DNA of 64,000 nt, taken from the NCBI RefSeq assembly GCF_003367245.1, contig NZ_QRGR01000015.1, positions 62,001 to 126,000 of the forward strand. Direction: 5' to 3'. This DNA comes from Pontibacter diazotrophicus. GTDB taxonomy: Bacteria > Bacteroidota > Bacteroidia > Cytophagales > Hymenobacteraceae. The notes beneath the pieces were generated by a model. That model was not told the origin of the DNA. It searched no databases and saw only the letters and a program-made list of their open reading frames with translations. Both the position numbers and the translations under genes were made by a program. Positions 1 through 64,000 of the stretch are shown here, in pieces (position 1 is the stretch's first letter; each line of letters opens with the position of its first letter).

Positions 1-62
1 AGGACAAGAATGTGACTCTACAGCATCAAATATTTTGCACTAAAATATGTTGGCAAGCAGAT

Positions 63-548
63 TTACTCTAGTGTTAGTTTACCCGAAAGACCGTGTAAAA
101 CGCCATTTTCTACTTGGGTGTTGGCACTTTCAATGCGGACACCGTCTACAAGTGTATGATCCTTTTTTCGGAAGATGTTCAGCTTAGTTTGGGCAACGGT
201 CTCCACGGTAGATCCATCTTTCAGATCCTTCTCGAGGTAAGCGCCTTTTAAAATATGATTGGAAATAACAGCTCTCAGCCGTGCGGGGGCTAATTGTTGC
301 AACGCTGTAAGTTCCGCCTCCGGCGGAGCCAGCACTGTGTAGAGTTCCTTATCAGAGAGCATAGGTGTTAGACCTGCTTTTGTTATAAGGCCTGCCAGCA
401 CCGGTCTTTCCTGCATCACGTATTGCATCAGGGTCATCCGCTCCTTCGGGACTAAAGCCATTTCCTGCGCCTGTACAGGCTGGAGGTAAACCAGCAACAG
501 TACAATTATAGCAATATTAGCATATAACTTCTGATACAATAGCTTCAT
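63..548 (-). CDS. Fasciclin (FAS1) domain secreted protein
   Basis: A small exported protein with one fasciclin-like domain, a fold linked to adhesion or cell-surface interaction in other bacteria. From the chosen start it has about 161 residues: an N-terminal hydrophobic signal segment (IAIIVLLLVYL followed by QAQE), then a FAS1-type domain with the typical pattern of a YTVLAPPEAEL stretch, an ISNHILKG motif and a closing V-NGVLHGLSGKLTL strand. The frame is open to 584, but the methionine at 548 gives a cleaner signal peptide, so I prefer it. It lies alone on the minus strand at the window edge. Family assignment is good; the role is not shown by the sequence. Confidence 0.75.
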   Translation of the reverse strand: MKLLYQKLYANIAIIVLLLVYLQPVQAQEMALVPKERMTLMQYVMQERPVLAGLITKAGLTPMLSDKELYTVLAPPEAELTALQQLAPARLRAVISNHILKGAYLEKDLKDGSTVETVAQTKLNIFRKKDHTLVDGVRIESANTQVENGVLHGLSGKLTLE

Positions 549-647
549 GATGTTAAACAGCATACTTAGTAGTATACGTAACAATTACTACGACAGCCAG
601 GAAACTCTCACATAAGATATTACAATAGAAGTGCAATTTAACCCGCT

Positions 648-1277
648 TTAGAACAGGCTCCAGTTGCTAATCTCGGAGAAGAAGTTTGGCAATGCCTGCG
701 GCACCAGCGCAATGCTAAGCACAAAACCATAAACAGCGCCATAGAGGTGGGCATCGTGGTTAATGTTGCCTTCCATTCGCCTACCAGAGTAGTAAGAGTA
801 CATCACATACAACACCCCAAGTATAAACCCAGGAATACAAAGCAGCCCGTAGAGGCATATGTCATTTGTTGGATAAAACAGGATGCTGGAGAAAACCACG
901 GCCGCTACCCCACCTGATGCACCTAAGGCCCGATAGGTCGGATTGTTGCGATGTTTGAAATAAGTAGAAATATCTGATACAATGATGCCTCCAATATAAA
1001 TAAGCAGGTATAACAGAATGCCTGTTACTGGTCCGAAAATAACACTGAGCGTCTGTTCCACTGCTCCCCCAAAGAAGAAGAAGGTGAACATGTTAAAAAA
1101 CAGGTGCGTGAGATCAGCATGTATAAAACCAGAGGTTACGAAACGATACCAGGAATTGTCGCGCTGCACCGCATAAGGCTGAAAGATCCAGGCGTGCATC
1201 ACGCCTTCGTTTTTCCAGGCGTAAATCGAGGTACCGACCGTGATGATAATGAGTATAAGGGTGACGCTTAAATCCAT
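648..1277 (-). CDS. Rhomboid family intramembrane serine protease
   Basis: An integral membrane serine protease of the rhomboid family, which cleaves transmembrane substrates within the bilayer. The 209-residue protein has several hydrophobic segments and the diagnostic motifs: the HADLTHLFFNM loop around residues 53-63, the catalytic GASGG with Ser121, and a late helix NHDAHLYGA with the partner His177. The length fits the minimal six-helix bacterial rhomboid core. The expected substrate is unknown. It is separated from the polyprenyl synthase gene by a 110-bp spacer that contains an imperfect inverted repeat, so it probably has its own promoter. Confidence 0.9.
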   Translation of the reverse strand: MDLSVTLILIIITVGTSIYAWKNEGVMHAWIFQPYAVQRDNSWYRFVTSGFIHADLTHLFFNMFTFFFFGGAVEQTLSVIFGPVTGILLYLLIYIGGIIVSDISTYFKHRNNPTYRALGASGGVAAVVFSSILFYPTNDICLYGLLCIPGFILGVLYVMYSYYSGRRMEGNINHDAHLYGAVYGFVLSIALVPQALPNFFSEISNWSLF

Positions 1278-1310
1278 GTATGGGAGTTTTGAATAAAAAA
1301 ATTTTGATGG

Positions 1311-1390
1311 TTAATGGTTGAACTGCTAAATGGCTGGATTGATTACACCTTCGAACCAACTATTTAACAATTCAACCATTTAACAATTTA
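1311..1390. repeat. Imperfect inverted repeat in spacer
   Basis: The AT-rich spacer between the rhomboid and polyprenyl synthase genes carries two opposed copies of a word resembling TTAATGGTTGAA (near 1311) and TTCAACCATTTAA (near 1371). Both arms sit just upstream of the rhomboid start and downstream of nothing coding. It could be a hairpin or a degraded dispersed repeat; no function is evident. Confidence 0.4.
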
Positions 1391-2362
1391 AGAGTCCCGC
1401 TCCATCAGCTGCAGCGCCAGGCCACGGATGGTGGACTTACGCTCTTCGGGTAACTGAATGGCATCTAAGTGGTGAAGGGCCTTCTGAAAGTAACGGTCAA
1501 TCTGCTGCTCTGTCTGGTGTCGGATGTTCAGCTGATTGTAAACCGCCGTAATGGCTTCCACTTTTTCTTCGGCTATACTATCATCCGTTTTGTCGCGCCA
1601 GCTGATGATGGTCTGCCGCTGCTGTTCGTTAGCCTGCTCCAGCGCCGTCAGCATCAGATAAGTTTTTTTATCTGACAAGATGTCGCCACCTACCTGCTTC
1701 CCGAACTTGGCTTTGTCACCATACACGTCCAGCAAATCATCGCGTAGTTGGAAGGCGATGCCCACGTTATCACCGAAAGCCTTCAGGTGCTCCGCATCGG
1801 AAAGCGGCGCGTTCTGAAGAATAGCACCCAACTCCAGACTAAAGCCCAGGAGCACGGCTGTCTTCAGCGTAATCATGCGGATATACTCCTGTATGCTTAC
1901 CTGCTCGCGCTGCTCAAAGTTCATGTCCAGCTGCTGGCCCTCGCATACCTGCGCGGCTGTTTCGCTGAACAACTCCAGCACCTGCGCCAGCTTGTCCTGC
2001 TCCACGCCCAAAAGCAACTGGTATGCCCGCACCACCATCACATCGCCACTGAGTATGGCCGTGTTGGCGTTCCATTTTTCGTGCACGGTTTGCTCGCCTC
2101 GCCGCAGTGGCGCCTTGTCCATAATGTCGTCGTGCATGAGCGTGAAGTTGTGGAAAACCTCAACCGCCGCCGCCGGCAAAAGTGCCTTGTCCACATCGTC
2201 GTGGTACATTTTTGCAGCCAGCAGCACCAGCAAAGGCCGTATGCGCTTCCCGCTCAGGGCCATAATGTACCGGATGGGCTCATACAGCTCAACCGGGTGC
2301 TCGCCGTATCGGAGCGTGGACAATGTATGATTTATCTTTTCAGAAAGGGTGCTGATATCCAC
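1388..2362 (-). CDS. Polyprenyl synthetase (trans-isoprenyl diphosphate synthase)
   Basis: A soluble prenyltransferase that condenses isopentenyl diphosphate with allylic diphosphates to make isoprenoid precursors for quinones, carotenoids or lipid carriers. The 324-residue protein has the first aspartate-rich motif DDIMD at 78-82, followed by RRG, and the second DDLLD near 207-211, both needed to bind magnesium-diphosphate. The KRIRPLLVLL substrate-binding region lies near residue 39. The gene ends 11 bases... more exactly its start lies 10 bases downstream of the RNase R stop on the same strand, so the two are probably co-transcribed. Chain length (FPP, GGPP or octaprenyl) cannot be told from this reading. 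Confidence 0.9.
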   Translation of the reverse strand: MDISTLSEKINHTLSTLRYGEHPVELYEPIRYIMALSGKRIRPLLVLLAAKMYHDDVDKALLPAAAVEVFHNFTLMHDDIMDKAPLRRGEQTVHEKWNANTAILSGDVMVVRAYQLLLGVEQDKLAQVLELFSETAAQVCEGQQLDMNFEQREQVSIQEYIRMITLKTAVLLGFSLELGAILQNAPLSDAEHLKAFGDNVGIAFQLRDDLLDVYGDKAKFGKQVGGDILSDKKTYLMLTALEQANEQQRQTIISWRDKTDDSIAEEKVEAITAVYNQLNIRHQTEQQIDRYFQKALHHLDAIQLPEERKSTIRGLALQLMERDS

Positions 2363-2372
2363 AGGATACTTA

Positions 2373-4643
2373 CTATTTTTTCAGGGTTTCGATTAACGTC
2401 AGATCAATGGTGCGGTCGGCAAGGTTGGCACTTTTTACCTCTACCATCACTTCATCACCAAACGAAATAATGCGTTTGTTCTGGCGGCCGATGATGCGGT
2501 AGTTGCTTGCGTCCAGTTCGTAGTAGTCGTCGTTCAGGTCAGACAAACGAACCATGCCTTCGCACTTGTTTTCTTCGATCTCCACAAATATACCCCATTC
2601 TGTGACACCAGACACAATCCCTTTGTATTGATTGCCAATAGTATCTTTCATAAACTCTACCTGCTTGTACTTGATAGAGGCACGCTCTGCGTCTGCGGCA
2701 CGTTTCTCCATCTCAGAAGAATGGCGGCAACGCTCTTCATACTCCTCCTTATCTTCTGACTTGCCTCCGTCGAGGTAGTGCTGCAGGAGGCGGTGCGCCA
2801 TCATATCCGGATAGCGGCGTATGGGCGACGTGAAGTGCGAGTAGTGATCAAAGGCCAGGCCGAAGTGGCCTTCCGGCTCTGTGCTGTACTTGGCTTTTGC
2901 CATGGTCCGGATAGCCAGGTTCTGCAGTACGCTCTGCTCCGGCTTGCCTTCTATCTCTTCTGTCAGGTTGTTCAGTTCTTCCGAAATGTCGCCGTCCGGG
3001 TCAACTTTGTAACCGAATTTGCGGGCAAACAAGGAGAAAGTACTTAGCTTATCCGGGTCAGGCTGGCCGTGGGTACGGTACACCATGGTAGGTCGGCGCT
3101 TGCCTTTGCCCAGATTGTAGACATACTCGGCCACTTTCCTGTTAGCCAATAGCATAAACTCCTCTATCAGCTTGTGTGCATCCTTGCGCTCTTTTACATA
3201 GACATAAAGGGGCTTCCCGTTCTCGTCCAGCTTAAATTTTACCTCTGTTGTCTCAAAACTGATGGCGCCGTTCTTAAAGCGTTTGTCTTTGAGCTTTTTG
3301 GCGATACCGTTTAGGATATTGATTTCTTCTGCAAAGTCACCTTCGCCTGACTCGATGCGCTCCTGCGCCTCCTCGTAAGCAAAGCGGCGGTCTGAGTAGA
3401 TAACAGTACGGCCAAACCATGAATCGTATAGTTTGCCGTTCTCGTCCAGCTCAAAAACCGCTGAAAAAGTGAGTTTCTCCTCTTCCGGCCTGAGCGAACA
3501 GAGGCCGTTAGAAAGGCGCTCCGGCAGCATCGGTATGGTTCTATCTACGAGGTAAACCGAGGTAGCCCTGTGGAAGGCTTCTTTTTCGAGTATAGTTTTA
3601 GGTTGCACGTAGTGCGTTACGTCCGCAATGTGCACGCCTATTTCGTAGTGGCCATTCTCCAGCTTCTGTATCGACAGGGCATCATCAAAGTCTTTGGCAT
3701 CAGCCGGGTCAATGGTGAAGGTCGTCACGTCGCGGAAGTCGCGGCGCTTGGCTATTTCAGCGTCCGTTATCTTGTCTGAAATGCTTTCTGCCTCTTCCTC
3801 CACCGACTCATCAAACTCAAACGGCAAACCAAATTCTGCCATAATGGAGTGTATTTCTGCCTCGTTTTCACCTGCCGGACCAAACACGCGGATTACTTCC
3901 CCGGTTGGATTCTTGCCAGGGCTTTTCGGCCACTCCACTATCTTCACCAGCACCTTGTCGCCGGATTGCGCACCGTTCAGTCCCCGCTCTCCCACAAACA
4001 CATCAAAGTACAGCTTCTTAAAGTCAGGCACTACAAAGCCGAAGTTCTTCGACAGCTCCATAATTCCTACCAGCTCTGTGCGGGAGCGCTCGAGCACCTC
4101 AATTACCACACCCTCCTGGCGGCCGCCATGCACGGTCGGCGATACTTCTACTTTTACAGTGTCGCCATCCATGGCATACTTCAGGTGCTCCCGGAACACG
4201 CGCACATCCTCCTCGCGTCCTTCCGACACGATGTAGGCATACTTGCTGTTCGCCAGATCCACGCGGCCTGTAATGATGTCCACTTTCAGGTTCATCATGA
4301 ACTTGTCGTCGTCAATCGGCAGCAGCTTGTTCTCCTTCACCAGGGTCTGTAACAGGTCGTTTACCTGCTCACGGCCTTTCTTGTCCGTTACTCCCAGGCG
4401 GCGGCACAGCTGGCGCTGCGTAAATACAGTGTCCGGGCTGTCGGAGAAAACTTCCAGCACACGTGATTTGGCTGACTTTGGAGTATCTTTGCGGCCGGAG
4501 GAAGATCCGCCGCGCCTGGAGGAGGAGCCTCCCCCTTTCGATGATTTGCCTTTTGATGATGAATCGCCCCGTCCTCTGGAGCTGTTGCGTTCGTTGCGGC
4601 CTTCGTTGTCTTTGCCGCCTCTGTTACTGTCTTTACTTCTCAT
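2373..4643 (-). CDS. rnr: Ribonuclease R
   Basis: A processive 3'-5' exoribonuclease that degrades structured RNA and takes part in rRNA and tmRNA quality control. The 756 residues order as: a low-complexity Ser/Gly/Arg/Lys tail (about residues 1-58), a winged-helix segment (60-110), cold-shock/OB regions (115-260), the RNB catalytic domain with IDPADAKDFDDALSI (Asp312, 318, 320 and 321), and a C-terminal S1 domain (about 655-745). The catalytic acidic cluster is intact. Unlike enterobacterial RNase R, the basic tail is at the N-terminus. The polyprenyl synthase gene follows after 10 bases. Assignment is secure; RNase II is less likely given the winged helix and S1 order. Confidence 0.95.
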   Translation of the reverse strand: MRSKDSNRGGKDNEGRNERNSSRGRGDSSSKGKSSKGGGSSSRRGGSSSGRKDTPKSAKSRVLEVFSDSPDTVFTQRQLCRRLGVTDKKGREQVNDLLQTLVKENKLLPIDDDKFMMNLKVDIITGRVDLANSKYAYIVSEGREEDVRVFREHLKYAMDGDTVKVEVSPTVHGGRQEGVVIEVLERSRTELVGIMELSKNFGFVVPDFKKLYFDVFVGERGLNGAQSGDKVLVKIVEWPKSPGKNPTGEVIRVFGPAGENEAEIHSIMAEFGLPFEFDESVEEEAESISDKITDAEIAKRRDFRDVTTFTIDPADAKDFDDALSIQKLENGHYEIGVHIADVTHYVQPKTILEKEAFHRATSVYLVDRTIPMLPERLSNGLCSLRPEEEKLTFSAVFELDENGKLYDSWFGRTVIYSDRRFAYEEAQERIESGEGDFAEEINILNGIAKKLKDKRFKNGAISFETTEVKFKLDENGKPLYVYVKERKDAHKLIEEFMLLANRKVAEYVYNLGKGKRRPTMVYRTHGQPDPDKLSTFSLFARKFGYKVDPDGDISEELNNLTEEIEGKPEQSVLQNLAIRTMAKAKYSTEPEGHFGLAFDHYSHFTSPIRRYPDMMAHRLLQHYLDGGKSEDKEEYEERCRHSSEMEKRAADAERASIKYKQVEFMKDTIGNQYKGIVSGVTEWGIFVEIEENKCEGMVRLSDLNDDYYELDASNYRIIGRQNKRIISFGDEVMVEVKSANLADRTIDLTLIETLKK

Positions 4644-4971
4644 GTATCTGTTTATGCATCTGGCAGCCGCTTATGTAGCCGCCGCTTCTATTTACAATCT
4701 TTTACTTAAATAGTTTATTTACTATACGCCGGATGTGGCTGTATGGCTAAGGTGACGGGGAATTTTTAGGGTGAATTTATATATAATAATCCATATATAA
4801 CCTATAAGTTAGGAATTAGCAGCACTGTGTCAGGTATTGTGCAGGGGTAGCGCAGTGAGGACGGATGCACCTTAGCGAAAGAATCTTACATACTTGTTAT
4901 CAAACAAGCCTGCAGAGACGTAAATGAGGAAACAGCATAGTAGTTAACATACCGCCAAAACCTTTATCGCA
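4644..4971. other. Divergent intergenic region between rnr and TPR gene
   Basis: These 328 bases separate two divergently transcribed genes and must hold both promoters. An AT-rich stretch with repeated TATATA words lies at about 4775-4800. I see no convincing full TTTG - TAnnTTTG promoter, no terminator and no small gene. Confidence 0.5.
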
Positions 4972-6399
4972 ATGGCAAAGAAGAAGAAGAGTGCACCTGC
5001 CAAGAGTAAAACTTCACCAGCAACTCTTAACGACGAAAAATACCTCTCCAGTGGCCGGGCCAGAAGCCTGCCCATCTACAAGTGCTTTATTAACGAAGGC
5101 TGGGATGAAGAAGGTATGGCCGAAATTTTTGTTGCCAGGAAGCACGTAAACGGTCATGTGACGGTAGGCGTCTATCTGGTGGATACATATTGCACCGGCC
5201 TTAAAAAAACTTTCTACTACTTCAACACGCCAGAAGATGATTTTGAAGACCTTATTTCCGGTATTCCGCTGGACCTGGAAGAGATTCCGTACGAGCTGGC
5301 ACACAATATCATTTACGGTGCCATCGCCTATGCACAGGATTATGGCATTGACCCCCACCCTGAGTTCCAACTGACACAGATGATACTGGAAGAAGATACC
5401 GAAGACGTGGAGCTGATTGAGTTGGAGTTTGGCCGGAACGGAAAACCGGCTTTGCTTATAAACCCTGCCGGAGACCCCAGAGCCGACTACTACCTGCGCC
5501 AGTTGGAGAAGTACGCTGGCCCGGGTAACTATGATGTAGTGGACGGTCGTTTAGAAGATGATTTTAATGATGCTTATGATGATTTAGAAGATCATTATGC
5601 TTTTCCTGAGGACTGGAACAAGGGCGATTGGGAAGAGTTCATAGATGAAACAGAGCCGGAGGAGCTAATTGACTATATAGAAGCGGCTGCCTTCATGTAT
5701 GACAAAACGGTAGCCGCACCCACTCAGGCCGCAAACCTGCTGACGAAAGAGACAGAGCACGTGGGAATGGCCATTACATATGAAGCCTTGCCGAACTCTT
5801 ATTCTGCCGAAGAACTAAATGAAATAGAACAAGCCAGACATCTCATAAATACTATAGATGCTTCTAAAGAGAATTTAAGGAAGCTTAAAAAGAAGCTGCA
5901 GGAAAATATAGTTAAATGGCCCGAAAATCATATATTCTTGAATCACCTGACGATGGTATACCGGAAGTTGAACGATGATGAAAACGCCTGGAAGACGATA
6001 CAGCAACTCCGCAGCAAATTCCCCGACTACCTCCATGGCAGAATTGTATATGCAGAAATGCTTCTGGACCAGGGAAAGGCAGACGAGGTGCCGGCTGTAT
6101 TCAATAAACAGTACCACCTGAAGGGCATTGCCCCGGAACGCGACACATTTCACATATCCGAGCTGGTGGCTTTCAATACTGTTATGGCTGACTACTACTA
6201 TGAAACAGGTGATTTATATATGGCCAATCTGTACGTGAAGCTGTTAGACCAGATTGAAATACCTGATAACATGCCGATGAACATAATATTGTTCTTAAAG
6301 ATAAATGTGGCCCTTGCGAAGGAGATGGAGCCTGTGCTGCGGGAGGCTAAACAAAGCGAAGAGAAGAAAAGGGAGCTGATTGCACAGCTGGTAAATTAG
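4972..6399 (+). CDS. TPR-containing protein of unknown function
   Basis: I do not recognise a characterised homologue. The 475-residue protein begins with a Lys-rich tail and then a conserved-looking block of about 100 residues (from SGRARSLPIYKCFINEGW to DLISGIP) with the pattern of an alpha/beta domain containing IFVARKHVNGHVTVGVYLVD. A highly acidic middle (about 175-235) follows. The C-terminal half (about 290-450) is helical with tetratricopeptide-like repeats, such as the ENHIFLNHLTMVYRKLNDDENAW unit and the next one around FPDYLHGRIVYAEMLLDQGKADE. No signal peptide or membrane segment is present, so it should be cytosolic and act as a protein-interaction scaffold. It stands alone on the plus strand. 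Confidence 0.75.
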   Translation: MAKKKKSAPAKSKTSPATLNDEKYLSSGRARSLPIYKCFINEGWDEEGMAEIFVARKHVNGHVTVGVYLVDTYCTGLKKTFYYFNTPEDDFEDLISGIPLDLEEIPYELAHNIIYGAIAYAQDYGIDPHPEFQLTQMILEEDTEDVELIELEFGRNGKPALLINPAGDPRADYYLRQLEKYAGPGNYDVVDGRLEDDFNDAYDDLEDHYAFPEDWNKGDWEEFIDETEPEELIDYIEAAAFMYDKTVAAPTQAANLLTKETEHVGMAITYEALPNSYSAEELNEIEQARHLINTIDASKENLRKLKKKLQENIVKWPENHIFLNHLTMVYRKLNDDENAWKTIQQLRSKFPDYLHGRIVYAEMLLDQGKADEVPAVFNKQYHLKGIAPERDTFHISELVAFNTVMADYYYETGDLYMANLYVKLLDQIEIPDNMPMNIILFLKINVALAKEMEPVLREAKQSEEKKRELIAQLVN

Positions 6400-6429
6400 G
6401 CAGCTACTACACCTGCCGGGGCTTCGGTT

Positions 6430-8295
6430 CTAACCCAGCGCCTTTATAGCCTCCCGCCTCTGCTGCGCGGCCATAATGTCTTCCGGCTCGCCTTTCGGAA
6501 TAGCGCTGAGGAGGCTGCGGGTATACTCCTGCTGCGGGTTGCTAAAAAGTTGATCGGGGGTACCGCTCTCTACAATCCGGCCTTTGCTCATGACCAAAAT
6601 GCGGTCCGACATGTATTTGGCCACGGAGAGATCGTGGGTGATGAAGATATAGGTTATCCCAAACTCTCGCTTCAGTTTGTTGAGCAGATTCAGTACCTGC
6701 GCCTGCACCGATACGTCCAAAGCAGATACCGACTCATCGCAGATGATGCATTTTGGCTGCAGTGCCAGTGCCCGCGCAATGCTGATGCGCTGCCGTTGCC
6801 CCCCGGAAAACTCATGTGGATAACGCTGAAAATGCTCCGGCACAAGCCCCACCTTATTAAGCAGTTCCAGCGCTTTTCCACGGCGTTCTTTATCATTGGC
6901 GTAAAGTTTATGCACACGCATCGGTTCCATTATCGCCTCGCCCACGTTATGCATTGGGTTAAGCGAAGCGTAAGGGTCCTGGAAAATCATCTGAAAGTTG
7001 CGGCGGCTTTTGCGCAGTTCTTCTGCGCTGAGTCGGGCAATATCATATCCTTCAAAATGAATGCTTCCCTCCGTTGAATTTACCAGGCGTAACAGTGCGC
7101 GGCCAAGCGTTGTCTTGCCGCAGCCTGATTCACCAACCAATCCAATTGTTTCGCCCGGCTGCACATTAAAGCTCACACCATCCACGGCTTTTACATAATC
7201 AGTGGTGCGGCCAAAGAAACCTTTCTTTATCGGGAAGTATACTTTCAGGTCCTTTACCTGCAGCAGCGGCTTCTGTCCGTTTGCCTGCTGTTGCTTCAGG
7301 TCGATCACTGTTAGTGTGTGTCTGTTCACCACATCCTCCAGTGACGGTTCGTATACCTGCTTTTTCTTTTCGATGATGTTCCCGAAAGCATCCTCCTCCA
7401 TAAAATCAGACACAGTGGGCAGAACAGACTGCGGTTTATCTGACAGCTTCGGGCGGCAGGCCAACAGGCCTTTAGTGTATGGGTGCTGCGGATGAGTAAA
7501 AATTTCGAGCGTTCTGCCCTGCTCCACCAACTTGCCTTTATACATGACCAGGATGCGGTCGGCTATTTCGGCTACCACACCCAAATCGTGCGTAATGAAC
7601 AGCACGGCTGTGTTCTCTTTCACACGCAGCTCGTCAATCAGCTGGAGCATGCGTGCCTGCACCGTCACGTCGAGGGCGGTGGTGGGTTCATCGGCAATGA
7701 GTATAGCAGGCTCGCAGGCCATGGCCATGGCTATCATCACGCGCTGCTTCTGCCCACCTGAAATCTCATGTGGATAAGCATCATATACCTGCTCCGGTCG
7801 TGGCAGCTTTGCCTTCTCAAAAAGCTCAACAGTACGCTCCCTGGCCTCTTTTTTTGTTAAGTTGGTATGCAACAGCAGCACTTCGTCCACTTGTTTTCCA
7901 CAGGTGTAAACTGGGTTCAGCGAGGACGTTGGCTCCTGAAAAATCATGCTGATCTCTCTGCCGCGCAACCGTTGCATCTGCTTCTCAGGTAGCTGGAGCA
8001 AATCAACCTGTCCAAACTTCTCTGACTGAAAAACAGCCTCTCCTCCTGCTATGCTGCCCGGTGAATCAATCAGCCGCATCACCGACAACGCCGTTACCGA
8101 CTTCCCGGAGCCTGACTCTCCTACTATGGCCACCGTCTCTCCCGGAAATACTTCGAATGATATTTTATCTACGGCCCTGGTGGTACCGCTGCGCGTAGAG
8201 AAAACAGTTTCTAAATCTTTAATTTGAAGTATGGGAGTGGGTGTGGCCAAAGTAAACGGAGTATATGCTTTAGGTAAAAATAAGTCTTTTAGCAT
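6430..8295 (-). CDS. Oligopeptide-type ABC transporter, fused double ATPase
   Basis: A cytosolic ATPase subunit with two complete nucleotide-binding domains in one chain, as in the DppD-DppF or GsiA/YejF type that powers import of di- and oligopeptides. The first half has Walker A GESGSGKS, signature SGGQKQR and Walker B ILIADEPT; the second half has [15 protein letters not shown] and [12 protein letters not shown]. Each half ends in the oligopeptide-transporter C-terminal extension ([15 protein letters not shown] and [15 protein letters not shown]). The 621 residues match the fused family. No permease or binding protein gene is next to it, so its membrane partner must be encoded elsewhere. 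Confidence 0.92.
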
Positions 8296-8431
8296 AATAA
8301 TAAGCTTTTAAACTTTGCCTCATGCGGAATTTATGACCTGGTGAGGCGATTGATTTGTGCTGACAGAGCCAAAGAACAGAAAGTCCGAAGCCATACTGGC
8401 CGGCATTCGTATAGACAGGCTTGTGTTGCCA

Positions 8432-8463
8432 TTTGCTAAGCTAAACAGCAGGTGCTACTTTTA
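8432..8463 (+). promoter_or_regulatory. Putative Bacteroidota-type promoter
   Basis: TTTG at 8432-8435 and TACTTTTA at 8456-8463 are separated by 20 bases, matching the TTTG - N19-20 - TAnnTTTG layout of Bacteroidota housekeeping promoters except for the last base. It lies 27 bases before the HAD gene start. Confidence 0.4.
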
Positions 8464-8489
8464 ATTTTTACTTCCTATCATCATAAACT

Positions 8490-9095
8490 ATGACTAAAAC
8501 TATCATCTTCGACCTCGGCGCTGTGCTGATTGACTGGAATCCGCATTACCTGTACCGGAAAATATTTGACGAAGAAGCGAAAATGCTTCACTTCCTGGAA
8601 AATATCTGCACTCCGGACTGGAACGAAGAACAGGATGCCGGGCGATCTTTGGAGGAGGCAACGCAACTGCTGGTAGACAGGCATTCGGAGCAGGAGGAGT
8701 ACATCAGAGCTTTCTATGGCCGTTGGGACGAAATGCTTGGCGGCGCCATAGAGGGAACTGTAGATGTGTTCAGAGAATTGAAAGAGAGCGGCAAGTATAA
8801 CCTGTACGCTTTGACCAACTGGTCTGCAGAAACCTTTCCGATTGCGCAGGAACGGTATGAGTTTTTAAATTGGTTTGATGGAATTGTAGTTTCTGGTACA
8901 GAAAAAGACAGAAAGCCTTTCGATAGCTTTTACCATACACTGCTGACCCGGTTTGATGTGCATCCTTCGGAGGCTGTCTTCATAGATGATAACCTTCGGA
9001 ATGTAAAAGCAGCAGAAAAATTAGGCATCGATTCCATCCATTTTACATCTCCTGAGGCTTTGCGGGAAGAGCTGGAAAAAAGAGAAATTCTATAG
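8490..9095 (+). CDS. HAD family hydrolase (HAD-IA, YihX-like)
   Basis: A cytosolic phosphatase-type enzyme of the haloacid dehalogenase superfamily, probably acting on a small phosphorylated metabolite. All four motifs are visible in the 201 residues: motif I IFDLGAVLIDWN with nucleophile Asp8, motif II YALTNWS, motif III lysine in EKDRKPF, and motif IV VFIDDNLRNVKAAE. Position +2 after the nucleophile is Gly rather than Asp, a variant also seen in YihX-like members (FDLGNV). The gene is flanked by minus-strand genes and ends before a palindromic element and terminator. Substrate cannot be inferred. Confidence 0.88.
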   Translation: MTKTIIFDLGAVLIDWNPHYLYRKIFDEEAKMLHFLENICTPDWNEEQDAGRSLEEATQLLVDRHSEQEEYIRAFYGRWDEMLGGAIEGTVDVFRELKESGKYNLYALTNWSAETFPIAQERYEFLNWFDGIVVSGTEKDRKPFDSFYHTLLTRFDVHPSEAVFIDDNLRNVKAAEKLGIDSIHFTSPEALREELEKREIL

Positions 9096-9110
9096 CAATA
9101 CTGTTGCTCA

Positions 9111-9215
9111 AAAGACCTCACAGTGTTTGCAAAACCTGTGAGCGTCTGTGCCAGTGCCTTTGCCTCGTAGCCAACGCCAGACGCTCGCAGGAGCTGCGCA
9201 CGCTGCGAGGTCTTC
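9111..9215. repeat. Nested palindromic repeat element
   Basis: Outer arms AAGACCTCACAGTGT (from 9112) and its imperfect complement CACGCTGCGAGGTCTT (9199-9214) enclose inner arms CCTGTGAGCGTCTG (from 9135) and CAGACGCTCGCAGG (from 9178). The whole can fold into a long imperfect hairpin. The words resemble a GACCTCACAGG-type palindrome that I recall as dispersed in Bacteroidota genomes. Confidence 0.5.
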
Positions 9216-9227
9216 GACCAACATAAA

Positions 9228-9268
9228 AGCGGGGCTGCTCTAATGGTATAGAGCAGCCCCGCTTTTTT
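9228..9268. terminator. Bidirectional rho-independent terminator
   Basis: A perfect 13-bp GC-rich stem (AGCGGGGCTGCTC / GAGCAGCCCCGCT) with a 10-base loop is followed by a T run on the plus strand and preceded by an A run. It lies between the convergent HAD and lspA genes and can serve both. Confidence 0.8.
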
Positions 9269-9291
9269 TATTGTTGAATGATTAGGACAGA

Positions 9292-9921
9292 CTACAGCCC
9301 CTGCTCCCGCTCCATCAGACTTTTATGCTCCGGTTCCGGGTTTTCTCCGAAGAAGCGCTTCTGGTTAAACAGAATCAGCAGTACGCCTACAAAAATAGCG
9401 GAATCCGCTACATTGAAGATTGGCCACAGCGACATCGGACGGCCTCCCATAATCGGCACCCAATGCGGGACAATTCCCTCCCATATATCCACGTAGAACA
9501 TATCTATTACCTGCCCATGAAACCACGGGGTTACGGCACCATACGGGGCATTGTCAAACCAAACACCGTAAAAGGTACTGTCAATCAGATTGCCAATGGC
9601 ACCGCCCAGAATAAGGGAAATACACCAGATAAGGCCTTTTGGTGCCCGGTGCTTTACCAGGTAGTAGAGGTAGTAGCCAATTCCGAACATGGCTACCAGG
9701 CGGAAGAGGGTCAGGATAAGCTTCCCGTAGTCAGAGCCTAACTCCACCCCAAAGGCCATACCTGGATTCAGCGTGTAGTGCAGCTTCAGCCAATCGCCTA
9801 TCAGGTATATCTCGCCTGGCAAGCCCATTTCCATATTATAGTGTACAATCAGCTTCACAGCCTGATCAACCATGATAACGGCAAGTGCGGCAAGATAATA
9901 TTTCAGGTATTTCATATGCAT
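9292..9921 (-). CDS. lspA: Lipoprotein signal peptidase II
   Basis: An inner-membrane aspartic protease that removes signal peptides from diacylglyceryl-modified prolipoproteins. The 209-residue protein has four hydrophobic segments and both catalytic aspartates in family motifs: GGAIGNLIDS with Asp114 and FNVADSAIFVGV with Asp173. It is longer than E. coli LspA (164) because of an extra loop between the two motifs (about 118-160), which I think is common in this phylum. It would process the several lipobox proteins in this window. ileS lies upstream in the same direction but a terminator separates them. Confidence 0.93.
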   Translation of the reverse strand: MHMKYLKYYLAALAVIMVDQAVKLIVHYNMEMGLPGEIYLIGDWLKLHYTLNPGMAFGVELGSDYGKLILTLFRLVAMFGIGYYLYYLVKHRAPKGLIWCISLILGGAIGNLIDSTFYGVWFDNAPYGAVTPWFHGQVIDMFYVDIWEGIVPHWVPIMGGRPMSLWPIFNVADSAIFVGVLLILFNQKRFFGENPEPEHKSLMEREQGL

Positions 9922-9981
9922 GTGTTAAGCAGACGGATTTTGTAAGGGTGAGAACCGCTGCAAATGTACTTCTTAAAGTGT

Positions 9982-10020
9982 AAAAGCACCGGAAAGAAAA
10001 ATTCCCTCCGGTGCTTTTCT
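9982..10020 (-). terminator. Terminator of ileS
   Basis: A 12-bp stem (AAAAGCACCGGA / TCCGGTGCTTTT) lies 6 bases downstream of the ileS stop on the minus strand, with a T run at the 3' side in that direction. Confidence 0.75.
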
Positions 10021-10025
10021 TTAAT

Positions 10026-13000
10026 TTAGATAACAGTGTTCTCTACTGTTTGAATGTTGATGTTCACTTTATAGTCGTCAATATCTAAAAGTGTCGCATC
10101 TTCTATCTCGTCTACTAAGTCCAGCTTCAGGGCCTGCGTTTCGGCACAGATATAGTCGCTGTAGTTTGTTACGGCGGCGTTTACCTCTGGCTCTGCACGC
10201 TGCATCGTGATTTGGATTTTATCCTGCACCTCCAGGTTACTGTCCTTGCGCAGGTTCTGGATGCGGTTCACCAGGTCACGGGCAATACCCTCCTGCTTCA
10301 GTTCCTCTGTGAGTGTGATATCCAGTGCCACGGTCAGCTTGCCTTCATTGGCCACCAGCCAGCCCGGTATGTCCTCAGAAGAAATCTCTACATCGTCCGG
10401 CGTTAGCACAGCTGTTTCGTCATCGTTCAGCATGATTTCAAAGCCGCCTTCACGCTCTAACGTAGCGATGTCTGCCTGATCCATTTGCTGTACAGCGGCA
10501 GCCACCAGCTTCATCTTCGGCCCAAATACCTGACCTAGCTTCTTGAAGTTCGGCTTGATCTTCTTCACGAGAATACCGGACGTATCATCGATGTACTCCA
10601 CAGCCTTCACGTTCACCTCACTCATGATCAGATCTTCAACGGCCTGAATCTGCTGTTTCGTATGCTCGTTCAACACCGGTATCAGGATGCGCTGCAGCGG
10701 CTGGCGTACTTTTATCATCTCCTTCTTGCGCAGCGAGTGCACCAGAGACGATACAGTCTGGGCCAGTTGCATACGCTCCTCCAGGTCTTTGTCAATCGCA
10801 CCTTCTGCTACCACAGGGAAATCAGCCAGATGCACCGACTCTACCTTGTTTTTGCCACTCACGCTGTTCAGGTCGCGGAACAGTTGTTCAGCGTAGAATG
10901 GCGCGATTGGGGATATCAGCTTGGCGATGGTCTCCAGACAGGTATACAACGTCTGGTAAGCCGCCATCTTGTCTTCGTTGTACTCGCCTTTCCAGAAACG
11001 CTTGCGGTTCAGGCGCACATACCAGTTGCTCAGGTCATCAATCACGAAATCCTGAATGGCACGGGCTGCTTTGGTTGGGTCGTAGTCGGCCAGGTAGCCG
11101 TCTACTTCCTGCACCAGCGTGTTCAGCTTGGAAATAATCCAGCGGTCACTCTCTGTTCTTCTTTTCAGCGGCACATCGTTCTCGGCATAGGTAAAATTGT
11201 CGAGGTTGGCGTACAGGGCGAAGAAGGAGTAGGTGTTTTGCAACGTTCCGAAGAAACGACGCTGCGTCTCTACCACCCCTTCCGGGTTGAACTTCAGGTT
11301 GTCCCAAGGCGGTGCATTCGCAATCATGTACCAGCGCACTGCATCCGGGCCGTACTGGTTTATCATCTCAAACGGGTCGATGGCATTGCCAAGGCGCTTG
11401 CTCATCTTGTTGCCGTTCTTATCGAGCACCAGTCCGTTTGCAATCACGTTTTTGTAAGCCACGCTGTCTTCCAGCATCACCGCCAGGGCGTGCAGTGTAA
11501 AGAACCAGCCGCGTGTCTGGTCCACACCTTCTGCGATGTAGTCTGCCGGGAAGTTCTGCTCAAACGTTTCCTTGTTCTCCAGCGGGTAGTGCCACTGTGC
11601 ATAAGGCATGGCGCCAGAGTCGAACCATACGTCGATAAGGTCTGTCTCTCTGTGCATTGGCTTACCAGACTTGCTCACCAAAATGATATTATCCACGTAA
11701 GGGCGGTGCAGGTCGTTTATCTCTACAGAAGCATCCATCACACCAGCATCCACTGCTTTAGCCATCTCCTCGTGCAGCTGCGCAATAGAGCCGATGCAGA
11801 TTTCCTCATCCCCGTCTTCTGTTCTCCAGATAGGCAGTGGCGTTCCCCAGTAGCGGGAGCGCGACAGGTTCCAGTCAACGAGGTTCTCGAGCCAGTTACC
11901 AAAACGGCCTGTACCGGTAGACTCCGGCTTCCAGTTGATGGTCTTGTTCAGCTCAATCAACCTGTCTTTTACCGCTGTGGTTTTGATGAACCAGCTATCC
12001 AGCGGGTAGTAAAGCACCGGCTTATCCGTACGCCAGCAGTGCGGGTAGGTGTGCTCGTACTTCTCTACTTTAAAGGCTTTGTTCTCTTCTTTTAGTTTGA
12101 TGGCAATCTTAACATCCGTTGGCTTATAGTCTGCTCCGGTTTCGTCTTCGCCGGTGTAGTTCTTCACGTACATGCCGGCGAAGTCCGTTACTTCTTTCAC
12201 GAAGCGGCCCTGCTTGTCTACCAGCGGCATGGGTTTGCCGTTTTCGTCGGTTACCAACAAGGCCGGTATATCGTTCTGCATCGCCACTTTAAAGTCGTCC
12301 GCACCAAAGGTTGGGGAGATGTGCACGATACCGGTACCATCCTCTGTCGTCACGAAATCACCTATTACTACCCGGAAGGCAGGCTTGTCAGGTTGCACGT
12401 ACGGCATCAGCTGGTGATACTCTACACCTGTCAAATCGCTGCCTTTGTACTCCTCTATTACTTTATAAGGAATCAGCTTGTCGCCCGGCTTGTAATCTTC
12501 CAGCGCCAGGTCAGCGGCTTTCGGATTAAAGTAGCGGCCGATAAGGTCTTTACCCAGTATAACAGAGATTGGCTCGAAGGTATAAGGGTTGAAGGATTTC
12601 ACCTTCACATACTTGATACCTTTGCCCACCGCCAGTGCCGTGTTGGCCGGAAGCGTCCAGGGCGTCGTCGTCCAGGCAAGGAAGTATACCTTTTCGTCCT
12701 CGTTCTCGAACAGGAACATGTTACGGGTGATTTGCTTCACCTCAAACTGCGCCACAACCGTGGTATCCTTCACCATCTGGTAGCAACCCGGCTGGTTCAG
12801 CTCGTGCGAGCTTAGGCCGGTACCTGCTCCCGGAGAATAGGGCTGGATGGTATAGCCTTTATATAAGTAGCCTTTGTCGTAAAGGCGCTTCAGCAGCGCC
12901 CAGCAAGACTCGATGTACTCGTTCTCGAAGGTGATGTAGGGGTTGTTCAGGTCTACCCAATAACCCATCTTCTCAGTCAGGTCGTCCCACTGGTGCTTGA

Positions 13001-13382
13001 AACGCATCACTGTTTCACGACAACGCTGGTTATACTCTTCTACCGAAATCGTTTTGCCGATATCCTCTTTTGTAATGCCCAGCTCTTTCTCTACCTGCAG
13101 CTCAATTGGCAGGCCATGGGTATCCCAGCCGCCTTTGCGGTTTACCTGGAATCCTTTCAGGGTTTTATAGCGGCAGAAGATGTCTTTTACCGCACGCGCC
13201 ATTACGTGGTGAATGCCCGGCTTGCCGTTGGCAGATGGCGGTCCTTCATAAAACACGAAGTTCTCGTTGCCTTCGCGGGTCGCCACTGACTTCTCAAAGA
13301 TGTTGTTCTGCTTCCAGAACGCCAGTACGTCCTCGCCTACTTTGGCGTAGTTCAGTTGTTTATACTCGTTGTACTTTACCAT
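10026..13382 (-). CDS. ileS: Isoleucyl-tRNA synthetase
   Basis: A class I aminoacyl-tRNA synthetase that charges tRNA-Ile and edits valine. The 1118-residue chain shows the HIGH-type signature GIHH at 56-59 in PSANGKPGIHHV, an editing domain in the middle, and the KMSKR loop near residue 657 (GNKMSKRLGN). The C-terminal anticodon-binding and extra domain (after about 780) matches the longer type 2 (eukaryote-like) IleRS found in Bacteroidota; no terminal zinc-binding cysteine cluster is seen. A 46-codon open frame upstream overlaps the start by 23 bases and may be coupled to it. A GAAGAAGAA stretch precedes the start. Confidence 0.96.
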   Translation of the reverse strand: MVKYNEYKQLNYAKVGEDVLAFWKQNNIFEKSVATREGNENFVFYEGPPSANGKPGIHHVMARAVKDIFCRYKTLKGFQVNRKGGWDTHGLPIELQVEKELGITKEDIGKTISVEEYNQRCRETVMRFKHQWDDLTEKMGYWVDLNNPYITFENEYIESCWALLKRLYDKGYLYKGYTIQPYSPGAGTGLSSHELNQPGCYQMVKDTTVVAQFEVKQITRNMFLFENEDEKVYFLAWTTTPWTLPANTALAVGKGIKYVKVKSFNPYTFEPISVILGKDLIGRYFNPKAADLALEDYKPGDKLIPYKVIEEYKGSDLTGVEYHQLMPYVQPDKPAFRVVIGDFVTTEDGTGIVHISPTFGADDFKVAMQNDIPALLVTDENGKPMPLVDKQGRFVKEVTDFAGMYVKNYTGEDETGADYKPTDVKIAIKLKEENKAFKVEKYEHTYPHCWRTDKPVLYYPLDSWFIKTTAVKDRLIELNKTINWKPESTGTGRFGNWLENLVDWNLSRSRYWGTPLPIWRTEDGDEEICIGSIAQLHEEMAKAVDAGVMDASVEINDLHRPYVDNIILVSKSGKPMHRETDLIDVWFDSGAMPYAQWHYPLENKETFEQNFPADYIAEGVDQTRGWFFTLHALAVMLEDSVAYKNVIANGLVLDKNGNKMSKRLGNAIDPFEMINQYGPDAVRWYMIANAPPWDNLKFNPEGVVETQRRFFGTLQNTYSFFALYANLDNFTYAENDVPLKRRTESDRWIISKLNTLVQEVDGYLADYDPTKAARAIQDFVIDDLSNWYVRLNRKRFWKGEYNEDKMAAYQTLYTCLETIAKLISPIAPFYAEQLFRDLNSVSGKNKVESVHLADFPVVAEGAIDKDLEERMQLAQTVSSLVHSLRKKEMIKVRQPLQRILIPVLNEHTKQQIQAVEDLIMSEVNVKAVEYIDDTSGILVKKIKPNFKKLGQVFGPKMKLVAAAVQQMDQADIATLEREGGFEIMLNDDETAVLTPDDVEISSEDIPGWLVANEGKLTVALDITLTEELKQEGIARDLVNRIQNLRKDSNLEVQDKIQITMQRAEPEVNAAVTNYSDYICAETQALKLDLVDEIEDATLLDIDDYKVNINIQTVENTVI

Positions 13383-13500
13383 TTTCAGGTTCTTCTTCTA
13401 ACTTTAATCTTAGTTGAGCTAAATCCAGCTCTTCATCATCTTGTTTTAAATACGCCTCATCAATCTGCTCCATCAAGGCAGGCGTAAGCGTTCCGCTCAT
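13360..13500 (-). CDS. Possible 46-residue upstream protein overlapping ileS
   Basis: This short frame starts with ATG at 13500 and ends with TAA at 13360-13362, so it overlaps the first 23 bases of ileS in another frame. The predicted peptide (MSGTLTPALMEQIDEAYLKQ and onwards) is acidic and helical, with a DDEELDLAQLRLKLEEEPEN tail and no signal sequence. The codon use looks coding-like and the overlap geometry suits translational coupling. I do not recognise a family. It could be a real small protein, a leader peptide or chance. Confidence 0.4.
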   Translation of the reverse strand: MSGTLTPALMEQIDEAYLKQDDEELDLAQLRLKLEEEPENGKVQRV

Positions 13501-13645
13501 ACTTGCCGCTGTTGAAACTTATTAGCAAGGTAGGCAAGATTATTAGGTTTATAAATCACGCCACCCATAAGTTCACCAATGCCGTCAGCTTACAGATTTT
13601 ATTGTTATGCCCTTTCGAGCGCATTGAGAGCTACATTAAAGCAGC

Positions 13646-13808
13646 TAACTCAAGTTGCAATTTTAACATTTCACTGTTTCGCTACCGTTGAATACCCACC
13701 CCTACCCCTCCGAGGAGGGGAATTTTGGCCTAGAAGGAAGATTCCCCTCCCCGGAAGGGTTAGGGGTGGATTCATTCAGATACAAAAAAATTATCGTAAC
13801 TTGAGTTA
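13646..13808. repeat. MITE-like element with inner palindrome
   Basis: Terminal inverted repeats TAACTCAAGTTGC (13646-13658) and GTAACTTGAGTTA (13796-13808) match at 12 of 13 positions. Inside, a second imperfect palindrome pairs CCACCCCTACCCCTCCGAGG (from 13697) with its counterpart ending at about 13770. The 163-bp length, terminal repeats and lack of coding capacity suggest a miniature element or dispersed repeat. Confidence 0.5.
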
Positions 13809-14198
13809 CTAGTTAAATTCCCCACTGCTTTGCAGGCTCTTTTTCAATTCACGGTTCCAGCATCTCTGAAGGAAGGAACAGCTGAACATACAAAGGTTTA
13901 AATCATCCTGTTAGCAGCATTTTGTATATACTCATCGCCATCACAGCACATCCATGGTCATCAGTGTTATAAAAATGGCATCAAGCAGTCGTGAAAATTA
14001 TTGTTTTGTAGCTTGCGCCGCTATGGTAAACATATTAAATGGCTATCTTATTCCATGTTAGCTCACTATAATTCGCAAAGGTAGGTAATTTTGCCCATTT
14101 CTGCGGCTAACATTCACCAAACGTGTAGGTAAGGTTTCAGGAGCTCTCCTTAAGCTGTTTTACTGTCTGCTGAATAAAGCATTCACTGGAACGGCCAA

Positions 14199-14233
14199 AA
14201 AAATAGCCCCAGCTGGGCTGAGGCTATTTTTTC
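14199..14233 (-). terminator. Terminator of the small CWKGYEPVGM protein gene
   Basis: A hairpin with stem AAATAGCC / GGCTATTTT and an inner AGCTGGGCT pairing ends in a T run. It lies 17 bases beyond the stop of the small minus-strand gene. Confidence 0.65.
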
Positions 14234-14249
14234 GCGTTATATAGTTTTG

Positions 14250-14417
14250 TTAACTTATCTTTTTTGAAGAGGACGATTTAGACGAATCGTTTTTCGGCAC
14301 ACAGTTCGGTACCTCCTTCCCGTCCTTCTCTTTCATGCCTACAGGTTCATAGCCTTTCCAGCATGGGTTGTTCTCTTTTAAACTGTTGTTGTCTTTATCT
14401 GATTTCGAGTTGCTCAT
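14250..14417 (-). CDS. Small conserved hypothetical protein
   Basis: A 55-residue, Ser/Lys-rich hydrophilic protein without signal or membrane segments. Its core NPCWKGYEPVGMKEKDGKEV followed by PNCVPK is a motif I recall from small bacterial and phage-associated proteins of unknown function; the two cysteines could form a disulfide or bind metal. The frame extends to 14453, but the methionine at 14417 gives a start directly before the hydrophilic part. A terminator follows the stop, which supports a real transcript. Function unknown. Confidence 0.6.
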   Translation of the reverse strand: MSNSKSDKDNNSLKENNPCWKGYEPVGMKEKDGKEVPNCVPKNDSSKSSSSKKIS

Positions 14418-14453
14418 AGCTTTTGGTTTTGGTTCACCTATGTATACGGACAT

Positions 14454-15193
14454 TGCCCCTTTGTATATATTGCTAGTTAGTGAAGGCTACTTCTGTATGA
14501 GTAAAATTGCATTACTGACTTATACTGTAATGTGTATAACTTTTAGTTTTACACATTACACAAGGCTGTGTATCAGATCACTTCTTATTTATCCACACAT
14601 TTTATTGTATCCTTCACCTGTTACATATCCACAAACTTGCCACCCTCACACCAGCTACACAACTTACCCAAAGCTACCCTTACTCCAGGCTGAGCAGCAT
14701 CTTAATTGTTGAAGTTAGAGCAAAAGTCATAAAAATTGGCATGCTGATTTCAAATTCACTCCTATTTTGTTGCTGCATCCTTAGGTCCATGTTTTCACCA
14801 TAGGCTGGTATATTCAGGTAAACCATCACACCCTTCTCACTAGGATACTGCGCCGAAGCTTTTTTACAGTTGATTATGTTGCTTAAAAACCCATCCCTTA
14901 GCCTGCCCTCAGAGGGGAATTTGCCTCTGGAAGGGCAAAGCCAATACTCACAAATTAATCAATTTTGTTATAACACCACAAGAATATGTACATCCATACA
15001 AGTGTTTTTAACTTAACATAACTATTGCACTACTTTACTTTTATAAAAGATTTACCAGTGAGGAAGAACAAGTAAGAAGAAAGCAGGGATAATGCCTGCT
15101 AAAGATGTATTGTAACTGGAAGAGAAAAGGCTATAGCTTCAGCTGAATTTATAGCTAGAAAGACTATGCCATGGGATTGTTTTTTACAATAGA
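14454..15193. other. Gene-free region with DnaA-box-like words
   Basis: No coding frame is credible. From 14531 to 14633 there are four words close to the DnaA box TTATNCACA: TGTGTATAA (14531-14539, exact on the minus strand), TGTGTATCA at 14567-14575 (one mismatch), TTATCCACA (14589-14597, exact) and ATATCCACA (14625-14633, one mismatch). By hand count the plus strand has more C than G over 14581-15060 (about 119 to 64). Confidence 0.5.
14888..14938. repeat. Short palindromic repeat
   Basis: TGCCCTCAGAGG and CCTCTGGAAGGGCA form an imperfect hairpin around GGAATTTG. The ATCCCTTAGCC and AGAGGGGAAT words resemble the inner palindrome at 13697-13770, so it may be a degraded member of the same family. 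Confidence 0.4.
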
Positions 15194-17266
15194 TCAGTAT
15201 GCCGGGATGGCTGTTACTTTAGGGTCAGGTGCTACTCTGAGGCCGTGCTGCTCCGGGTAGATTACCAGAAAATTGTGGACACGGAAGTGCTTTGAAAGCT
15301 GCTTCGGCACGTCTGGCAGATAAGAATGATAGGAGATGCTGCCAAGGCGGGCGCTGATGATAACCAGCAAATCATTTTTCACGAGATCTAACTTCAGGGT
15401 GTTCAGGTTTCTCCAGTCGTCAAACACCTCATACACCACTTCGGCACTTGCTTTTGCTTCACGCAGGGCTTTTTCGATCCGGCGGTGGGTATTTTCCCTG
15501 CCGTAAAAAGTAAGTGGGCCACTTGTCTGTTTCACCAGGGTATGGATGCTATCTATCCAGCACGGGAAGCCGGGCTCGTACTCAGCCCGGGGTGGTACCA
15601 CCACCTTAATACTGGCGATGGTGCTTACCGGCTGCACGAGCTTCGCCACGAATATCATCTCCCCTGTCTTCTTAAGTACATTGTCGAGTACACTGCCGAA
15701 AATCTTATCTGTTGCTGTGATTTTGGCATTCCAGCTCAGAACCACCTCTGTAATCATTTGGTCTTTGATAGCGCGCAGTATGCCGTTCGTAACATTCAGG
15801 TCTACACGCGTGAGCACATCAACAGCTGTCTCAGTGGCAGCAGCATGAAGCTCTGCCTTCTCCAGGTGCTTATTGCTTTCAATTAGCTTCTCCTTGCTCT
15901 GGTAATTGTCCTTCACTACAATAAGCGGGTAAATAGGGGCCGCGGTACCAGGCTTCTTTAAGAGCACAGCGAGGTCAATCAGCTGTTCGATGGTATCGGC
16001 GTCGGAACTTGCGATGGGAACCAAGATGCGTTGCGGCAACAACGACAGATCCGGCGCCTGCTCATTTTCAAACATGGCCTGCTTTACAGCAGCCTTCTCT
16101 GTTACAAAAGAACTGATGATGCAGGTGACCAGTATCATCAGGATGGTCCCGTTCAGCACGTTCTCGTTCAGGAGTTCTATCCGGTAACCGATGAGCACGG
16201 CAGCCAAAGTAGCGGCAGCCTGTGCACTGCTAAGCCCAAAAATCAGTTGCCCTTCCGTTTTTGTGAACCCGAAAGCCTTTTCGGTTGCAAATGCCGCCAG
16301 CCACTTAGAAACGATGGCTGCTACAATCATGGCTCCAGCCACAATGAGCGCTTCAGGCCCCTCGAACAGCACACGCAGATCCACGAGCATGCCCACCCCA
16401 ATCAGGAAGAAAGGGATAAACAGGGCATTGCCCACAAACTCAATGCGGTTCATGAGCGGTGAAGTGTGCGGAATAAGCGGGTTCAGCGCAAGCCCTGCAA
16501 GGAAGGCCCCGATGATAGGCTCTACACCTGCTATCTCGGCAAGGAAGGCAGCCAGGAACACCATGGCCAGCACGAAAATGTAATGCGCCACGCCATCTGT
16601 TTCATAGTTTTTAAAGAACCAACGCGTTATGCGCGGGAATACCCAGAGCACGATAAAAGAGAAAATGGCAAGCGAAATACCCAGCCTTATCCAGAACTGG
16701 CTGTTCAACTCACCTGAACTTGCGCCTGTTATAACGGCTAATACCAAGAGAGCGGCTGTATCGGTGATAATAGTACCCCCTACCGTTATGTTGACAGCCT
16801 TGTTTTTGGTGATGCCCAGGCGGCTGGCAATGGGGTAAGCCAGCAGCGTATGGGAAGCAAACATACTGGCCAGCAGGATAGAAGACATCAGGCCGAAACC
16901 CAGCAGGTAATAAGACATGACTGTCCCCAGTAGCATCGGAACCACAAAAGTGATGGCACCAAAGGCCATGCTCTTGTTCCTGTTCTTCTTAAAGTCGTTC
17001 ATGTCGATCTCAAGGCCTGCCAGGAACATGATGTATAGCAGCCCTACGGTGCCAAAAAGCACAATGCCCTCATCGCGCATAAGTATATTAAAGCCATTAG
17101 GACCTACGGCAACACCGGCTAATATCAGTCCGATGATGCTCGGGATCTTAATCCTTTGCAGCACAACGGGTGCAAGCAGGATGATAAAGAGCACCAGGGA
17201 GAAAATCAGTACCGGGTCATGGATTGGAAAGTATCCTGGAAAAAGCTGCTCAAGATTGGTATTCAT
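15194..17266 (-). CDS. CPA2-type cation/proton antiporter (tandem copy 1)
   Basis: A membrane antiporter of the Kef/NapA-like CPA2 family that exchanges Na+ or K+ for protons. The 690-residue protein has about 12 hydrophobic segments in the first 390 residues, including the conserved GTIITDTAALLVLAV segment with the acidic ion-binding residue region, and GVEPIIGAFLAGLALNPLIP. The C-terminal 300 residues are soluble and contain two universal-stress-protein-like halves (RILVPIASSDADTIEQLIDL and later IKVVVPPRAEYEPGF). It shares nearly identical DNA blocks with the gene directly upstream (17539-19605). Which cation it moves is not shown. Confidence 0.88.
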   Translation of the reverse strand: MNTNLEQLFPGYFPIHDPVLIFSLVLFIILLAPVVLQRIKIPSIIGLILAGVAVGPNGFNILMRDEGIVLFGTVGLLYIMFLAGLEIDMNDFKKNRNKSMAFGAITFVVPMLLGTVMSYYLLGFGLMSSILLASMFASHTLLAYPIASRLGITKNKAVNITVGGTIITDTAALLVLAVITGASSGELNSQFWIRLGISLAIFSFIVLWVFPRITRWFFKNYETDGVAHYIFVLAMVFLAAFLAEIAGVEPIIGAFLAGLALNPLIPHTSPLMNRIEFVGNALFIPFFLIGVGMLVDLRVLFEGPEALIVAGAMIVAAIVSKWLAAFATEKAFGFTKTEGQLIFGLSSAQAAATLAAVLIGYRIELLNENVLNGTILMILVTCIISSFVTEKAAVKQAMFENEQAPDLSLLPQRILVPIASSDADTIEQLIDLAVLLKKPGTAAPIYPLIVVKDNYQSKEKLIESNKHLEKAELHAAATETAVDVLTRVDLNVTNGILRAIKDQMITEVVLSWNAKITATDKIFGSVLDNVLKKTGEMIFVAKLVQPVSTIASIKVVVPPRAEYEPGFPCWIDSIHTLVKQTSGPLTFYGRENTHRRIEKALREAKASAEVVYEVFDDWRNLNTLKLDLVKNDLLVIISARLGSISYHSYLPDVPKQLSKHFRVHNFLVIYPEQHGLRVAPDPKVTAIPAY

Positions 17267-17370
17267 ATTTTATAATATTTATATTCTAATGGAACCAATA
17301 CAATTTTTTGGCGCTAATTCTCTTACCACCTAGCCTGATTTAAGTTTCTGGAAAAGAAGATTATAAACCA

Positions 17371-17407
17371 AAAAAAGCCTGTAGCTAGGTGCTACAGGCT
17401 TTTTTTA
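17371..17407 (-). terminator. Terminator of antiporter copy 2
   Basis: A perfect 15-bp stem (AAAAAAGCCTGTAGC / GCTACAGGCTTTTTT) with a 5-base loop lies downstream of the minus-strand copy 2 and upstream of copy 1, so the two are probably separate transcripts. Confidence 0.8.
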
Positions 17408-17538
17408 AGTATTAATACGTATAGGCTGTCCGTTAAAGCCCTTAAAGTATGCCATAAATTAAATAGTTTTATTATACAATTTATTTAGCTTATGAAAAGA
17501 GATTGCTCCTGCCCCGGCTTTTCATAAAGACTAAGAGA

Positions 17539-19605
17539 TCAATAGGCAGGTGCTGCCGATATGCGTGGGTCTATTGAATTATCTATACCGCGCTGCTCCG
17601 GGTAAATTATCACGAAGTTATACCTATCAAAGTGCTTTGACAGTTGCTTCGGCACATTCGGTAAGTACGAATCGTAGGAAACACTGCCCTGACGGGCACT
17701 GACTATAACCAGCAGGTCGTCCACCACGATTTCGCGCCCTAAAATGAGAAAATCCTCCCAGTCTTCGAAGAGGTTAAACTTTACCGGCACACTTGCCTTT
17801 GCCTCTATAAACACCTGCTCAATACGCTTGCTGGTATGGTCTGTGGCATAGAAGGTGATGGGTGCGCTGGTTTGCTTGGCAATTGTTTTAACGGAGTGTA
17901 CCCAATGCACAAAGCCCATTTCAAACTCTGCTCTTGGCGGCACCACTACCTTCATATTTTTTATGGTATTTACAGGCTGTATGAGCTTTGCCACAAAGAT
18001 CATTTCGCCTGTCCGGCGTAGCAGGTTATCCAGTACTCCCCCAAAAATTTTGTCTTTAGCCGTTATCTTGGCGTTCCATCCAATTACCACTTCCGTGATC
18101 ATGCGGTCTTTTATAGCCCTGATGATGCCGTTTGTCACGCTCAGGTCCACGCGCGTGAGCACTGCTACGTCTGTGGCGGTGGCGGCGGCATGGTGCTTCG
18201 CTTTCTCCAGCAGCTTATTGCTCTCAATCAGCTTTTCCTTGCTTTGCTGATCGTCTTTGATAACCATGAGCGGATAAATAGGCTCTACTGATTTTGGATT
18301 CTTCAACAGCACCGCCAGGTCAATAAGCTGCTCCAGCGTGTCGGCATTGGCAATAGGCACCAAAATGCGCTCCGGTATTTCTGACAGGTCCGGGGCCTGC
18401 TCGTTGTCTACAATCGCCTGCTTTACAGCAGCCTTCTCTGTTACCACAGAACTGATGATGCAGGTGACCAGTATCATCAGGATAGTCCCGTTCAGCACGT
18501 TCTCGTTCAGGAGCTCTATCCGGTAACCGATGAGCACGGCAGCCAAAGTAGCGGCAGCCTGTGCATTGCTGAGGCCGAACATCAGCTGCCCCTCTGTTTT
18601 AGTAAACCGGAAGGCTTTCTGCGAAATAAAAGCGGCCATCCATTTAGAAGAAGTTGCCACCACAATCATGGCACCTGCCACTATAAGCGCCTCAGGCCCC
18701 CGAAACAACACCCGCAGATCCACGAGCATACCCACTCCAATCAGAAAGAAAGGGATAAACAGGGCATTGCCCACAAACTCAATACGGTTCATGAGCGGTG
18801 AAGTGTGCGGAATAAGCGGGTTCAGCGCAAGCCCTGCAAGGAAGGCCCCGATGATAGGTTCTACGCCTGCTATCTCGGCAAGGAAGGCTGACAAAAACAC
18901 CATGGCCAGCACGAAAATATAATGCGCTACGCCATCTGTTTCATAGTTCTTAAAGAACCAACGCGTTATGCGCGGGAATACCCAGAGCACGATAAAAGAG
19001 AAAATGGCAAGCGAAATACCTAGCCTTATCCAGAACTGGCTGTTCAACTCACCTGAACTTGCGCCTGTTATAACGGCTAATACCAAGAGAGCGGCTGTAT
19101 CGGTGATAATAGTACCCCCTACCGTTATGTTGACAGCCTTGTTTTTGGTGATGCCCAGGCGGCTGGCGATGGGGTATGCCAGGAGCGTGTGCGAGGCAAA
19201 CATACTGGCCAGCAGTATAGACGACATCAGGCCAAATTCCAGCAAGTAATAAGATACAGCGGTACCCAGTACCATGGGTATAGAAAAGGTAAGGGCCCCG
19301 AAAATCATGCTCTTGTTCCTGTTCTTCTTAAAATCGTTCATGTCGATCTCAAGCCCTGCCAGGAACATGATATAGAGCAGCCCTACTGTACCGAACAAGA
19401 TGATGCCCTGGTCGCGCAATAGGATGTTGAAGCCATTGGGGCCTACAGCAACACCAGCTAATATTAATCCGATGATACTTGGGATCTTGATCCGGTTTAG
19501 GATGACGGGTGCCAGTAGAATAATGAAAAGCACCAGGGAGAAAATCAGTACCGGGTCATGAACAGGAAAATATTGCGGAAAGAAGTTTTGTAAGTTTATA
19601 TCCAT
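17539..19605 (-). CDS. CPA2-type cation/proton antiporter (tandem copy 2)
   Basis: Paralogue of the following gene with the same build: a 12-helix CPA2 exchanger domain and a C-terminal cytosolic region with two USP-like halves. About 688 residues from the preferred start at 19605 (MDINLQNFFPQYFP), which aligns with the start of copy 1 (MNTNLEQLFPGYFP); the frame opens at 19632. The DNA of 18951-19167 matches 16612-16828 of copy 1 with a single mismatch, while the ends of the two genes differ much more. This points to recent gene conversion. The ion-pore motif GTIITDTAALL is intact. Confidence 0.88.
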   Translation of the reverse strand: MDINLQNFFPQYFPVHDPVLIFSLVLFIILLAPVILNRIKIPSIIGLILAGVAVGPNGFNILLRDQGIILFGTVGLLYIMFLAGLEIDMNDFKKNRNKSMIFGALTFSIPMVLGTAVSYYLLEFGLMSSILLASMFASHTLLAYPIASRLGITKNKAVNITVGGTIITDTAALLVLAVITGASSGELNSQFWIRLGISLAIFSFIVLWVFPRITRWFFKNYETDGVAHYIFVLAMVFLSAFLAEIAGVEPIIGAFLAGLALNPLIPHTSPLMNRIEFVGNALFIPFFLIGVGMLVDLRVLFRGPEALIVAGAMIVVATSSKWMAAFISQKAFRFTKTEGQLMFGLSNAQAAATLAAVLIGYRIELLNENVLNGTILMILVTCIISSVVTEKAAVKQAIVDNEQAPDLSEIPERILVPIANADTLEQLIDLAVLLKNPKSVEPIYPLMVIKDDQQSKEKLIESNKLLEKAKHHAAATATDVAVLTRVDLSVTNGIIRAIKDRMITEVVIGWNAKITAKDKIFGGVLDNLLRRTGEMIFVAKLIQPVNTIKNMKVVVPPRAEFEMGFVHWVHSVKTIAKQTSAPITFYATDHTSKRIEQVFIEAKASVPVKFNLFEDWEDFLILGREIVVDDLLVIVSARQGSVSYDSYLPNVPKQLSKHFDRYNFVIIYPEQRGIDNSIDPRISAAPAY

Positions 19606-19723
19606 GTTTTGGGTTTGCTGAAAATTTGCCAAACCCCTAAGATACGTAATTTTTACTTAAGGCTTTGCCAGGTTCCTTTACAGCCTGGCCACTTGTAGGT
19701 TTTTTCAAAGAATATGCTGTTAT

Positions 19724-19766
19724 AAATAAAAAGCCCGTGACAAGGTGCCACAGGCTCTTTATTTAT
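19724..19766 (-). terminator. Terminator of glyS
   Basis: An imperfect stem (AAATAAAAAGCCCGTG / CACAGGCTCTTTATTT) lies about 20 bases downstream of the glyS stop on the minus strand, with a T-rich 3' side. Confidence 0.65.
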
Positions 19767-19784
19767 GTATAAATGTTCTTATGC

Positions 19785-21287
19785 TTAAGCTAACTTCTCT
19801 AAAATGCTTTTGAAGTTAACGGCTTTGTCAATGTAGTTTCGCAGCTCACTGATTGGCATACGCACCTGCTCGCGGCTGTCGCGGTCACGAACAGTCACGG
19901 TGTCGTCCTCCAGCGTCTGGTGGTCGATGGCGATACAGAACGGCGTACCTATCAGGTCCTGGCGGGTATAGCGCTTACCAATGCTGTCGCGCTCTTCGTA
20001 TATCATGTTGAAGTCATACTTCAACGCATCAAATACCTCGGATGCTTTCTCCGGCAAACCGTCTTTCTTTGTAAGTGGCAGGATAGCTGCTTTTACAGGA
20101 GCCAGTGCCGGGTGCAGTTTCAGGAACGTGCGGGACTTGGTGCTATCGCCTTCGGTAATATCCTCTTCCTGGTACGCATTGCACAGCGTCATCAGGAACA
20201 GGCGGTCTGCACCGGCAGATGTTTCGATCACGTAGGGCACGTAATTGCCGTACGGCTTGCCTTCCTCATTCAAATCGTTGTCGAAGTACTGCATTTTCTT
20301 GCGGCTCAGTTCCTGGTGCTGCGTCAGGTCAAAGTCGGTGCGCGAGTGGATACCCTCTATCTCTTTGAAGCCGAACGGGAATTTGAACTCGATGTCCACG
20401 GCAGCGTTCGCGTAGTGGGCCAGTTTGTCGTGGTCGTGGTAGCGCAGGTTCTCTGCTGGTATGCCGATGGCCTCGTGCCACTTCTTACGCGTCTCTTTCC
20501 ACTGCTCGTACCATTCCATCTCAGTGCCAGGGCGCACAAAGAACTGCATCTCCATCTGCTCAAACTCGCGCATACGGAAGATGAACTGGCGGGCCACAAT
20601 CTCGTTACGGAAGGCTTTACCGATTTGTGCAATACCGAAAGGTATCTTCATACGGCCTGTCTTCTGCACGTTTAGGAAGTTTACGAAAATACCCTGCGCT
20701 GTTTCAGGACGCAGGTAAATCGTACTTGACTCTTCCGCCACAGAACCAACCTGTGTCGAGAACATCAGGTTAAACTGGCGTACTTCTGTCCAGTTGGCCG
20801 TGCCGGAAACCGGGCACTTGATATCTTCACGGATAATCAGTTCACGCACGCCATCCAGATCTTCCGCCTCCAGCAGCTTGCCCATTTCGGCTGTCAGCAC
20901 TTTGCCTCTTTCCGGATCACCGGCGTTTTCGTACTCCGCTGCCTTCTCCTCTATCAGCACATCGGCACGGTAACGCTTCTTCGAGTCTTTGTTGTCGATC
21001 ATCGGGTCGTTGAAGCTGTCGATGTGGCCGGAGGCTTTCCAGGTAAGGGGGTGCATGAAAATGGCCGCATCCAGACCAACCACATTCTGGTTCAGTTGCG
21101 TCATGCATTTCCACCACAAGCTCTTGATGTTGTTTTTCAGCTCCACGCCCATCTGGCCGTAGTCATACACGGCTTGCAGGCCATCATAAATCTCGCTCGA
21201 AGGGAATATAAAGCCATACTCCTTCGCGTGTGAGATAATATCTTTTAACTGTGCGTTTTCTACTGGGTTTTTCTCTTGTGTTGCCAT
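19785..21287 (-). CDS. glyS: Glycyl-tRNA synthetase, homodimeric (eukaryote-like) type
   Basis: A class II aminoacyl-tRNA synthetase that charges tRNA-Gly. The single 500-residue chain, rather than separate alpha and beta subunits, identifies the alpha2 type. Visible features are the N-terminal SSEIYDGLQAVYDYGQMGVELK segment, the class II motif 2 region with FRNEIVARQFIFRMREFEQMEMQFF (about 231-255), motif 3 near ETSAGADRLFL, and a C-terminal anticodon-binding domain from about 395. It has its own terminator and is divergent from the PiT-like gene. No T-box leader is seen in the 234-bp upstream region. Confidence 0.95.
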   Translation of the reverse strand: MATQEKNPVENAQLKDIISHAKEYGFIFPSSEIYDGLQAVYDYGQMGVELKNNIKSLWWKCMTQLNQNVVGLDAAIFMHPLTWKASGHIDSFNDPMIDNKDSKKRYRADVLIEEKAAEYENAGDPERGKVLTAEMGKLLEAEDLDGVRELIIREDIKCPVSGTANWTEVRQFNLMFSTQVGSVAEESSTIYLRPETAQGIFVNFLNVQKTGRMKIPFGIAQIGKAFRNEIVARQFIFRMREFEQMEMQFFVRPGTEMEWYEQWKETRKKWHEAIGIPAENLRYHDHDKLAHYANAAVDIEFKFPFGFKEIEGIHSRTDFDLTQHQELSRKKMQYFDNDLNEEGKPYGNYVPYVIETSAGADRLFLMTLCNAYQEEDITEGDSTKSRTFLKLHPALAPVKAAILPLTKKDGLPEKASEVFDALKYDFNMIYEERDSIGKRYTRQDLIGTPFCIAIDHQTLEDDTVTVRDRDSREQVRMPISELRNYIDKAVNFKSILEKLA

Positions 21288-21521
21288 GGCGCAAAGATAG
21301 CTTTTTAGCTTTTGATAATGCCACAGATGGTTTACACTTTTTCATGATGATGCCTTATCTGTGCAGATCTTGCCCCTGCACCTGCTTTTGCTTTGTGCCT
21401 CAGAGGCTTTCAGGGCCTGTTTAAGCCTTGTGTTAACAATTTCTTAACATAGGCCTTCCCTCCCTCTCTTCATTTTGAAGTAACTTGCGGCGTTTAATAA
21501 TTCTCACCAAGTTTTTAAAAG

Positions 21522-22658
21522 ATGGCTAAAACAAAAAAAGGGAAAAAGCATGTTGCTCCTATTAAGCCGTACAAATTCAGAAGGCGGTATAGCCAACTCG
21601 ACATCTACATCCGCAAGGAGAAGAACTTCCTTTACTTTATTGCTTTTTCGCTTATCCTGGCCGGTTTAGTTTATCCGTACGCCTCTATTGCCATGTGGGT
21701 GGGCTTTGCCTTTGCCGGCTACTCTGCCATCGCCAACGACAGTATCCAGACCATCGGAACGTTCATCGTATCAAACGAAGACAAGAAATGGTACTGGCAG
21801 TGGCTGTTTATGGGCACTATCTTCTTAGGCACCGTTTTCTACAGCTGGTATGTCTTTAATGGGGATGTGACGTACCAACGCCTCTCTTCGAAGGGCTTTG
21901 ACCAGACCATCGACAACTTTGTTTACCTGCAGTTGGCTGCTCCGATTGTGCTGTTGCTACTTACCCGCTTCCGTATTCCGGTGTCTACCACTTTCATGCT
22001 GTTAAGTGTGTTTACCGTGAGTTCCGGCGCCATCATCAGTATGGTTAGTAAGAGTTTGATGGGCTATGTAGCGGCCTTTGTAGCGGCGTTTATCATTTAC
22101 ATCGTGATGACGAATGTCATCAAAAAAATGGTGAAGGGTGAGGCCCATGGCTCCTGGGTCATTGCGCAATGGGTCATCAGTGGTTTCCTGTGGCACACGT
22201 GGCTCGCGCAGGATCTGGCCAACGTAGCTGTTTACCTGCCCCGTCAGTTAAGTGTTTGGGAGTTTGCCGCTTTTGCTGGTTTTATTTTCCTGGGCCTGGG
22301 ATTTATGTTCTTCAGGCGTGGTGAGCGCATTCAGAATATCATCAACGAGAAATCTGATGTGCGCGACGTGCGCAGTGCGACCATCATCGATCTGATTTAT
22401 TCTATTATCCTGTACTATTTCAAAGAAGTAAATAATATCCCGATGAGTACAACCTGGGTCTTCGTGGGGCTGCTGGCCGGACGCGAATTGGGGATGCGCC
22501 TGCGCAACCAGGACAGTTCCGCGAAGCTGGGAAGGACCTTTAGCCTGATTGGTAAAGATATTCTCTCTGTTACCATTGGTTTAGTTATCTCCGTTATACT
22601 AGCCATAGCTATCAACCCTGTTATTCAGCAGGAGCTCGTGAATTTCTTCTTTGAATAG
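21522..22658 (+). CDS. Divergent PiT/PHO4-like membrane transporter
   Basis: A polytopic membrane protein of 378 residues with a basic cytosolic N-terminus (about 1-40) and some nine hydrophobic segments. Two motifs recall the inverted-repeat signature of PiT phosphate transporters: GYSAIANDSIQTIGTFIV near residue 66 (compare GANDVANSIGT) and PMSTTWVFVGLLAGRELGM near residue 308 (compare VSTTH...G). A second IPVSTTFMLLSVF lies near residue 155. Phosphate or sulfate transport with sodium or protons is therefore a reasonable inference, but the overall sequence is far from standard Pit. No phosphate regulon gene is adjacent. Confidence 0.6.
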   Translation: MAKTKKGKKHVAPIKPYKFRRRYSQLDIYIRKEKNFLYFIAFSLILAGLVYPYASIAMWVGFAFAGYSAIANDSIQTIGTFIVSNEDKKWYWQWLFMGTIFLGTVFYSWYVFNGDVTYQRLSSKGFDQTIDNFVYLQLAAPIVLLLLTRFRIPVSTTFMLLSVFTVSSGAIISMVSKSLMGYVAAFVAAFIIYIVMTNVIKKMVKGEAHGSWVIAQWVISGFLWHTWLAQDLANVAVYLPRQLSVWEFAAFAGFIFLGLGFMFFRRGERIQNIINEKSDVRDVRSATIIDLIYSIILYYFKEVNNIPMSTTWVFVGLLAGRELGMRLRNQDSSAKLGRTFSLIGKDILSVTIGLVISVILAIAINPVIQQELVNFFFE

Positions 22659-22680
22659 GCGGTATTCTCTGTAGCAAAAG

Positions 22681-22712
22681 AAAAGGCCTGGTTCACGCCA
22701 GGCCTTTTCTTT
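22681..22712 (+). terminator. Terminator of the PiT-like gene
   Basis: A stem AAAAGGCCTGG / CCAGGCCTTTT with a 6-base loop and trailing T run lies 22 bases after the stop. Confidence 0.8.
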
Positions 22713-22908
22713 TGCCCTTCCTTTTGCAGTGTCTCTCCTGTGGAGTACTTCGCCTTCTCATCCCCGGCTGAAGTTCAGGATATGGCTTACTGTACCTGCT
22801 TGAGCCACTTTTTGATTACTTTTCCACTGTAGGCTTAGCTTGTTTTCCACCCGTTCCACCTCCTGCTATTTTCGTCCTCCTGCCGTGGCTGTAGGGTTGT
22901 CCATAAAA

Positions 22909-22943
22909 AAAGCCCCGGCAGGATGTGCTGCCGGGGCTTTCTG
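22909..22943 (-). terminator. Terminator of the small acidic protein gene
   Basis: A 12-bp perfect stem AAAGCCCCGGCA / TGCCGGGGCTTT with an A run on the left reads as a terminator on the minus strand just after the 22961 gene end. Confidence 0.75.
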
Positions 22944-22960
22944 AATATGCTTATATCAGG

Positions 22961-23419
22961 CTATTTTTCTGGCCAGACTACTTCCAGGTTGTCATTGATG
23001 AATACCCCAAAGTTGATGGCTATTAATTGGTCTTCGTCGAAGTACAGGTCTATCATTTCTTTTTCAAAAGAAATACGGGTTTCGCCTGTCTCTGCTTCTT
23101 CCTCTTCAGGACCGGTGATGTCGTTATCTGCAAAGAGTTGCATAACCTGTTCTTTGCTCATCTCAAACACGCGCTCGCCCCAAATCTGCACTTCACGGTT
23201 TGCCGTCTCGATACAGCTTAAGCGGTAGTCGTCTTCTTTGTCGAAGTACAAGGAGTAGCCTTCTTCCCAGTAGTTCCAGGCCTGATGCTCGAACTCATCT
23301 TCTTCATCAGACTCTTCTACTTCTTCCGGCTCGCCAATCAGCTCTTCTACTTCTTCCATTGTCAGGCCAAACTTGATCTTGCCAAGCCCTTTGCCTAACC
23401 TGATGTCTTTGTTGATCAT
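22961..23419 (-). CDS. Small acidic protein with a BamE/SmpA-like motif
   Basis: A strongly acidic 152-residue cytosolic protein, not clearly recognised. The N-terminal part GKGLGKIKFGLTMEEVEELIGEP resembles the short helix-turn pattern of BamE/SmpA-type folds (G-x-F-G-M-T-x-x-E-V-x-x-x-L-G-x-P), but there is no signal peptide or lipobox, so it is not outer-membrane BamE. A second repeat of the pattern (RVFEMSKEQVMQLFADNDI) starts around residue 88, suggesting two related halves. The frame allows a start two codons earlier at 23425. Single gene with its own terminator. Confidence 0.65.
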   Translation of the reverse strand: MINKDIRLGKGLGKIKFGLTMEEVEELIGEPEEVEESDEEDEFEHQAWNYWEEGYSLYFDKEDDYRLSCIETANREVQIWGERVFEMSKEQVMQLFADNDITGPEEEEAETGETRISFEKEMIDLYFDEDQLIAINFGVFINDNLEVVWPEK

Positions 23420-23455
23420 TGTCAATTTAAGTTTATATGTGCAAAGATACGCGAA

Positions 23456-24016
23456 TTACTTTTTTAAAGGTTTATCTTTTTTTACAGAATTTTCCTGTGG
23501 TGGCTCTTCATACGTAGTTCTAAAGTGCTGGCTCATTAGCTGATACCTTTCGTTCTGCTTTGCCTGGTCCCATTTCTCTTTGAATACTGCCGCTGATGCC
23601 GCTTTTACCGGATCCGGCTCCTGCGGCAATTGCTGTCTGCCGTGTGCTCCGCTCTGTCCTTTTTTATCTTCTGGAACAGGCCCGTCGTACTTCTTGCCCG
23701 ACTTATGGTTGGCGTAGCGCCGGCTGCGCGTATAGCCCATTTGCAGAAACTTTCGTGCCATGTCGGCCCCTACAAAATCATCCTGCTGCAGATACGCTTC
23801 AAACAATTGATATATCTTTTCAGATGATTCCTTTGCTATCTCAGGTGTTCTGAAGCGCCAGTGCGGGAGAATTTCCGACTTGTAAGGCTCTACCAACAGC
23901 ACGCCCTGCTCTCCTTTGCCAATGCGGTACAGCTCCGGCCTTTCCCTAAAGTTGATACTGGCAAAATCAAGGTCGTAATTAAAACCTTTTCTCGTTTTCG
24001 CTGCTGCTGTCGACAT
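23456..24016 (-). CDS. DUF4385 family protein
   Basis: A soluble 186-residue protein of the DUF4385 family, recognised by FDLDFASINFRERPELYRIGKGEQ-like wording (here NYDLDFASINFRERPELYRI), LLVEPYKSEILPHWRF and FLQMGYTRSRRYANHKSGKK. Function of the family is unknown; the conserved basic and aromatic residues hint at nucleic-acid or ligand contact but this is speculation. The C-terminal 60 residues are hydrophilic and probably disordered. Its start lies 38 bases inside the end of the third antiporter gene, so it is likely translated from the same transcript. Confidence 0.8.
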   Translation of the reverse strand: MSTAAAKTRKGFNYDLDFASINFRERPELYRIGKGEQGVLLVEPYKSEILPHWRFRTPEIAKESSEKIYQLFEAYLQQDDFVGADMARKFLQMGYTRSRRYANHKSGKKYDGPVPEDKKGQSGAHGRQQLPQEPDPVKAASAAVFKEKWDQAKQNERYQLMSQHFRTTYEEPPQENSVKKDKPLKK

Positions 24017-26057
24017 AGGATGTTGCCTGCAATGGTACCGTTTGGTGTATCGGGTACTGTTCCGGGTATATGATGATGAAACTGTTCTCCTTGTAGTTTT
24101 TAGACAGCACCCTTGGCACCACGTCTAAATCGTTGTTATAGGATATGGTTTCCTTACGGGCTGATACCACCACCACCATATCATCGGCGTTCAGCTCGTA
24201 TGTCATGTCTGTGAACTCCTTGAAGCTTGTGTAAGGTGCATACGTGGCGTCTACTGAGGGCTTGGAGCTTGTTACTGCCTCCTTAATCTTGTTCTGCGCC
24301 CTCTTCCTTGACCTGAACACCAGCTTTGCCCCTAACTGCTGCGACAGAAGCTTGACTGCGCGTATCCATCTATAAAAGCCCCGCTCTACTTCTGCATTGT
24401 TCGGGACAATCACCACAATGCGCTCTATTGTGTTCAGCGGCTGAATGATTTTACACACCAGAATCATTTCTTCGGTATTCTGAAGCAGGTTGTCTAGTAT
24501 GGTTCCGAATATCCTGTCCCTGGTTGTTATCTTCCCGTTCCACCCTAACACAACCTCTGTGATCATGAGCTCCTTTATGGCCCTTAGTATACCACTTGCT
24601 ATGTTGATGTCTATTTTCGAAACCAGCTGCACGTCGTTGTCTGTGGCGGCGGCATGTTTAATGGCTTCCTGCAGCATTTTGTTTTTGCGGTAGATTTCCT
24701 CCCCGGCATGCTCGTTGTCTATTACCACAGCCAGCGGATAAATAGGCTCATGGTATTCCGGGTTTTTCAGCATGATAGAAAGGTCTATCAGCTTCTCGAT
24801 ATTTGTGGGGTTGGCAATCGGCACCAGTATCCGGTCTGGCTTGTCACTCAGGTCCGGCTTTCTCCTGCTTTCCATAATAGCCAGCTTCCTTCCTGCTTTC
24901 TCTGTTATAAACGAGCTTACTAGGCAAGTTACCAGTATCAGTACTATGGTGCCATTGAGGGCGTCCTCGTTAATGATACCAAGATCAAAGCCTACCAGCA
25001 CTACAGCCAGTGTGGCAGCCGCGTGTGCACTACTCAAACCAAAGATCAGGTTGCGCTGCAATATGGAGTAGTTGAATACCTTCTGAGTGACAAACGCTGC
25101 GATGTATTTTGTGACAATGGCAATCACTACGATGGTTCCGGCAATGATGAGCGCCTCCGGCCCCCTAAACAAAACACTCAGGTCAACGAGCATGCCCACG
25201 CTTATCAGGAAAAACGGGATAAAGATATTGTTCCCCACAAACTCTATCCTGTTCATCAAGGCTGAAGTGTGCGGGATTAACTGGTTTAGTGCCAGGCCCG
25301 CCAGAAACGCCCCTATAATGGCTTCTACTCCTGCCAGCTCTGCCAATACTGCCGCTGCAAACACTACGGTCAGCACAAATATAAACTGTGCCCCCTTCTC
25401 GCTCTCAACCTGCTTGAAAAACCATTTAGCTATGCGCGGAAACACAAAAGCTACGATGGCTACAAAGATGCTCATCGACACGGCCAGCTGAATCCAGTAC
25501 ATCGCATCAAGGTCTCCCTGCGTCGATCCGGAAACGATAGCCAGTACCAGTAACACGGCAGTATCTGTTACTATTGTACCTCCTATCGTTATGGTTACTG
25601 CTTCATTTTTACTTAACCCCAGCCTGCTGGCTATGGGGTATGCGATGAGCGTATGGGAGGAGAACATACTCGACAGCAGCACAGCCGACAAGAAATTATA
25701 CTCCATTATATAATGGAATACCAGCGTACCCACGGTTATCGGTATAAAGAACGTGAACATGCCGAATATCACACTTCTCTTCCTGCTCTTCTTGAAGTCT
25801 ATCATGTCTATTTCGAGCCCTGCCAGAAACATGATGTACAGTATGCCTACAGTTCCAAACAAGACAATGCTGGCATCCCGCTGTAGTATGTTCAATCCGT
25901 TCGGGCCTACTATCACACCCGCCAGAATCATCCCTACTATGCCCGGCACTTTTATCCTGTTCAGGATAATTGGTGCTACTAATATGATTAGCAGCACCAG
26001 CGTGAATATGAGTACTGGGTCTTTGAAGGGTAATGTGAGATCTATATTAAGAAGCAT
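23979..26057 (-). CDS. CPA2-type cation/proton antiporter (third paralogue)
   Basis: A 692-residue member of the same family as the tandem pair at 15.2-19.6 kb: about 12 membrane segments (1-390) with GTIVTDTAVLLVLAIVSG and GVEAIIGAFLAGLALNQLIP, then a 300-residue cytosolic part with two USP-like halves (RILVPIANPTNIEKLIDL; IVVIVPNNAEVERGF). It is clearly more diverged from the pair than they are from each other. The gene overlaps the DUF4385 gene by 38 bases. It reads away from the gene-free candidate origin region directly upstream, with a TATATTTA promoter-like word at 26089-26096 on the minus strand. Confidence 0.88.
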   Translation of the reverse strand: MLLNIDLTLPFKDPVLIFTLVLLIILVAPIILNRIKVPGIVGMILAGVIVGPNGLNILQRDASIVLFGTVGILYIMFLAGLEIDMIDFKKSRKRSVIFGMFTFFIPITVGTLVFHYIMEYNFLSAVLLSSMFSSHTLIAYPIASRLGLSKNEAVTITIGGTIVTDTAVLLVLAIVSGSTQGDLDAMYWIQLAVSMSIFVAIVAFVFPRIAKWFFKQVESEKGAQFIFVLTVVFAAAVLAELAGVEAIIGAFLAGLALNQLIPHTSALMNRIEFVGNNIFIPFFLISVGMLVDLSVLFRGPEALIIAGTIVVIAIVTKYIAAFVTQKVFNYSILQRNLIFGLSSAHAAATLAVVLVGFDLGIINEDALNGTIVLILVTCLVSSFITEKAGRKLAIMESRRKPDLSDKPDRILVPIANPTNIEKLIDLSIMLKNPEYHEPIYPLAVVIDNEHAGEEIYRKNKMLQEAIKHAAATDNDVQLVSKIDINIASGILRAIKELMITEVVLGWNGKITTRDRIFGTILDNLLQNTEEMILVCKIIQPLNTIERIVVIVPNNAEVERGFYRWIRAVKLLSQQLGAKLVFRSRKRAQNKIKEAVTSSKPSVDATYAPYTSFKEFTDMTYELNADDMVVVVSARKETISYNNDLDVVPRVLSKNYKENSFIIIYPEQYPIHQTVPLQATSYVDSSSENEKRF

Positions 26058-27266
26058 ACTTGTTTTTCTTTCTTTGGCGTATCTGCCTTAAATATACCGT
26101 TTTTTTCTCTTGTATAGTTTTCGTGTTACGCTTCAGCTCCCTTACACAGAGTCTTTTTTCACCTTTCCACAACTCTTAACACCTAATAACTTTTATAAAA
26201 TGTTTTATCTTAAATATCTTTCTTTCATTATAAGGTGTGTTTATAAGTGGACAACTTTACTCAATTATGTTTACTGCCTATAACTTGTTTACAGTTCTCT
26301 TCCTTTTCACCAGCACCTGTTCAGATCTGTGGATTTTATATTTTTCTGTTTCAGTTGTTTAGCCTGCTTATCCACTTTCTCCTCTTTTTTGTGTATTTCT
26401 TTTTACACACTAAACAAATACGTGGAAAGTGTACGATTACACAGTGACTTGTACACCTTAATCCACTTTTTGGTCCTTACACACCTGTGTTTTCACCCTT
26501 ACACTTTGGGGTGTGTAAGTTGTCCTGCGGTTTACCCACGTTTATCCACACATATTCCACCCCTTCTGTGGATTACTCTTTTTTGTTTCTTCTTCTAGTT
26601 TTCTCTTGTCAGGAAGGCTCATTATTGTACGCCTATTTTTGAAACTGTGCGTGTGTACTATTATTATACAGGTGTAAATTATCGGAGAGATTACACCTGC
26701 ACTTCAGATCATCGTGCTGTGTAAGTAGCAGACTTCGTACACTTACACTTTTTATTTCTAAACTTAGATAAGGCTGAACTATGGGTTAGTTGATCTGCGG
26801 GGTGTCAGTTATAGAGGAAGCAGGAGTAGATGAGTTGTTAGAATGGTATAGCAGTAGCCGCATTCAAAACATATCCAGGAGCAACCTGAAATCTTGTTTT
26901 TGCCTCCTGCCATTAAGTGGTTAAGTTCAGAATTTGATAGCAGATGATGACGGAGGTGCAGTTGCAGATGGGGTATGCCAATACGAACAATGGTGATGCA
27001 ACTGGCAACTTTTATGTTTCGATTTGCTTACCGGTAAGTGTTGCTGCAGTTGGTATAGTCAGAGTAAAATGGCTACAGAAAATTTGCGGTAGAATGACTG
27101 TAGCCTCAGGAGTCAAAAGTAATTTAAGCCCGTCGCTGAAGGAATGAAAGGAGGGAAGAGTTGAAAGTAATTGTGCTATTGTAGCTTCTTTTTATTTCAT
27201 TATCATCCGGTGCCATAAAAAAAAGGGAGACCGTTTGGCCTCCCTTTCTTATCAAATTTAAGTTTT
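26058..27266. other. Candidate chromosomal replication origin region (oriC)
   Basis: About 1.2 kb without a credible gene. By hand count 26101-26640 has roughly 70 G and 121 C, while 26641-27180 has roughly 141 G and 81 C on the plus strand, so the skew flips from C>G to G>C near 26.65 kb, the direction expected at an origin. DnaA-box-like words (TTATNCACA) lie on the left side: TTATCCACA at 26542-26550 (exact), TTATCCACT at 26368-26376, TTTTACACA at 26401-26409 and TGTGGATTA at 26567-26575 (one mismatch each), plus several with two mismatches. A very AT-rich block at about 26187-26240 could unwind. A perfect parS lies 5 kb away. No computed cumulative skew supports it here. Confidence 0.55.
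27216..27249 (-). terminator. Terminator at the end of the mnmG operon
   Basis: A stem AAAGGGAGACC / GGCCTCCCTTT with flanking A and T runs reads on the minus strand about 20 bases beyond the stop of the Ig-like lipoprotein gene. Confidence 0.75.
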
Positions 27267-28877
27267 TTAAAATTCTAATAGTATGTCTTCTCTTTCCCAA
27301 TTGGCGCGGATATCTACGGCATCAGGTAAGACATATACTTTTTCCGGTTCCCTTTCAAAATTAGGATCTCCCTTTTCCCAAATTCCGTTGTTATTCTCGT
27401 CTACCAGTACCCTTAGTCTGTAAGCGCCTGGTTCGAGATTTCGAAATCGGAAGCTCTTACTATCCCGGATTTCCTCCACAACTTTATACTCGCTGTTAAG
27501 CAGCTGTATGATAAAGGAAGAATAATCAGTAACGGCTGTTCCACTTAATATACCTGTACCACGCGCCTCTGCGATGGTAATGTTTAGAGGCTGGAAGCTT
27601 AAAGAATCTCCTGTTAAGGGTATGATAGCAGTACTGTCTAACACCACGGCTACCTGTTTGATGCGTTCATTAATTTCTGGTAAAGTAAAGCTGACTTCAG
27701 TGTTTGTTCTGTCAAGACTCACCTGCTCCCGTGTCAGTTGGTGCAGCACCGTTGTGTCTGCCATCAACGTGATAGGGGTGTCGCCGGTAATGCGTACAGG
27801 GGTCTCTACTTCCAGTGTTACCTGTTGGCCAACTCTGAAGCTACTTTTTGGTTTGCCGTTGATAACTTTTAATTGTGCGCCTCTTACACGCTGTGCTCTT
27901 CTGCCTTCAAAAGCTATTACAATTGTATCTATGGCTATATTACCGGAAGAATCAACAGCCGTCAGCACTGTTTGTCCACCATCAAATTCTGGAGTTTTAA
28001 ACACTTCTACTGCTTTTCCATCGGCGCCAATTCTATGCACCAGGCTGTCTGTACCAGCTGCAACCGGACTTGCGGTGAAGCTTTGGATACCTTCGTTATA
28101 GTTGGCTATAAAACGGTCAGTGTATCTTTCCCGCTGAAGTAGAATCGGCTTCTTTGTATCAAAGCGAACAGTCTGCAGGTTGATAGAATCTGTGCCGGGC
28201 ATTATCCGGAGGGGGGCAGGCAGGTAAGCGATCTTCTCTTCTTCTGTATCGTAAAAAGTGTTGTTGTTTTTATCTACTAAAGCATACACCCGATAATTGC
28301 CTTCCTTTATATTTTCAATCTCATAATTGCCTGCATCATCTGTTGTGGTTAAATAGTAGGGCCTGTTCTTCCGGATACTCAGCGTATCCTCTGCCTGGTA
28401 CAAAGCCACTACAGCGCCCTTCTCCGGCGTCTGCTTAAGCAGGTCCACTACTTTACCACTTACACTGCTGGAGTCAATAAATGAGCCGGTGCTAAAAGCT
28501 AATTTAAGGTTCTGAGCCTTGTTTTGCTCTGTTATATCCACAATGCCTTCTCTGAAGTTGAAGGTAAAGGTGGTGCTATCCTGTAGCTGGTTCTCAAACT
28601 CCAGCGTCATTACATTGCGGTTGCTTTTAACCTGGTATTTGTTGTTGATGTTTGGCGTTACCAGCAATTCCTTCGTCAGGTTTTTTTGCTGCACTTCTTC
28701 ATCAAAAACCAATTCAATTGTTTTTGTATTTACATTCAGCTGCTGGTCTCTCGGGTTACTTTCAATTAGTGTTGGCGATTCAAGATCTTTCGGGCCTCCT
28801 TCGGGTGCGCTCATGGTGGCGCAGGAGGCCAAACCTGCTACCATGCCTGATAAAATAAGTGCTGTCTTTAATTTCAT
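27267..28877 (-). CDS. Ig-like domain lipoprotein
   Basis: A surface or periplasmic lipoprotein of about 536 residues. The preferred start at 28877 gives a signal peptide MKLKTALILSGMVAGLASCA with lipobox cysteine; the frame opens six codons earlier. After the signal, the phrase APEGGPKDLESPTLIESNPRD opens a bacterial Ig-like (Big_5 / SbsA-type) domain to about residue 130. A carboxypeptidase-regulatory-like repeat (GAVVALYQAEDT ... NYEIENIKEGNYRVYALVDKNNNTFYD) follows, and a second such unit closes the protein (YRLRVLVDENNNGIWEKGD). Such proteins occur in Bacteroidota, often with mnmG nearby; the molecular role is unknown. Last gene of the operon. Confidence 0.82.
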   Translation of the reverse strand: MKLKTALILSGMVAGLASCATMSAPEGGPKDLESPTLIESNPRDQQLNVNTKTIELVFDEEVQQKNLTKELLVTPNINNKYQVKSNRNVMTLEFENQLQDSTTFTFNFREGIVDITEQNKAQNLKLAFSTGSFIDSSSVSGKVVDLLKQTPEKGAVVALYQAEDTLSIRKNRPYYLTTTDDAGNYEIENIKEGNYRVYALVDKNNNTFYDTEEEKIAYLPAPLRIMPGTDSINLQTVRFDTKKPILLQRERYTDRFIANYNEGIQSFTASPVAAGTDSLVHRIGADGKAVEVFKTPEFDGGQTVLTAVDSSGNIAIDTIVIAFEGRRAQRVRGAQLKVINGKPKSSFRVGQQVTLEVETPVRITGDTPITLMADTTVLHQLTREQVSLDRTNTEVSFTLPEINERIKQVAVVLDSTAIIPLTGDSLSFQPLNITIAEARGTGILSGTAVTDYSSFIIQLLNSEYKVVEEIRDSKSFRFRNLEPGAYRLRVLVDENNNGIWEKGDPNFEREPEKVYVLPDAVDIRANWEREDILLEF

Positions 28878-28953
28878 TTGGGTGTTTTGTCTCAAATCAA
28901 AATAGGCAAACTCTCGCTTGCCTATCCAGATATCACACGTTATATAATGTGTT

Positions 28954-29841
28954 TTATTTTCTTTTAGCTACAAAAATTAAGCTTGAATAATCGTTTCCGT
29001 TCTTTTCAGCATAGCTGTTCGATTTGTAGCCATTCAGCACGCTGCTGATCATTTTATTTTTGCCTTCCTTGTGCTTTTCGCTGAGCATGCTCACGTAGTA
29101 GGCGTCAAACTTCATCGGCAGCACTTCCGCCAGTACCATCTTATGCTTTTTCAGGAAGCGCTTCATCGTGGGCTGCGTGAAATGGTACAGGTGGCGCGGC
29201 ACGTCATAGGCTGCCCAATCGGCCTTGTACTCCTTTGCATCATGTGAGTCGGCGTTGGGTACGGCTATAATTAAGGTGCCGTCTTCCTGCAGGCTTTCCA
29301 GCAGCTGGCTGATGGTTTCGTTGAGGGTATGGATATGCTCCAGCACGTGCCAGAGCGTTATTACCTCGAACTTTTCCCCTTGTATATCCTGCAGGCTCTT
29401 TGCAATCAGTTCACCTGTTTCTGTTGCTGCCGCCTCTCTTGCCCTGTCGTTCGGCTCTACTCCTCTTACTTCCCAGCCGTCTTTTTTGCAGGCGCTCAGG
29501 AACACTCCTGTACCGCAGCCATAATCCAGAACGCTTCCTTTTGCAGGCGAATGCCTGTTGATAAGCTCTACCTTTTGCTTGGTGGTAATAGAGCGCACCA
29601 CATGGTACGCTCTGTTGATAATTCCACTTTTTGTGTTGCTGTGGGAGATATATTCCTCTGATTCATAGTACTGGCCTATGCTTTCAGTATCGGGTCTTGG
29701 ATTTGTGAATTTGAAAGAACAGTTCTCACATTCCACAATAACGAAGCTCTCCTTTGATACAGCGTTGTCTGTTACTACTAAAAAATTTTTAAATTCTTCC
29801 TTGCCGCAGATCGGGCATTGTTCCAGTCTTTCGTAGCTCAT
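28954..29841 (-). CDS. Class I SAM-dependent methyltransferase with N-terminal zinc ribbon
   Basis: A cytosolic methyltransferase of 295 residues. The N-terminus has a zinc-ribbon pattern (CPICGKEEF ... CENCSF, about 9-40), followed by the Rossmann fold with SAM-binding motif I VLDYGCGTGVFL (about 108-119) and the post-motif VITLWHVLEHIHTL typical of the Methyltransf_23 type. Substrate is unknown; related proteins modify sugars, quinones or rRNA. The start codon abuts the stop of mnmG with no spacing, so it is part of the same operon and probably translationally coupled. Confidence 0.85.
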   Translation of the reverse strand: MSYERLEQCPICGKEEFKNFLVVTDNAVSKESFVIVECENCSFKFTNPRPDTESIGQYYESEEYISHSNTKSGIINRAYHVVRSITTKQKVELINRHSPAKGSVLDYGCGTGVFLSACKKDGWEVRGVEPNDRAREAAATETGELIAKSLQDIQGEKFEVITLWHVLEHIHTLNETISQLLESLQEDGTLIIAVPNADSHDAKEYKADWAAYDVPRHLYHFTQPTMKRFLKKHKMVLAEVLPMKFDAYYVSMLSEKHKEGKNKMISSVLNGYKSNSYAEKNGNDYSSLIFVAKRK

Positions 29842-31704
29842 TTATTTACCCAGGTATACCATTAGTACTGAAATGTCAGCTGGCGTAACGCCACTGATTC
29901 TGGAGGCTTGCCCGATTGTCTCCGGGTTTACCTTCAGCAGTTTTTCTTTTGCCTCAGCTGATAAGGCAGGTATGTTACGGTAATCTATTCTCTCTTTGAT
30001 GATGTAGTTTTCAAGTTCGCTCATTTTGGCGGCCATGCTATACTCTTTCTCAATATAGCTCTCATACTTTACCTGTATGCCTGCCTGCTCCACGCTGTCT
30101 TCTCTGAACTTGCTCAAGTATTCTGCCACCGATGGTACTGCCGCTGCGATGTGCTCTATCTCTACATTCGGACGCTTAATGAGCTGACCGGCTCGCTGCT
30201 TTTCTGTGATGGGAGCCGAGCCTAAACTTTCCAGCATCATGTTGATATCTCCCGGCTCGATCGGCTTATTATTTAAGTAAGCGATGATTTCACCTGTTTC
30301 CTCGATCTTCTTATCCACAGCTTTTTTACGAGATTCATCCGCTAAGCCTAGCTCATAGCCAAGCTTCGTTAAACGGATATCAGCGTTATCCTGGCGCAGC
30401 AGGATGCGGTGCTCAGCACGTGAGGTGAACATGCGGTAAGGCTCATTGGTGCCTTTGTTTACCAGGTCATCAATCAACACTCCGATATAAGCTTCTGAAC
30501 GTTTCAGCACGAATGGCGCTTTTTCGTTTATCTTGTTATGGGCATTTATACCCGCCATTAATCCCTGGCATGCGGCCTCTTCGTAACCGGTGGTTCCATT
30601 TATCTGGCCGGCAAAGTACAGGTTCTCTACCAGCTTTGTTTCCAGCGTCAGGTTAAGCTGCGTTGGCGGGAAAAAATCGTACTCGATGGCATAGCCAGGG
30701 CGGAACATTTTAGCGTTCTCAAATCCTTCAATTTTGCGCAGAGCTTTTAGCTGCACATCTTCCGGCAGGGAACTGGAGAATCCATTCACGTATACTTCCA
30801 CTGTGCTCCATCCCTCTGGTTCAACAAAAATCTGGTGACGGTCGCGGTCTGCAAAGCGATTGATTTTATCTTCAATGGATGGGCAATAGCGCGGTCCCAA
30901 TCCCTGGATACGGCCCTGGAACATTGGCGATTTCTCAAATCCCGTTTTCAGAATTTCGTGTACCTCTGGATTGGTGTAGGTGATATAGCAGCTGCGTTGT
31001 TGTGGCAGTGGCTCTGTGTTGGTATAAGAAAACTTTGATGGCTTCTCGTCTCCGAACTGCTCTTCCATTCTGCTGTAGTCTAGTGAGCGGCCATCTACAC
31101 GCGGAGGTGTACCGGTCTTCATGCGGCCAGCTTCAAAGCCAAGTTCAACGAGTTGCTCGGTAATGCCTTTGGCCGATTTTTCAGCGGCACGCCCCCCTCC
31201 TAGTTGCTTTTCTCCGATGTGGATAATACCATTCAAAAACGTGCCATTGGTTAATACAACGGCCTTTCCACGTATAGTTATCCCCAGGCTTGTGCGCACA
31301 CCGGCTGCTCTACCATCTTCTACTTCTATGCCTGTTATCATCTCTTGCCAGAAGTCGATGTTCTCTGTTTGCTCCAGAGACAAACGCCAGGCTTCTGCAA
31401 AACGCATGCGGTCACTTTGCGCGCGCGGGCTCCACATGGCCGGGCCTTTTGATTTGTTAAGCATGCGAAACTGGATCATGGTCTGGTCGGTGATGATACC
31501 GCTCATACCACCCAGTGCATCCACCTCGCGAACAATCTGGCCTTTGGCCACACCGCCCATGGCAGGGTTACAAGACATTTGTGCAATGGTGTTCATGTTC
31601 ATAGTTGCTAACAGCACCTTTGAACCCATCTTGGCTGCAGCGGCAGCGGCTTCGCAGCCTGCGTGCCCAGCGCCAACAACAATGATATCGTATTCTGGAA
31701 ACAT
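29842..31704 (-). CDS. mnmG: tRNA 5-carboxymethylaminomethyluridine synthase subunit MnmG (GidA)
   Basis: An FAD-dependent enzyme that, with MnmE, modifies the wobble uridine U34 of certain tRNAs. The 620-residue protein starts with the dinucleotide-binding motif [18 protein letters not shown] (about 6-23) and carries family signatures [38 protein letters not shown] and [13 protein letters not shown], plus the C-terminal helical MnmE-binding region. The gene name gidA reflects its frequent location near replication origins in other bacteria, which fits the skew switch 3 kb downstream. A perfect parS palindrome sits 19 bases before its start. Confidence 0.96.
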
Positions 31705-31722
31705 GTATTCTGATTTTTAGGG

Positions 31723-31740
31723 ATGTTTCACGTGAAACAT
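31723..31740. promoter_or_regulatory. parS centromere-like ParB binding site
   Basis: ATGTTTCACGTGAAACAT is a perfect 18-bp palindrome containing the 16-bp TGTTTCACGTGAAACA that is the canonical chromosomal parS consensus. It lies in the 66-bp gap between ybeY and mnmG. ParB binding here would load condensin and segregate the origin region. I found no second perfect copy in the window by eye. Confidence 0.85.
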
Positions 31741-31770
31741 CTGCAGGAGGTTGGTAATTCCTTTTTGCGA

Positions 31771-32199
31771 TTAAAATTTACGCAAAGATAAGGAAGAATC
31801 TTCTTGTTTGCGCATAAGTCCTTCTTCCTCTTCAGTCTTATCTCTGAAGCCAAGCAGGTGAAGTACGCCGTGAATGATGACCCGGTGAAGTTCATCATCA
31901 AAAGAAATGCCTAACTCAACGGAGTTGTCGCGCACCCGGTCTACGCTTATAAAAATATCACCTTCAATAATGCCCTCTTCGTCGGCATTATTGAAGGTGA
32001 TGATGTCTGTGAGGGTATCGTGATCAAGGTACTCCACGTTAATCTGGTGGAGGTAATCATCGGAGCAGAAAACGTAGGTGAGGCTACTTAGCTCTTGTCC
32101 GTGTTGCTCTATTACTGTTGCGATCCATTCCGAAACCTGGTCTGGGTTTTTTAGCTCAAAATCAATATCCTCGCTAAAAAACTCAATTGGATGTTCCAT
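31771..32199 (-). CDS. ybeY: Endoribonuclease YbeY (rRNA maturation factor)
   Basis: A metal-dependent RNase involved in 16S rRNA 3'-end maturation and ribosome quality control. The 142-residue protein has the family core LTDIITFN and the metal-site segment RVIIHGVLHLLGFRDKTEEEE with His110 and His114. The third ligand, a histidine six residues later in most bacteria, is Asp120 here; I recall the same GYKDK-type wording in other Bacteroidota, so it looks like a lineage variant rather than a defect. The gene overlaps the end of the upstream RsbW-like gene by 17 bases, implying coupling. Confidence 0.9.
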   Translation of the reverse strand: MEHPIEFFSEDIDFELKNPDQVSEWIATVIEQHGQELSSLTYVFCSDDYLHQINVEYLDHDTLTDIITFNNADEEGIIEGDIFISVDRVRDNSVELGISFDDELHRVIIHGVLHLLGFRDKTEEEEGLMRKQEDSSLSLRKF

Positions 32200-32608
32200 T
32201 CTCTGATGGTATTACATTAAATATCAGCTGTACCTTTTTGCCATTATCAGCAAAGTTTACCTCATCGCAGAGGTTGCGCATTAAGAAGATACCGCGGCCT
32301 CCAGGACTTTCAAGGTTCTCGGGAGCTGTAGGATCCGGCAGGTTCTCGTAATCGAAGCCAGGACCTTCATCCTCCACCTCAAAAAACAGTTTATTATCCT
32401 CTACCTGTAACGTCAGGTATACGTTTTTGTCTTTGTCAAACTTGTTCCCGTGCCGGATAGCGTTATTTACAGATTCCGTAACAGCAACCATGATGTTGCC
32501 ATAGATGTCATCTTCAAACTCAAATTCATCTCTTGAGTTGTCAATAAAGCTTTCAATTACTCTGATGTTCTCGATTAGGGAAGGAATCTGAATTTTAACC
32601 TGATTCAT
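32183..32608 (-). CDS. RsbW-like ATP-binding protein (HATPase_c_2)
   Basis: A small 141-residue protein with the GHKL ATPase fold of anti-sigma factor serine kinases. Visible motifs are the N box ESVNNAIRHGNKFD (about 46-59), the G1 box DEGPGFDYE (about 86-94) and the lid/G2 region ENLESPGGRGIFLMRNLCDEV (about 103-123). No sigma factor or STAS antagonist gene is adjacent; instead it lies between DUF4175 and ybeY in an operon layout that I recognise from this phylum. It could phosphorylate an unlinked partner or act as a structural ATPase. Good family call, unknown role. Confidence 0.85.
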   Translation of the reverse strand: MNQVKIQIPSLIENIRVIESFIDNSRDEFEFEDDIYGNIMVAVTESVNNAIRHGNKFDKDKNVYLTLQVEDNKLFFEVEDEGPGFDYENLPDPTAPENLESPGGRGIFLMRNLCDEVNFADNGKKVQLIFNVIPSENGTSN

Positions 32609-32637
32609 ATTAATCGTTAAGTGTAAATTAGGTGCGT

Positions 32638-35600
32638 TTATTTACTAATGCTTTGAAAATACTCGTTAACCTTCTGCTTATAATAAGGTGAAAGTGCAGG
32701 TGGTATTGTTTTTAGCAGTTCTGTCTGCTTCTCTTTTGCCTTGAAATACTTCTCAAATGATGGCGGCACTTTTCGGTCAGTTTCCTGTGCCGTTTTTGCC
32801 TCGCGTTTATTGTCCAATTCCCGCTCCTTTGCCGACTTCTCTGCTTCCAGTAAACGGGTCAGTATTTCCCGCTGTCGCATGATGGTTTGTTCGGTCAAAC
32901 GTTTATTAACGAGATCAGTCTCGCTTTGTTCCATCATCTTACTTATATTTCCCAGGTCGCCGTTTTGGCCCTTTTCACCGGGTTTTTGGCCTTGCTTCTC
33001 TAATTCTTTCAGCGCATTACGGAGAGCCTCCTGCTCAGCAGCCAATTTAGCTAATTCTTCAGAAAGTGCCTTACCCGATTTGCCTCCTTTTTTCAGATCT
33101 TCCATTTTTTTGTTCAATTGCTGCTGCATTTCTCCCATATCACCTGGCTTGGGCTTATTTCCTTTTTGCTGGCCAGCCATATTGCCCATCTGCTGCATGG
33201 CCTGTTGCATCTGCTTCATGGCATCGTTCAGCATCAGCGCCAGGTTGTTCATGCTCGTCATAGCCAACTGCTGTTGCACATTGCCCTTGCCCACATTTCG
33301 GTCGCGAAGCTCCTTCATGCTGTTGTCCATGCTCTCGTTCATGGCGGTTACTTCACGCGTTACGAAAGACTCAATTTGAAATACTTTCTTGGCTAAGGCA
33401 TAAAGGCTGTCCTCTATTACCTGTGCATTGTCGCGGAGGCTGAGCTGCTGCTGTGAGAGGGTAATAAAGCGCGGGTCAGACTGGTTCACGCCCCGGAACT
33501 GCTTCATCAGGTCCTCCTGGTCGAAGGACAGTTTTATCAGGTTCTCGAGGATGTCGCGGAGGTTGTCCAGGTTCTGCTCCATGCCTTCCATGCTCATGCT
33601 GTTGCTCATCTGCTCCATCTGCTTGGCCATCTGCTCCATCTTCTCCCCTGCTTTCTTCTGTGACTCAGAGGCTTTTTTGTTCTCCTGCTTCTGTAGTTGC
33701 TCCTGTCCCTGCTGCATGTCCTGCTCAATGCTTTCCTGATCCTGTTCCTGCTGCTCCTCGTTCATCTGGTTGGGGTGCTCCATCTTATCATTAAGCTCTT
33801 TCAGGTCCTTCATTTGCTCCTTCACATCCTCAAACTCTTCCTGCAGCTCTTTTTGCTCTTCCTGCAGCTGTTGGTTGTCTTCCTGCTGCTGTTCCGTTTT
33901 GTCAGCTAATTGCTCCTGCTCTTTGGCCATCTCCTCCAACTTATCCGTGATGTTGTCAAGCTTCTGCTCAAACTGAAGTTGTTTGAACAGCTCTAACGCC
34001 CGCTCCAACTCGCGCTCGAGGTTGCGTTCCTTGTTATCCATCTTGCTGAGGAGCTTCTGCAATTCGGTGTCGTTTGGCTGTTGTTGTTGCAGCAGCTTTT
34101 CCAGTTCTTCGTAGAGCTTCTTCGTTTCAGGGTCCAGCAGGTCGTTCATGAGCTTCTGCAGTTCCTGTGCTTTCTCCGCTAGTTGCTTATCCGGCTCGTT
34201 GAGCATGTTCTGCTTTTTGTTGAGCTGGTCGAACAGTTCTTTCATAGAGGAGATATCCTGCTCCAGTTGCTTTTTCTTCTCCATCAGTTCCTCCAGCTGC
34301 TTTTTATCCTGCCAGTTCAGGTCACGCTTGGTCTTCATCTTCTCCTCCGACTTTGCTAGCTCCTGCTTTAGCTGGGTTGCCTTGTTCAATGTTTTGCTCA
34401 TCTGGCTGGCCACCGACTGTGAGTTGTTATCAAGTTCCTTCTGGAGTTCGCGCTTATCCGGCATTCTCAGTTCAAAGGTGCGGGTGCGGGCGCTCTTAGG
34501 GCCATGGATGCCATCATTGTCCCATACCTGCACAAAGTACTCCAGCTTGTCACCCGGCTGCAGGTTGAGCGCAGCTGTGTTCCACTGGTGATAATACGTC
34601 TGGCTGAGCTGCTGCGTACTGAGCGGCAGTGCCTGGCTCTTATACTTTGCCTCTGAGTTTTTATCGTTGTTAACGCGGTAGAACAAGGCAAGGCGCGTCA
34701 GGCCATAGTCATCCGACACATCGCCGCCCAAAATAGTGTAAGTATACAGCGCCGTGTCCTGGTACTGCTCTATGCTTATTTGCGGGTTGCGGTCCGGAAT
34801 GGTGGTGATCTGGTAATTGATCTGTTCCTTGTTGCTGCTGTGCTTGTTCTTCAGCTTAATGCTGTAGTTCTGGCTTTGGTTGAACTGCTTGCTGGTGCTA
34901 AAGCTGCTGCCATCTTTCCCGGCGGTCAGGGTTTCTTCAGGAGCTTCAAAGGCTAAATTGATGTTATCAGTTTCGGTGGCAGAGAAGTTCCATGTAACGG
35001 TGCTGCCTTCGGGTACGTTGGCATTGCCGGTGTTCTGTACCTCCTCCGGCTTCCGCTTCAGGTAGTCCGGGTACTGCACCACCATTCTGAAGTCTTTCAG
35101 ATTTGGCCTGGAGAGCAGTTGTAAGGTATAGTCATTCGACATAAAGCCGGAGCCTTCCAGTTGAAACTCCACCGGCTTCTGCATCTGCTTAAAAGTGTAG
35201 GTGTAGGTGCCGTCAGCTTTGGTATTCAGCTTTTGGCGGCGGCCGTTGTAATTGATGAAGACTTCACTCGGTACGGCTTTGCCCTCTACATCCACCTTCA
35301 GCTCAAAGTCCTCCCCCCGGAAAGTTTGCAGCTGATCGTTCTGTACTACAAATCTAAAAGGTGCCAGGGGCTCGTAATGCCTTTTGTAGTTGATGATGCG
35401 CTCTGTGCCCTGCACAAAAATAGTAGGATATACCATTGCGATGAGCAAGGCAATAAGTGCGGGTAAGGCCACATACTTCAGCAATGGCCTGTTTTCGCGG
35501 TATGTAACGGCATCTTTGAAACGGAAAGAGCCCATCTGGCCGGTGCGCTGCGCGATACTGGCTGCTATCAGTTCGTTGGTGCGGTCCAGGTTCTGTAGCT

Positions 35601-35946
35601 GGATGGCGTTTAGAAGTTTATCCTTTATCTCCGGGTAATGGGTACCTACCTGCTGCGCGGCCTGTTCGTCGGTGAGTACTTTCTTAAGTTTGGCCAGTGC
35701 CGACATGGGTAGTGCGATCCACCGCACAAACACATAGATAACAAAGGCTACAAAAGAGAATAGCAGAAAACCGCGTACCAGCTGCGGGAAGTAAAACATA
35801 TACTCCAGCAGGCTATATACTATATATATAGACAACAGGAGCCCAACCGCGAAAATGCTACCCCGCAAAAGCATGTTAAGGTAGAATTTCTGCTTGAACT
35901 CCTGCAGCTGATGCAGCAACTGATCGAGTGCATCTTTTTCTTTCAT
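32638..35946 (-). CDS. DUF4175 family membrane-anchored coiled-coil protein
   Basis: A 1102-residue envelope protein. Two or three N-terminal membrane helices (about residues 25-80 and one near 155-172) anchor it; a beta-rich periplasmic part follows (about 190-480). The region of about 490-860 is a very long coiled coil rich in Gln, Glu, Lys and Met (for example EKLLQQQQPNDTELQKLL), and a second low-complexity Met/Gln/Gly/Lys part runs to about 1020. DUF4175 is a Bacteroidota/Alphaproteobacteria family without a firm function. An AAGGAG sequence seven bases before the start is one of the few clear Shine-Dalgarno sites here. First gene of the operon to mnmG. Confidence 0.85.
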   Translation of the reverse strand: MKEKDALDQLLHQLQEFKQKFYLNMLLRGSIFAVGLLLSIYIVYSLLEYMFYFPQLVRGFLLFSFVAFVIYVFVRWIALPMSALAKLKKVLTDEQAAQQVGTHYPEIKDKLLNAIQLQNLDRTNELIAASIAQRTGQMGSFRFKDAVTYRENRPLLKYVALPALIALLIAMVYPTIFVQGTERIINYKRHYEPLAPFRFVVQNDQLQTFRGEDFELKVDVEGKAVPSEVFINYNGRRQKLNTKADGTYTYTFKQMQKPVEFQLEGSGFMSNDYTLQLLSRPNLKDFRMVVQYPDYLKRKPEEVQNTGNANVPEGSTVTWNFSATETDNINLAFEAPEETLTAGKDGSSFSTSKQFNQSQNYSIKLKNKHSSNKEQINYQITTIPDRNPQISIEQYQDTALYTYTILGGDVSDDYGLTRLALFYRVNNDKNSEAKYKSQALPLSTQQLSQTYYHQWNTAALNLQPGDKLEYFVQVWDNDGIHGPKSARTRTFELRMPDKRELQKELDNNSQSVASQMSKTLNKATQLKQELAKSEEKMKTKRDLNWQDKKQLEELMEKKKQLEQDISSMKELFDQLNKKQNMLNEPDKQLAEKAQELQKLMNDLLDPETKKLYEELEKLLQQQQPNDTELQKLLSKMDNKERNLERELERALELFKQLQFEQKLDNITDKLEEMAKEQEQLADKTEQQQEDNQQLQEEQKELQEEFEDVKEQMKDLKELNDKMEHPNQMNEEQQEQDQESIEQDMQQGQEQLQKQENKKASESQKKAGEKMEQMAKQMEQMSNSMSMEGMEQNLDNLRDILENLIKLSFDQEDLMKQFRGVNQSDPRFITLSQQQLSLRDNAQVIEDSLYALAKKVFQIESFVTREVTAMNESMDNSMKELRDRNVGKGNVQQQLAMTSMNNLALMLNDAMKQMQQAMQQMGNMAGQQKGNKPKPGDMGEMQQQLNKKMEDLKKGGKSGKALSEELAKLAAEQEALRNALKELEKQGQKPGEKGQNGDLGNISKMMEQSETDLVNKRLTEQTIMRQREILTRLLEAEKSAKERELDNKREAKTAQETDRKVPPSFEKYFKAKEKQTELLKTIPPALSPYYKQKVNEYFQSISK

Positions 35947-36092
35947 GTCGTTTCTCCTTATGGTTTTATCACATGGCGGCTATAGTGGTAAGTTAACTAA
36001 ATACTGCTAAAGTATTGCTGTTAAGTACGAAATGTATTGCAATAAGCCACTAAAGTATAAACTCTGATTGCCTCTACTTTAGTATGTTTTTC

Positions 36093-36854
36093 TTAGTGCA
36101 GTTCCAGTAGTACCGGGCAATGGTCTGAATGCTTCGCTTCGGTCAGGATAGCGGCGCGCTTCAGCCTATCACGCAGGTTTTCAGTAACCATGTTATAATC
36201 AATACGCCAACCAAGATTTTTGTTGCGTGCGCCGGCACGATAACTCCACCATGTGTAGTTGTGTGGCTCCGGATTGAAGTGCCGGAACGAGTCAATAAAG
36301 CCGCTGTCGATAAACTGACCTATCCAAGTACGCTCCTCCGGCAAAAAGCCTGAGCTGTTTGCATTCGACTTTGGATTATGAATATCAATCGCCTGATGGC
36401 AAATGTTATAGTCGCCGCTAATAATCAAACCGGGCAGTTGGTGCTTCAGTTCATTTATATACCCGTTAAAATCATCGAGCCATTTGAACTTGAATCCCTG
36501 GCGCTCGTCACCGCTGGAGCCGGAAGGCATATACACGCTCATCACCGACACATCTTCGAAATCAGCGCGCAGTACCCGGCCCTCTACATCATAACACTCC
36601 ATGCCGCAGCCCACTTCCACGTGCTTCGGTTTTTCTTTAGACAAAATAGCCACACCGCTGTAGCCTTTCTTTACTGCCGGGTGCAGGTACACGTGGTAAC
36701 CCATCTGCTCAAAAAACTCCTTGTCGAATTTAGACTCGTCGGCTTTAATCTCCTGCAGGCACAGCACATCCGGGTTTGCAGCCTTAAGCCAGTCGCCAAA
36801 GCCTTTGGTAAGCGCGGCACGAATGCCGTTCACATTATAGGTAATGATTTTCAT
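36093..36854 (-). CDS. xth: Exodeoxyribonuclease III (AP endonuclease)
   Basis: A base-excision repair nuclease that cuts at abasic sites and degrades duplex DNA from 3' ends. The 253-residue protein has the ExoIII/APE1 landmarks: TYNVNGIRAAL at the start, LCLQEIKADE with the metal-binding Glu, the PSGSSGDERQGFKFKW loop, ISGDYNICHQAIDIHNP, and the terminal KHSDHCPVLLEL with the catalytic Asp-His pair. Residue set is complete. Stand-alone gene with a repeat-filled 187-bp upstream spacer. Confidence 0.94.
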   Translation of the reverse strand: MKIITYNVNGIRAALTKGFGDWLKAANPDVLCLQEIKADESKFDKEFFEQMGYHVYLHPAVKKGYSGVAILSKEKPKHVEVGCGMECYDVEGRVLRADFEDVSVMSVYMPSGSSGDERQGFKFKWLDDFNGYINELKHQLPGLIISGDYNICHQAIDIHNPKSNANSSGFLPEERTWIGQFIDSGFIDSFRHFNPEPHNYTWWSYRAGARNKNLGWRIDYNMVTENLRDRLKRAAILTEAKHSDHCPVLLELH

Positions 36855-36862
36855 GTTTTTTT

Positions 36863-37049
36863 TTGAATCACGAAATGCGTATCAGGTAGCACGTATCTCG
36901 TATCACGATTTTACTCTTTTGCCTGTGTCTTTTGTTAAAAGCAGAAGTGACGAAATAAGAACAAGAGACAATGTTTTAAAACTCATGTAAACAAGCTAAG
37001 AGTAAAGTATTATTTAATCGTGCTACAAAATACGTGCTACGTGATTCAA
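36863..37049. repeat. 187-bp inverted-repeat element
   Basis: Terminal repeats TTGAATCACG (36863-36872) and CGTGATTCAA (37040-37049) are perfect over 10 bp, and inner words (GTAGCACGTAT, ATCACGATTTTACTCTT against AAGAGTAAAG, AATCGTGCTAC) also pair. It exactly fills the spacer between xth and the next gene. A related string with GTGCTACGTGTATCG lies at 53118-53150. Confidence 0.5.
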
Positions 37050-37050
37050 T

Positions 37051-37401
37051 TTAAAATTCTTCAGATTGGTTAAAATACTCAATTACGTGCCATTTGAGCA
37101 TATTTTCCTGCTCTCTTAAGTTGGCGAATGGAATTGTTTTTACAGCTTTATAATGTGGCCAGCCTTCCTCGTCGGTGCCGGTGTATTCGTAGTAACCGGA
37201 CAGGCTGAATACTTTGCAGGTGGCGATGTGCATCAGGTCCTGCTTTTCTTCTTTTGTAAACTCCCGGATGCCGATTCCCAGTTCCTGTATTCCTATCAGA
37301 AAAAGGATAGCGTTCATATCCGGCTTTTTACCGAACTGCTTCATCAGCGAAGCCCGCAGCTGCGTCCAGTTATGTTCTAAATTGTCGGAGTCAAATTTCA
37401 T
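37051..37401 (-). CDS. Conserved hypothetical protein, 116 residues
   Basis: I do not recognise a named family. The protein is small, soluble and without signal peptide, with a mixed helical pattern: LEHNWTQLRASLMKQFGKKP, then a hydrophobic helix NAILFLIGIQELGIGIREFT and an aromatic segment SLSGYYEYTGTDEEGWPHY. The layout suggests a compact single-domain cytosolic protein. It sits between xth and a CMD-family gene on the same strand, each spaced by repeat-rich gaps, so operon membership is doubtful. Confidence 0.65.
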   Translation of the reverse strand: MKFDSDNLEHNWTQLRASLMKQFGKKPDMNAILFLIGIQELGIGIREFTKEEKQDLMHIATCKVFSLSGYYEYTGTDEEGWPHYKAVKTIPFANLREQENMLKWHVIEYFNQSEEF

Positions 37402-37412
37402 GTTGATAGTTA

Positions 37413-37481
37413 ATTGTTAGTTGCTGATTGTTAGTCTTGTAAAATTGTTTACTTATCACACAAACAATCAACAACAAACAA
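37413..37481. repeat. Imperfect inverted repeat in spacer
   Basis: The AT-rich spacer has TTGTTAGTTGCTGATTGTT (from about 37414) opposed by AACAATCAACAACAAACAA (from about 37463). It may fold as a hairpin. It resembles the type of the spacer repeat at 1311-1390 in composition. Confidence 0.4.
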
Positions 37482-37493
37482 TCAGCAATTATT

Positions 37494-37847
37494 TTACTCT
37501 GCGCTCCCCCGCTCTTTCAGCTCTTCCCAATATTCCACGGCTCTTCTGAAATGTGGAATCACAATGGAACCGCCCACGAGGTTGGCGATGGAGAACACCT
37601 CCATTATCTGTTCGTCGGTTACGCCCTCTTCGTGGCATTTGCCCACGTGGTACTTAATGCAGTCGTCGCAGCGCAGTACCATAGAAGCCACAAGGCCCAG
37701 CATTTCCTTTGTTTTCACATCCAGGGCACCTTCCATGTAGGTGTTGGTGTCGAGGTTGAAAAAACGTTTTATTACTTTATTGTCGTAAGACATAATGCGC
37801 TCGTTCATGCGCGTGCGGTAGTCGTTGAATTCTTCTACTAAGCCCAT
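37494..37847 (-). CDS. Carboxymuconolactone decarboxylase (AhpD-like) family protein
   Basis: A 117-residue helical protein of the CMD/AhpD family. The redox-type motif RCDDCIKYHVGKCHEEGVTDEQ (CxxC followed by His) and the following EVFSIANLVGGSIVIPHFRRAVEYWEEL are typical of members with peroxidase-coupled disulfide reductase activity. It may function in peroxide defence, though many members are uncharacterised. It is divergent from comF, with an 90-bp gap to the preferred comF start. Confidence 0.85.
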   Translation of the reverse strand: MGLVEEFNDYRTRMNERIMSYDNKVIKRFFNLDTNTYMEGALDVKTKEMLGLVASMVLRCDDCIKYHVGKCHEEGVTDEQIMEVFSIANLVGGSIVIPHFRRAVEYWEELKERGSAE

Positions 37848-37940
37848 TTTGATGTTTGTTATTGCTTGTTAAGCTTTCAAAAAGTATATGATTATTTACG
37901 CAAAGTTAACCATAATACCTTAAACCGTAGTTCCCTGCCA

Positions 37941-38627
37941 ATGTTCGATGACCTGGTTTCGCTGTTGTTCCCGAAGAGTTGCTACGCCTGCGACGGTGCT
38001 ATGGCACGCGGGGAGAAGTACATCTGCACCAAATGCAGCGTGAAGCTACCTTACACAGACTCGCATGTGTATGGGGCAACAGAACTGAACCCGCTGCAGC
38101 GCAGGTTTTGGGGCAAGGTGCCGGTGCGGTTCGCTTTCTCCTACCTGCACTTTATGCCGAAGGGCAGGGTGCAGCGGCTCTTGCACAAGCTAAAGTATAG
38201 GGGAGCAAAGGAACTGGGTGAGCACCTGGGGCAGCGGTATGGCTCCCTCCTCTCCGACCATTACTATCCGGAGCAGTTTGATGTGGTGGTGCCGGTACCG
38301 CTGCATAAATATAAACTGCGCCGCCGTGGCTATAATCAGGCCGAGAGCTTCTCAACGGGTTTGGCTCAGGCCATGCAACTTCCTCATAATGCCAGGGCCT
38401 TATTAAGAACCATCGACACCTCCACCCAGACTCGTAAGAACAGGCTGGACCGCTGGCAAAATGTGGAACAGGTATTTCAGGTGCAGCAGCCACAAGTGGT
38501 GCAAGGCAAGCGTGTGCTTTTGGTAGATGATGTGATGACGACAGGTGCGACGCTGGAAGCCTGTGCAGTGGCTTTGTTGGAAGCAGGCGCTGCAGAAGTG
38601 AGCGTGGTTACCATTGCCGCGGCATAA
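37941..38627 (+). CDS. ComF family phosphoribosyltransferase-like protein
   Basis: A 228-residue protein with an N-terminal zinc-binding pattern (CYAC at 14-17 and CTKC at 29-32) and a C-terminal type I phosphoribosyltransferase fold. The PRPP-binding loop VLLVDDVMTTGATLEA lies near the end. ComF/GntX proteins contribute to DNA uptake or recycling; the exact reaction is not settled. The frame opens at 37866, but the methionine at 37941 directly precedes the family's standard MFDDLVSLLFP beginning, so I use it. Confidence 0.88.
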   Translation: MFDDLVSLLFPKSCYACDGAMARGEKYICTKCSVKLPYTDSHVYGATELNPLQRRFWGKVPVRFAFSYLHFMPKGRVQRLLHKLKYRGAKELGEHLGQRYGSLLSDHYYPEQFDVVVPVPLHKYKLRRRGYNQAESFSTGLAQAMQLPHNARALLRTIDTSTQTRKNRLDRWQNVEQVFQVQQPQVVQGKRVLLVDDVMTTGATLEACAVALLEAGAAEVSVVTIAAA

Positions 38628-38759
38628 GATTTGAAGAAGCCTGTGTCAGGCTTAACAAGACAGCCTGTTGCTGCACTGCTCACGTTCGCTGCTATTGCTT
38701 ATGCTCGCCAGGAACTCCCTGTTATGAAGCATTCAGCAGAGGAACATTGTTGCTGCCAT

Positions 38760-39689
38760 TTATGCTCTAATGAAATCTAACTGCGACTTCATGGCTTTTT
38801 TACCTTCCTTGAGGATGTGTACCAGCGCAAATACGTGGAACATCTCATTGTATTCTTCATACTTCACTTCCACGTTTGCCTCTGTAAGTTTTTGAACAAA
38901 TTTTCGGTTGTCCCATAAAAACAGTTCAGCGGTGCCAATTTGAATAAGTACAGGAGGCAGTCCTTTTACATTCCCATAGATTGGTGAAATCATCGGATCC
39001 TTTAGGTTATTTTGTTGCGCATACTTACTTGCAGAACGCTTCACTTCCTCCAGAGGCAGCATGATCTCTTCATCGGCTGTCAATTTTATGGCAGGGTTGC
39101 TCATAGAAAGGTCCAGCCACGGAGACATCAGGATAAGCTTTCTAGGAAGCGGCGCTTTTTTATCTATTAACCGGTTAGTAACAGACACTGCCATGCCTCC
39201 TCCTGCACTGTCGCCTAGCAGGTAGTAGTTTTCAGGAAGGGCACCCTCTGCCTGCAGCGTGGATATAATGTTCTCCACATCATGTAAGCCCTTCGGATAA
39301 GGAAAGTCAGGCGCCATTTTATAATCTACCACAATAGCAGCCATGTCTGCTGCCCTGCTCATATTGGCAATGTATTTCCACTGTACTTCTATAGGGCCAA
39401 ATACGTAGCCTCCGCCATGCAAATACACCAGCACACCATTAGGAGCTTTTTCCTTGTTTATCCAATAACCTAGCGCACCATTTATATCTATTTTATCAAA
39501 CGGATACTTTCTGAGGAGACTTTTAGGCGGATCAGGATATCTTTTGGCAAACTTTGTAATGCTGCCTTTGTTCTTCTCCCTTTTTATAAGTGCTTTCAGT
39601 AATCCTGTTTTCCAGGTTTCCCATTTATAAAGCGCGATAGAGGATACAATAGGTACAGTTATCAGGAAGAGCTTCTTGTTTAGTCTCAT
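38760..39689 (-). CDS. Alpha/beta hydrolase, hormone-sensitive lipase type
   Basis: An esterase-like enzyme of 309 residues. The oxyanion motif LVYLHGGGYVFGP and the nucleophile elbow GDSAGGGMA (about 159-166) are those of the HSL family; Asp and His of the triad are probably in the ELFLWDNRKF region and in MFHVFALV. A single N-terminal hydrophobic stretch (FLITVPIVSSIALY) suggests membrane anchoring or a non-standard signal. Substrates are likely short-chain esters or a lipid, unknown here. It stands alone, with a repeat-containing spacer upstream. Confidence 0.85.
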   Translation of the reverse strand: MRLNKKLFLITVPIVSSIALYKWETWKTGLLKALIKREKNKGSITKFAKRYPDPPKSLLRKYPFDKIDINGALGYWINKEKAPNGVLVYLHGGGYVFGPIEVQWKYIANMSRAADMAAIVVDYKMAPDFPYPKGLHDVENIISTLQAEGALPENYYLLGDSAGGGMAVSVTNRLIDKKAPLPRKLILMSPWLDLSMSNPAIKLTADEEIMLPLEEVKRSASKYAQQNNLKDPMISPIYGNVKGLPPVLIQIGTAELFLWDNRKFVQKLTEANVEVKYEEYNEMFHVFALVHILKEGKKAMKSQLDFIRA

Positions 39690-40113
39690 TTGTTCTCTAT
39701 GTTATGATTAAACAGCAGTAGCGGTTTTTAAGGTATTTCACGCTAATCAGCAGAACAAGGTTGTTTGTACTTTGGCTGAGCTGCTCCTGTCGAAAGAGAA
39801 GTAGCAGGCTTCGAAAAAAGAAGGACTATCAGGGTGTTTCTTATGTAGAGACTTTAAATGACTGCTGCTAAGCGTAATCAGATTAGAGCACGTTTAAAGT
39901 CCTGGCGGGACGACCTGTTGATAGCCAGAAAACCTTAAAGCAAACTAGCTCCAGCGGAGCGGCCTGTTTACAATAATCAAACAGGCCGCTCCGCTGGAGC
40001 TAAAAATGAGGTACTGGTTTTTCTATAAACATATCGTCCCGCTGGGACTATAGCTTGTGGTTGTTTTAAATGCACCTTGACTTATCATACTAAAGCAGGA
40101 AACAGTTCAGGCT
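39690..40113. other. Spacer with composite palindrome
   Basis: These 424 bases contain the composite repeat at 39898-40049. The remaining sequence to its left must include the promoter of the esterase gene, but no clear TAnnTTTG word with a TTTG partner is seen. No coding frame is credible. Confidence 0.5.
39898..40049. repeat. Composite REP-like palindrome
   Basis: A perfect inverted repeat of 24-bp arms (39946-39969 and 39979-40002, built on AGCTCCAGCGGAGCGGCCTG) surrounds a 9-base loop. A second pair of arms encloses it: AGTCCTGGCGGGACGACCTG from 39898 and its imperfect complement ending in CGTCCCGCTGGGACT at 40049. The two arm types are similar to each other (CCxGCGGxxCGxCCTGTT), so one copy seems inserted in another. 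No coding capacity. Confidence 0.75.
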
Positions 40114-40590
40114 TTACAAACTTGTCTGCTCCCGATGTATATCCGACAGGCTCGGTTCTGCGTACTCTATCTCCTCCTGCTGCTCCAGTTCATCCAGTTT
40201 ATCTTTTACCACAGCATAATTTACATTGGCTGGCACCTCCAGCACAAAGAAATCTTCGTTCACTTCCACTGATACGCACCCTACCTCCGCGAATTGCTTC
40301 CGCAGGTCCAGCAGCGGCGTATCCTCGTTTTGCCGAATCACCTGGATGGTAGAGTTACCGGAGGGCGTAACGGTTTCCTGGTAAAGCAGACCCTCCTCCA
40401 TCTTATTATAGGTTGCCCGCACAATGTCTTCTGTGGCGATGAGCGGCACGTAGTACGGGATACTATCTATCTTGTATAGTCCCTGGTTGGCATCTACTTC
40501 CAGCGCCCACAGCGCTTCGACCATTTCTCTTCCGAAGAGGCTGCTGTTAAACCGGAAGAGAATTTTATGCGGTTTTTCCTGTTCGCTCAT
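40114..40590 (-). CDS. DUF4265-like protein
   Basis: A soluble protein of 158 residues with the layout of DUF4265: KILFRFNSSLFGREMVEALWALEVDANQGLYKIDSIPYYVPLIATEDIVRA in the first 60 residues (charged-aromatic, ending in the DSIPY...EDIV element), then an ACT-like alpha/beta region (STIQVIRQNEDTPLLDLRKQF and SVEVNEDFFVLEVP). The family function is unknown, although members of this fold can bind small ligands. The gene is read in the same direction as gldJ upstream of it... it follows gldJ after a terminator, so it is likely separate. Confidence 0.65.
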   Translation of the reverse strand: MSEQEKPHKILFRFNSSLFGREMVEALWALEVDANQGLYKIDSIPYYVPLIATEDIVRATYNKMEEGLLYQETVTPSGNSTIQVIRQNEDTPLLDLRKQFAEVGCVSVEVNEDFFVLEVPANVNYAVVKDKLDELEQQEEIEYAEPSLSDIHREQTSL

Positions 40591-40613
40591 ATATAGTAAG
40601 TAAGTTTTTTATA

Positions 40614-40653
40614 AAGCAAAAAGCCCGGAACTGCTTCCGGGCTTTTTGCTTAT
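40614..40653 (-). terminator. Terminator of gldJ
   Basis: A perfect 17-bp stem (AAGCAAAAAGCCCGGAA / TTCCGGGCTTTTTGCTT) with a 4-base loop lies 22 bases after the gldJ stop on the minus strand. Confidence 0.8.
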
Positions 40654-40674
40654 CAATATTTGATTTGCGAATGC

Positions 40675-41904
40675 TTATCTGTTTGAGCCAGCGTTTATCA
40701 TAGCGCAACGGAAACCGATAGTAGCAGTGGCAGAATCCTGTGCCATGAAGCGGCGTGTACCAGGAGATAACCAGTATGCTACGTCTTTCCATGAACCGCC
40801 TTTGAATACGCGAACCTCATCGTTTACCAGCGAGTGGAAACCTTCGCTTGAGTCGTAGTTCTCAGCATCATCCAGGTATCCGTCTCTACGGAATGGGTTC
40901 AGATCCTCTACATCCTGGTAAGACAGCGGACGGTAGATGTCCTGCACCCACTCGTTTACGTTACCGGCCATGTTATACAGACCGAAGTCGTTTGGCGGGT
41001 AGCTGTAGATATAGTCTGTGATCATGGCACCGTCGTTTAAAGAACCGGCGATACCGGCATAGTCACCGCGGCCACGCTTGAAGTTAGCCATGAACTTACC
41101 CATTTCCTTGCCATACGGGTTACGCACCTGGTGTCCGTCCCAAGGGTAAAGGCGACGGTTGTTCTGGTTTTCGTCTTCTGTGTATTGTGTACCAATCATG
41201 GCCTGTGCAGCATATTCCCACTCAGCCTCTGTTGGGAGACGGTAGTTCGGCAACACAAGACCAGACTCGATGGACGGTGCTGTGCCCTCTGCTGGCTCTT
41301 CATTTCCACCGCCACGGCCAAACAAGCCCCTGCGGCCACCGCCAGATTCCTGGGCGGCAAAGTTTTCGTTCACCTTCGCTGTGCGCCAGATACAGAAGTC
41401 ATTTGCCTGTAACCAGCTTACGCCTACGACCGGGAAGAAACGGAAGCCTGGGTAGCGCAGGTAATACGTTACGTAAGGGTCGTTGAAAGACAGCTGGCGC
41501 GACCAAACAGTTGTGTCTGGCAAGGCCGCCTGGTATACTTCCGGCAGAGAGTCCTTCTTCAGGTAATGCAGGTACTCCAGCCAGTGGATGTTTGCTACTT
41601 CAGTTTCATCCATATAGAATGAAGCCACCGTTACAGTACGCTCCACGTTGTCACGTGTCATGGCGATATCTTCCTCCATAGAGCCAAGCACCGTACGGCC
41701 ACCTTCGATGAATACGAGGCCTGGTCCTTGTGGGAACTCAGCATACTCAGGAACATCGAAAGCTTCTTCATCCTCGCCATACTCGATACCTGTTGCGCTA
41801 CTGTAGGCGCCGGGATTCGTGCTGGTTGGTTGGCCTCCCTTAGAGCAGGATCCGAGGAGAAAGCCTCCTACAACTGCTACTGATAAATACTTAATCAACT
41901 TCAT
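40675..41904 (-). CDS. gldJ: Gliding motility lipoprotein GldJ-like
   Basis: An outer-membrane or periplasmic lipoprotein related to formylglycine-generating enzymes, needed in Flavobacterium for gliding and for stability of type IX secretion components. The 409-residue protein has signal MKLIKYLSVAVVGGFLLGSC with lipobox Cys20, then the SATGIEY region, the FGE-sulfatase domain start GPGLVFIEGGRTVLGSMEED, and the landmarks DETEVANIHWLEYLHYL, RLPTEAEWEYAAQA, MAGNVNEWVQDIYRP and VFKGGSWKDVAYWLSPGTRR. The wording agrees better with GldJ than GldK, but the split between these paralogues needs a tree. PorP/SprF gene precedes it after 63 bp. Confidence 0.75.
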   Translation of the reverse strand: MKLIKYLSVAVVGGFLLGSCSKGGQPTSTNPGAYSSATGIEYGEDEEAFDVPEYAEFPQGPGLVFIEGGRTVLGSMEEDIAMTRDNVERTVTVASFYMDETEVANIHWLEYLHYLKKDSLPEVYQAALPDTTVWSRQLSFNDPYVTYYLRYPGFRFFPVVGVSWLQANDFCIWRTAKVNENFAAQESGGGRRGLFGRGGGNEEPAEGTAPSIESGLVLPNYRLPTEAEWEYAAQAMIGTQYTEDENQNNRRLYPWDGHQVRNPYGKEMGKFMANFKRGRGDYAGIAGSLNDGAMITDYIYSYPPNDFGLYNMAGNVNEWVQDIYRPLSYQDVEDLNPFRRDGYLDDAENYDSSEGFHSLVNDEVRVFKGGSWKDVAYWLSPGTRRFMAQDSATATIGFRCAMINAGSNR

Positions 41905-41967
41905 AAATTAGTACCCAATTAAGATAAGGTTCTTGTAACGTAGTTTAATGTGCAATTATAACTAAAA

Positions 41968-42996
41968 TCAGAATGCTGGACAAACAATGTTTCTGTTTAA
42001 TTTACGCCTTGAGCGGCCTTTGAACAGATTATTTAAATCAGCAGGTTCAAAAACAAGTGAAATTTCGTTCGCACCGCCAGCTTCTTCACTAAATCCCTGT
42101 ATGCCAACATCGTGGCTATAGCCAATCCTGAAGTTCTTCAGCTGCAGGCCTGCTATGATGGACAAGGTTTGGTCCTGGTTAGTTCCGCCAGTTACCGGAA
42201 TTCCTCGATATATAAACCCTAACGTCAGAGGTGTGTAATTAGTATATATGCCTAAATCTAAGCGGTTTAAATTTTGTTGATGGATGAATGTGGCCGTGGG
42301 TGAGAAGCTAAGTTCAAACAACTGGCCCCGCTCTTCGTAAGATTTTGCATAAAATTTATATCCCATTATGGCCGTGAATTGGACTGGTAATTCCGTTTCC
42401 TGGTTAAATCCGTAGCCGGGCCTGTTCAGGTGTGCCGCCGTAAGGCCTGCCCAAAACTGATCAGAGTATACCAGGCCGCCTACGGTGAAATCAATATAAT
42501 AGCTTGGCTCAAAGCTGTTGGCCTCTGCCGAGGTCACAGCTACCTGCCCATTGTCCGATAACTGATCACCGAACACCAGGTTATCAAAATTTACGCGTAG
42601 CGAAGCCACACTTGCCTGCAGGCCTGCCGACATAGCCCAATTTTCTGTGAGGTTAGTGTGGTAGGCATAGCCACCTGTGAGCTGCCATTTCTGCAAGCCT
42701 CCTACCCCGGCACGGTCCTGCAGCACCAGCAGGCTTACGGCGCTCTTTGTATCTGGTAGCCTGTAATCGGCGGCAAGTTGGTTCGTGATGAAGGAGCCAT
42801 TGAGGGCAGGCCACTGGTTACGGTGCGCCAGCCTAATGCTCCAGTCGCTGTTAATGCCCGCAAAAGCAGGATTCAGGTAAATTCGGTTAGCATACTGTTG
42901 TGTAAGCTGTACATCCTGTGCCCCGGCAATAAAAGTCCACAGGCAGCACCCATATAGCAGAAATATCTTTTTTAAACCCATGCCTATACCAAACAA
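41968..42996 (-). CDS. PorP/SprF family type IX secretion membrane protein
   Basis: An outer-membrane beta-barrel of the PorP/SprF family, 342 residues. It has a cleavable N-terminal signal (MGLKKIFLLYGCCLWTFIAGAQD), then the hallmark QLTQQYANRIYLNPAFAGINSDW (a hydrophobic-turn motif of this family), and a series of beta strands with IAGLQLKNFRIGYSHDVGIQGF near the end. Members attach or secrete T9SS cargo with CTD type B in partner large proteins such as SprB. No large repeat adhesin is adjacent. Frame opens at 42996; an internal methionine at 42984 is an alternative start. Adjacent to gldJ in the same direction. Confidence 0.85.
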   Translation of the reverse strand: MFGIGMGLKKIFLLYGCCLWTFIAGAQDVQLTQQYANRIYLNPAFAGINSDWSIRLAHRNQWPALNGSFITNQLAADYRLPDTKSAVSLLVLQDRAGVGGLQKWQLTGGYAYHTNLTENWAMSAGLQASVASLRVNFDNLVFGDQLSDNGQVAVTSAEANSFEPSYYIDFTVGGLVYSDQFWAGLTAAHLNRPGYGFNQETELPVQFTAIMGYKFYAKSYEERGQLFELSFSPTATFIHQQNLNRLDLGIYTNYTPLTLGFIYRGIPVTGGTNQDQTLSIIAGLQLKNFRIGYSHDVGIQGFSEEAGGANEISLVFEPADLNNLFKGRSRRKLNRNIVCPAF

Positions 42997-43088
42997 TCTA
43001 ACCGCAACGCTATTATAAAGAAATCATTCCTTAAGGAGCTACACATAATTAGCACGGTTTTAGCTATTAAAGTGAATAGAATAGCTTC

Positions 43089-43096
43089 TATATTTG
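43089..43096 (+). promoter_or_regulatory. Possible -7 promoter element
   Basis: TATATTTG matches the Bacteroidota TAnnTTTG -7 consensus exactly and lies 29 bases before the AsmA-like start. A matching TTTG at -33 is not seen. Confidence 0.35.
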
Positions 43097-43125
43097 AAGA
43101 ACGACTGAATTAACCAACCAACTAT

Positions 43126-46100
43126 ATGAAAAAAGTAGTAATCGGCTTTTTTATCTTTCTGGCCCTGCTTCTTATCACAGCGGCGATAGTGCCTGTTCTG
43201 TTCAAAGATAAAATCAAGCAAGCCCTCGACAAAGAAATAGCCAAGAATATTGACGCTCGTGTGCTCTACGAAACAGATGACGTAAGCCTTTCGCTTTTCC
43301 GCGACTTCCCGAACCTGTCGCTGGGCGTAGACAACCTGTCTGTTATCGGTAAAGACTCCTTCGCCACCGATACGCTGGCTCGTATCCCCTCCTTCCGGAT
43401 GGGACTCAACCTGATGAGCGTCGTTTCAGGGGACGAGCTGAAGGTGAACTCTATTACCTTAGACGAACCCGTTATACGGCTTATTGTGCTGAAGAGCGGA
43501 AAAGCGAACTGGGACATTATGTTAGAGGACAGTATTGCAGTTGAAACTCCGTCTGATACGGCTGCCAGCGATTTCAGGATGGCCATTAAAGGCTGGGAAG
43601 TGAACAACGGCACGCTCTATTACGATGACCTGAGCATACCGTTTGGTATGGCAGCCTATAACGTGAACCACACCGGTAGCGGCGACTTTGAGCAGGATGT
43701 GTTCGATATGGAGTCGCACACCACGGCAGACCGCTTTGTGATGACGTATGATGGCACCAACTATATACAGAACGCCAGGCTGAATGCCGATGTCACCATG
43801 GCGATGGATCTGAATCAGTACCTCTACACTTTCAAGGACAACAACATTCGCATCAACGAGTTTCCGTTTAAGTTTGACGGTACCATCCTGATGCCGGAAG
43901 AGAACATTGACATGGACCTGACCTTTACAGCCACAGAAACAGATTTCCGCAATGTGCTGTCGGTGGTACCCGGTATGTACAGCGAGCAGTTCGATGACAT
44001 CAATACAGAAGGCAAGCTAAGCTTTGACGGCTATATGAAAGGCCGCATGAACGATACATTGATGCCTGGTTATGGTGTGGACCTGAAGGTGATTGACGGT
44101 ATGTTTAAGTACCCGGACCTGCCGGAGGCTGCCCGCAACATCAACGTGGACATGAGCGTGGACAGCAAAGACGGAGAATTGGCCAACACCAATGTAGAAG
44201 TGCGCCAGTTCCACCTCGACCTCGGTAAGAATCCGGTGGATGCGAAAGTAGTGATAGCAGGCCTGGACAGTGTGATGCAGGTAGATGGAAACGTGAAAGC
44301 GAACATCGACCTGGCAGAAATGACCAAGGTGTTCCCCGTGGAAGGTATGACCCTGCGCGGCCTGCTGAAAGTAGATGCCGATGCCAAGGGTACTTACTCT
44401 GAAACAAGTATGCCGGTAATAGACGCCGACATGAACCTAACTAACGGCTATGTGAAGTCAGAAGAGTTTCCGGCGCCGATCCAAGACCTGAACATGGTAA
44501 CGAACATCCGGAACACCACCGGTAATACCGACGATACCCGCATCAACATCGAACGCTTTAACATGAATCTGGATGGCGAGCCGTTGGAGGGTAATATGCT
44601 GGTACAAGGCATTGATCAGCCTGCTTTTGATGGCCGCATCAAAGGTATACTGGACCTTACGAAGCTTACAACGATCTTCCCGCTGGAGGATATGACCCTT
44701 TCCGGCCGTATCAATGCGGATGTAGCCGCCAAAGGCAAAATGAGCGACATAGAGGCTGAAAAGTATAACAACATCACCGCCAACGGTACAATGGCAGTTA
44801 ACGACCTCAGCTTTGTGAGCACTGATTTGCCACAGGGCATCAAAATTAACCAGGCCAATGCCACGTTCAACAACGAGCGCATCAACCTCCAGAATATGAC
44901 TGGTAACCTTGGCAAGAGCGATATACAGGCCAATGGCAGCCTTTCGAACTACATAGGTTATGCACTGGCAGAAGATCAGCCGTTGCGTGGCACGTTTAAC
45001 ATCAGCTCCAATCTGTTTGATGTAAACGAGTGGATGGTGGATGAGAATACCGGAGAGCCAGTTGAAGATACTGCCTCAGAGGGTGTAGTAGAAGTGCCAG
45101 CCAACCTGGATGTGGCGCTGAACATTGATGCCAAGCAGGTGCTTTACGATAACCTGAAGCTGAACAATGTAAGTGGGCAGGTACAGGTAAAGGATAAAAT
45201 AGCCAGGCTGAACAAAGTAACTTTCAATACACTGGGAGCGACTTTTGCCACCAACGGTAGCTATAACACACAAAGCCTGCAGCAGCCACTGTTCGACATG
45301 AACCTGGACATTCAGAATCTGAGCTTTAAGGATGCCTTCAACTCCTTTAACACCATACAGGCACTGGCACCGATTGCAGCTGTGCTGGAGGGTAAGTTCT
45401 CCACTAACTTCGCTTTTGCCGGAGAGCTTGGGCAGGACATGATACCGGTATTTAACACACTGGATGGTGAAGGAGTGATTCGCGTGCTTAGAGCCGCTGT
45501 GGGTGATGTAGCCATTGTAGACAAGATTAGTAACCTGACGAATATACAGGAGTTAAAAAACTTTGTTATCGAGAACAAGGTGATTGACGCTCAGATTGTG
45601 GATGGTAAGCTGGTAGTGAAGCCATTTGAGCTGAATGTAGGAAACGTAGACATGAAAGTAGGCGGTTCAAACGATGCAAGCGGGAACATTGATTATGTAA
45701 CAACCCTGAACGTGCCAACAGGCAAAGTAGGCCGTGAATTGAATACGCGCCTTGCCAACATGATAGGGAATGAGAGTCTGTCTGCCTCAGAGCGCATCAC
45801 CCTGAACCTGAACATTGGTGGTACGGTGTCTGACCCGAAGGTTGCGCTGGCAGGCGGCTCTGTAAAAGAGCAAGCGGCCAACGTAGTGCAGGATGCGGTG
45901 CAGAACAAGTTGGAGCAGGCCAAGCAGGAAGTGGATGAGCGCAAGCAGCAGTTACAGGATACTGTGCAGGCCGAGCTGAACCGCAGAAAACAGGAGGTGG
46001 AGCGCCAGGCACAACAGGAACTGGAGAAGAAGCGCAACGAAGCAGAGCAGCAAATCAAGAAACAAGCCACTGATAGAGTAGGCGGATTTCTGAAGCAAAT

Positions 46101-46149
46101 CACAAAACCGGCGGCCACACCAACAGATACAACTAAGACAGGTAACTAG
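43126..46149 (+). CDS. AsmA-like envelope protein
   Basis: A 1007-residue protein with one N-terminal membrane helix (VIGFFIFLALLLITAAIVPVLF, about 4-25) and a long periplasmic region. The opening FKDKIKQALDKEIAKNIDARVLYETDDVSLSLFRDFPNLSLGVDNLSV is the AsmA N-terminal domain, and the repeated strand patterns such as DGRIKGILDLTKLTTIFPLEDMTLSGRINADVAAKGKMS recur three times. A C-terminal AsmA-like domain (about 735-890) ends in a highly charged coiled coil rich in Gln, Glu and Lys (about 905-985). AsmA-type bridge proteins are thought to transport lipids between membranes. Stand-alone, with a strong bidirectional terminator after it. Confidence 0.88.
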   Translation: MKKVVIGFFIFLALLLITAAIVPVLFKDKIKQALDKEIAKNIDARVLYETDDVSLSLFRDFPNLSLGVDNLSVIGKDSFATDTLARIPSFRMGLNLMSVVSGDELKVNSITLDEPVIRLIVLKSGKANWDIMLEDSIAVETPSDTAASDFRMAIKGWEVNNGTLYYDDLSIPFGMAAYNVNHTGSGDFEQDVFDMESHTTADRFVMTYDGTNYIQNARLNADVTMAMDLNQYLYTFKDNNIRINEFPFKFDGTILMPEENIDMDLTFTATETDFRNVLSVVPGMYSEQFDDINTEGKLSFDGYMKGRMNDTLMPGYGVDLKVIDGMFKYPDLPEAARNINVDMSVDSKDGELANTNVEVRQFHLDLGKNPVDAKVVIAGLDSVMQVDGNVKANIDLAEMTKVFPVEGMTLRGLLKVDADAKGTYSETSMPVIDADMNLTNGYVKSEEFPAPIQDLNMVTNIRNTTGNTDDTRINIERFNMNLDGEPLEGNMLVQGIDQPAFDGRIKGILDLTKLTTIFPLEDMTLSGRINADVAAKGKMSDIEAEKYNNITANGTMAVNDLSFVSTDLPQGIKINQANATFNNERINLQNMTGNLGKSDIQANGSLSNYIGYALAEDQPLRGTFNISSNLFDVNEWMVDENTGEPVEDTASEGVVEVPANLDVALNIDAKQVLYDNLKLNNVSGQVQVKDKIARLNKVTFNTLGATFATNGSYNTQSLQQPLFDMNLDIQNLSFKDAFNSFNTIQALAPIAAVLEGKFSTNFAFAGELGQDMIPVFNTLDGEGVIRVLRAAVGDVAIVDKISNLTNIQELKNFVIENKVIDAQIVDGKLVVKPFELNVGNVDMKVGGSNDASGNIDYVTTLNVPTGKVGRELNTRLANMIGNESLSASERITLNLNIGGTVSDPKVALAGGSVKEQAANVVQDAVQNKLEQAKQEVDERKQQLQDTVQAELNRRKQEVERQAQQELEKKRNEAEQQIKKQATDRVGGFLKQITKPAATPTDTTKTGN

Positions 46150-46195
46150 CAGCCTTTGCCACAGGGTAAGGCATGACTTACCAGAAGAAGGATTT

Positions 46196-46243
46196 AAAAA
46201 TAAAAGCCAGCGGTACACTTGTACCGCTGGCTTTTATTTTTAA
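46196..46243. terminator. Bidirectional terminator
   Basis: A perfect 21-bp stem built on AAAAGCCAGCGGTAC / GTACCGCTGGCTTTT with a 4-base loop and flanking A and T runs follows the AsmA-like gene by 47 bases. Confidence 0.85.
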
Positions 46244-46331
46244 ATTTATATATATTAGTGCAACTATTTATTGTATTCACGTATACTGGATGCGATTTAA
46301 CACTAAAGCGATTTATTTTAATCCAATTCTT

Positions 46332-47117
46332 ATGAAAAGAAAGTACATCATTCCTTTTCTGTTGAGCGGCCTGATTGGCTTCAGCTCATGCGACAGTGAC
46401 AGCGACACAGGCACTGCCAGGATGGAAGTTCGCTTAACCGACTCCCCCGGCGACTACGCAGAGGTGAACGTGGACATCCAATCGGTGCAAGTGCACAAGG
46501 ATGCCGCAGGCGACGAAGCCGGTTGGATAACGCTGAACGAGATAAATCCCGGCATCTATAACCTGCTGGACTTTGCCAATGGCCGTGATACCTTACTGGC
46601 CAGCTCTAACCTGCCGGCTGGCAGAATCTCACAGATCAGGCTTGTTCTTGGCGATAACAACTCGCTGAGGCTAAAGGATGGTACAGCGGTAGACTTGAAA
46701 ACCCCCAGCGGCCAGACATCCGGTTTAAAACTACAGTTGAATGCAGACCTGGAGAGCGACGTAACCTATATGGTGCTCCTGGATTTTGATGCAGCCAAAT
46801 CGGTTGTGGCCAGAGGAAACGGGGCTTACAACCTGAAGCCGGTGGTGCGGACGATTACACAGGCCATTGCGGGTGGTATAAAAGGCAAGGTAACACCAGC
46901 CGATTACATGCCGGGCATTTATGTAATTTCAGCGGCAAACGATACTATTGGAGGCTTTGCCAACGAAAACGGCGACTTCATCATCAAAGGCGTGCGTGCG
47001 GGTACCTATACTGTTAAATTCTATACAGAAGACGAAGCACACGACAAGACGGTTGAAAACGTAAGCGTAACGCAGGACCAGATCAAAGATCTAGGTACAG
47101 TAGAACTGGTGCATTAA
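46332..47117 (+). CDS. DUF4382 lipoprotein
   Basis: A secreted lipoprotein of 261 residues. Signal peptide MKRKYIIPFLLSGLIGFSSC with lipobox Cys20 supports the start at 46332; the frame opens far upstream at 46173 across the terminator, which is not plausible. The DUF4382 domain starts with TARMEVRLTDSPGDYAEVNVDIQSVQVHKD and continues to about residue 165. A carboxypeptidase-regulatory-like repeat (GGIKGKVTPADYMPGIYVISAANDTIGG ... GDFIIKGVRAGTYTVKFYTE) forms the C-terminus. The function of the family is unknown; it is probably anchored at the outer membrane. Confidence 0.85.
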   Translation: MKRKYIIPFLLSGLIGFSSCDSDSDTGTARMEVRLTDSPGDYAEVNVDIQSVQVHKDAAGDEAGWITLNEINPGIYNLLDFANGRDTLLASSNLPAGRISQIRLVLGDNNSLRLKDGTAVDLKTPSGQTSGLKLQLNADLESDVTYMVLLDFDAAKSVVARGNGAYNLKPVVRTITQAIAGGIKGKVTPADYMPGIYVISAANDTIGGFANENGDFIIKGVRAGTYTVKFYTEDEAHDKTVENVSVTQDQIKDLGTVELVH

Positions 47118-47181
47118 GCTGACGCCTGATAAAGGATTATTTGACAAAGGATGAAGGACTAATAGACAAAGGTTTAATCCG

Positions 47182-47228
47182 ATAACATAAAAGGAGCTCT
47201 TCAGGCAGAAGAGCTCCTTTTATGTTAT
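47182..47228. terminator. Bidirectional terminator between DUF4382 and DinB genes
   Basis: A perfect 20-bp stem (ATAACATAAAAGGAGCTCTT and complement) with a 7-base loop lies between the convergent genes. Imperfect arms with CAAAGGATGAAGGAC and GTCCTTCG-type words surround it (about 47145-47315). Confidence 0.85.
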
Positions 47229-47319
47229 ATGTCTTATATAATGTCTATGAAGAAACCAGGTTATCAGAAATGGCCTACTTCATCTTTTATCCTTTGTCCA
47301 ACAGTCCTTCGTCTAAAAA

Positions 47320-47796
47320 CTAAAAAACCTGCCCCATCAGCTCACGCACATAGGTTACGTAGTCTGTGTTTGGTGGCGTATGGCCGTTCTTGCGCAGGTC
47401 GGTGGCCGTTTGGGCACGGTGGTAGGTGGCGTGGTTGAAGGCATGCGTCAGAATATCCAGCACGCGGGTACTGTATTTGTTGCCGAGGCTGTTGCTGTAG
47501 TCAATCAGGCGGTTGAATTCTGCCTCATCGGCATTCTGCGCCAGTTCTGCTATTTTATAAGAAGAGTACTCGTGCAGCTTCTTCAGCTCTTCCAGGTTAT
47601 GCTCCTGCCATACTTTTACAGGGCTCTCAGTGCCGGTGATGCGGGCAATCCAGATGGCCTGTGCGTTCAGGGCGTGGCTAAACAGGCGTGCCGCATTCTC
47701 CGGTACTTCCGGCAGGCTGCTAAATACGTCCAGCATTGTCTTGTTTGCCCAGATATTGTATTCTGATAGGTTCTTCAGTACGTCGTTTCCAGTCAT
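47320..47796 (-). CDS. DinB family protein
   Basis: A 158-residue four-helix bundle protein of the DinB/YfiT-like metal-binding superfamily. The helix pattern is KNLSEYNIWANKTMLDVFSSLP with the starting N/W-A-N motif, RLFSHALNAQAIWIARITG, and HAFNHATYHRAQTATDLRK; the histidines in SHALNAQ, ILTHAFNHATYHR are the presumed metal ligands. The enzymatic role is not determined; some relatives are thiol transferases. The start lies one base beyond the stop of the upstream DUF6970-like lipoprotein, so they are co-transcribed. Confidence 0.88.
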   Translation of the reverse strand: MTGNDVLKNLSEYNIWANKTMLDVFSSLPEVPENAARLFSHALNAQAIWIARITGTESPVKVWQEHNLEELKKLHEYSSYKIAELAQNADEAEFNRLIDYSNSLGNKYSTRVLDILTHAFNHATYHRAQTATDLRKNGHTPPNTDYVTYVRELMGQVF

Positions 47797-47797
47797 T

Positions 47798-48193
47798 TTA
47801 GTTTTGTTCTCGTTTATCTTCCCAAATTAAAGTTTCGTCTTTTCGCTGCTCAAAAAAGTCGGGGCAGCGGCCGTCTCCCCTACCCGTTATACCGCCATCC
47901 GGTTCACAGATCACGTTTCCGTACATGTCGTATACCTTACCCGGCACATCGCAGCAGCGGCCCGTGACATAGTATACCTCCTGGTCATTGTAAGTATAGC
48001 GGTAGACTTTGGCAGGTGGATTCGCAGTAGCTTCCTCCTGCATCTGCTGAATCATCCGGTTCAGCCATGGGGCTCCCTGTGCATTGGCGGTAGCAGCCTC
48101 TGATATTATCGGCGACACGCCCGGTTTGCAGGCAGCCATTGTTACAACTGCAGCTAATGTAAATGCCCAAACCATAGTGCCTGCTTTTGCCAT
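47798..48193 (-). CDS. Lipoprotein with DUF6970-like C-terminal motif
   Basis: A 131-residue lipoprotein: signal MAKAGTMVWAFTLAAVVTMAAC with lipobox Cys22 and a linker, then a compact Cys-containing domain VYRYTYNDQEVYYVTGRCCDVPGKVYDMYGNVICEPDGGITGRGDGRCPDFF (about 78-118; shown here in parts). Four cysteines could form disulfides in the periplasm. The pattern matches my memory of DUF6970, a small Bacteroidota domain of unknown role. Followed at one base by the DinB gene. Confidence 0.7.
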   Translation of the reverse strand: MAKAGTMVWAFTLAAVVTMAACKPGVSPIISEAATANAQGAPWLNRMIQQMQEEATANPPAKVYRYTYNDQEVYYVTGRCCDVPGKVYDMYGNVICEPDGGITGRGDGRCPDFFEQRKDETLIWEDKREQN

Positions 48194-48255
48194 AGTGCCT
48201 TTTCTTTTAGCATAGCAAAGGTAATAAACCTGTCCTTATATGAAAACCTGCTGAA

Positions 48256-48636
48256 TTAACCATTTATGTAGGCTTCCCAATAGGGTACAAACACAACCAA
48301 GCCAATAATGGCCGCTGTTATTGCTGCCATTAGCACGGCTCCTGCCGCTAAATCCTTGGTTTTGCCAGCCAGAATATCGTACTCCGGCGAAACGAGGTTA
48401 ACGAGTGTTTCAATAGAGGTATTAAAGATTTCTGCCATCCATACTAAGCCAACACAGAAGATGAGCAGGCACCACTCCGTGCGCGTTACCTCAAAGCGAT
48501 AGGCCATTACAAACACAATGATGCTTGCCAGCACATGGAGGTGCATGTTCGGTTCGGTCCGGAAAACGGCAGTCATACCTTTGAACGCAAACTTAAAACT
48601 GTTGTAGCGGGTGCTAAAAAAGGAAGGTCGGCGCAT
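48256..48636 (-). CDS. Diacylglycerol kinase family protein (DgkA/undecaprenol kinase type)
   Basis: A small integral membrane kinase that phosphorylates diacylglycerol or undecaprenol to recycle lipid carriers. The 126-residue protein has an amphipathic N-terminus and three membrane helices. The conserved active-site segment is AEIFNTSIETLVNLVSPEYDILAGKTKDLAAGAVLMAA (about 68-105; key Glu69, Asn71, Glu75, Lys and Asp residues present). Upstream helices EPNMHLHVLASIIVF carry the family's conserved polar residue. Stand-alone gene. Confidence 0.9.
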   Translation of the reverse strand: MRRPSFFSTRYNSFKFAFKGMTAVFRTEPNMHLHVLASIIVFVMAYRFEVTRTEWCLLIFCVGLVWMAEIFNTSIETLVNLVSPEYDILAGKTKDLAAGAVLMAAITAAIIGLVVFVPYWEAYING

Positions 48637-48751
48637 TTTATCGGTTTGGATGGTGCTAAATACGTATGCTAGGATTCTACTTGTACAGGAAGTATAAAGT
48701 TACCGTCTCCTCTTTATGAAGCCAGTGAAGCATACTGCTTTCTGTAAAAAC

Positions 48752-48785
48752 AAAAGGCAGATGAGTTTTCCCATCTGCCTTTTGC
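48752..48785 (-). terminator. Terminator of msrB
   Basis: A 12-bp stem (AAAAGGCAGATG / CATCTGCCTTTT) lies 11 bases after the msrB stop on the minus strand. Confidence 0.75.
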
Positions 48786-48794
48786 CCTGCTGTT

Positions 48795-49193
48795 TTATTG
48801 CTTCTCCAGTTCCTCTACCGGCACAAACTTCATGGATAGTGAGTTTACGCAGTGGCGTATGTTCTTTGGCGTCAGGTATTCGCCGGCGAATACGTGGCCC
48901 AGATGTGCCTCGCAGTTAGCGCACACAATCTCGGTGCGGCGGCCGTCGGCATCCGGCACGCGCTTCACGGCTCCGGTTATCTCATCGTCGAAGCTTGGCC
49001 AGCCGCAGTGAGAATCAAATTTATACTCTGAGGTATAAAGCGGATTGTTGCAGCGCTTGCACAAGTATACACCTTCTGCTTTGTTGTGCTCATACTCCCC
49101 TGTTCCCGGGTATTCGGTGCCTTTGTTTACAATGATGCGTGCTTCTTCTGGTGTAAGCTTACTATATTCTGATGGGTCTTTCGCTACTTTCAT
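48795..49193 (-). CDS. msrB: Peptide-methionine (R)-S-oxide reductase MsrB
   Basis: A thiol-dependent repair enzyme that reduces the R epimer of oxidised methionine. The 132 residues show the zinc-site CxxC pairs (Cys45/48 and Cys91/94), the GWPSFDD motif (64-70), and the catalytic Cys115 in RHCVNSLSMKF. No signal peptide, so it is cytosolic. Complete standalone MsrB without an MsrA fusion. Starts just before the msrB terminator region described separately. Confidence 0.95.
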   Translation of the reverse strand: MKVAKDPSEYSKLTPEEARIIVNKGTEYPGTGEYEHNKAEGVYLCKRCNNPLYTSEYKFDSHCGWPSFDDEITGAVKRVPDADGRRTEIVCANCEAHLGHVFAGEYLTPKNIRHCVNSLSMKFVPVEELEKQ

Positions 49194-49291
49194 AGATTTC
49201 TGTTTTTATGCGGTACTACATTTAAAATATAAACATATAAACGACCAAAAGGGTTTGAGCTGACAGCATGGCGGAACCAGCCAGTTTATAC

Positions 49292-49501
49292 CTAGGCTTT
49301 CTTCAGGTACATGGTTTTTAGCACTACCTGGCTTTTGCCAATGCGGCACTCTACCTCATCAGAGCTATTCGTCAAACGAATGTTCTTGATCACATTCCCT
49401 CTCTTAAGGGTGGTCGGCATGCCTTTTACCTTCAAATCTTTGATAACGTGTACAGCATCACCGTCGTTGAGGATGTTGCCGTTGCTGTCTTTTGCTTCCA
49501 T
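49292..49501 (-). CDS. PhnA-type (YjdM) small protein
   Basis: A 69-residue protein corresponding to the C-terminal PhnA domain only: VKDSNGNILNDGDAV-like opening (here AKDSNGNILNDGDAVHVIKDLKVKG), TLKRGNVIKNIRLT and GKSQVVLKTMYLKKA. The full-length form has an additional N-terminal zinc ribbon, missing here. Its link to phosphonate use is historical and not supported; an SH3-like barrel of unknown role is likely. Stand-alone. Confidence 0.85.
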   Translation of the reverse strand: MEAKDSNGNILNDGDAVHVIKDLKVKGMPTTLKRGNVIKNIRLTNSSDEVECRIGKSQVVLKTMYLKKA

Positions 49502-49947
49502 TACTTTACTTGTTTAGCGCCAAAGGTAGCAATTCTCTGAGAATGGGATATTTTATTGCAGAAGAGGAGAAGCAATGCTCGTTGCATCCGGTGGCAGGTT
49601 TCACATAAAAAAGTATTCACTTTGAATGTCAGCGGATCAGGCCTTTCCGGGAGGTAAATGACCGACCTCTCAAACTAAATTTTCTTGTTTTTTCGCAGCA
49701 CCACGTAAGGTCTTCATTGTCAGCTATAACATAAGATACTCTTTACTTTTAATTTCGCTTCGTTCACCCCAAAAATCTCATAGCTAGTCACTTATGAGGC
49801 GCAGGAAAGAACAAGAGCAGAGGCATCTTCGTTCTCAATTGAAAGAGACATTTTCCTGGAACTAATAGGTAAATACCTGGACCTGATGACTGTCTGAGAC
49901 GAAGATCCTTCAGAATTTTTTTTTCAATATTTTAAAGCTTAAGCACT
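49502..49947. other. Spacer without clear features
   Basis: 446 bases between divergent genes. A 23-codon frame starts at 49794 but is short, basic and unconvincing. An AT-rich stretch precedes the plus-strand gene. I see no hairpin or repeat. Confidence 0.5.
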
Positions 49948-50391
49948 ATGAACATGTACACAACTTTCTTTAGAAATTTGTTTGGTGCCAAGGATCAACC
50001 TTCAGGTGCCAGAGAGCCAAGGCAGGTAATCGTTACTTCTTCGTCGCAGCCAGAAGTTTTGCAGAAGAGAATGCGGGAAGAAAAACTGTCTCACGGTGAA
50101 ACAGTGACAGCCAACTTATCTCCTGTTCGGTTAGAGAAGAGACAGGGTAAGATGGTGCTGTACTTCTGCCCAATGAAATCCATTGAGGTTCTTGAAACAG
50201 TTACTACCGGTGATGGAGGCAGCCTGCCGGACCAGGCGAAAGTGGAGGGGTTAACTATACCAGAAAACCTGAAAGAGGGGTTCTACAAACTGAAAAATGT
50301 TACCCTAACCTCCAATGGAACGATGCAGGTGAAAGCAACAGACAAAACCAAATGGGAAACTGCAGGTTTTGAGTATTACCTGAATCTATAG
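49948..50391 (+). CDS. Uncharacterised 147-residue protein
   Basis: Not recognised. The protein lacks a signal peptide or membrane helix; residues 10-60 are basic and likely disordered (QPSGAREPRQVIVTSSSQPE), while residues 65-147 look like a small beta-rich domain (LEKRQGKMVLYFCPMKSIEVLETVTT ... GLTIPENLKEGFYKLKNVTLTSNGTMQVKATDKTKW). The alternation of strand and turn residues suggests an OB- or beta-barrel-like fold. A 178-bp inverted-repeat element begins five bases after its stop. Confidence 0.6.
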   Translation: MNMYTTFFRNLFGAKDQPSGAREPRQVIVTSSSQPEVLQKRMREEKLSHGETVTANLSPVRLEKRQGKMVLYFCPMKSIEVLETVTTGDGGSLPDQAKVEGLTIPENLKEGFYKLKNVTLTSNGTMQVKATDKTKWETAGFEYYLNL

Positions 50392-50396
50392 TAAGC

Positions 50397-50574
50397 GCAT
50401 GTTTAAACTATATACTTTAAGCTGAAATTGTGTGCTCTTAGAACCTGACGGCAGCTTTACCGATTGAATCGGGATGTTCCATTTTCGCGCTATAGCGATG
50501 GAGTTATATCAAAACGAGCCTTGTCAGAACCTGGAATCACCCAGTTTCGCTTTTAAAACAAAATTTAAACATGC
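50397..50574. mobile_element. MITE or IS-end remnant
   Basis: Terminal 11-bp repeats GCATGTTTAAA (50397-50407) and TTTAAACATGC (50564-50574) are perfect and enclose 156 non-coding bases. Ends of the GCATGTTTAAA type recall insertion sequences of Bacteroidota (IS5-like), so this may be a miniature derivative. A target duplication is not evident. Confidence 0.45.
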
Positions 50575-50681
50575 TCATAGGCGATTCAAGAAGTGGCCAC
50601 GAAGCATAGAATAGCAAGACCAGAAGCAGGTACCTTACCCCTTCCTGTTTAGGTATGTATTGTTTTAGGTTGTAAATAAGA

Positions 50682-50732
50682 AGCAGCTAAGCCATAGTTT
50701 GATGCACTGATAAACTATAGCTTAGCTGCTTT
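50682..50732. terminator. Long hairpin / bidirectional terminator
   Basis: Perfect 19-bp arms (AGCAGCTAAGCCATAGTTT type, 50682-50700, with one wobble-like difference in the middle) and an 11-base loop lie 66 bases before the end of the minus-strand lipoprotein gene. Confidence 0.6.
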
Positions 50733-50795
50733 CTATTTATCGCTTTGGCCGGGATTTCTCCAGCAGGTATGCTTTATTGGCTAGAGGCGCATCCG

Positions 50796-51818
50796 TTACA
50801 AACAACTACAGCCAAACAGATCTACTTCTGCATACCATAAGTAAACTATCTTACTGCCCATTTTCATCACTAAGCCTCTTAGAGGAGTCTCTAACTCATT
50901 GTTTAATGGGAAAGTATCTGCATAGGTAAAGTAAATGTCATCTACTCCTTTAAGTGCAGCAAAGGTTTTCTCCTGTTCTCTGCTGTTCGGGCAATCTTCA
51001 CACTCCTTTTTAACCTGACGCTGCAGCTGCGCATCAATTGCCGGGTAATGCTTGTAGGTCAGGTCCAGGTTGTACCTGCTTCCGAAGAGCACTTTATCCG
51101 TGGCTTTAAAGGGCTGGCTGTCTATCAGGTAGTTGTAGTATTCTAAGCACTCACCAGCGTAGGAACCAAAGTTGACCACTTTTGTCTGCACTTTTCTTCC
51201 GGTAGTGAAAGCGGTAAACGTTTGGTCTGTGTTCCTGAACAGAGAATCTGCCAGCTCCGTGTGAAAAACCACCTTGTCTATAGCTGTACTATCTATTGTA
51301 GCTGTCAGCCTGCTGCTGGTTAGTATCTTGTTTTCAGCGGAGATGTCTATAAAAGATTCGTTTGTGTGGTCATAAGCCGGGAAACCGAAAATGCCAAGCT
51401 CCTTCTCCTCCAACTTAAAAATGGGAAACAGGAGCTGCTCTGTGGTGGGTACCGCGCGCGCTTCTTCTACCGACTGGTTCAGGTATGTTTCCAGGGCCAG
51501 CAAAAAAACTCTGTTCTGCTCCGGAAGCTCCGGGTTGGCCAAAGCCTTTGGCAAAACAACCGTGGTATAGAATGCTGCCTTGGTAGCATTCAGCTTCTCC
51601 CACTCTTCCAGATAAGTGGTGCACTCCCGTATCAGCGCTTCATTAGCCTCTTCAGCCGCTGTTTGTATACTGCTGTCCACTGCTGCGGGAGCTTCCTCCT
51701 TGCCCATGGCAGTTTCAATCGCGTCCAGATCGGGCTGCGTCTCTTTTTGCTTGCATGAAAATGCGAAAGACATTACCAGAAGATATAGAATATAGTTGTA
51801 GCGGTAGTGTTGTTTCAT
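50796..51818 (-). CDS. Putative lipoprotein of unknown function
   Basis: A 340-residue protein with signal MKQHYRYNYILYLLVMSFAFSC whose Cys suggests lipidation; the start at 51818 is preferred to the frame opening at 51941. The mature part begins with an acidic linker (KQKETQPDLDAIETAMGKEEAP) and continues as a mixed fold of about 300 residues with CLEYYNYLI and KECEDCPNSREQEKTF, plus C-terminal GCSCL. I recognise no family. It is bracketed by convergent hairpin and a divergent spacer, so it is monocistronic. Confidence 0.6.
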   Translation of the reverse strand: MKQHYRYNYILYLLVMSFAFSCKQKETQPDLDAIETAMGKEEAPAAVDSSIQTAAEEANEALIRECTTYLEEWEKLNATKAAFYTTVVLPKALANPELPEQNRVFLLALETYLNQSVEEARAVPTTEQLLFPIFKLEEKELGIFGFPAYDHTNESFIDISAENKILTSSRLTATIDSTAIDKVVFHTELADSLFRNTDQTFTAFTTGRKVQTKVVNFGSYAGECLEYYNYLIDSQPFKATDKVLFGSRYNLDLTYKHYPAIDAQLQRQVKKECEDCPNSREQEKTFAALKGVDDIYFTYADTFPLNNELETPLRGLVMKMGSKIVYLWYAEVDLFGCSCL

Positions 51819-52045
51819 TTTGTGTGCCTTATGTATGGCATGAAGGCTTTTAAGATTTATTTCGATTGTTGTTACCCAGACCCAAGAACGGCAGAAAAGT
51901 AAAAATTTATTAGCAACATCGCTAGTATAAATATTAGGCAAACATTTATTTATTAAAGCAGATACTACTATAGCCTCGGGATGTATTTATGAACTTTGCT
52001 GCAATAGCCAGTAAGAATGGACAGCGTTTGCTGAATACTACTTTA

Positions 52046-53011
52046 TCACCACCTGGCCTTAATCCATATCTGCTGTTGCTCCTGGCTAAGGAAGGTCCAG
52101 GCGACGAGTCGGCTTGTCTTATTTCCCTGGCTCATGGGTACTGTTTTCACCTCCAGCGCCTCCACCTGCTTTAGTGCCTGGTACAAACTTTTAAGGTTAA
52201 TTTGCTTTGAAACCAATGTCGTAAACCAAAAGCATGAAGCGGCGAACTGCCTGCTCTGGTAAGCCATATCCGTCACAAATCGCCTCTCCCCTCCTTCGCA
52301 CCACAATTCTGCTTTCTGACCACCAAAGTTAAGCGTTGGCTTCGCAATTTTCTGTTGCTTCAGGTTCGATAACTTGCGCACTGTTCCCGCCTGTGCCTCT
52401 GCCAGGGAGGCATGAAACGGAGGGTTACATACTGTCAGATCGATTCGCTCCTCCTTTTTGATGATTCCCTGGAAAATATCCCGCGGATTCTTTTGTAGCC
52501 GCAGTTCCACTTTACCTTTCAAAGCAGGATTTGATTCGACTATTGTGTTTGCCGAAGCAATGGAAACAGGGTCAATATCGGCCCCTATAAAGGACCAGCC
52601 ATATTCTTTGTTGCCGATGATGGGGTACACGCAGCTTGCCCCCACGCCAACATCCAGGCACGTGATTTTGCTGCCCGTAGGAATTTGCCCCTGGTTGGCA
52701 GCGGCCAGCAAATCGGCGGCATGATGTATATAATCAGCTCTGCCAGGTATGGGCGGGCATAAATAATTGGGTGGGATGTCCCAATTATTTATGCCGTAGA
52801 AGTGCGCCAGCAGTGCCTTGTTCAGCATTTTGACGGCTTTGGGATCAAAGAAATCCACGGAGGCATCCTGATAGGCATTCAACTTCACAAAGGGCCCTAA
52901 TGCAGGGCAACTCGCCACAAGCTGCTTAAAATCATAGCGCGCCCGGTGCCTGTTACGCGGGTGTAAACCCGGTTTTTCTTTTGGATGGGTTTTCTTTTTT
53001 TGAGGGGGCAT
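52046..53011 (-). CDS. rlmF: 23S rRNA (adenine(1618)-N6)-methyltransferase RlmF
   Basis: An SAM-dependent enzyme that methylates N6 of A1618 in 23S rRNA. The 321-residue protein has a basic N-terminal tail ([24 protein letters not shown]), then the family block YHHAADLL-like [14 protein letters not shown], motif [17 protein letters not shown] (about 117-132) and the N6-adenine catalytic motif [14 protein letters not shown] (about 201). The C-terminal [19 protein letters not shown] is also characteristic. Stand-alone gene. Confidence 0.92.
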
Positions 53012-53037
53012 GGCGGCAGGTTTTCTTCTATTACAAA

Positions 53038-53088
53038 ATATAAACAGAAGAGCAGCTCTAAAGCAGAGCTGCTCTTCTGTTTATATAG
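53038..53088. terminator. Terminator of fumC (near-perfect palindrome)
   Basis: Arms of 22 bp (built on AAACAGAAGAGCAGCTCT, 53038-53059 and 53065-53086) with a 5-base loop lie between fumC and rlmF, both minus-strand, about 70 bases after the fumC stop. Confidence 0.7.
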
Positions 53089-53109
53089 CAGAACGCATAA
53101 TTTAAGTTT

Positions 53110-53156
53110 TCACTAATTGTCGTGTGTCGTGCTACGTGTATCGTAATACGTAAATT
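53110..53156. repeat. Partial repeat related to 36863-37049
   Basis: The string GTCGTGCTACGTGTATCGTA at about 53125 resembles the CGTGCTACGTG words of the 36.9-kb element; both occupy short spacers downstream of minus-strand genes. Members of one dispersed family are likely, this one reduced. Confidence 0.35.
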
Positions 53157-54554
53157 CTACTTCTTCAAACTACCAATCATATCCTCCGGCTTCACCCACT
53201 CATCGTACTGCTCGTTTGTAAGCAAGCCAAGGTCGATGGCGGCTTTGCGAAGCGTAGTACCTTCTTTGTGAGCTTTCTTCGCGATTTTGGCAGCGTTGTC
53301 GTAGCCGATGTGTGGGTTCAGGGCGGTTACCAGCATCAGCGAGTTCTCCAGGTTGTCTTTGATCTTCTCTCTGTTTGGCTCAATACCTACAGCACAGTGC
53401 TTGTCGAAGGAGTCGCAGGCGTCGCCGATCAATTGGGCGCTCATCAGCAGGTTGTAGATCATCACCGGCTTAAACACGTTCAACTCAAAGTGGCCGTTCA
53501 TGCCGCCTACAGAGATAGCCACATCATTTCCGATTACCTGGGCGCAAACCATGGTCATGGCCTCCGCCTGTGTTGGGTTTACTTTACCCGGCATAATAGA
53601 AGAACCTGGCTCATTTTCTGGAATCAGGATCTCGGCAATACCAGAACGTGGGCCTGACGCCAGCAAACGGATGTCATTGGCGATCTTCATCAGGCTTACG
53701 GCCAGTTGCTTTAAAGCACCGGAAGTTTCTACAATGGCATCATGGGCAGCAAGCGCCTCGAACTTGTTAGGTGCCGTAATAAATTCATGGCCGGCAAACT
53801 CAGATATTTTCTGGGCTACCAGTTCGGCATAGCCTTCCGGCGTGTTAAGGCCTGTACCTACAGCGGAACCGCCCAATGCCAGCGTGCTCAGGTGCTCCAG
53901 GGTGTTGCGAAGTGCCTTCATGCCATATTCCAGCTGCGCTACATAGCCGGATAGCTCTTGGCCCAGCGTCAGCGGCGTTGCATCCATCAGGTGCGTGCGG
54001 CCAATCTTCACCACATCCATAAACTCCTCCGACTTGCCGTGCAGCGTGTCGCGCAGCTTCTGAATCATGGGCAGCGTGTGCTCCACCACCTTCTTGTAGC
54101 CTGCAATGTGCATGGCCGTCGGGAAGGTGTCGTTCGAAGACTGCGATTTGTTCACGTCGTCATTCGGGTGAATCTTCTTCTTCTCGTCCATCAGGTCGCC
54201 GCCCAGCAATACGTGCGCACGATTGGCCACCACCTCGTTCACGTTCATGTTCGACTGTGTGCCAGAACCTGTCTGCCATACTACCAGCGGAAACTCATCG
54301 TCAAGATTCCCGGCCAGTATTTCATCACAAACTTCGCTAATGATGTCGGCTTTGTCCTGCGCCAACACACCTAACTGGGCATTCGCCTGTGCAGCAGATT
54401 TTTTAAGGATAGCGAAAGCCTGAATCACCTCTTTCGGCATCGTCTGTCCGCCGATGGTGAAGTTCTCTTTTGAGCGCTGTGTCTGCGCGCCCCAGTATTT
54501 TTCTGCAGGTACCTCTATAGGCCCCATGGTGTCTTTTTCTACACGAACTTGCAT
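53157..54554 (-). CDS. fumC: Fumarate hydratase class II
   Basis: A soluble homotetrameric iron-independent enzyme of the TCA cycle that interconverts fumarate and malate. The 465-residue protein carries the signature [15 protein letters not shown] (about 317-331), the [17 protein letters not shown] region near 100 and the [23 protein letters not shown] region near 135. The active-site Ser and His (about 317 and 187) are present. Complete length for the family; own terminator. Confidence 0.95.
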
Positions 54555-54737
54555 ATAGTTTTATCTATTAGATTAAAGGAACATGTGTCTGTGGCAAAAC
54601 TATGAAATTATTCCATAAGATGCGGGCAAGCCATTGGCTGCTTTATTCCTTACGCATAGGAGCAGGAATGGCTTAAAAGGATGCAGCAAAAATGGCTGAC
54701 ACCAATTAGAATAAACATGCCTGTTGTAGAAAATTCT

Positions 54738-55454
54738 TTACCGAATCACCCTTTTACCTGATCGCTCTGCCAGCAAAGCAATCATTTCCAACTGCACAGG
54801 TTTGAGGTAAGTGGTGTTGATGTTTGTTTGGTCGGTGAAGGAAACAAGGTATTCGCCCTCAGCTCCCAAATACTGGATACTCTCAATTTCCTGCATGTCG
54901 TAAGCGCGCTGCTCCAGCAGCAGGTTGGTAGCCTGAACCTCGTTCTGGTCTATAGTTACATGCCAGCGCAGCGCATAAAACGTGACGATGCCTGAGACAA
55001 CCAGCAGCACAAGTAGCAGGATGCTATATACACGAGTAGAGTGCTGCCCTTCTACCTGTTGGGTGTAGGATTGATAAAGCTCATAATCATTGCCTAATAC
55101 CGCACTTTGCACAATACGCAGTGGCAGCACCGCCAGCGTGAGGCCAAGCAGCAAACCTGGTGCAAAAAACGCCCTGAAGTTTGGCGTCATTACAAACAGG
55201 TGTTCCTCAGAAGCATGGATGATGCTGGAAAGGAGTGCCAGAACACCGGCACTGAATACCGTTAAGATGGCGGCAAAAAAGAAATAGGCAACTGTCAGCT
55301 TCAGCTCCTGCTTTTGGATGTACTTCAGATCGTCTGCTGGCATGGCAGCAGTATGCTGTGCCGGCGACAGCCTGCGTAAAGCATAGCGGACAACGGGCAG
55401 CAGCACTGCCACTGCAAAAAAGGCAATCAGTAAACTCTTGATAATTTCCAGCAT
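54738..55454 (-). CDS. Membrane protein with C-terminal PH-like domain
   Basis: A 238-residue inner-membrane protein not assigned to a named family. It has four hydrophobic segments (IAFFAVAVLLPVVRYA near 9-24, LTVAYFFFAAILTVFSAGVLALL near 52-74, FFAPGLLLGLTLAVLPLRIV near 91-110 and ILLLVLLVVSGIVTFYAL near 140-157) followed by a soluble region where VTIDQNEVQATNLLLEQRAYDMQEIESIQYLG resembles a bacterial PH-domain entry. It lies 24 bases beyond the Mpo1-like gene on the same strand, so they probably form an operon. Confidence 0.6.
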   Translation of the reverse strand: MLEIIKSLLIAFFAVAVLLPVVRYALRRLSPAQHTAAMPADDLKYIQKQELKLTVAYFFFAAILTVFSAGVLALLSSIIHASEEHLFVMTPNFRAFFAPGLLLGLTLAVLPLRIVQSAVLGNDYELYQSYTQQVEGQHSTRVYSILLLVLLVVSGIVTFYALRWHVTIDQNEVQATNLLLEQRAYDMQEIESIQYLGAEGEYLVSFTDQTNINTTYLKPVQLEMIALLAERSGKRVIR

Positions 55455-55478
55455 AGGGAAAGGGTTAGTCCCGCAAAG

Positions 55479-55961
55479 TTAATACGGTATCCCCAATTTC
55501 CGATAAATAAAGCCAAGTAACCAGGCCGGGCCTATCAACAGGAACTGCAGGTCTTTCAGGAAAGAAGGTTTTTTGCCCTCTACCTTGTGCCCGTAGAACT
55601 GCCCAATCCAGGCAAGGATGAACACCACCAGGCAAATGAGCCAGAGCGGTGTCTCAAATGCCGCCTCCACCGCATGTACTGCCCACAGCACCACGGCGCA
55701 TACCAGGCCCATCCCCAGAAACATCGAAAAAGACAGGCGCAGGTAAAACAGCAGGCCCAGCAACACGACAACAGTGCCAAAATGCACAAAAGGTTGCACC
55801 TGGGGCGGGAATAGCTCCTTTAAGGCTCCGCTTGGGATACTGGCCAGTAAGCCAATAACACTGAAAAATATCAGCGGAACGCAGATCCAGTGGATGAGTT
55901 TGTTGGTGTGGTTCTGATGGCTCTGGCCATATTCATCAAACCATTGCTGCATTGTTCTCAT
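55479..55961 (-). CDS. Mpo1-like (DUF962 / YGL010w) membrane protein
   Basis: A 160-residue membrane protein of the Mpo1 family, whose yeast member is a dioxygenase in 2-hydroxy fatty-acid degradation. The start WFDEYGQSHQNHTNKLIHWICVPLIFFSVIG contains the conserved histidines that hold iron in the yeast enzyme, and four hydrophobic helices follow. A second histidine pair is near IGQFYGHKVEGKKPSF. Whether the bacterial form has the same reaction is not shown. First gene of a two-gene operon with a membrane protein of unknown role. Confidence 0.85.
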   Translation of the reverse strand: MRTMQQWFDEYGQSHQNHTNKLIHWICVPLIFFSVIGLLASIPSGALKELFPPQVQPFVHFGTVVVLLGLLFYLRLSFSMFLGMGLVCAVVLWAVHAVEAAFETPLWLICLVVFILAWIGQFYGHKVEGKKPSFLKDLQFLLIGPAWLLGFIYRKLGIPY

Positions 55962-56114
55962 ATATGTGATATTGAAAGGTTTAGAGTTGTTTTTGTAGAG
56001 GTTTATCCATAGATGGAATGTACTTATTTTACCTTGTTTTTACAATAAGACAACGCTGCTTGAGTATGAATTTTCTGCGCCTCCGCATCTATGAGGTATT
56101 GATGACTTTTTTTG

Positions 56115-56122
56115 TACATTTG
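56115..56122 (+). promoter_or_regulatory. Possible -7 promoter element
   Basis: TACATTTG matches TAnnTTTG exactly, 88 bases before the histidine kinase start. The -33 partner is not convincing. Confidence 0.3.
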
Positions 56123-56210
56123 AGAAAGGTAGAACTGCTTGCGGGGGAAATGAACAGCGCAAAAGCACCTTTCGCTTTTGCCGGCAAGATGTAGCATTAA
56201 GCCATAACAC

Positions 56211-59123
56211 ATGGAATTAGCCAGACTGGCCCGATTTTTAAAACATCATTATATAGCTGTATTCTCTTTTCTGCTCATATTCCTGCTCACGCTTTTTGTC
56301 TATTCAGAAACGAAGGATAAAGCAGACGAACGAAGTAAGAGGCTGTTTGAGCTGCATGCAGATCAGGCTATTGCAGCTGTTGAGAAGCGCATGAACGACT
56401 ACATTCAGGTACTGACTGGAGCGAAAGCGCTCCTTGTTGCTTCTGATACAATAGAGCGCAGTGCCTGGCGTAAATACTATAACTCACTGAACCTGGAGGA
56501 GAACTACCCGGGTTTTCAGGCGCTCGGCTACACCCACGCTGTCAGGCCTTCAGAACTGGCCGCTTATGAGCAGCGCATTCGCGCTGAAGGCTTCAGCGGG
56601 TTCAGCGTTCATCCTGAGGGAAAGCGGACGGAATACACTCCCATCACTTATATAGAGCCCTTTACCGGCCGGAATCTGCGTGCCTTTGGGTTTGATATGT
56701 CCAGCGAGCCTACGCGGCAGTCAGCCATGCGTATTGCCCGCGACACAAAGCAACCGGCCTTGTCGGGGAAGGTGCGCCTGGTGCAGGAAGACGGAGAAGA
56801 TGAGCAGGCAGGTTTCCTGATCTACCTGCCCTTGTACAGGAATAACGCCGACCCTACCTCCATTAAAGACCGCCAGAACCTGATTAGAGGGTTTGTATAC
56901 AGTCCTTTCCGGGCCAAAGACCTGATAACTTCCATTCTGGGGCAGCAATTTGACGACATCGATGTCGAGGTGTACGATGGCACCAGCTTTGCAAAGGAGT
57001 CGCTGCTTTACAGCACAGATTCCACTTTGTACTATCACACCAACAACAGAACCCTCACTTATCCAGGCACCATCAGTATCGGGAACCATACCTGGCGCCT
57101 CTTCATTACAGCAGAGCCCGAAAGGACTGCTGAATCAGAACTGCCGTATTACATTCTGGCGGGAGGCGTAATTATCAGCTTGCTGATGGGCTTTATCATC
57201 TGGTCCCTCTCCAACACCCGACGGTCCAACCGCCTGAAACAGACCATTACGGACAACGCCACGGCAGCCCTCTTTATCATCGATGCCAAAGGTTATTGTA
57301 CCTTTATGAACCCGGCTGCTGAAGAGATGACAGGGTATACTTTAGAGGAGATGGAGGGAAAAACCCTGCACGAAATGGTGCACTACTTGCATCCGGATGG
57401 TTCTGCTTTTGCTGTAGAGGAATGCAGGGTCCGCACAGCATTGGCTATAACAGAGCCAATGCGCGCTTACGAAGACGTATTTATCCATAGAGACGGGAGC
57501 TTTATTAACGTGTCGTGTGCGGTGCAACCTATTAAAGAAAGAGGCTCCGGAACCTATGCTATTATCGAAGTACGTGACATAACAGAAGAGAAACGCGCAA
57601 AGGAGGCGATCATAGAGAGCGAGGCGCGATTCAGAACCATGGCCGATAACGCGCCTGTGATGATATGGGTAGGTAACCCCCGGGGAGAGTACGTGTATGT
57701 AAACAAACAGTGGATTGACTTTACAGGGTTCTCGTTTGAAGAAAGCATTAGCATGGGCTGGCGCGAGGTGCTGGAGCCGGAGCATATGCCGGAGTATGCT
57801 GAAGTGTTTGAAAAGGCCGCTGCAGCGTCAGGTTCATTTAAAATGGAAATGCGCATGCGCCGCCACGACGGAAAGCTGCGTTGGGTAATAAATACAGCTA
57901 TGCCTCGCTTCGGGGTGAACGGGGAGTTTTTGGGTCACATTGGCTCTATTATCGATATCACAGAGATAAAGGAAGCAGAGCGCAAGGTGAAGCAGAATGC
58001 GGAACTGTTGCAGAAGCTGTTCTTAGAGGTGCCAGCGGTGGTGGGCCTGGTGCGGGCCCAAGACTTTAAATATGTGCTGGCCAATCCACAATACCGCCGC
58101 TTGTATGGCAACCGCCCGCTTGTAGGTAAAACTATTTACGATGCCCACACCAAAGAAGAAGGACACGGGTTTTTCCAACGCCTCGAGCGGGTGGTGGAAA
58201 CAGGTGAGCCTTTTGTGGGAAATGAAACAGTTGCCACCTTCGACCGCTATAACAACGGGCAGTTGGAGCGCGGCTACTTTAATCTAGTGTATCAGCCATT
58301 GATAGATGGCAACGGACAGGTGGAGGCCGTGCTGGTATTTGCAGTAGAGGTAACGGAACTGGTGAAGGCCCGCAAAGAACTCATCATTACCAATGAGGAG
58401 CTGAGCGAGAAGAACACAGAACTGCAGCGCATTAACAACGACCTCGATAACTTTGTGTACACCGCCTCTCACGACCTGAAATCGCCTATCGCCAACATGG
58501 AAGGCCTGGCCACGCTGCTGCGCGACATCCTGCAGGGCAACCTCAAGCACGAAGACATGCAGGTGCTGGACATGCTGCAGCAGGCTGTAAACAAACTGAA
58601 AGGCACCATTGCTGACCTGACAGAAATTACAAAAGTGCAGAAAGAGCTACAGTCGGAGGTGGAGCCACTTTCTTTTGAGAACATGTTGCAGGACATTACC
58701 ACTGATATAGATAAACTGATCAAAGAGGCTGACGCCACCATCAGCACCGACCTGGAGGTGAAGAACATCCTATACGCCCGGAAAAACCTACGCAGCATTA
58801 TCTACAACTTAGTTTCTAACGCCATCAAGTATAAGTCGCCTGAGCGGGCACCTGAGGTGCGCATTACTACCTACCAGCAGGCCGGGTATATTGTGCTGGA
58901 GGTGAAGGATAACGGGCTGGGTATAAAGAAGGAGCAGCAGCATAAGCTCTTCACTATGTTCAAGCGCCTGCACAGCCATGTGGAGGGTACCGGTATTGGT
59001 CTGTACATCGTGAAGCGCATCATAGAAAATAATGGCGGCTTCATTAAAGTAGAGAGTGAGGTAGGCAAGGGCACTACCTTTAAAGTGTATTTTAAGCAGG
59101 CATCTGTAGCTGAAGTAGTATAA
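56211..59123 (+). CDS. CHASE-PAS histidine kinase
   Basis: A membrane sensor kinase of 970 residues. Order: membrane helix (about 14-31), a periplasmic CHASE domain (about 75-290, with GFQALGYTHAVRPSEL), a second helix (about 313-332), three PAS domains (about 342-465, 467-595, 596-725), HisKA and HATPase. The phosphorylated His754 is in TASHDLKSPIANM; the ATPase has SIIYNLVSNAIKYKSPE (N box), EVKDNGLGI (G1) and EGTGIGLYIVKRIIENNGG (G2). CHASE domains in other bacteria sense small molecules. No response regulator is adjacent, so it is an orphan. It heads a run of plus-strand genes. Confidence 0.9.
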   Translation: MELARLARFLKHHYIAVFSFLLIFLLTLFVYSETKDKADERSKRLFELHADQAIAAVEKRMNDYIQVLTGAKALLVASDTIERSAWRKYYNSLNLEENYPGFQALGYTHAVRPSELAAYEQRIRAEGFSGFSVHPEGKRTEYTPITYIEPFTGRNLRAFGFDMSSEPTRQSAMRIARDTKQPALSGKVRLVQEDGEDEQAGFLIYLPLYRNNADPTSIKDRQNLIRGFVYSPFRAKDLITSILGQQFDDIDVEVYDGTSFAKESLLYSTDSTLYYHTNNRTLTYPGTISIGNHTWRLFITAEPERTAESELPYYILAGGVIISLLMGFIIWSLSNTRRSNRLKQTITDNATAALFIIDAKGYCTFMNPAAEEMTGYTLEEMEGKTLHEMVHYLHPDGSAFAVEECRVRTALAITEPMRAYEDVFIHRDGSFINVSCAVQPIKERGSGTYAIIEVRDITEEKRAKEAIIESEARFRTMADNAPVMIWVGNPRGEYVYVNKQWIDFTGFSFEESISMGWREVLEPEHMPEYAEVFEKAAAASGSFKMEMRMRRHDGKLRWVINTAMPRFGVNGEFLGHIGSIIDITEIKEAERKVKQNAELLQKLFLEVPAVVGLVRAQDFKYVLANPQYRRLYGNRPLVGKTIYDAHTKEEGHGFFQRLERVVETGEPFVGNETVATFDRYNNGQLERGYFNLVYQPLIDGNGQVEAVLVFAVEVTELVKARKELIITNEELSEKNTELQRINNDLDNFVYTASHDLKSPIANMEGLATLLRDILQGNLKHEDMQVLDMLQQAVNKLKGTIADLTEITKVQKELQSEVEPLSFENMLQDITTDIDKLIKEADATISTDLEVKNILYARKNLRSIIYNLVSNAIKYKSPERAPEVRITTYQQAGYIVLEVKDNGLGIKKEQQHKLFTMFKRLHSHVEGTGIGLYIVKRIIENNGGFIKVESEVGKGTTFKVYFKQASVAEVV

Positions 59124-59271
59124 GAGTCAAAAGAGCTGATATTACACATTAAAAGCCGTTTTTAATCTGAACTTTGGCGGAAACAAGTAATCCTTCTGCC
59201 TCTTATTTTGTTCTGATTGATGGATGAACCTATCCAAATAACGAGCAACGAAACACAACTAACGACATTTA

Positions 59272-60651
59272 ATGGCTAAAATAAAAACATCCTATTTCTG
59301 CCAGAGCTGTGGCGCCCAGTCCGCCAAGTGGATTGGAAAGTGCCCGGCCTGTGGCGAATGGAATACCTATGTAGAAGAAGTGGTGCAGCGCGAGGAGGTA
59401 ACCCCGACTACAGCCTGGAAAGTAGGCAGCAGCACCGCCCAAGTCTCCAATAAACCGAAACCCATTGCGGATATAAGCTTTCAGGAGCAGCAGCGCGTGG
59501 TTACGCAGGACCAGGAACTGAACCGTGTATTGGGAGGCGGCATTGTGCCGGGCTCCATGGTGCTGATCGGGGGCGAACCCGGCATTGGTAAAAGTACGCT
59601 GATGCTGCAGATTGCCCTGAGCCTGCGCGGTATGAAAGTGCTGTATGTGAGTGGAGAGGAAAGCGAGCAGCAGATTAAGATGCGCGCCGAGCGCCTCACT
59701 GCCCAAACCTCCGATTGCTTTATCCTTACGGAAACAGGTACGCAGAACATCTTTAAGCAGATAGAAATGGTGCGGCCGCAGGTGCTTATCATCGACTCCA
59801 TCCAGACCCTCCACTCCTCTTTCATAGAATCAGGCGCGGGTAGCGTGAGCCAGGTGCGCGAGTGCACAGCCGAACTGCTGAAGTTTGCCAAAGAGAGCGG
59901 CACCCCTGTTTTCCTGATCGGCCACATTACCAAAGAGGGCAACCTGGCCGGCCCGAAGATACTGGAGCACATGGTAGACACAGTGCTGCAGTTTGAAGGC
60001 GACCGCCATATGACCTACCGCATCCTGCGCACCACTAAAAACCGCTTCGGCTCTACCTCTGAGCTGGGTATTTATGAAATGCTGGGCACAGGCCTGCGGG
60101 AGGTAAGCAACCCGTCCGAAATCCTGATCTCGCAGCGCGAGGATGCCTTTAGTGGCATTGCCATCGGAGCTACCTTGGAGGGCAACCGCCCGCTGCTGAT
60201 AGAGGTGCAAAGCCTGGTAACGCCAGCTACCTACGGTACCCCACAGCGCACCAGCACCGGTTACGATGCCAAGCGCCTGAACATGCTGCTGGCGGTGCTG
60301 GAGAAGCGCGGTGGCTACCGTTTAGGGGCGCAGGACGTGTTCCTGAATATTGCCGGGGGCTTAAAAGTAGAAGACCCTGCCCTTGACCTGGCCGTGTGCG
60401 CCTCCATCCTTTCCTCTTTCGAAGATATGGCCATTCCGAGCACAGCGGCCTTTGCCGCCGAAGTGGGCCTTGGTGGCGAGGTGCGTGCCGTAAACCGGGT
60501 CGAGAACCGCATCAGTGAGGCTGAAAAGCTTGGGTTTACAGATATCTATATCTCTAAATACAACAAGAAAGGGCTTGACTTCAGCAAGTTCTCTATCAAC
60601 ATACATGCCTTTGGCAGGTTAGAGGAGGTGTTCAGCAACTTGTTCGGGTAA
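59272..60651 (+). CDS. radA: DNA repair protein RadA
   Basis: A RecA-like branch-migration helicase used in homologous recombination. The 459-residue protein opens with the Cys4 zinc finger CQSCGAQSAKWIGKCPACGEW (10-30; 21 residues, key CxxC...CxxC), Walker A GGEPGIGKST near 97-106, the RadA-specific KNRFGSTSELGIYEM, and the C-terminal Lon-like domain (QDVFLNIAGGLKVEDPALDLAV). The catalytic-type Lon domain residues are typically inactive in this family. Single gene with a terminator after it. Confidence 0.95.
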   Translation: MAKIKTSYFCQSCGAQSAKWIGKCPACGEWNTYVEEVVQREEVTPTTAWKVGSSTAQVSNKPKPIADISFQEQQRVVTQDQELNRVLGGGIVPGSMVLIGGEPGIGKSTLMLQIALSLRGMKVLYVSGEESEQQIKMRAERLTAQTSDCFILTETGTQNIFKQIEMVRPQVLIIDSIQTLHSSFIESGAGSVSQVRECTAELLKFAKESGTPVFLIGHITKEGNLAGPKILEHMVDTVLQFEGDRHMTYRILRTTKNRFGSTSELGIYEMLGTGLREVSNPSEILISQREDAFSGIAIGATLEGNRPLLIEVQSLVTPATYGTPQRTSTGYDAKRLNMLLAVLEKRGGYRLGAQDVFLNIAGGLKVEDPALDLAVCASILSSFEDMAIPSTAAFAAEVGLGGEVRAVNRVENRISEAEKLGFTDIYISKYNKKGLDFSKFSINIHAFGRLEEVFSNLFG

Positions 60652-60761
60652 GCAGATTTTTATATCCCATCTTTCCACAGAGGTAAAGAAGAGCAGGATA
60701 CTGCAATGAGTTGTGTCAGCTGCCTCATTGGTTGTTCCTCCATACTGTTGTACCTGTACTC

Positions 60762-60796
60762 AAGCCCGATATCTTCCTGGTATCGGGCTTTTTTTA
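60762..60796 (+). terminator. Terminator after radA
   Basis: A 10-bp stem AAGCCCGATA / TATCGGGCTT with a T run lies 110 bases after the radA stop; part of that distance has no recognisable gene. Confidence 0.7.
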
Positions 60797-60938
60797 TACT
60801 CCAGAGCAGTGTGGGTGCTATGTCAATAGTAAAGAGGGCAATAACCGTTGTTTGTTTTGCTGCGTACTTAAAACCTACCTACCGGTGTATACCGGAGACA
60901 GTTTTGAACTATGAAAAACAACTATAACAACAAAGCAT

Positions 60939-62123
60939 ATGGCATTAATAAATAAAAAAGATATTGAGAAGTTGATAAATGTGCAAAGCAACAATGGGAA
61001 TGCTCTGTGCCTCTCCTTCTACTTACCCACTCACCGCGCCGGCAAAGAAACACTGAATGGACAGGACAGCCTTGCCTTTAAAAACCAGATACGGAAGGCA
61101 AAAGAGCTTTTGGAAAAACATGATGTACCAGACGCAGAGATAGCAGAGTATATAAAGCCTGCAGAAGCTCTTTTGAACGAGAATGGTTTCTGGCGTCACC
61201 AGGGCGAAGGCTTGGCTGTGTTTATCACGAAAGGCTTTTCAACACATTATGAGTTGCCGGTATCTATGCCAAATGAGGTGTTTGTACTTGATCAGTTTTA
61301 CTTTACACCCATGCTGCCTGTCCTGAGCCAGAACGGCCGCTTCTTTATCCTGTGGCTATACCGCGAGAAAGTTGCTTTCTATGAGGCGACGATAGACAAT
61401 ATCAGGCAGATTGATATCAGTTCGTTTGTGCCGGAGTCTATGAACGAATCATTGAAATTCGACGTGAAAGGAAACGACCAGGACTTTAACCACAGCAGAA
61501 CCACCACCAACGGATCAAATATTCTGGTTAATGCACAGGGTTTTTCACAATCTGACCAGCAGCATGACCGCGTACGTGAGTTTATGCTGGATATAGATAA
61601 CAACCTGCAGGAGATTCTGCACGATGCCACAGAGCCGCTGGTGTTGGCCGGAGTAGACCACTATTGCAGTATTTACCGCAATATCAGCAAGTATAAGCAC
61701 ATTGTGGAGCAGAACATCAACGTGAACGAGGGCGGCGGTGATATGCACTCGATACACGAAAGAGCACTGGCTGTAATGAAACCACTGATGCAGAAGGGTC
61801 ATTCAGAAGCACTTACACGCTACCAGAACGTGGCAGGGACAGGTTCTACGTCTGAAGACATTGCCACCGTGGCTGCTGAGGCAGTACATGGCCGCATAGA
61901 TACCTTGTTTATTGCGCCAAGTGAGCCTGTATGGGGTACTTACGATTCCGTAAAAGCAACAGCTGAGGTGCATGAGGAGTACCAGCGTGGAGATGACGAC
62001 CTTGTTAATCTGGCGGCTATCAAGACAATAGCACAGGGAGGTACAGTGTACGTTAGCAGCTACAATGGCTTGCAGGAAGCAACAGACGGACGTGTAAACG
62101 TAAAAGCCCTGTTCCGATACTAA
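60939..62123 (+). CDS. Bacterial eRF1-like (baeRF) protein
   Basis: A soluble 394-residue protein that I recognise as a bacterial archaeo-eukaryotic release factor-like family member (baeRF, family 7 or 3 type). Features are the opening CLSFYLPTHRAGKETLNGQD, NENGFWRHQGEGLAVFITKGF near 84-104, the DRVREFMLDIDNNLQEILHDATEPLVLAGVDHYCSIYR middle and a C-terminal RNase-like domain with HGRIDTLFIAPSEPVWG and GGTVYVSSYN. No GGQ peptide-release motif is seen, so a release-factor role is doubtful; ribosome binding or stress functions are inferred for the family. Own terminator follows. Confidence 0.75.
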   Translation: MALINKKDIEKLINVQSNNGNALCLSFYLPTHRAGKETLNGQDSLAFKNQIRKAKELLEKHDVPDAEIAEYIKPAEALLNENGFWRHQGEGLAVFITKGFSTHYELPVSMPNEVFVLDQFYFTPMLPVLSQNGRFFILWLYREKVAFYEATIDNIRQIDISSFVPESMNESLKFDVKGNDQDFNHSRTTTNGSNILVNAQGFSQSDQQHDRVREFMLDIDNNLQEILHDATEPLVLAGVDHYCSIYRNISKYKHIVEQNINVNEGGGDMHSIHERALAVMKPLMQKGHSEALTRYQNVAGTGSTSEDIATVAAEAVHGRIDTLFIAPSEPVWGTYDSVKATAEVHEEYQRGDDDLVNLAAIKTIAQGGTVYVSSYNGLQEATDGRVNVKALFRY

Positions 62124-62166
62124 GAAGTCATATTTTTGGCCATTCGCGCCAGAAACCATAACTTAG

Positions 62167-62196
62167 AGGGCAGCCAGTGTGGCTGCCCTTTTTTAT
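62167..62196 (+). terminator. Terminator of the baeRF gene
   Basis: A 10-bp stem AGGGCAGCCA / TGGCTGCCCT with a 3-base loop and trailing T run lies 44 bases after the stop. Confidence 0.75.
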
Positions 62197-62244
62197 TCAG
62201 CAAAAGGAGCTGATACTTTCTTTTGCTCCCTTAGCCTACTTTGC

Positions 62245-63267
62245 ATGACGCTGCACCTGACCGACGGGTTAAATTTTTTATCAAAACTAACGCTGCTGCG
62301 GGCTGTGAATGCCCTGCAGGTGGTGAGCAGCTATATCTTGTCTAAAGTAACAGGCAAAGCAAGGCATTGGGGCTATCCGCTGAGTATTTCGCTGGAGCCT
62401 ACCACCTCCTGCAACCTGCGCTGCCCGGAATGCCCCAGCGGCCTGCGCTCCTTCTCCCGCCCTACCGGCATGCTGCAGGACGAGCTCTTTAAACAAACCA
62501 TAGACCAACTGCACCAACGCCTGCTCTACCTCATTTTCTACTTTCAGGGAGAGCCTTATCTGCATAAGAACTTTCTGGGCCTGGTAAAGTATGCCTCAGA
62601 CAGAGGCATCTATACTGCTACCTCCACCAACGCACATTTCCTGGACGATGAGACGGCCCGTGAAACAGTGGCGTCGGGCTTAGACCGTCTCATTGTGTCA
62701 ATAGACGGTACTACCCAGGAGACCTACGCCGCCTACCGTGTTGGCGGTAAACTGGAGAAGGTGCTGCAAGGAACGCGAAATGTGGTGAAATGGAAAAAAG
62801 CGTTGAAATCGAAAACACCGCACATCATGTTTCAGTTTTTAGTTGTGCGGCCAAACGAGCATCAGTTGGAAGACGTAAAACAACTGGCACGGGAATTGGA
62901 GGTAAATGAGGTGGCGTTTAAAACAGCGCAGATTTATGACTATCAGCAAGGCTCCCCGCTCATCCCGACCATTGACTATTACTCGAGGTACAAGAATAAC
63001 GGCGACGGCAGCTTTACTATCAAGAACAAGCTGCTGAACCACTGCTGGAAAATGTGGCACTCCTGCGTTATTACCTGGGACGGTTTAACAGTGCCCTGTT
63101 GTTTTGATAAAGATGCCGAGTACAGAATGGGAGATTTAAAAAAAGACAATTTTGATACAGTGTGGCGCGGGCCGGCATACAGCCAATTCAGGCAACAACT
63201 GTTGGGCTCCAGGGCCAACATAGAAATGTGCCGCAACTGTACAGAAGGCACCAAAGTATGGGCATAA
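62245..63267 (+). CDS. Radical SAM protein with SPASM domain
   Basis: An iron-sulfur enzyme of 340 residues using S-adenosylmethionine. The start at 62245 (MTLHLTDGLNFLSKLTLLRA) is preferred to the frame opening at 62179, which lies inside the preceding terminator. The radical SAM motif CNLRCPECPSG gives the CxxxCxxC cluster site near residue 56-63; DGTTQETYAAYRVGG and the rest of the barrel follow. The C-terminus is a SPASM domain with CWKMWHSCVITWDGLTVPCCFDKDAEY and CRNCTEG, which binds extra clusters. Substrate is unknown; candidates are peptide or enzyme maturation. Neighbour of an MscS gene, same strand. Confidence 0.85.
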   Translation: MTLHLTDGLNFLSKLTLLRAVNALQVVSSYILSKVTGKARHWGYPLSISLEPTTSCNLRCPECPSGLRSFSRPTGMLQDELFKQTIDQLHQRLLYLIFYFQGEPYLHKNFLGLVKYASDRGIYTATSTNAHFLDDETARETVASGLDRLIVSIDGTTQETYAAYRVGGKLEKVLQGTRNVVKWKKALKSKTPHIMFQFLVVRPNEHQLEDVKQLARELEVNEVAFKTAQIYDYQQGSPLIPTIDYYSRYKNNGDGSFTIKNKLLNHCWKMWHSCVITWDGLTVPCCFDKDAEYRMGDLKKDNFDTVWRGPAYSQFRQQLLGSRANIEMCRNCTEGTKVWA

Positions 63268-63304
63268 CCATCGAACTTAAATAGGAATCAACTTGAATAA
63301 CTAT

Positions 63305-64000
63305 ATGAATGACCTGAATGAAGCAGTGGAACTGCTTTGGGGGAAGCTTGAGGGTTGGGGTGCGGACATTGTACTAATGCTTCCGAACCTGTTTGTGGCG
63401 CTCGTGCTGCTGATCCTTACTTTTTATCTAGCTGGCTTTGTAAGAAGGTCGCTTGAGAGGGTTATCAGAAGGTTTTCACATAGCGCAGCCCTTAACAACC
63501 TTGTTTTAACACTCCTGTACATCGGCATGTTGCTGATAGGGTTCTTCTTTGTGCTTACCGTGCTGAACCTCGATAAGGTCGTTATTTCCCTGCTGGCGGG
63601 TGTCGGTATCATCGGTTTGGCCCTCGGTTTCGCCTTTCAGGATATTGCGGCTAACTTTATTTCTGGTGTAATTATAGCCGTGCAAAAACCGTTTGGCGTA
63701 GGCGATAACATCGAAACGAACGACTACTTTGGCACCATTGAGCGCATCTCCCTCCGCACCATCGATATCCGGCAGGTGACGGGAGAGTTGGTAAGGCTTC
63801 CGAACAAAATGGTATTCGAGAACCCGCTTACAAACTTCTCTGTTTATGGTACCCGCCGTATAGACCTGGAAGTGGGTATTTCCTATGCCGAAGACCTGGA
63901 GCGCGTGCAGCAGGTAGTAATAGAAGCGCTGGAGGACGTGAAAAACCGTGTAAAAACACGCAATATCGAAGTAATGTATGATGAGTTCGGAGATAGCTCT
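63305..64000 (+). CDS. MscS-type mechanosensitive channel (3' end beyond window)
   Basis: A membrane channel gene starting at ATG 63305 and open to the end of the window (232 codons visible). Three hydrophobic segments occur (VLMLPNLFVALVLLILTFYLAGF near 22-44, LVLTLLYIGMLLIGFFFVL near 66-84, VVISLLAGVGIIGLALGFAFQ near 92-112), the last one being the pore helix with its Gly/Ala-rich face. The beta domain follows: QDIAANFISGVIIAVQKPFGVGDNIE and GTIERISLRTIDIRQVTGELVRLPNKMVFEN. The channel would release osmolytes under membrane tension. Lies 37 bases after the radical SAM gene and may be co-transcribed. Confidence 0.92.
   Translation, partial: MNDLNEAVELLWGKLEGWGADIVLMLPNLFVALVLLILTFYLAGFVRRSLERVIRRFSHSAALNNLVLTLLYIGMLLIGFFFVLTVLNLDKVVISLLAGVGIIGLALGFAFQDIAANFISGVIIAVQKPFGVGDNIETNDYFGTIERISLRTIDIRQVTGELVRLPNKMVFENPLTNFSVYGTRRIDLEVGISYAEDLERVQQVVIEALEDVKNRVKTRNIEVMYDEFGDSS

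Follow-up and report, generated by a model that had tools for sequence, protein, structure and literature searches.

Introduction

A consensus for chromosomal parS sites was reportedly presented by Livny et al. in 2007. In the available text of PMC7383237 this consensus is given as TGTTTCACGTGAAACA, and the Noc-binding site NBS, TATTTCCCGGGAAATA, is also a 16-bp palindrome that belongs to the same ParB/Noc family. The genes gidA-gidB-parA-parB-dnaA-dnaN and others have been described as an ancestral origin cluster (PMC2099444, in the part available). It has already been stated that oriC is commonly distant from dnaA in Bacteroidetes (PMC4755523, excerpt), and parS has been used together with skew to place the origins of gut bacteria, two of which, Bacteroides caecimuris and Muribaculum intestinale, are Bacteroidetes (PMC10197239). 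In these two organisms parS lies near the skew-defined origin, which is not necessarily at dnaA, and the accessible sections of that report make no mention of a link to mnmG or of the distance to parAB. Here we describe a site in a 64,000-nucleotide stretch of the Pontibacter diazotrophicus genome, referred to below as the window.

Results

An exact parS consensus in the gap before mnmG

Positions 31724-31739 of the window agree with the palindromic consensus TGTTTCACGTGAAACA at 16 of 16 bases, and this core is contained in the perfect palindrome GATGTTTCACGTGAAACATC (31722-31741, no strand assigned). An initial annotation of this DNA had recognized the exact consensus and its palindromic setting; its estimate of 18 bp for the palindrome was too short, since one further base on each side brings the length to 20 bp. 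The site occupies a 66-bp gap (31705-31770) between mnmG (gidA), which encodes a tRNA uridine modification enzyme (29842-31704, minus strand; NCBIfam TIGR00136, 843.9 bits), and its upstream neighbour ybeY, which encodes an rRNA maturation RNase (31771-32199, minus strand; NCBIfam TIGR00043, 102.7 bits). The distance from the 16-mer to the mnmG start is 19 bases. This spacing, the size of the gap and the identity of the downstream gene were all as first annotated. For ybeY, the nearest named species, Pontibacter pamirensis (Hymenobacteraceae, Cytophagales), stands at 98%.

The length of the palindrome is weak evidence when taken alone. A 20-bp palindrome is not very rare by itself, being reached in one of 30 first-order Markov sequences, and length was therefore dropped as an argument for parS. 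Counting near matches is equally uninformative: the window contains one site with at most 3 mismatches to TGTTTCACGTGAAACA against 0.40 expected, and at least one such site appeared in 34 of 100 shuffles, which is not significant. The strong evidence is the exact identity to the parS consensus. The same 16-mer read backwards, used as a control, had no exact match in 99 genomes, and this result, together with conservation across families and the linkage to mnmG documented below, refutes the notion of a chance palindrome or of a site for some unrelated regulator, the probability of which we regard as negligible. The window holds a second perfect palindrome, GTATTCGCCGGCGAATAC, of 18 bp at 48876-48893.

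All 20 bp of the palindrome are kept in 22 of 24 sequences from the genus, and the rest of the gap is variable. Compared with described sites, the 16-mer is identical to the chromosomal consensus and forms a single site near a skew-defined origin, while the 20-mer equals the DNA of the Caulobacter ParB-parS crystal, as given in the available text (PMC7383237). The site differs from NBS in having, at both variable positions, the bases of parS.

Copies and protein partners in the genome

A search of the P. diazotrophicus assembly (6.4 Mb, 88 contigs) revealed one exact site, one with a single mismatch and five with two mismatches; the backwards-read control gave 2 matches at up to 2 mismatches. 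A genome-wide motif search had been advised when the site was first annotated, and its outcome, a single exact copy in 6.4 Mb, indicates that such sites are not widespread. The single-mismatch site (C4:151642-151657; L002:1501-1516) is on the same contig as parS, 58 kb away, and its mismatch disrupts the central symmetry. One of the two-mismatch sites (C4:129187-129202; L003:1501-1516), 35 kb from parS and shared with the relative G022, falls within a long open frame and for this reason was rejected as a second parS.

The genome encodes one ParB above the family cut-off, located behind a ParA; the two make up its single ParA-ParB pair. The presence of parB, on which the initial annotation had made its reading depend, is therefore confirmed. 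Mapping of the pair relative to parS showed that it is not beside the site: parAB is on contig C36 (L210:6785-8501) and parS on contig C4, so that this is not a ParABS locus with linked genes. Judging from their sequence, the genes that follow parB presumably encode a DUF5683-type protein, DapB and LepB. Judged by eye in alignments to solved ParB structures, the protein possesses R173 and G201, not the Noc residues, and these two are tied to specificity for parS rather than NBS in the portion of PMC7383237 available. In the same alignments positions 179, 184 and 172 hold Y, K and K, respectively; the last differs from the serine listed in that source as the conserved contact S172. From its predicted sequence, this is a ParB with parS-type specificity residues, as expected of a cognate partner. 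An SMC-type protein is encoded in an open frame of 1185 aa, a difference from B. caecimuris and M. intestinale, in which no known condensin was detected (PMC10197239). About 50 kb from parS, a 370-aa open frame at C4:43299-44300 (L215) has a RecF/RecN/SMC-type match. Genes for recF are frequent origin neighbours, and we would guess that this one is possibly recF.

Linkage of parS to mnmG

In a sample of 99 genomes that includes our own, the exact 16-mer is present in 58, as a single copy in each. In 55 of these the site precedes the mnmG HMM match by 29-34 bp, in one it is 483 bp from the match, and in the remaining two (G065, G077) mnmG is on another contig. We examined mnmG with 0.5-0.8 kb of upstream DNA in these two and in the other 41 genomes (n = 43). 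A site with at most 3 mismatches was found upstream of mnmG in 29 of the 43, and the backwards control was found in none; when 4 mismatches were allowed, the numbers were 33 and 4. Altogether, parS is upstream of mnmG in 85 of the 99 genomes (56 + 29). The 14 that lack an upstream site are of several kinds. Three from family f2 (G061, G080, G095) have neither a ParB match nor any parS-like site, a joint absence that favours the parS reading. Two from f14 are also devoid of a parS-like site, with ParB below the cut-off in G073 and yet above it in G089. Six (G052, G057, G072, G086, G065, G077) have a site elsewhere, and in three (G067, G068, G076) the best upstream match has 4 mismatches. Two genomes that are 89% and 84% complete (G085, G091) gave no ParB match but do carry a 3-mismatch site by mnmG; as in G089, the occurrence of ParB and that of parS disagree here, which counts against the parS reading. 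In G058 (L172) the sequence TGTTTCCCGGGAAACG, about 98 bp upstream of mnmG, combines a Noc-type CCCGGG core with parS-like ends.

The association extends beyond this sample. Across the phylum the exact 16-mer occurs in 211 of 395 genomes and the backwards control in 2 of 395 (exact copies counted; 184 genomes are without one). Among the loci listed, mnmG is within 0.8 kb of the site in all 29 besides our own. From the 395 genomes we picked one carrier for each of 30 additional families of Bacteroidota; in 20 of them the locus retrieved has mnmG next to the site, and in another four (G101, G120, G261, G293) a different exact site is no more than 0.6 kb from mnmG, so that parS is within 0.6 kb of mnmG in 24 of 30 families, a proportion that is conditional on the exact site for which these carriers were chosen. 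In three of the others the two are 7-13 kb apart (G128, G273, G405), and the last three have them on different contigs (G111, G204, G433). Among the phylum-sample matches there are recurrent pairs of sites separated by about 1.9 kb, equal to one mnmG length, and in Nonlabens and Flavobacterium loci parS-type sites flank mnmG on both sides. The 36 named loci that were found by way of ybeY distinguish between the two neighbouring genes. Thirty-one contain mnmG, and in every one a site with at most 3 mismatches ends 10-25 bp before its start; the five without mnmG, one of which ends right after ybeY, have no site at all. This comparison shows that parS accompanies mnmG rather than ybeY. Among the matches listed from the open-licence literature, in the portions available, we found no report of a link between parS and mnmG.

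So close an association raises the question of whether the palindrome is mainly an operator, at which ParB or another dimeric regulator tunes expression of mnmG from 19 bases before the start codon. The uniform 29-34 bp spacing in 55 of the 58 exact-copy genomes would suit such a role, as would the repression by ParB of genes beside parS3 and parS4 in P. aeruginosa (PMC5521831, in part). However, there are reported species whose parS-adjacent genes do not respond to the loss of ParB (PMC7022226, in part), and in other families the site is downstream of mnmG, on both sides of it, or several kb off. This variability in side and distance argues against a promoter-specific function, so that regulation of mnmG is unlikely to be the main role of the palindrome, and we assign the operator a probability that is low indeed.

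A second possibility is that the sequence persists as a relic and that ParB now uses other sites. Two genera of the same family, g4 and g5, have a parS-like site 26-28 kb from mnmG, with none beside mnmG in g4, and our own contig has the single-mismatch site at 58 kb. Against this stand the retention of the 20-mer within the genus, the exact copies by mnmG in distant families and the broken central symmetry of the 58-kb site. We therefore consider a relic even less probable than an operator.

Distance of parAB and dnaA from parS

The separation of parB from parS is general. In 12 of 13 family genomes it amounts to 36.7-48.6% of the chromosome and in the thirteenth, G052, to 25.3%; the ranges are 0.3-35.8% in four genomes of the order and 11.1-47.8% in 19 of the phylum. 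In 35 of the 36 genomes measured parB and parS are separated by at least 11% of the chromosome, although these counts are not independent, because the genomes share ancestry. Where a genome has no exact copy, the position of mnmG or of the closest variant was used for parS, and 6 of the 25 genomes of one set, each with more than one contig, were left out. Among those measured, parB adjoins mnmG only in G096 (1.2 kb); in G081, from the same family as G096, parB is 1.5 kb away. In Hymenobacteraceae parAB is close to the predicted terminus. The locus therefore differs from a typical chromosomal parS in that parB is 25-49% of the chromosome away in the 13 family genomes and the site is beside mnmG. 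The dnaA gene is also remote, at 14.0-37.9% of the chromosome from parS in the same number of family genomes, values for which 8 of 13 chromosome lengths were rounded and 9 of 13 assemblies consist of 2-3 contigs.

GC skew places parS near the origin

With our own assembly in 88 contigs, we turned to relatives to sample the skew. In G022 (one contig, 5.46 Mb; 20-kb samples) it passes from negative to positive between 1.40 Mb and the parS sample at 1.505 Mb, and returns to negative between 3.97 and 4.23 Mb. The equivalent change in G059 (4.82 Mb) occurs between 4.27 and 4.42 Mb, an interval that includes parS at 4.361 Mb, and the skew reverts between 1.62 and 2.10 Mb, with a value near zero in the 1.85 Mb sample. 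The change of sign at parS in these two complete relatives supports the initial proposal that the site is an origin-proximal parS. Five further genomes were sampled at 0.2, 0.4, 0.6 and 0.8 of the chromosome, and 19 of the 20 samples agreed in sign with an origin near parS.

On a fine scale the picture is less precise. Skew minima are 2.8 kb from parS in G022, 11.7 kb in our contig and 41 kb in G059, where the minimum is broad. The minima found within 80 kb in the five further genomes are at +22.9 kb (G128), -3.8 kb (G273) and +13.5 kb (G088), and by the edge of this interval at -33.7 kb (G405, near the edge) and +40.0 kb (G069, at the edge). Across parS in G069 the local skew changes in the reverse direction, from positive to negative, and the four local bins of G405 are all positive. 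With minima scattered from -34 to +41 kb, exact placement of oriC by cumulative skew was rejected.

The initial annotation had noted a skew switch 5 kb to the left of the site. A local flip does exist there: within a 1.2-kb AT-rich intergenic gap at 26058-27266 (GC 0.38, no strand assigned) the skew changes from about -0.25 to positive near 26.75 kb. It is not the contig-wide minimum of cumulative GC skew, which lies to the right of parS at a distance of 11.7 kb in our 164-kb contig, near 43 kb of the window. The gap has three DnaA-box matches with at most 1 mismatch, and a long gap is present at a similar place in G022 and a shorter one in G059. We infer that it is the best oriC candidate in the window. 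Against it is the location of the contig-wide minimum elsewhere; the longer genes between 28.9 and 43 kb are on the minus strand, with which a minimum at about 43 kb fits better than an origin at 26.7 kb.

A DnaA-box-rich stretch ends at parS

The 28 kb on the mnmG side of parS (3724-31723, no strand assigned) contain 21 matches to the DnaA box TTATCCACA with at most 1 mismatch, and the equivalent stretches of G022 and G059 contain 26 and 20. On the other side the numbers are 5, 1 and 9, respectively, and the background, determined in 37 stretches of G022 and G059 only, is 6.2 per 28 kb. In all three genomes there is thus an approximately threefold enrichment on the mnmG side, which falls sharply at parS. 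In our genome it extends across the 28 kb and is not confined to the gap at 26058-27266. When the letters of TTATCCACA were reordered, none of 1679 other orderings reached its sum, although an overlapping one was close in ratio, and TTATCCACA ranked first among the 9-mers compared. Five more distant genomes gave mixed results. In G088, 20 DnaA boxes are found in one 5-kb bin on the mnmG side; G128 and G273 have small clusters 34-40 kb from parS, that in G128 adjoining a dnaA match; and G069 and G405 have no DnaA-box excess near parS. Because the enrichment is strong in our genome, G022, G059 and G088 and absent in these last two, it was rejected as a rule for the phylum.

Discussion

The site itself is a textbook parS, the standard bacterial "centromere". 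Taken together, the exact consensus, its near-uniqueness, the genes for ParA, ParB and an SMC-type protein, the position relative to the skew and the linkage to mnmG most likely identify a ParB nucleation site near the origin, and on these genomic grounds we hold it very probable that this palindrome serves a ParABS system as its chromosomal parS near the replication origin, and predict that ParB binds it. By analogy with the family, ParB made from the distant parAB operon would bind this high-affinity site, close as a CTP-dependent clamp and slide into the adjacent DNA. ParA would then move the ParB-covered, newly copied origin region apart, and ParB may also load the SMC complex at parS.

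What is unexpected is that many families of the phylum keep parS by one and the same tRNA-modification gene, with the partner genes of the site usually far away. In terms of the ancestral origin cluster, as described in the available part of PMC2099444, mnmG (gidA) and parS are still together near the origin, whereas parAB and dnaA are far off in nearly all genomes measured. The linkage may most simply be a remnant of that cluster, which parAB and dnaA have left and in which parS and mnmG have stayed.

We also put forward, tentatively and as a possibility that may well prove wrong, that selection holds parS and mnmG together across Bacteroidota as a unit anchoring the origin. ParB nucleation would have been kept beside mnmG, while dnaA left and, in Hymenobacteraceae, parAB moved toward the terminus, so that ParB from low-copy, late-replicating genes would act on a distant origin. 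In Hymenobacteraceae parS would in addition form one edge of a DnaA-box-rich domain, a position that, if this is correct, could couple initiation to segregation.

The rule that we propose is that the mnmG-parS junction lies near the origin in much of Bacteroidota, where dnaA often fails as a marker. If it holds, the junction would serve to mark the origin in genomes and metagenome bins, and would provide a case in which parAB moved far off and the cis-site of the ParABS system remained beside an ancestral origin gene.
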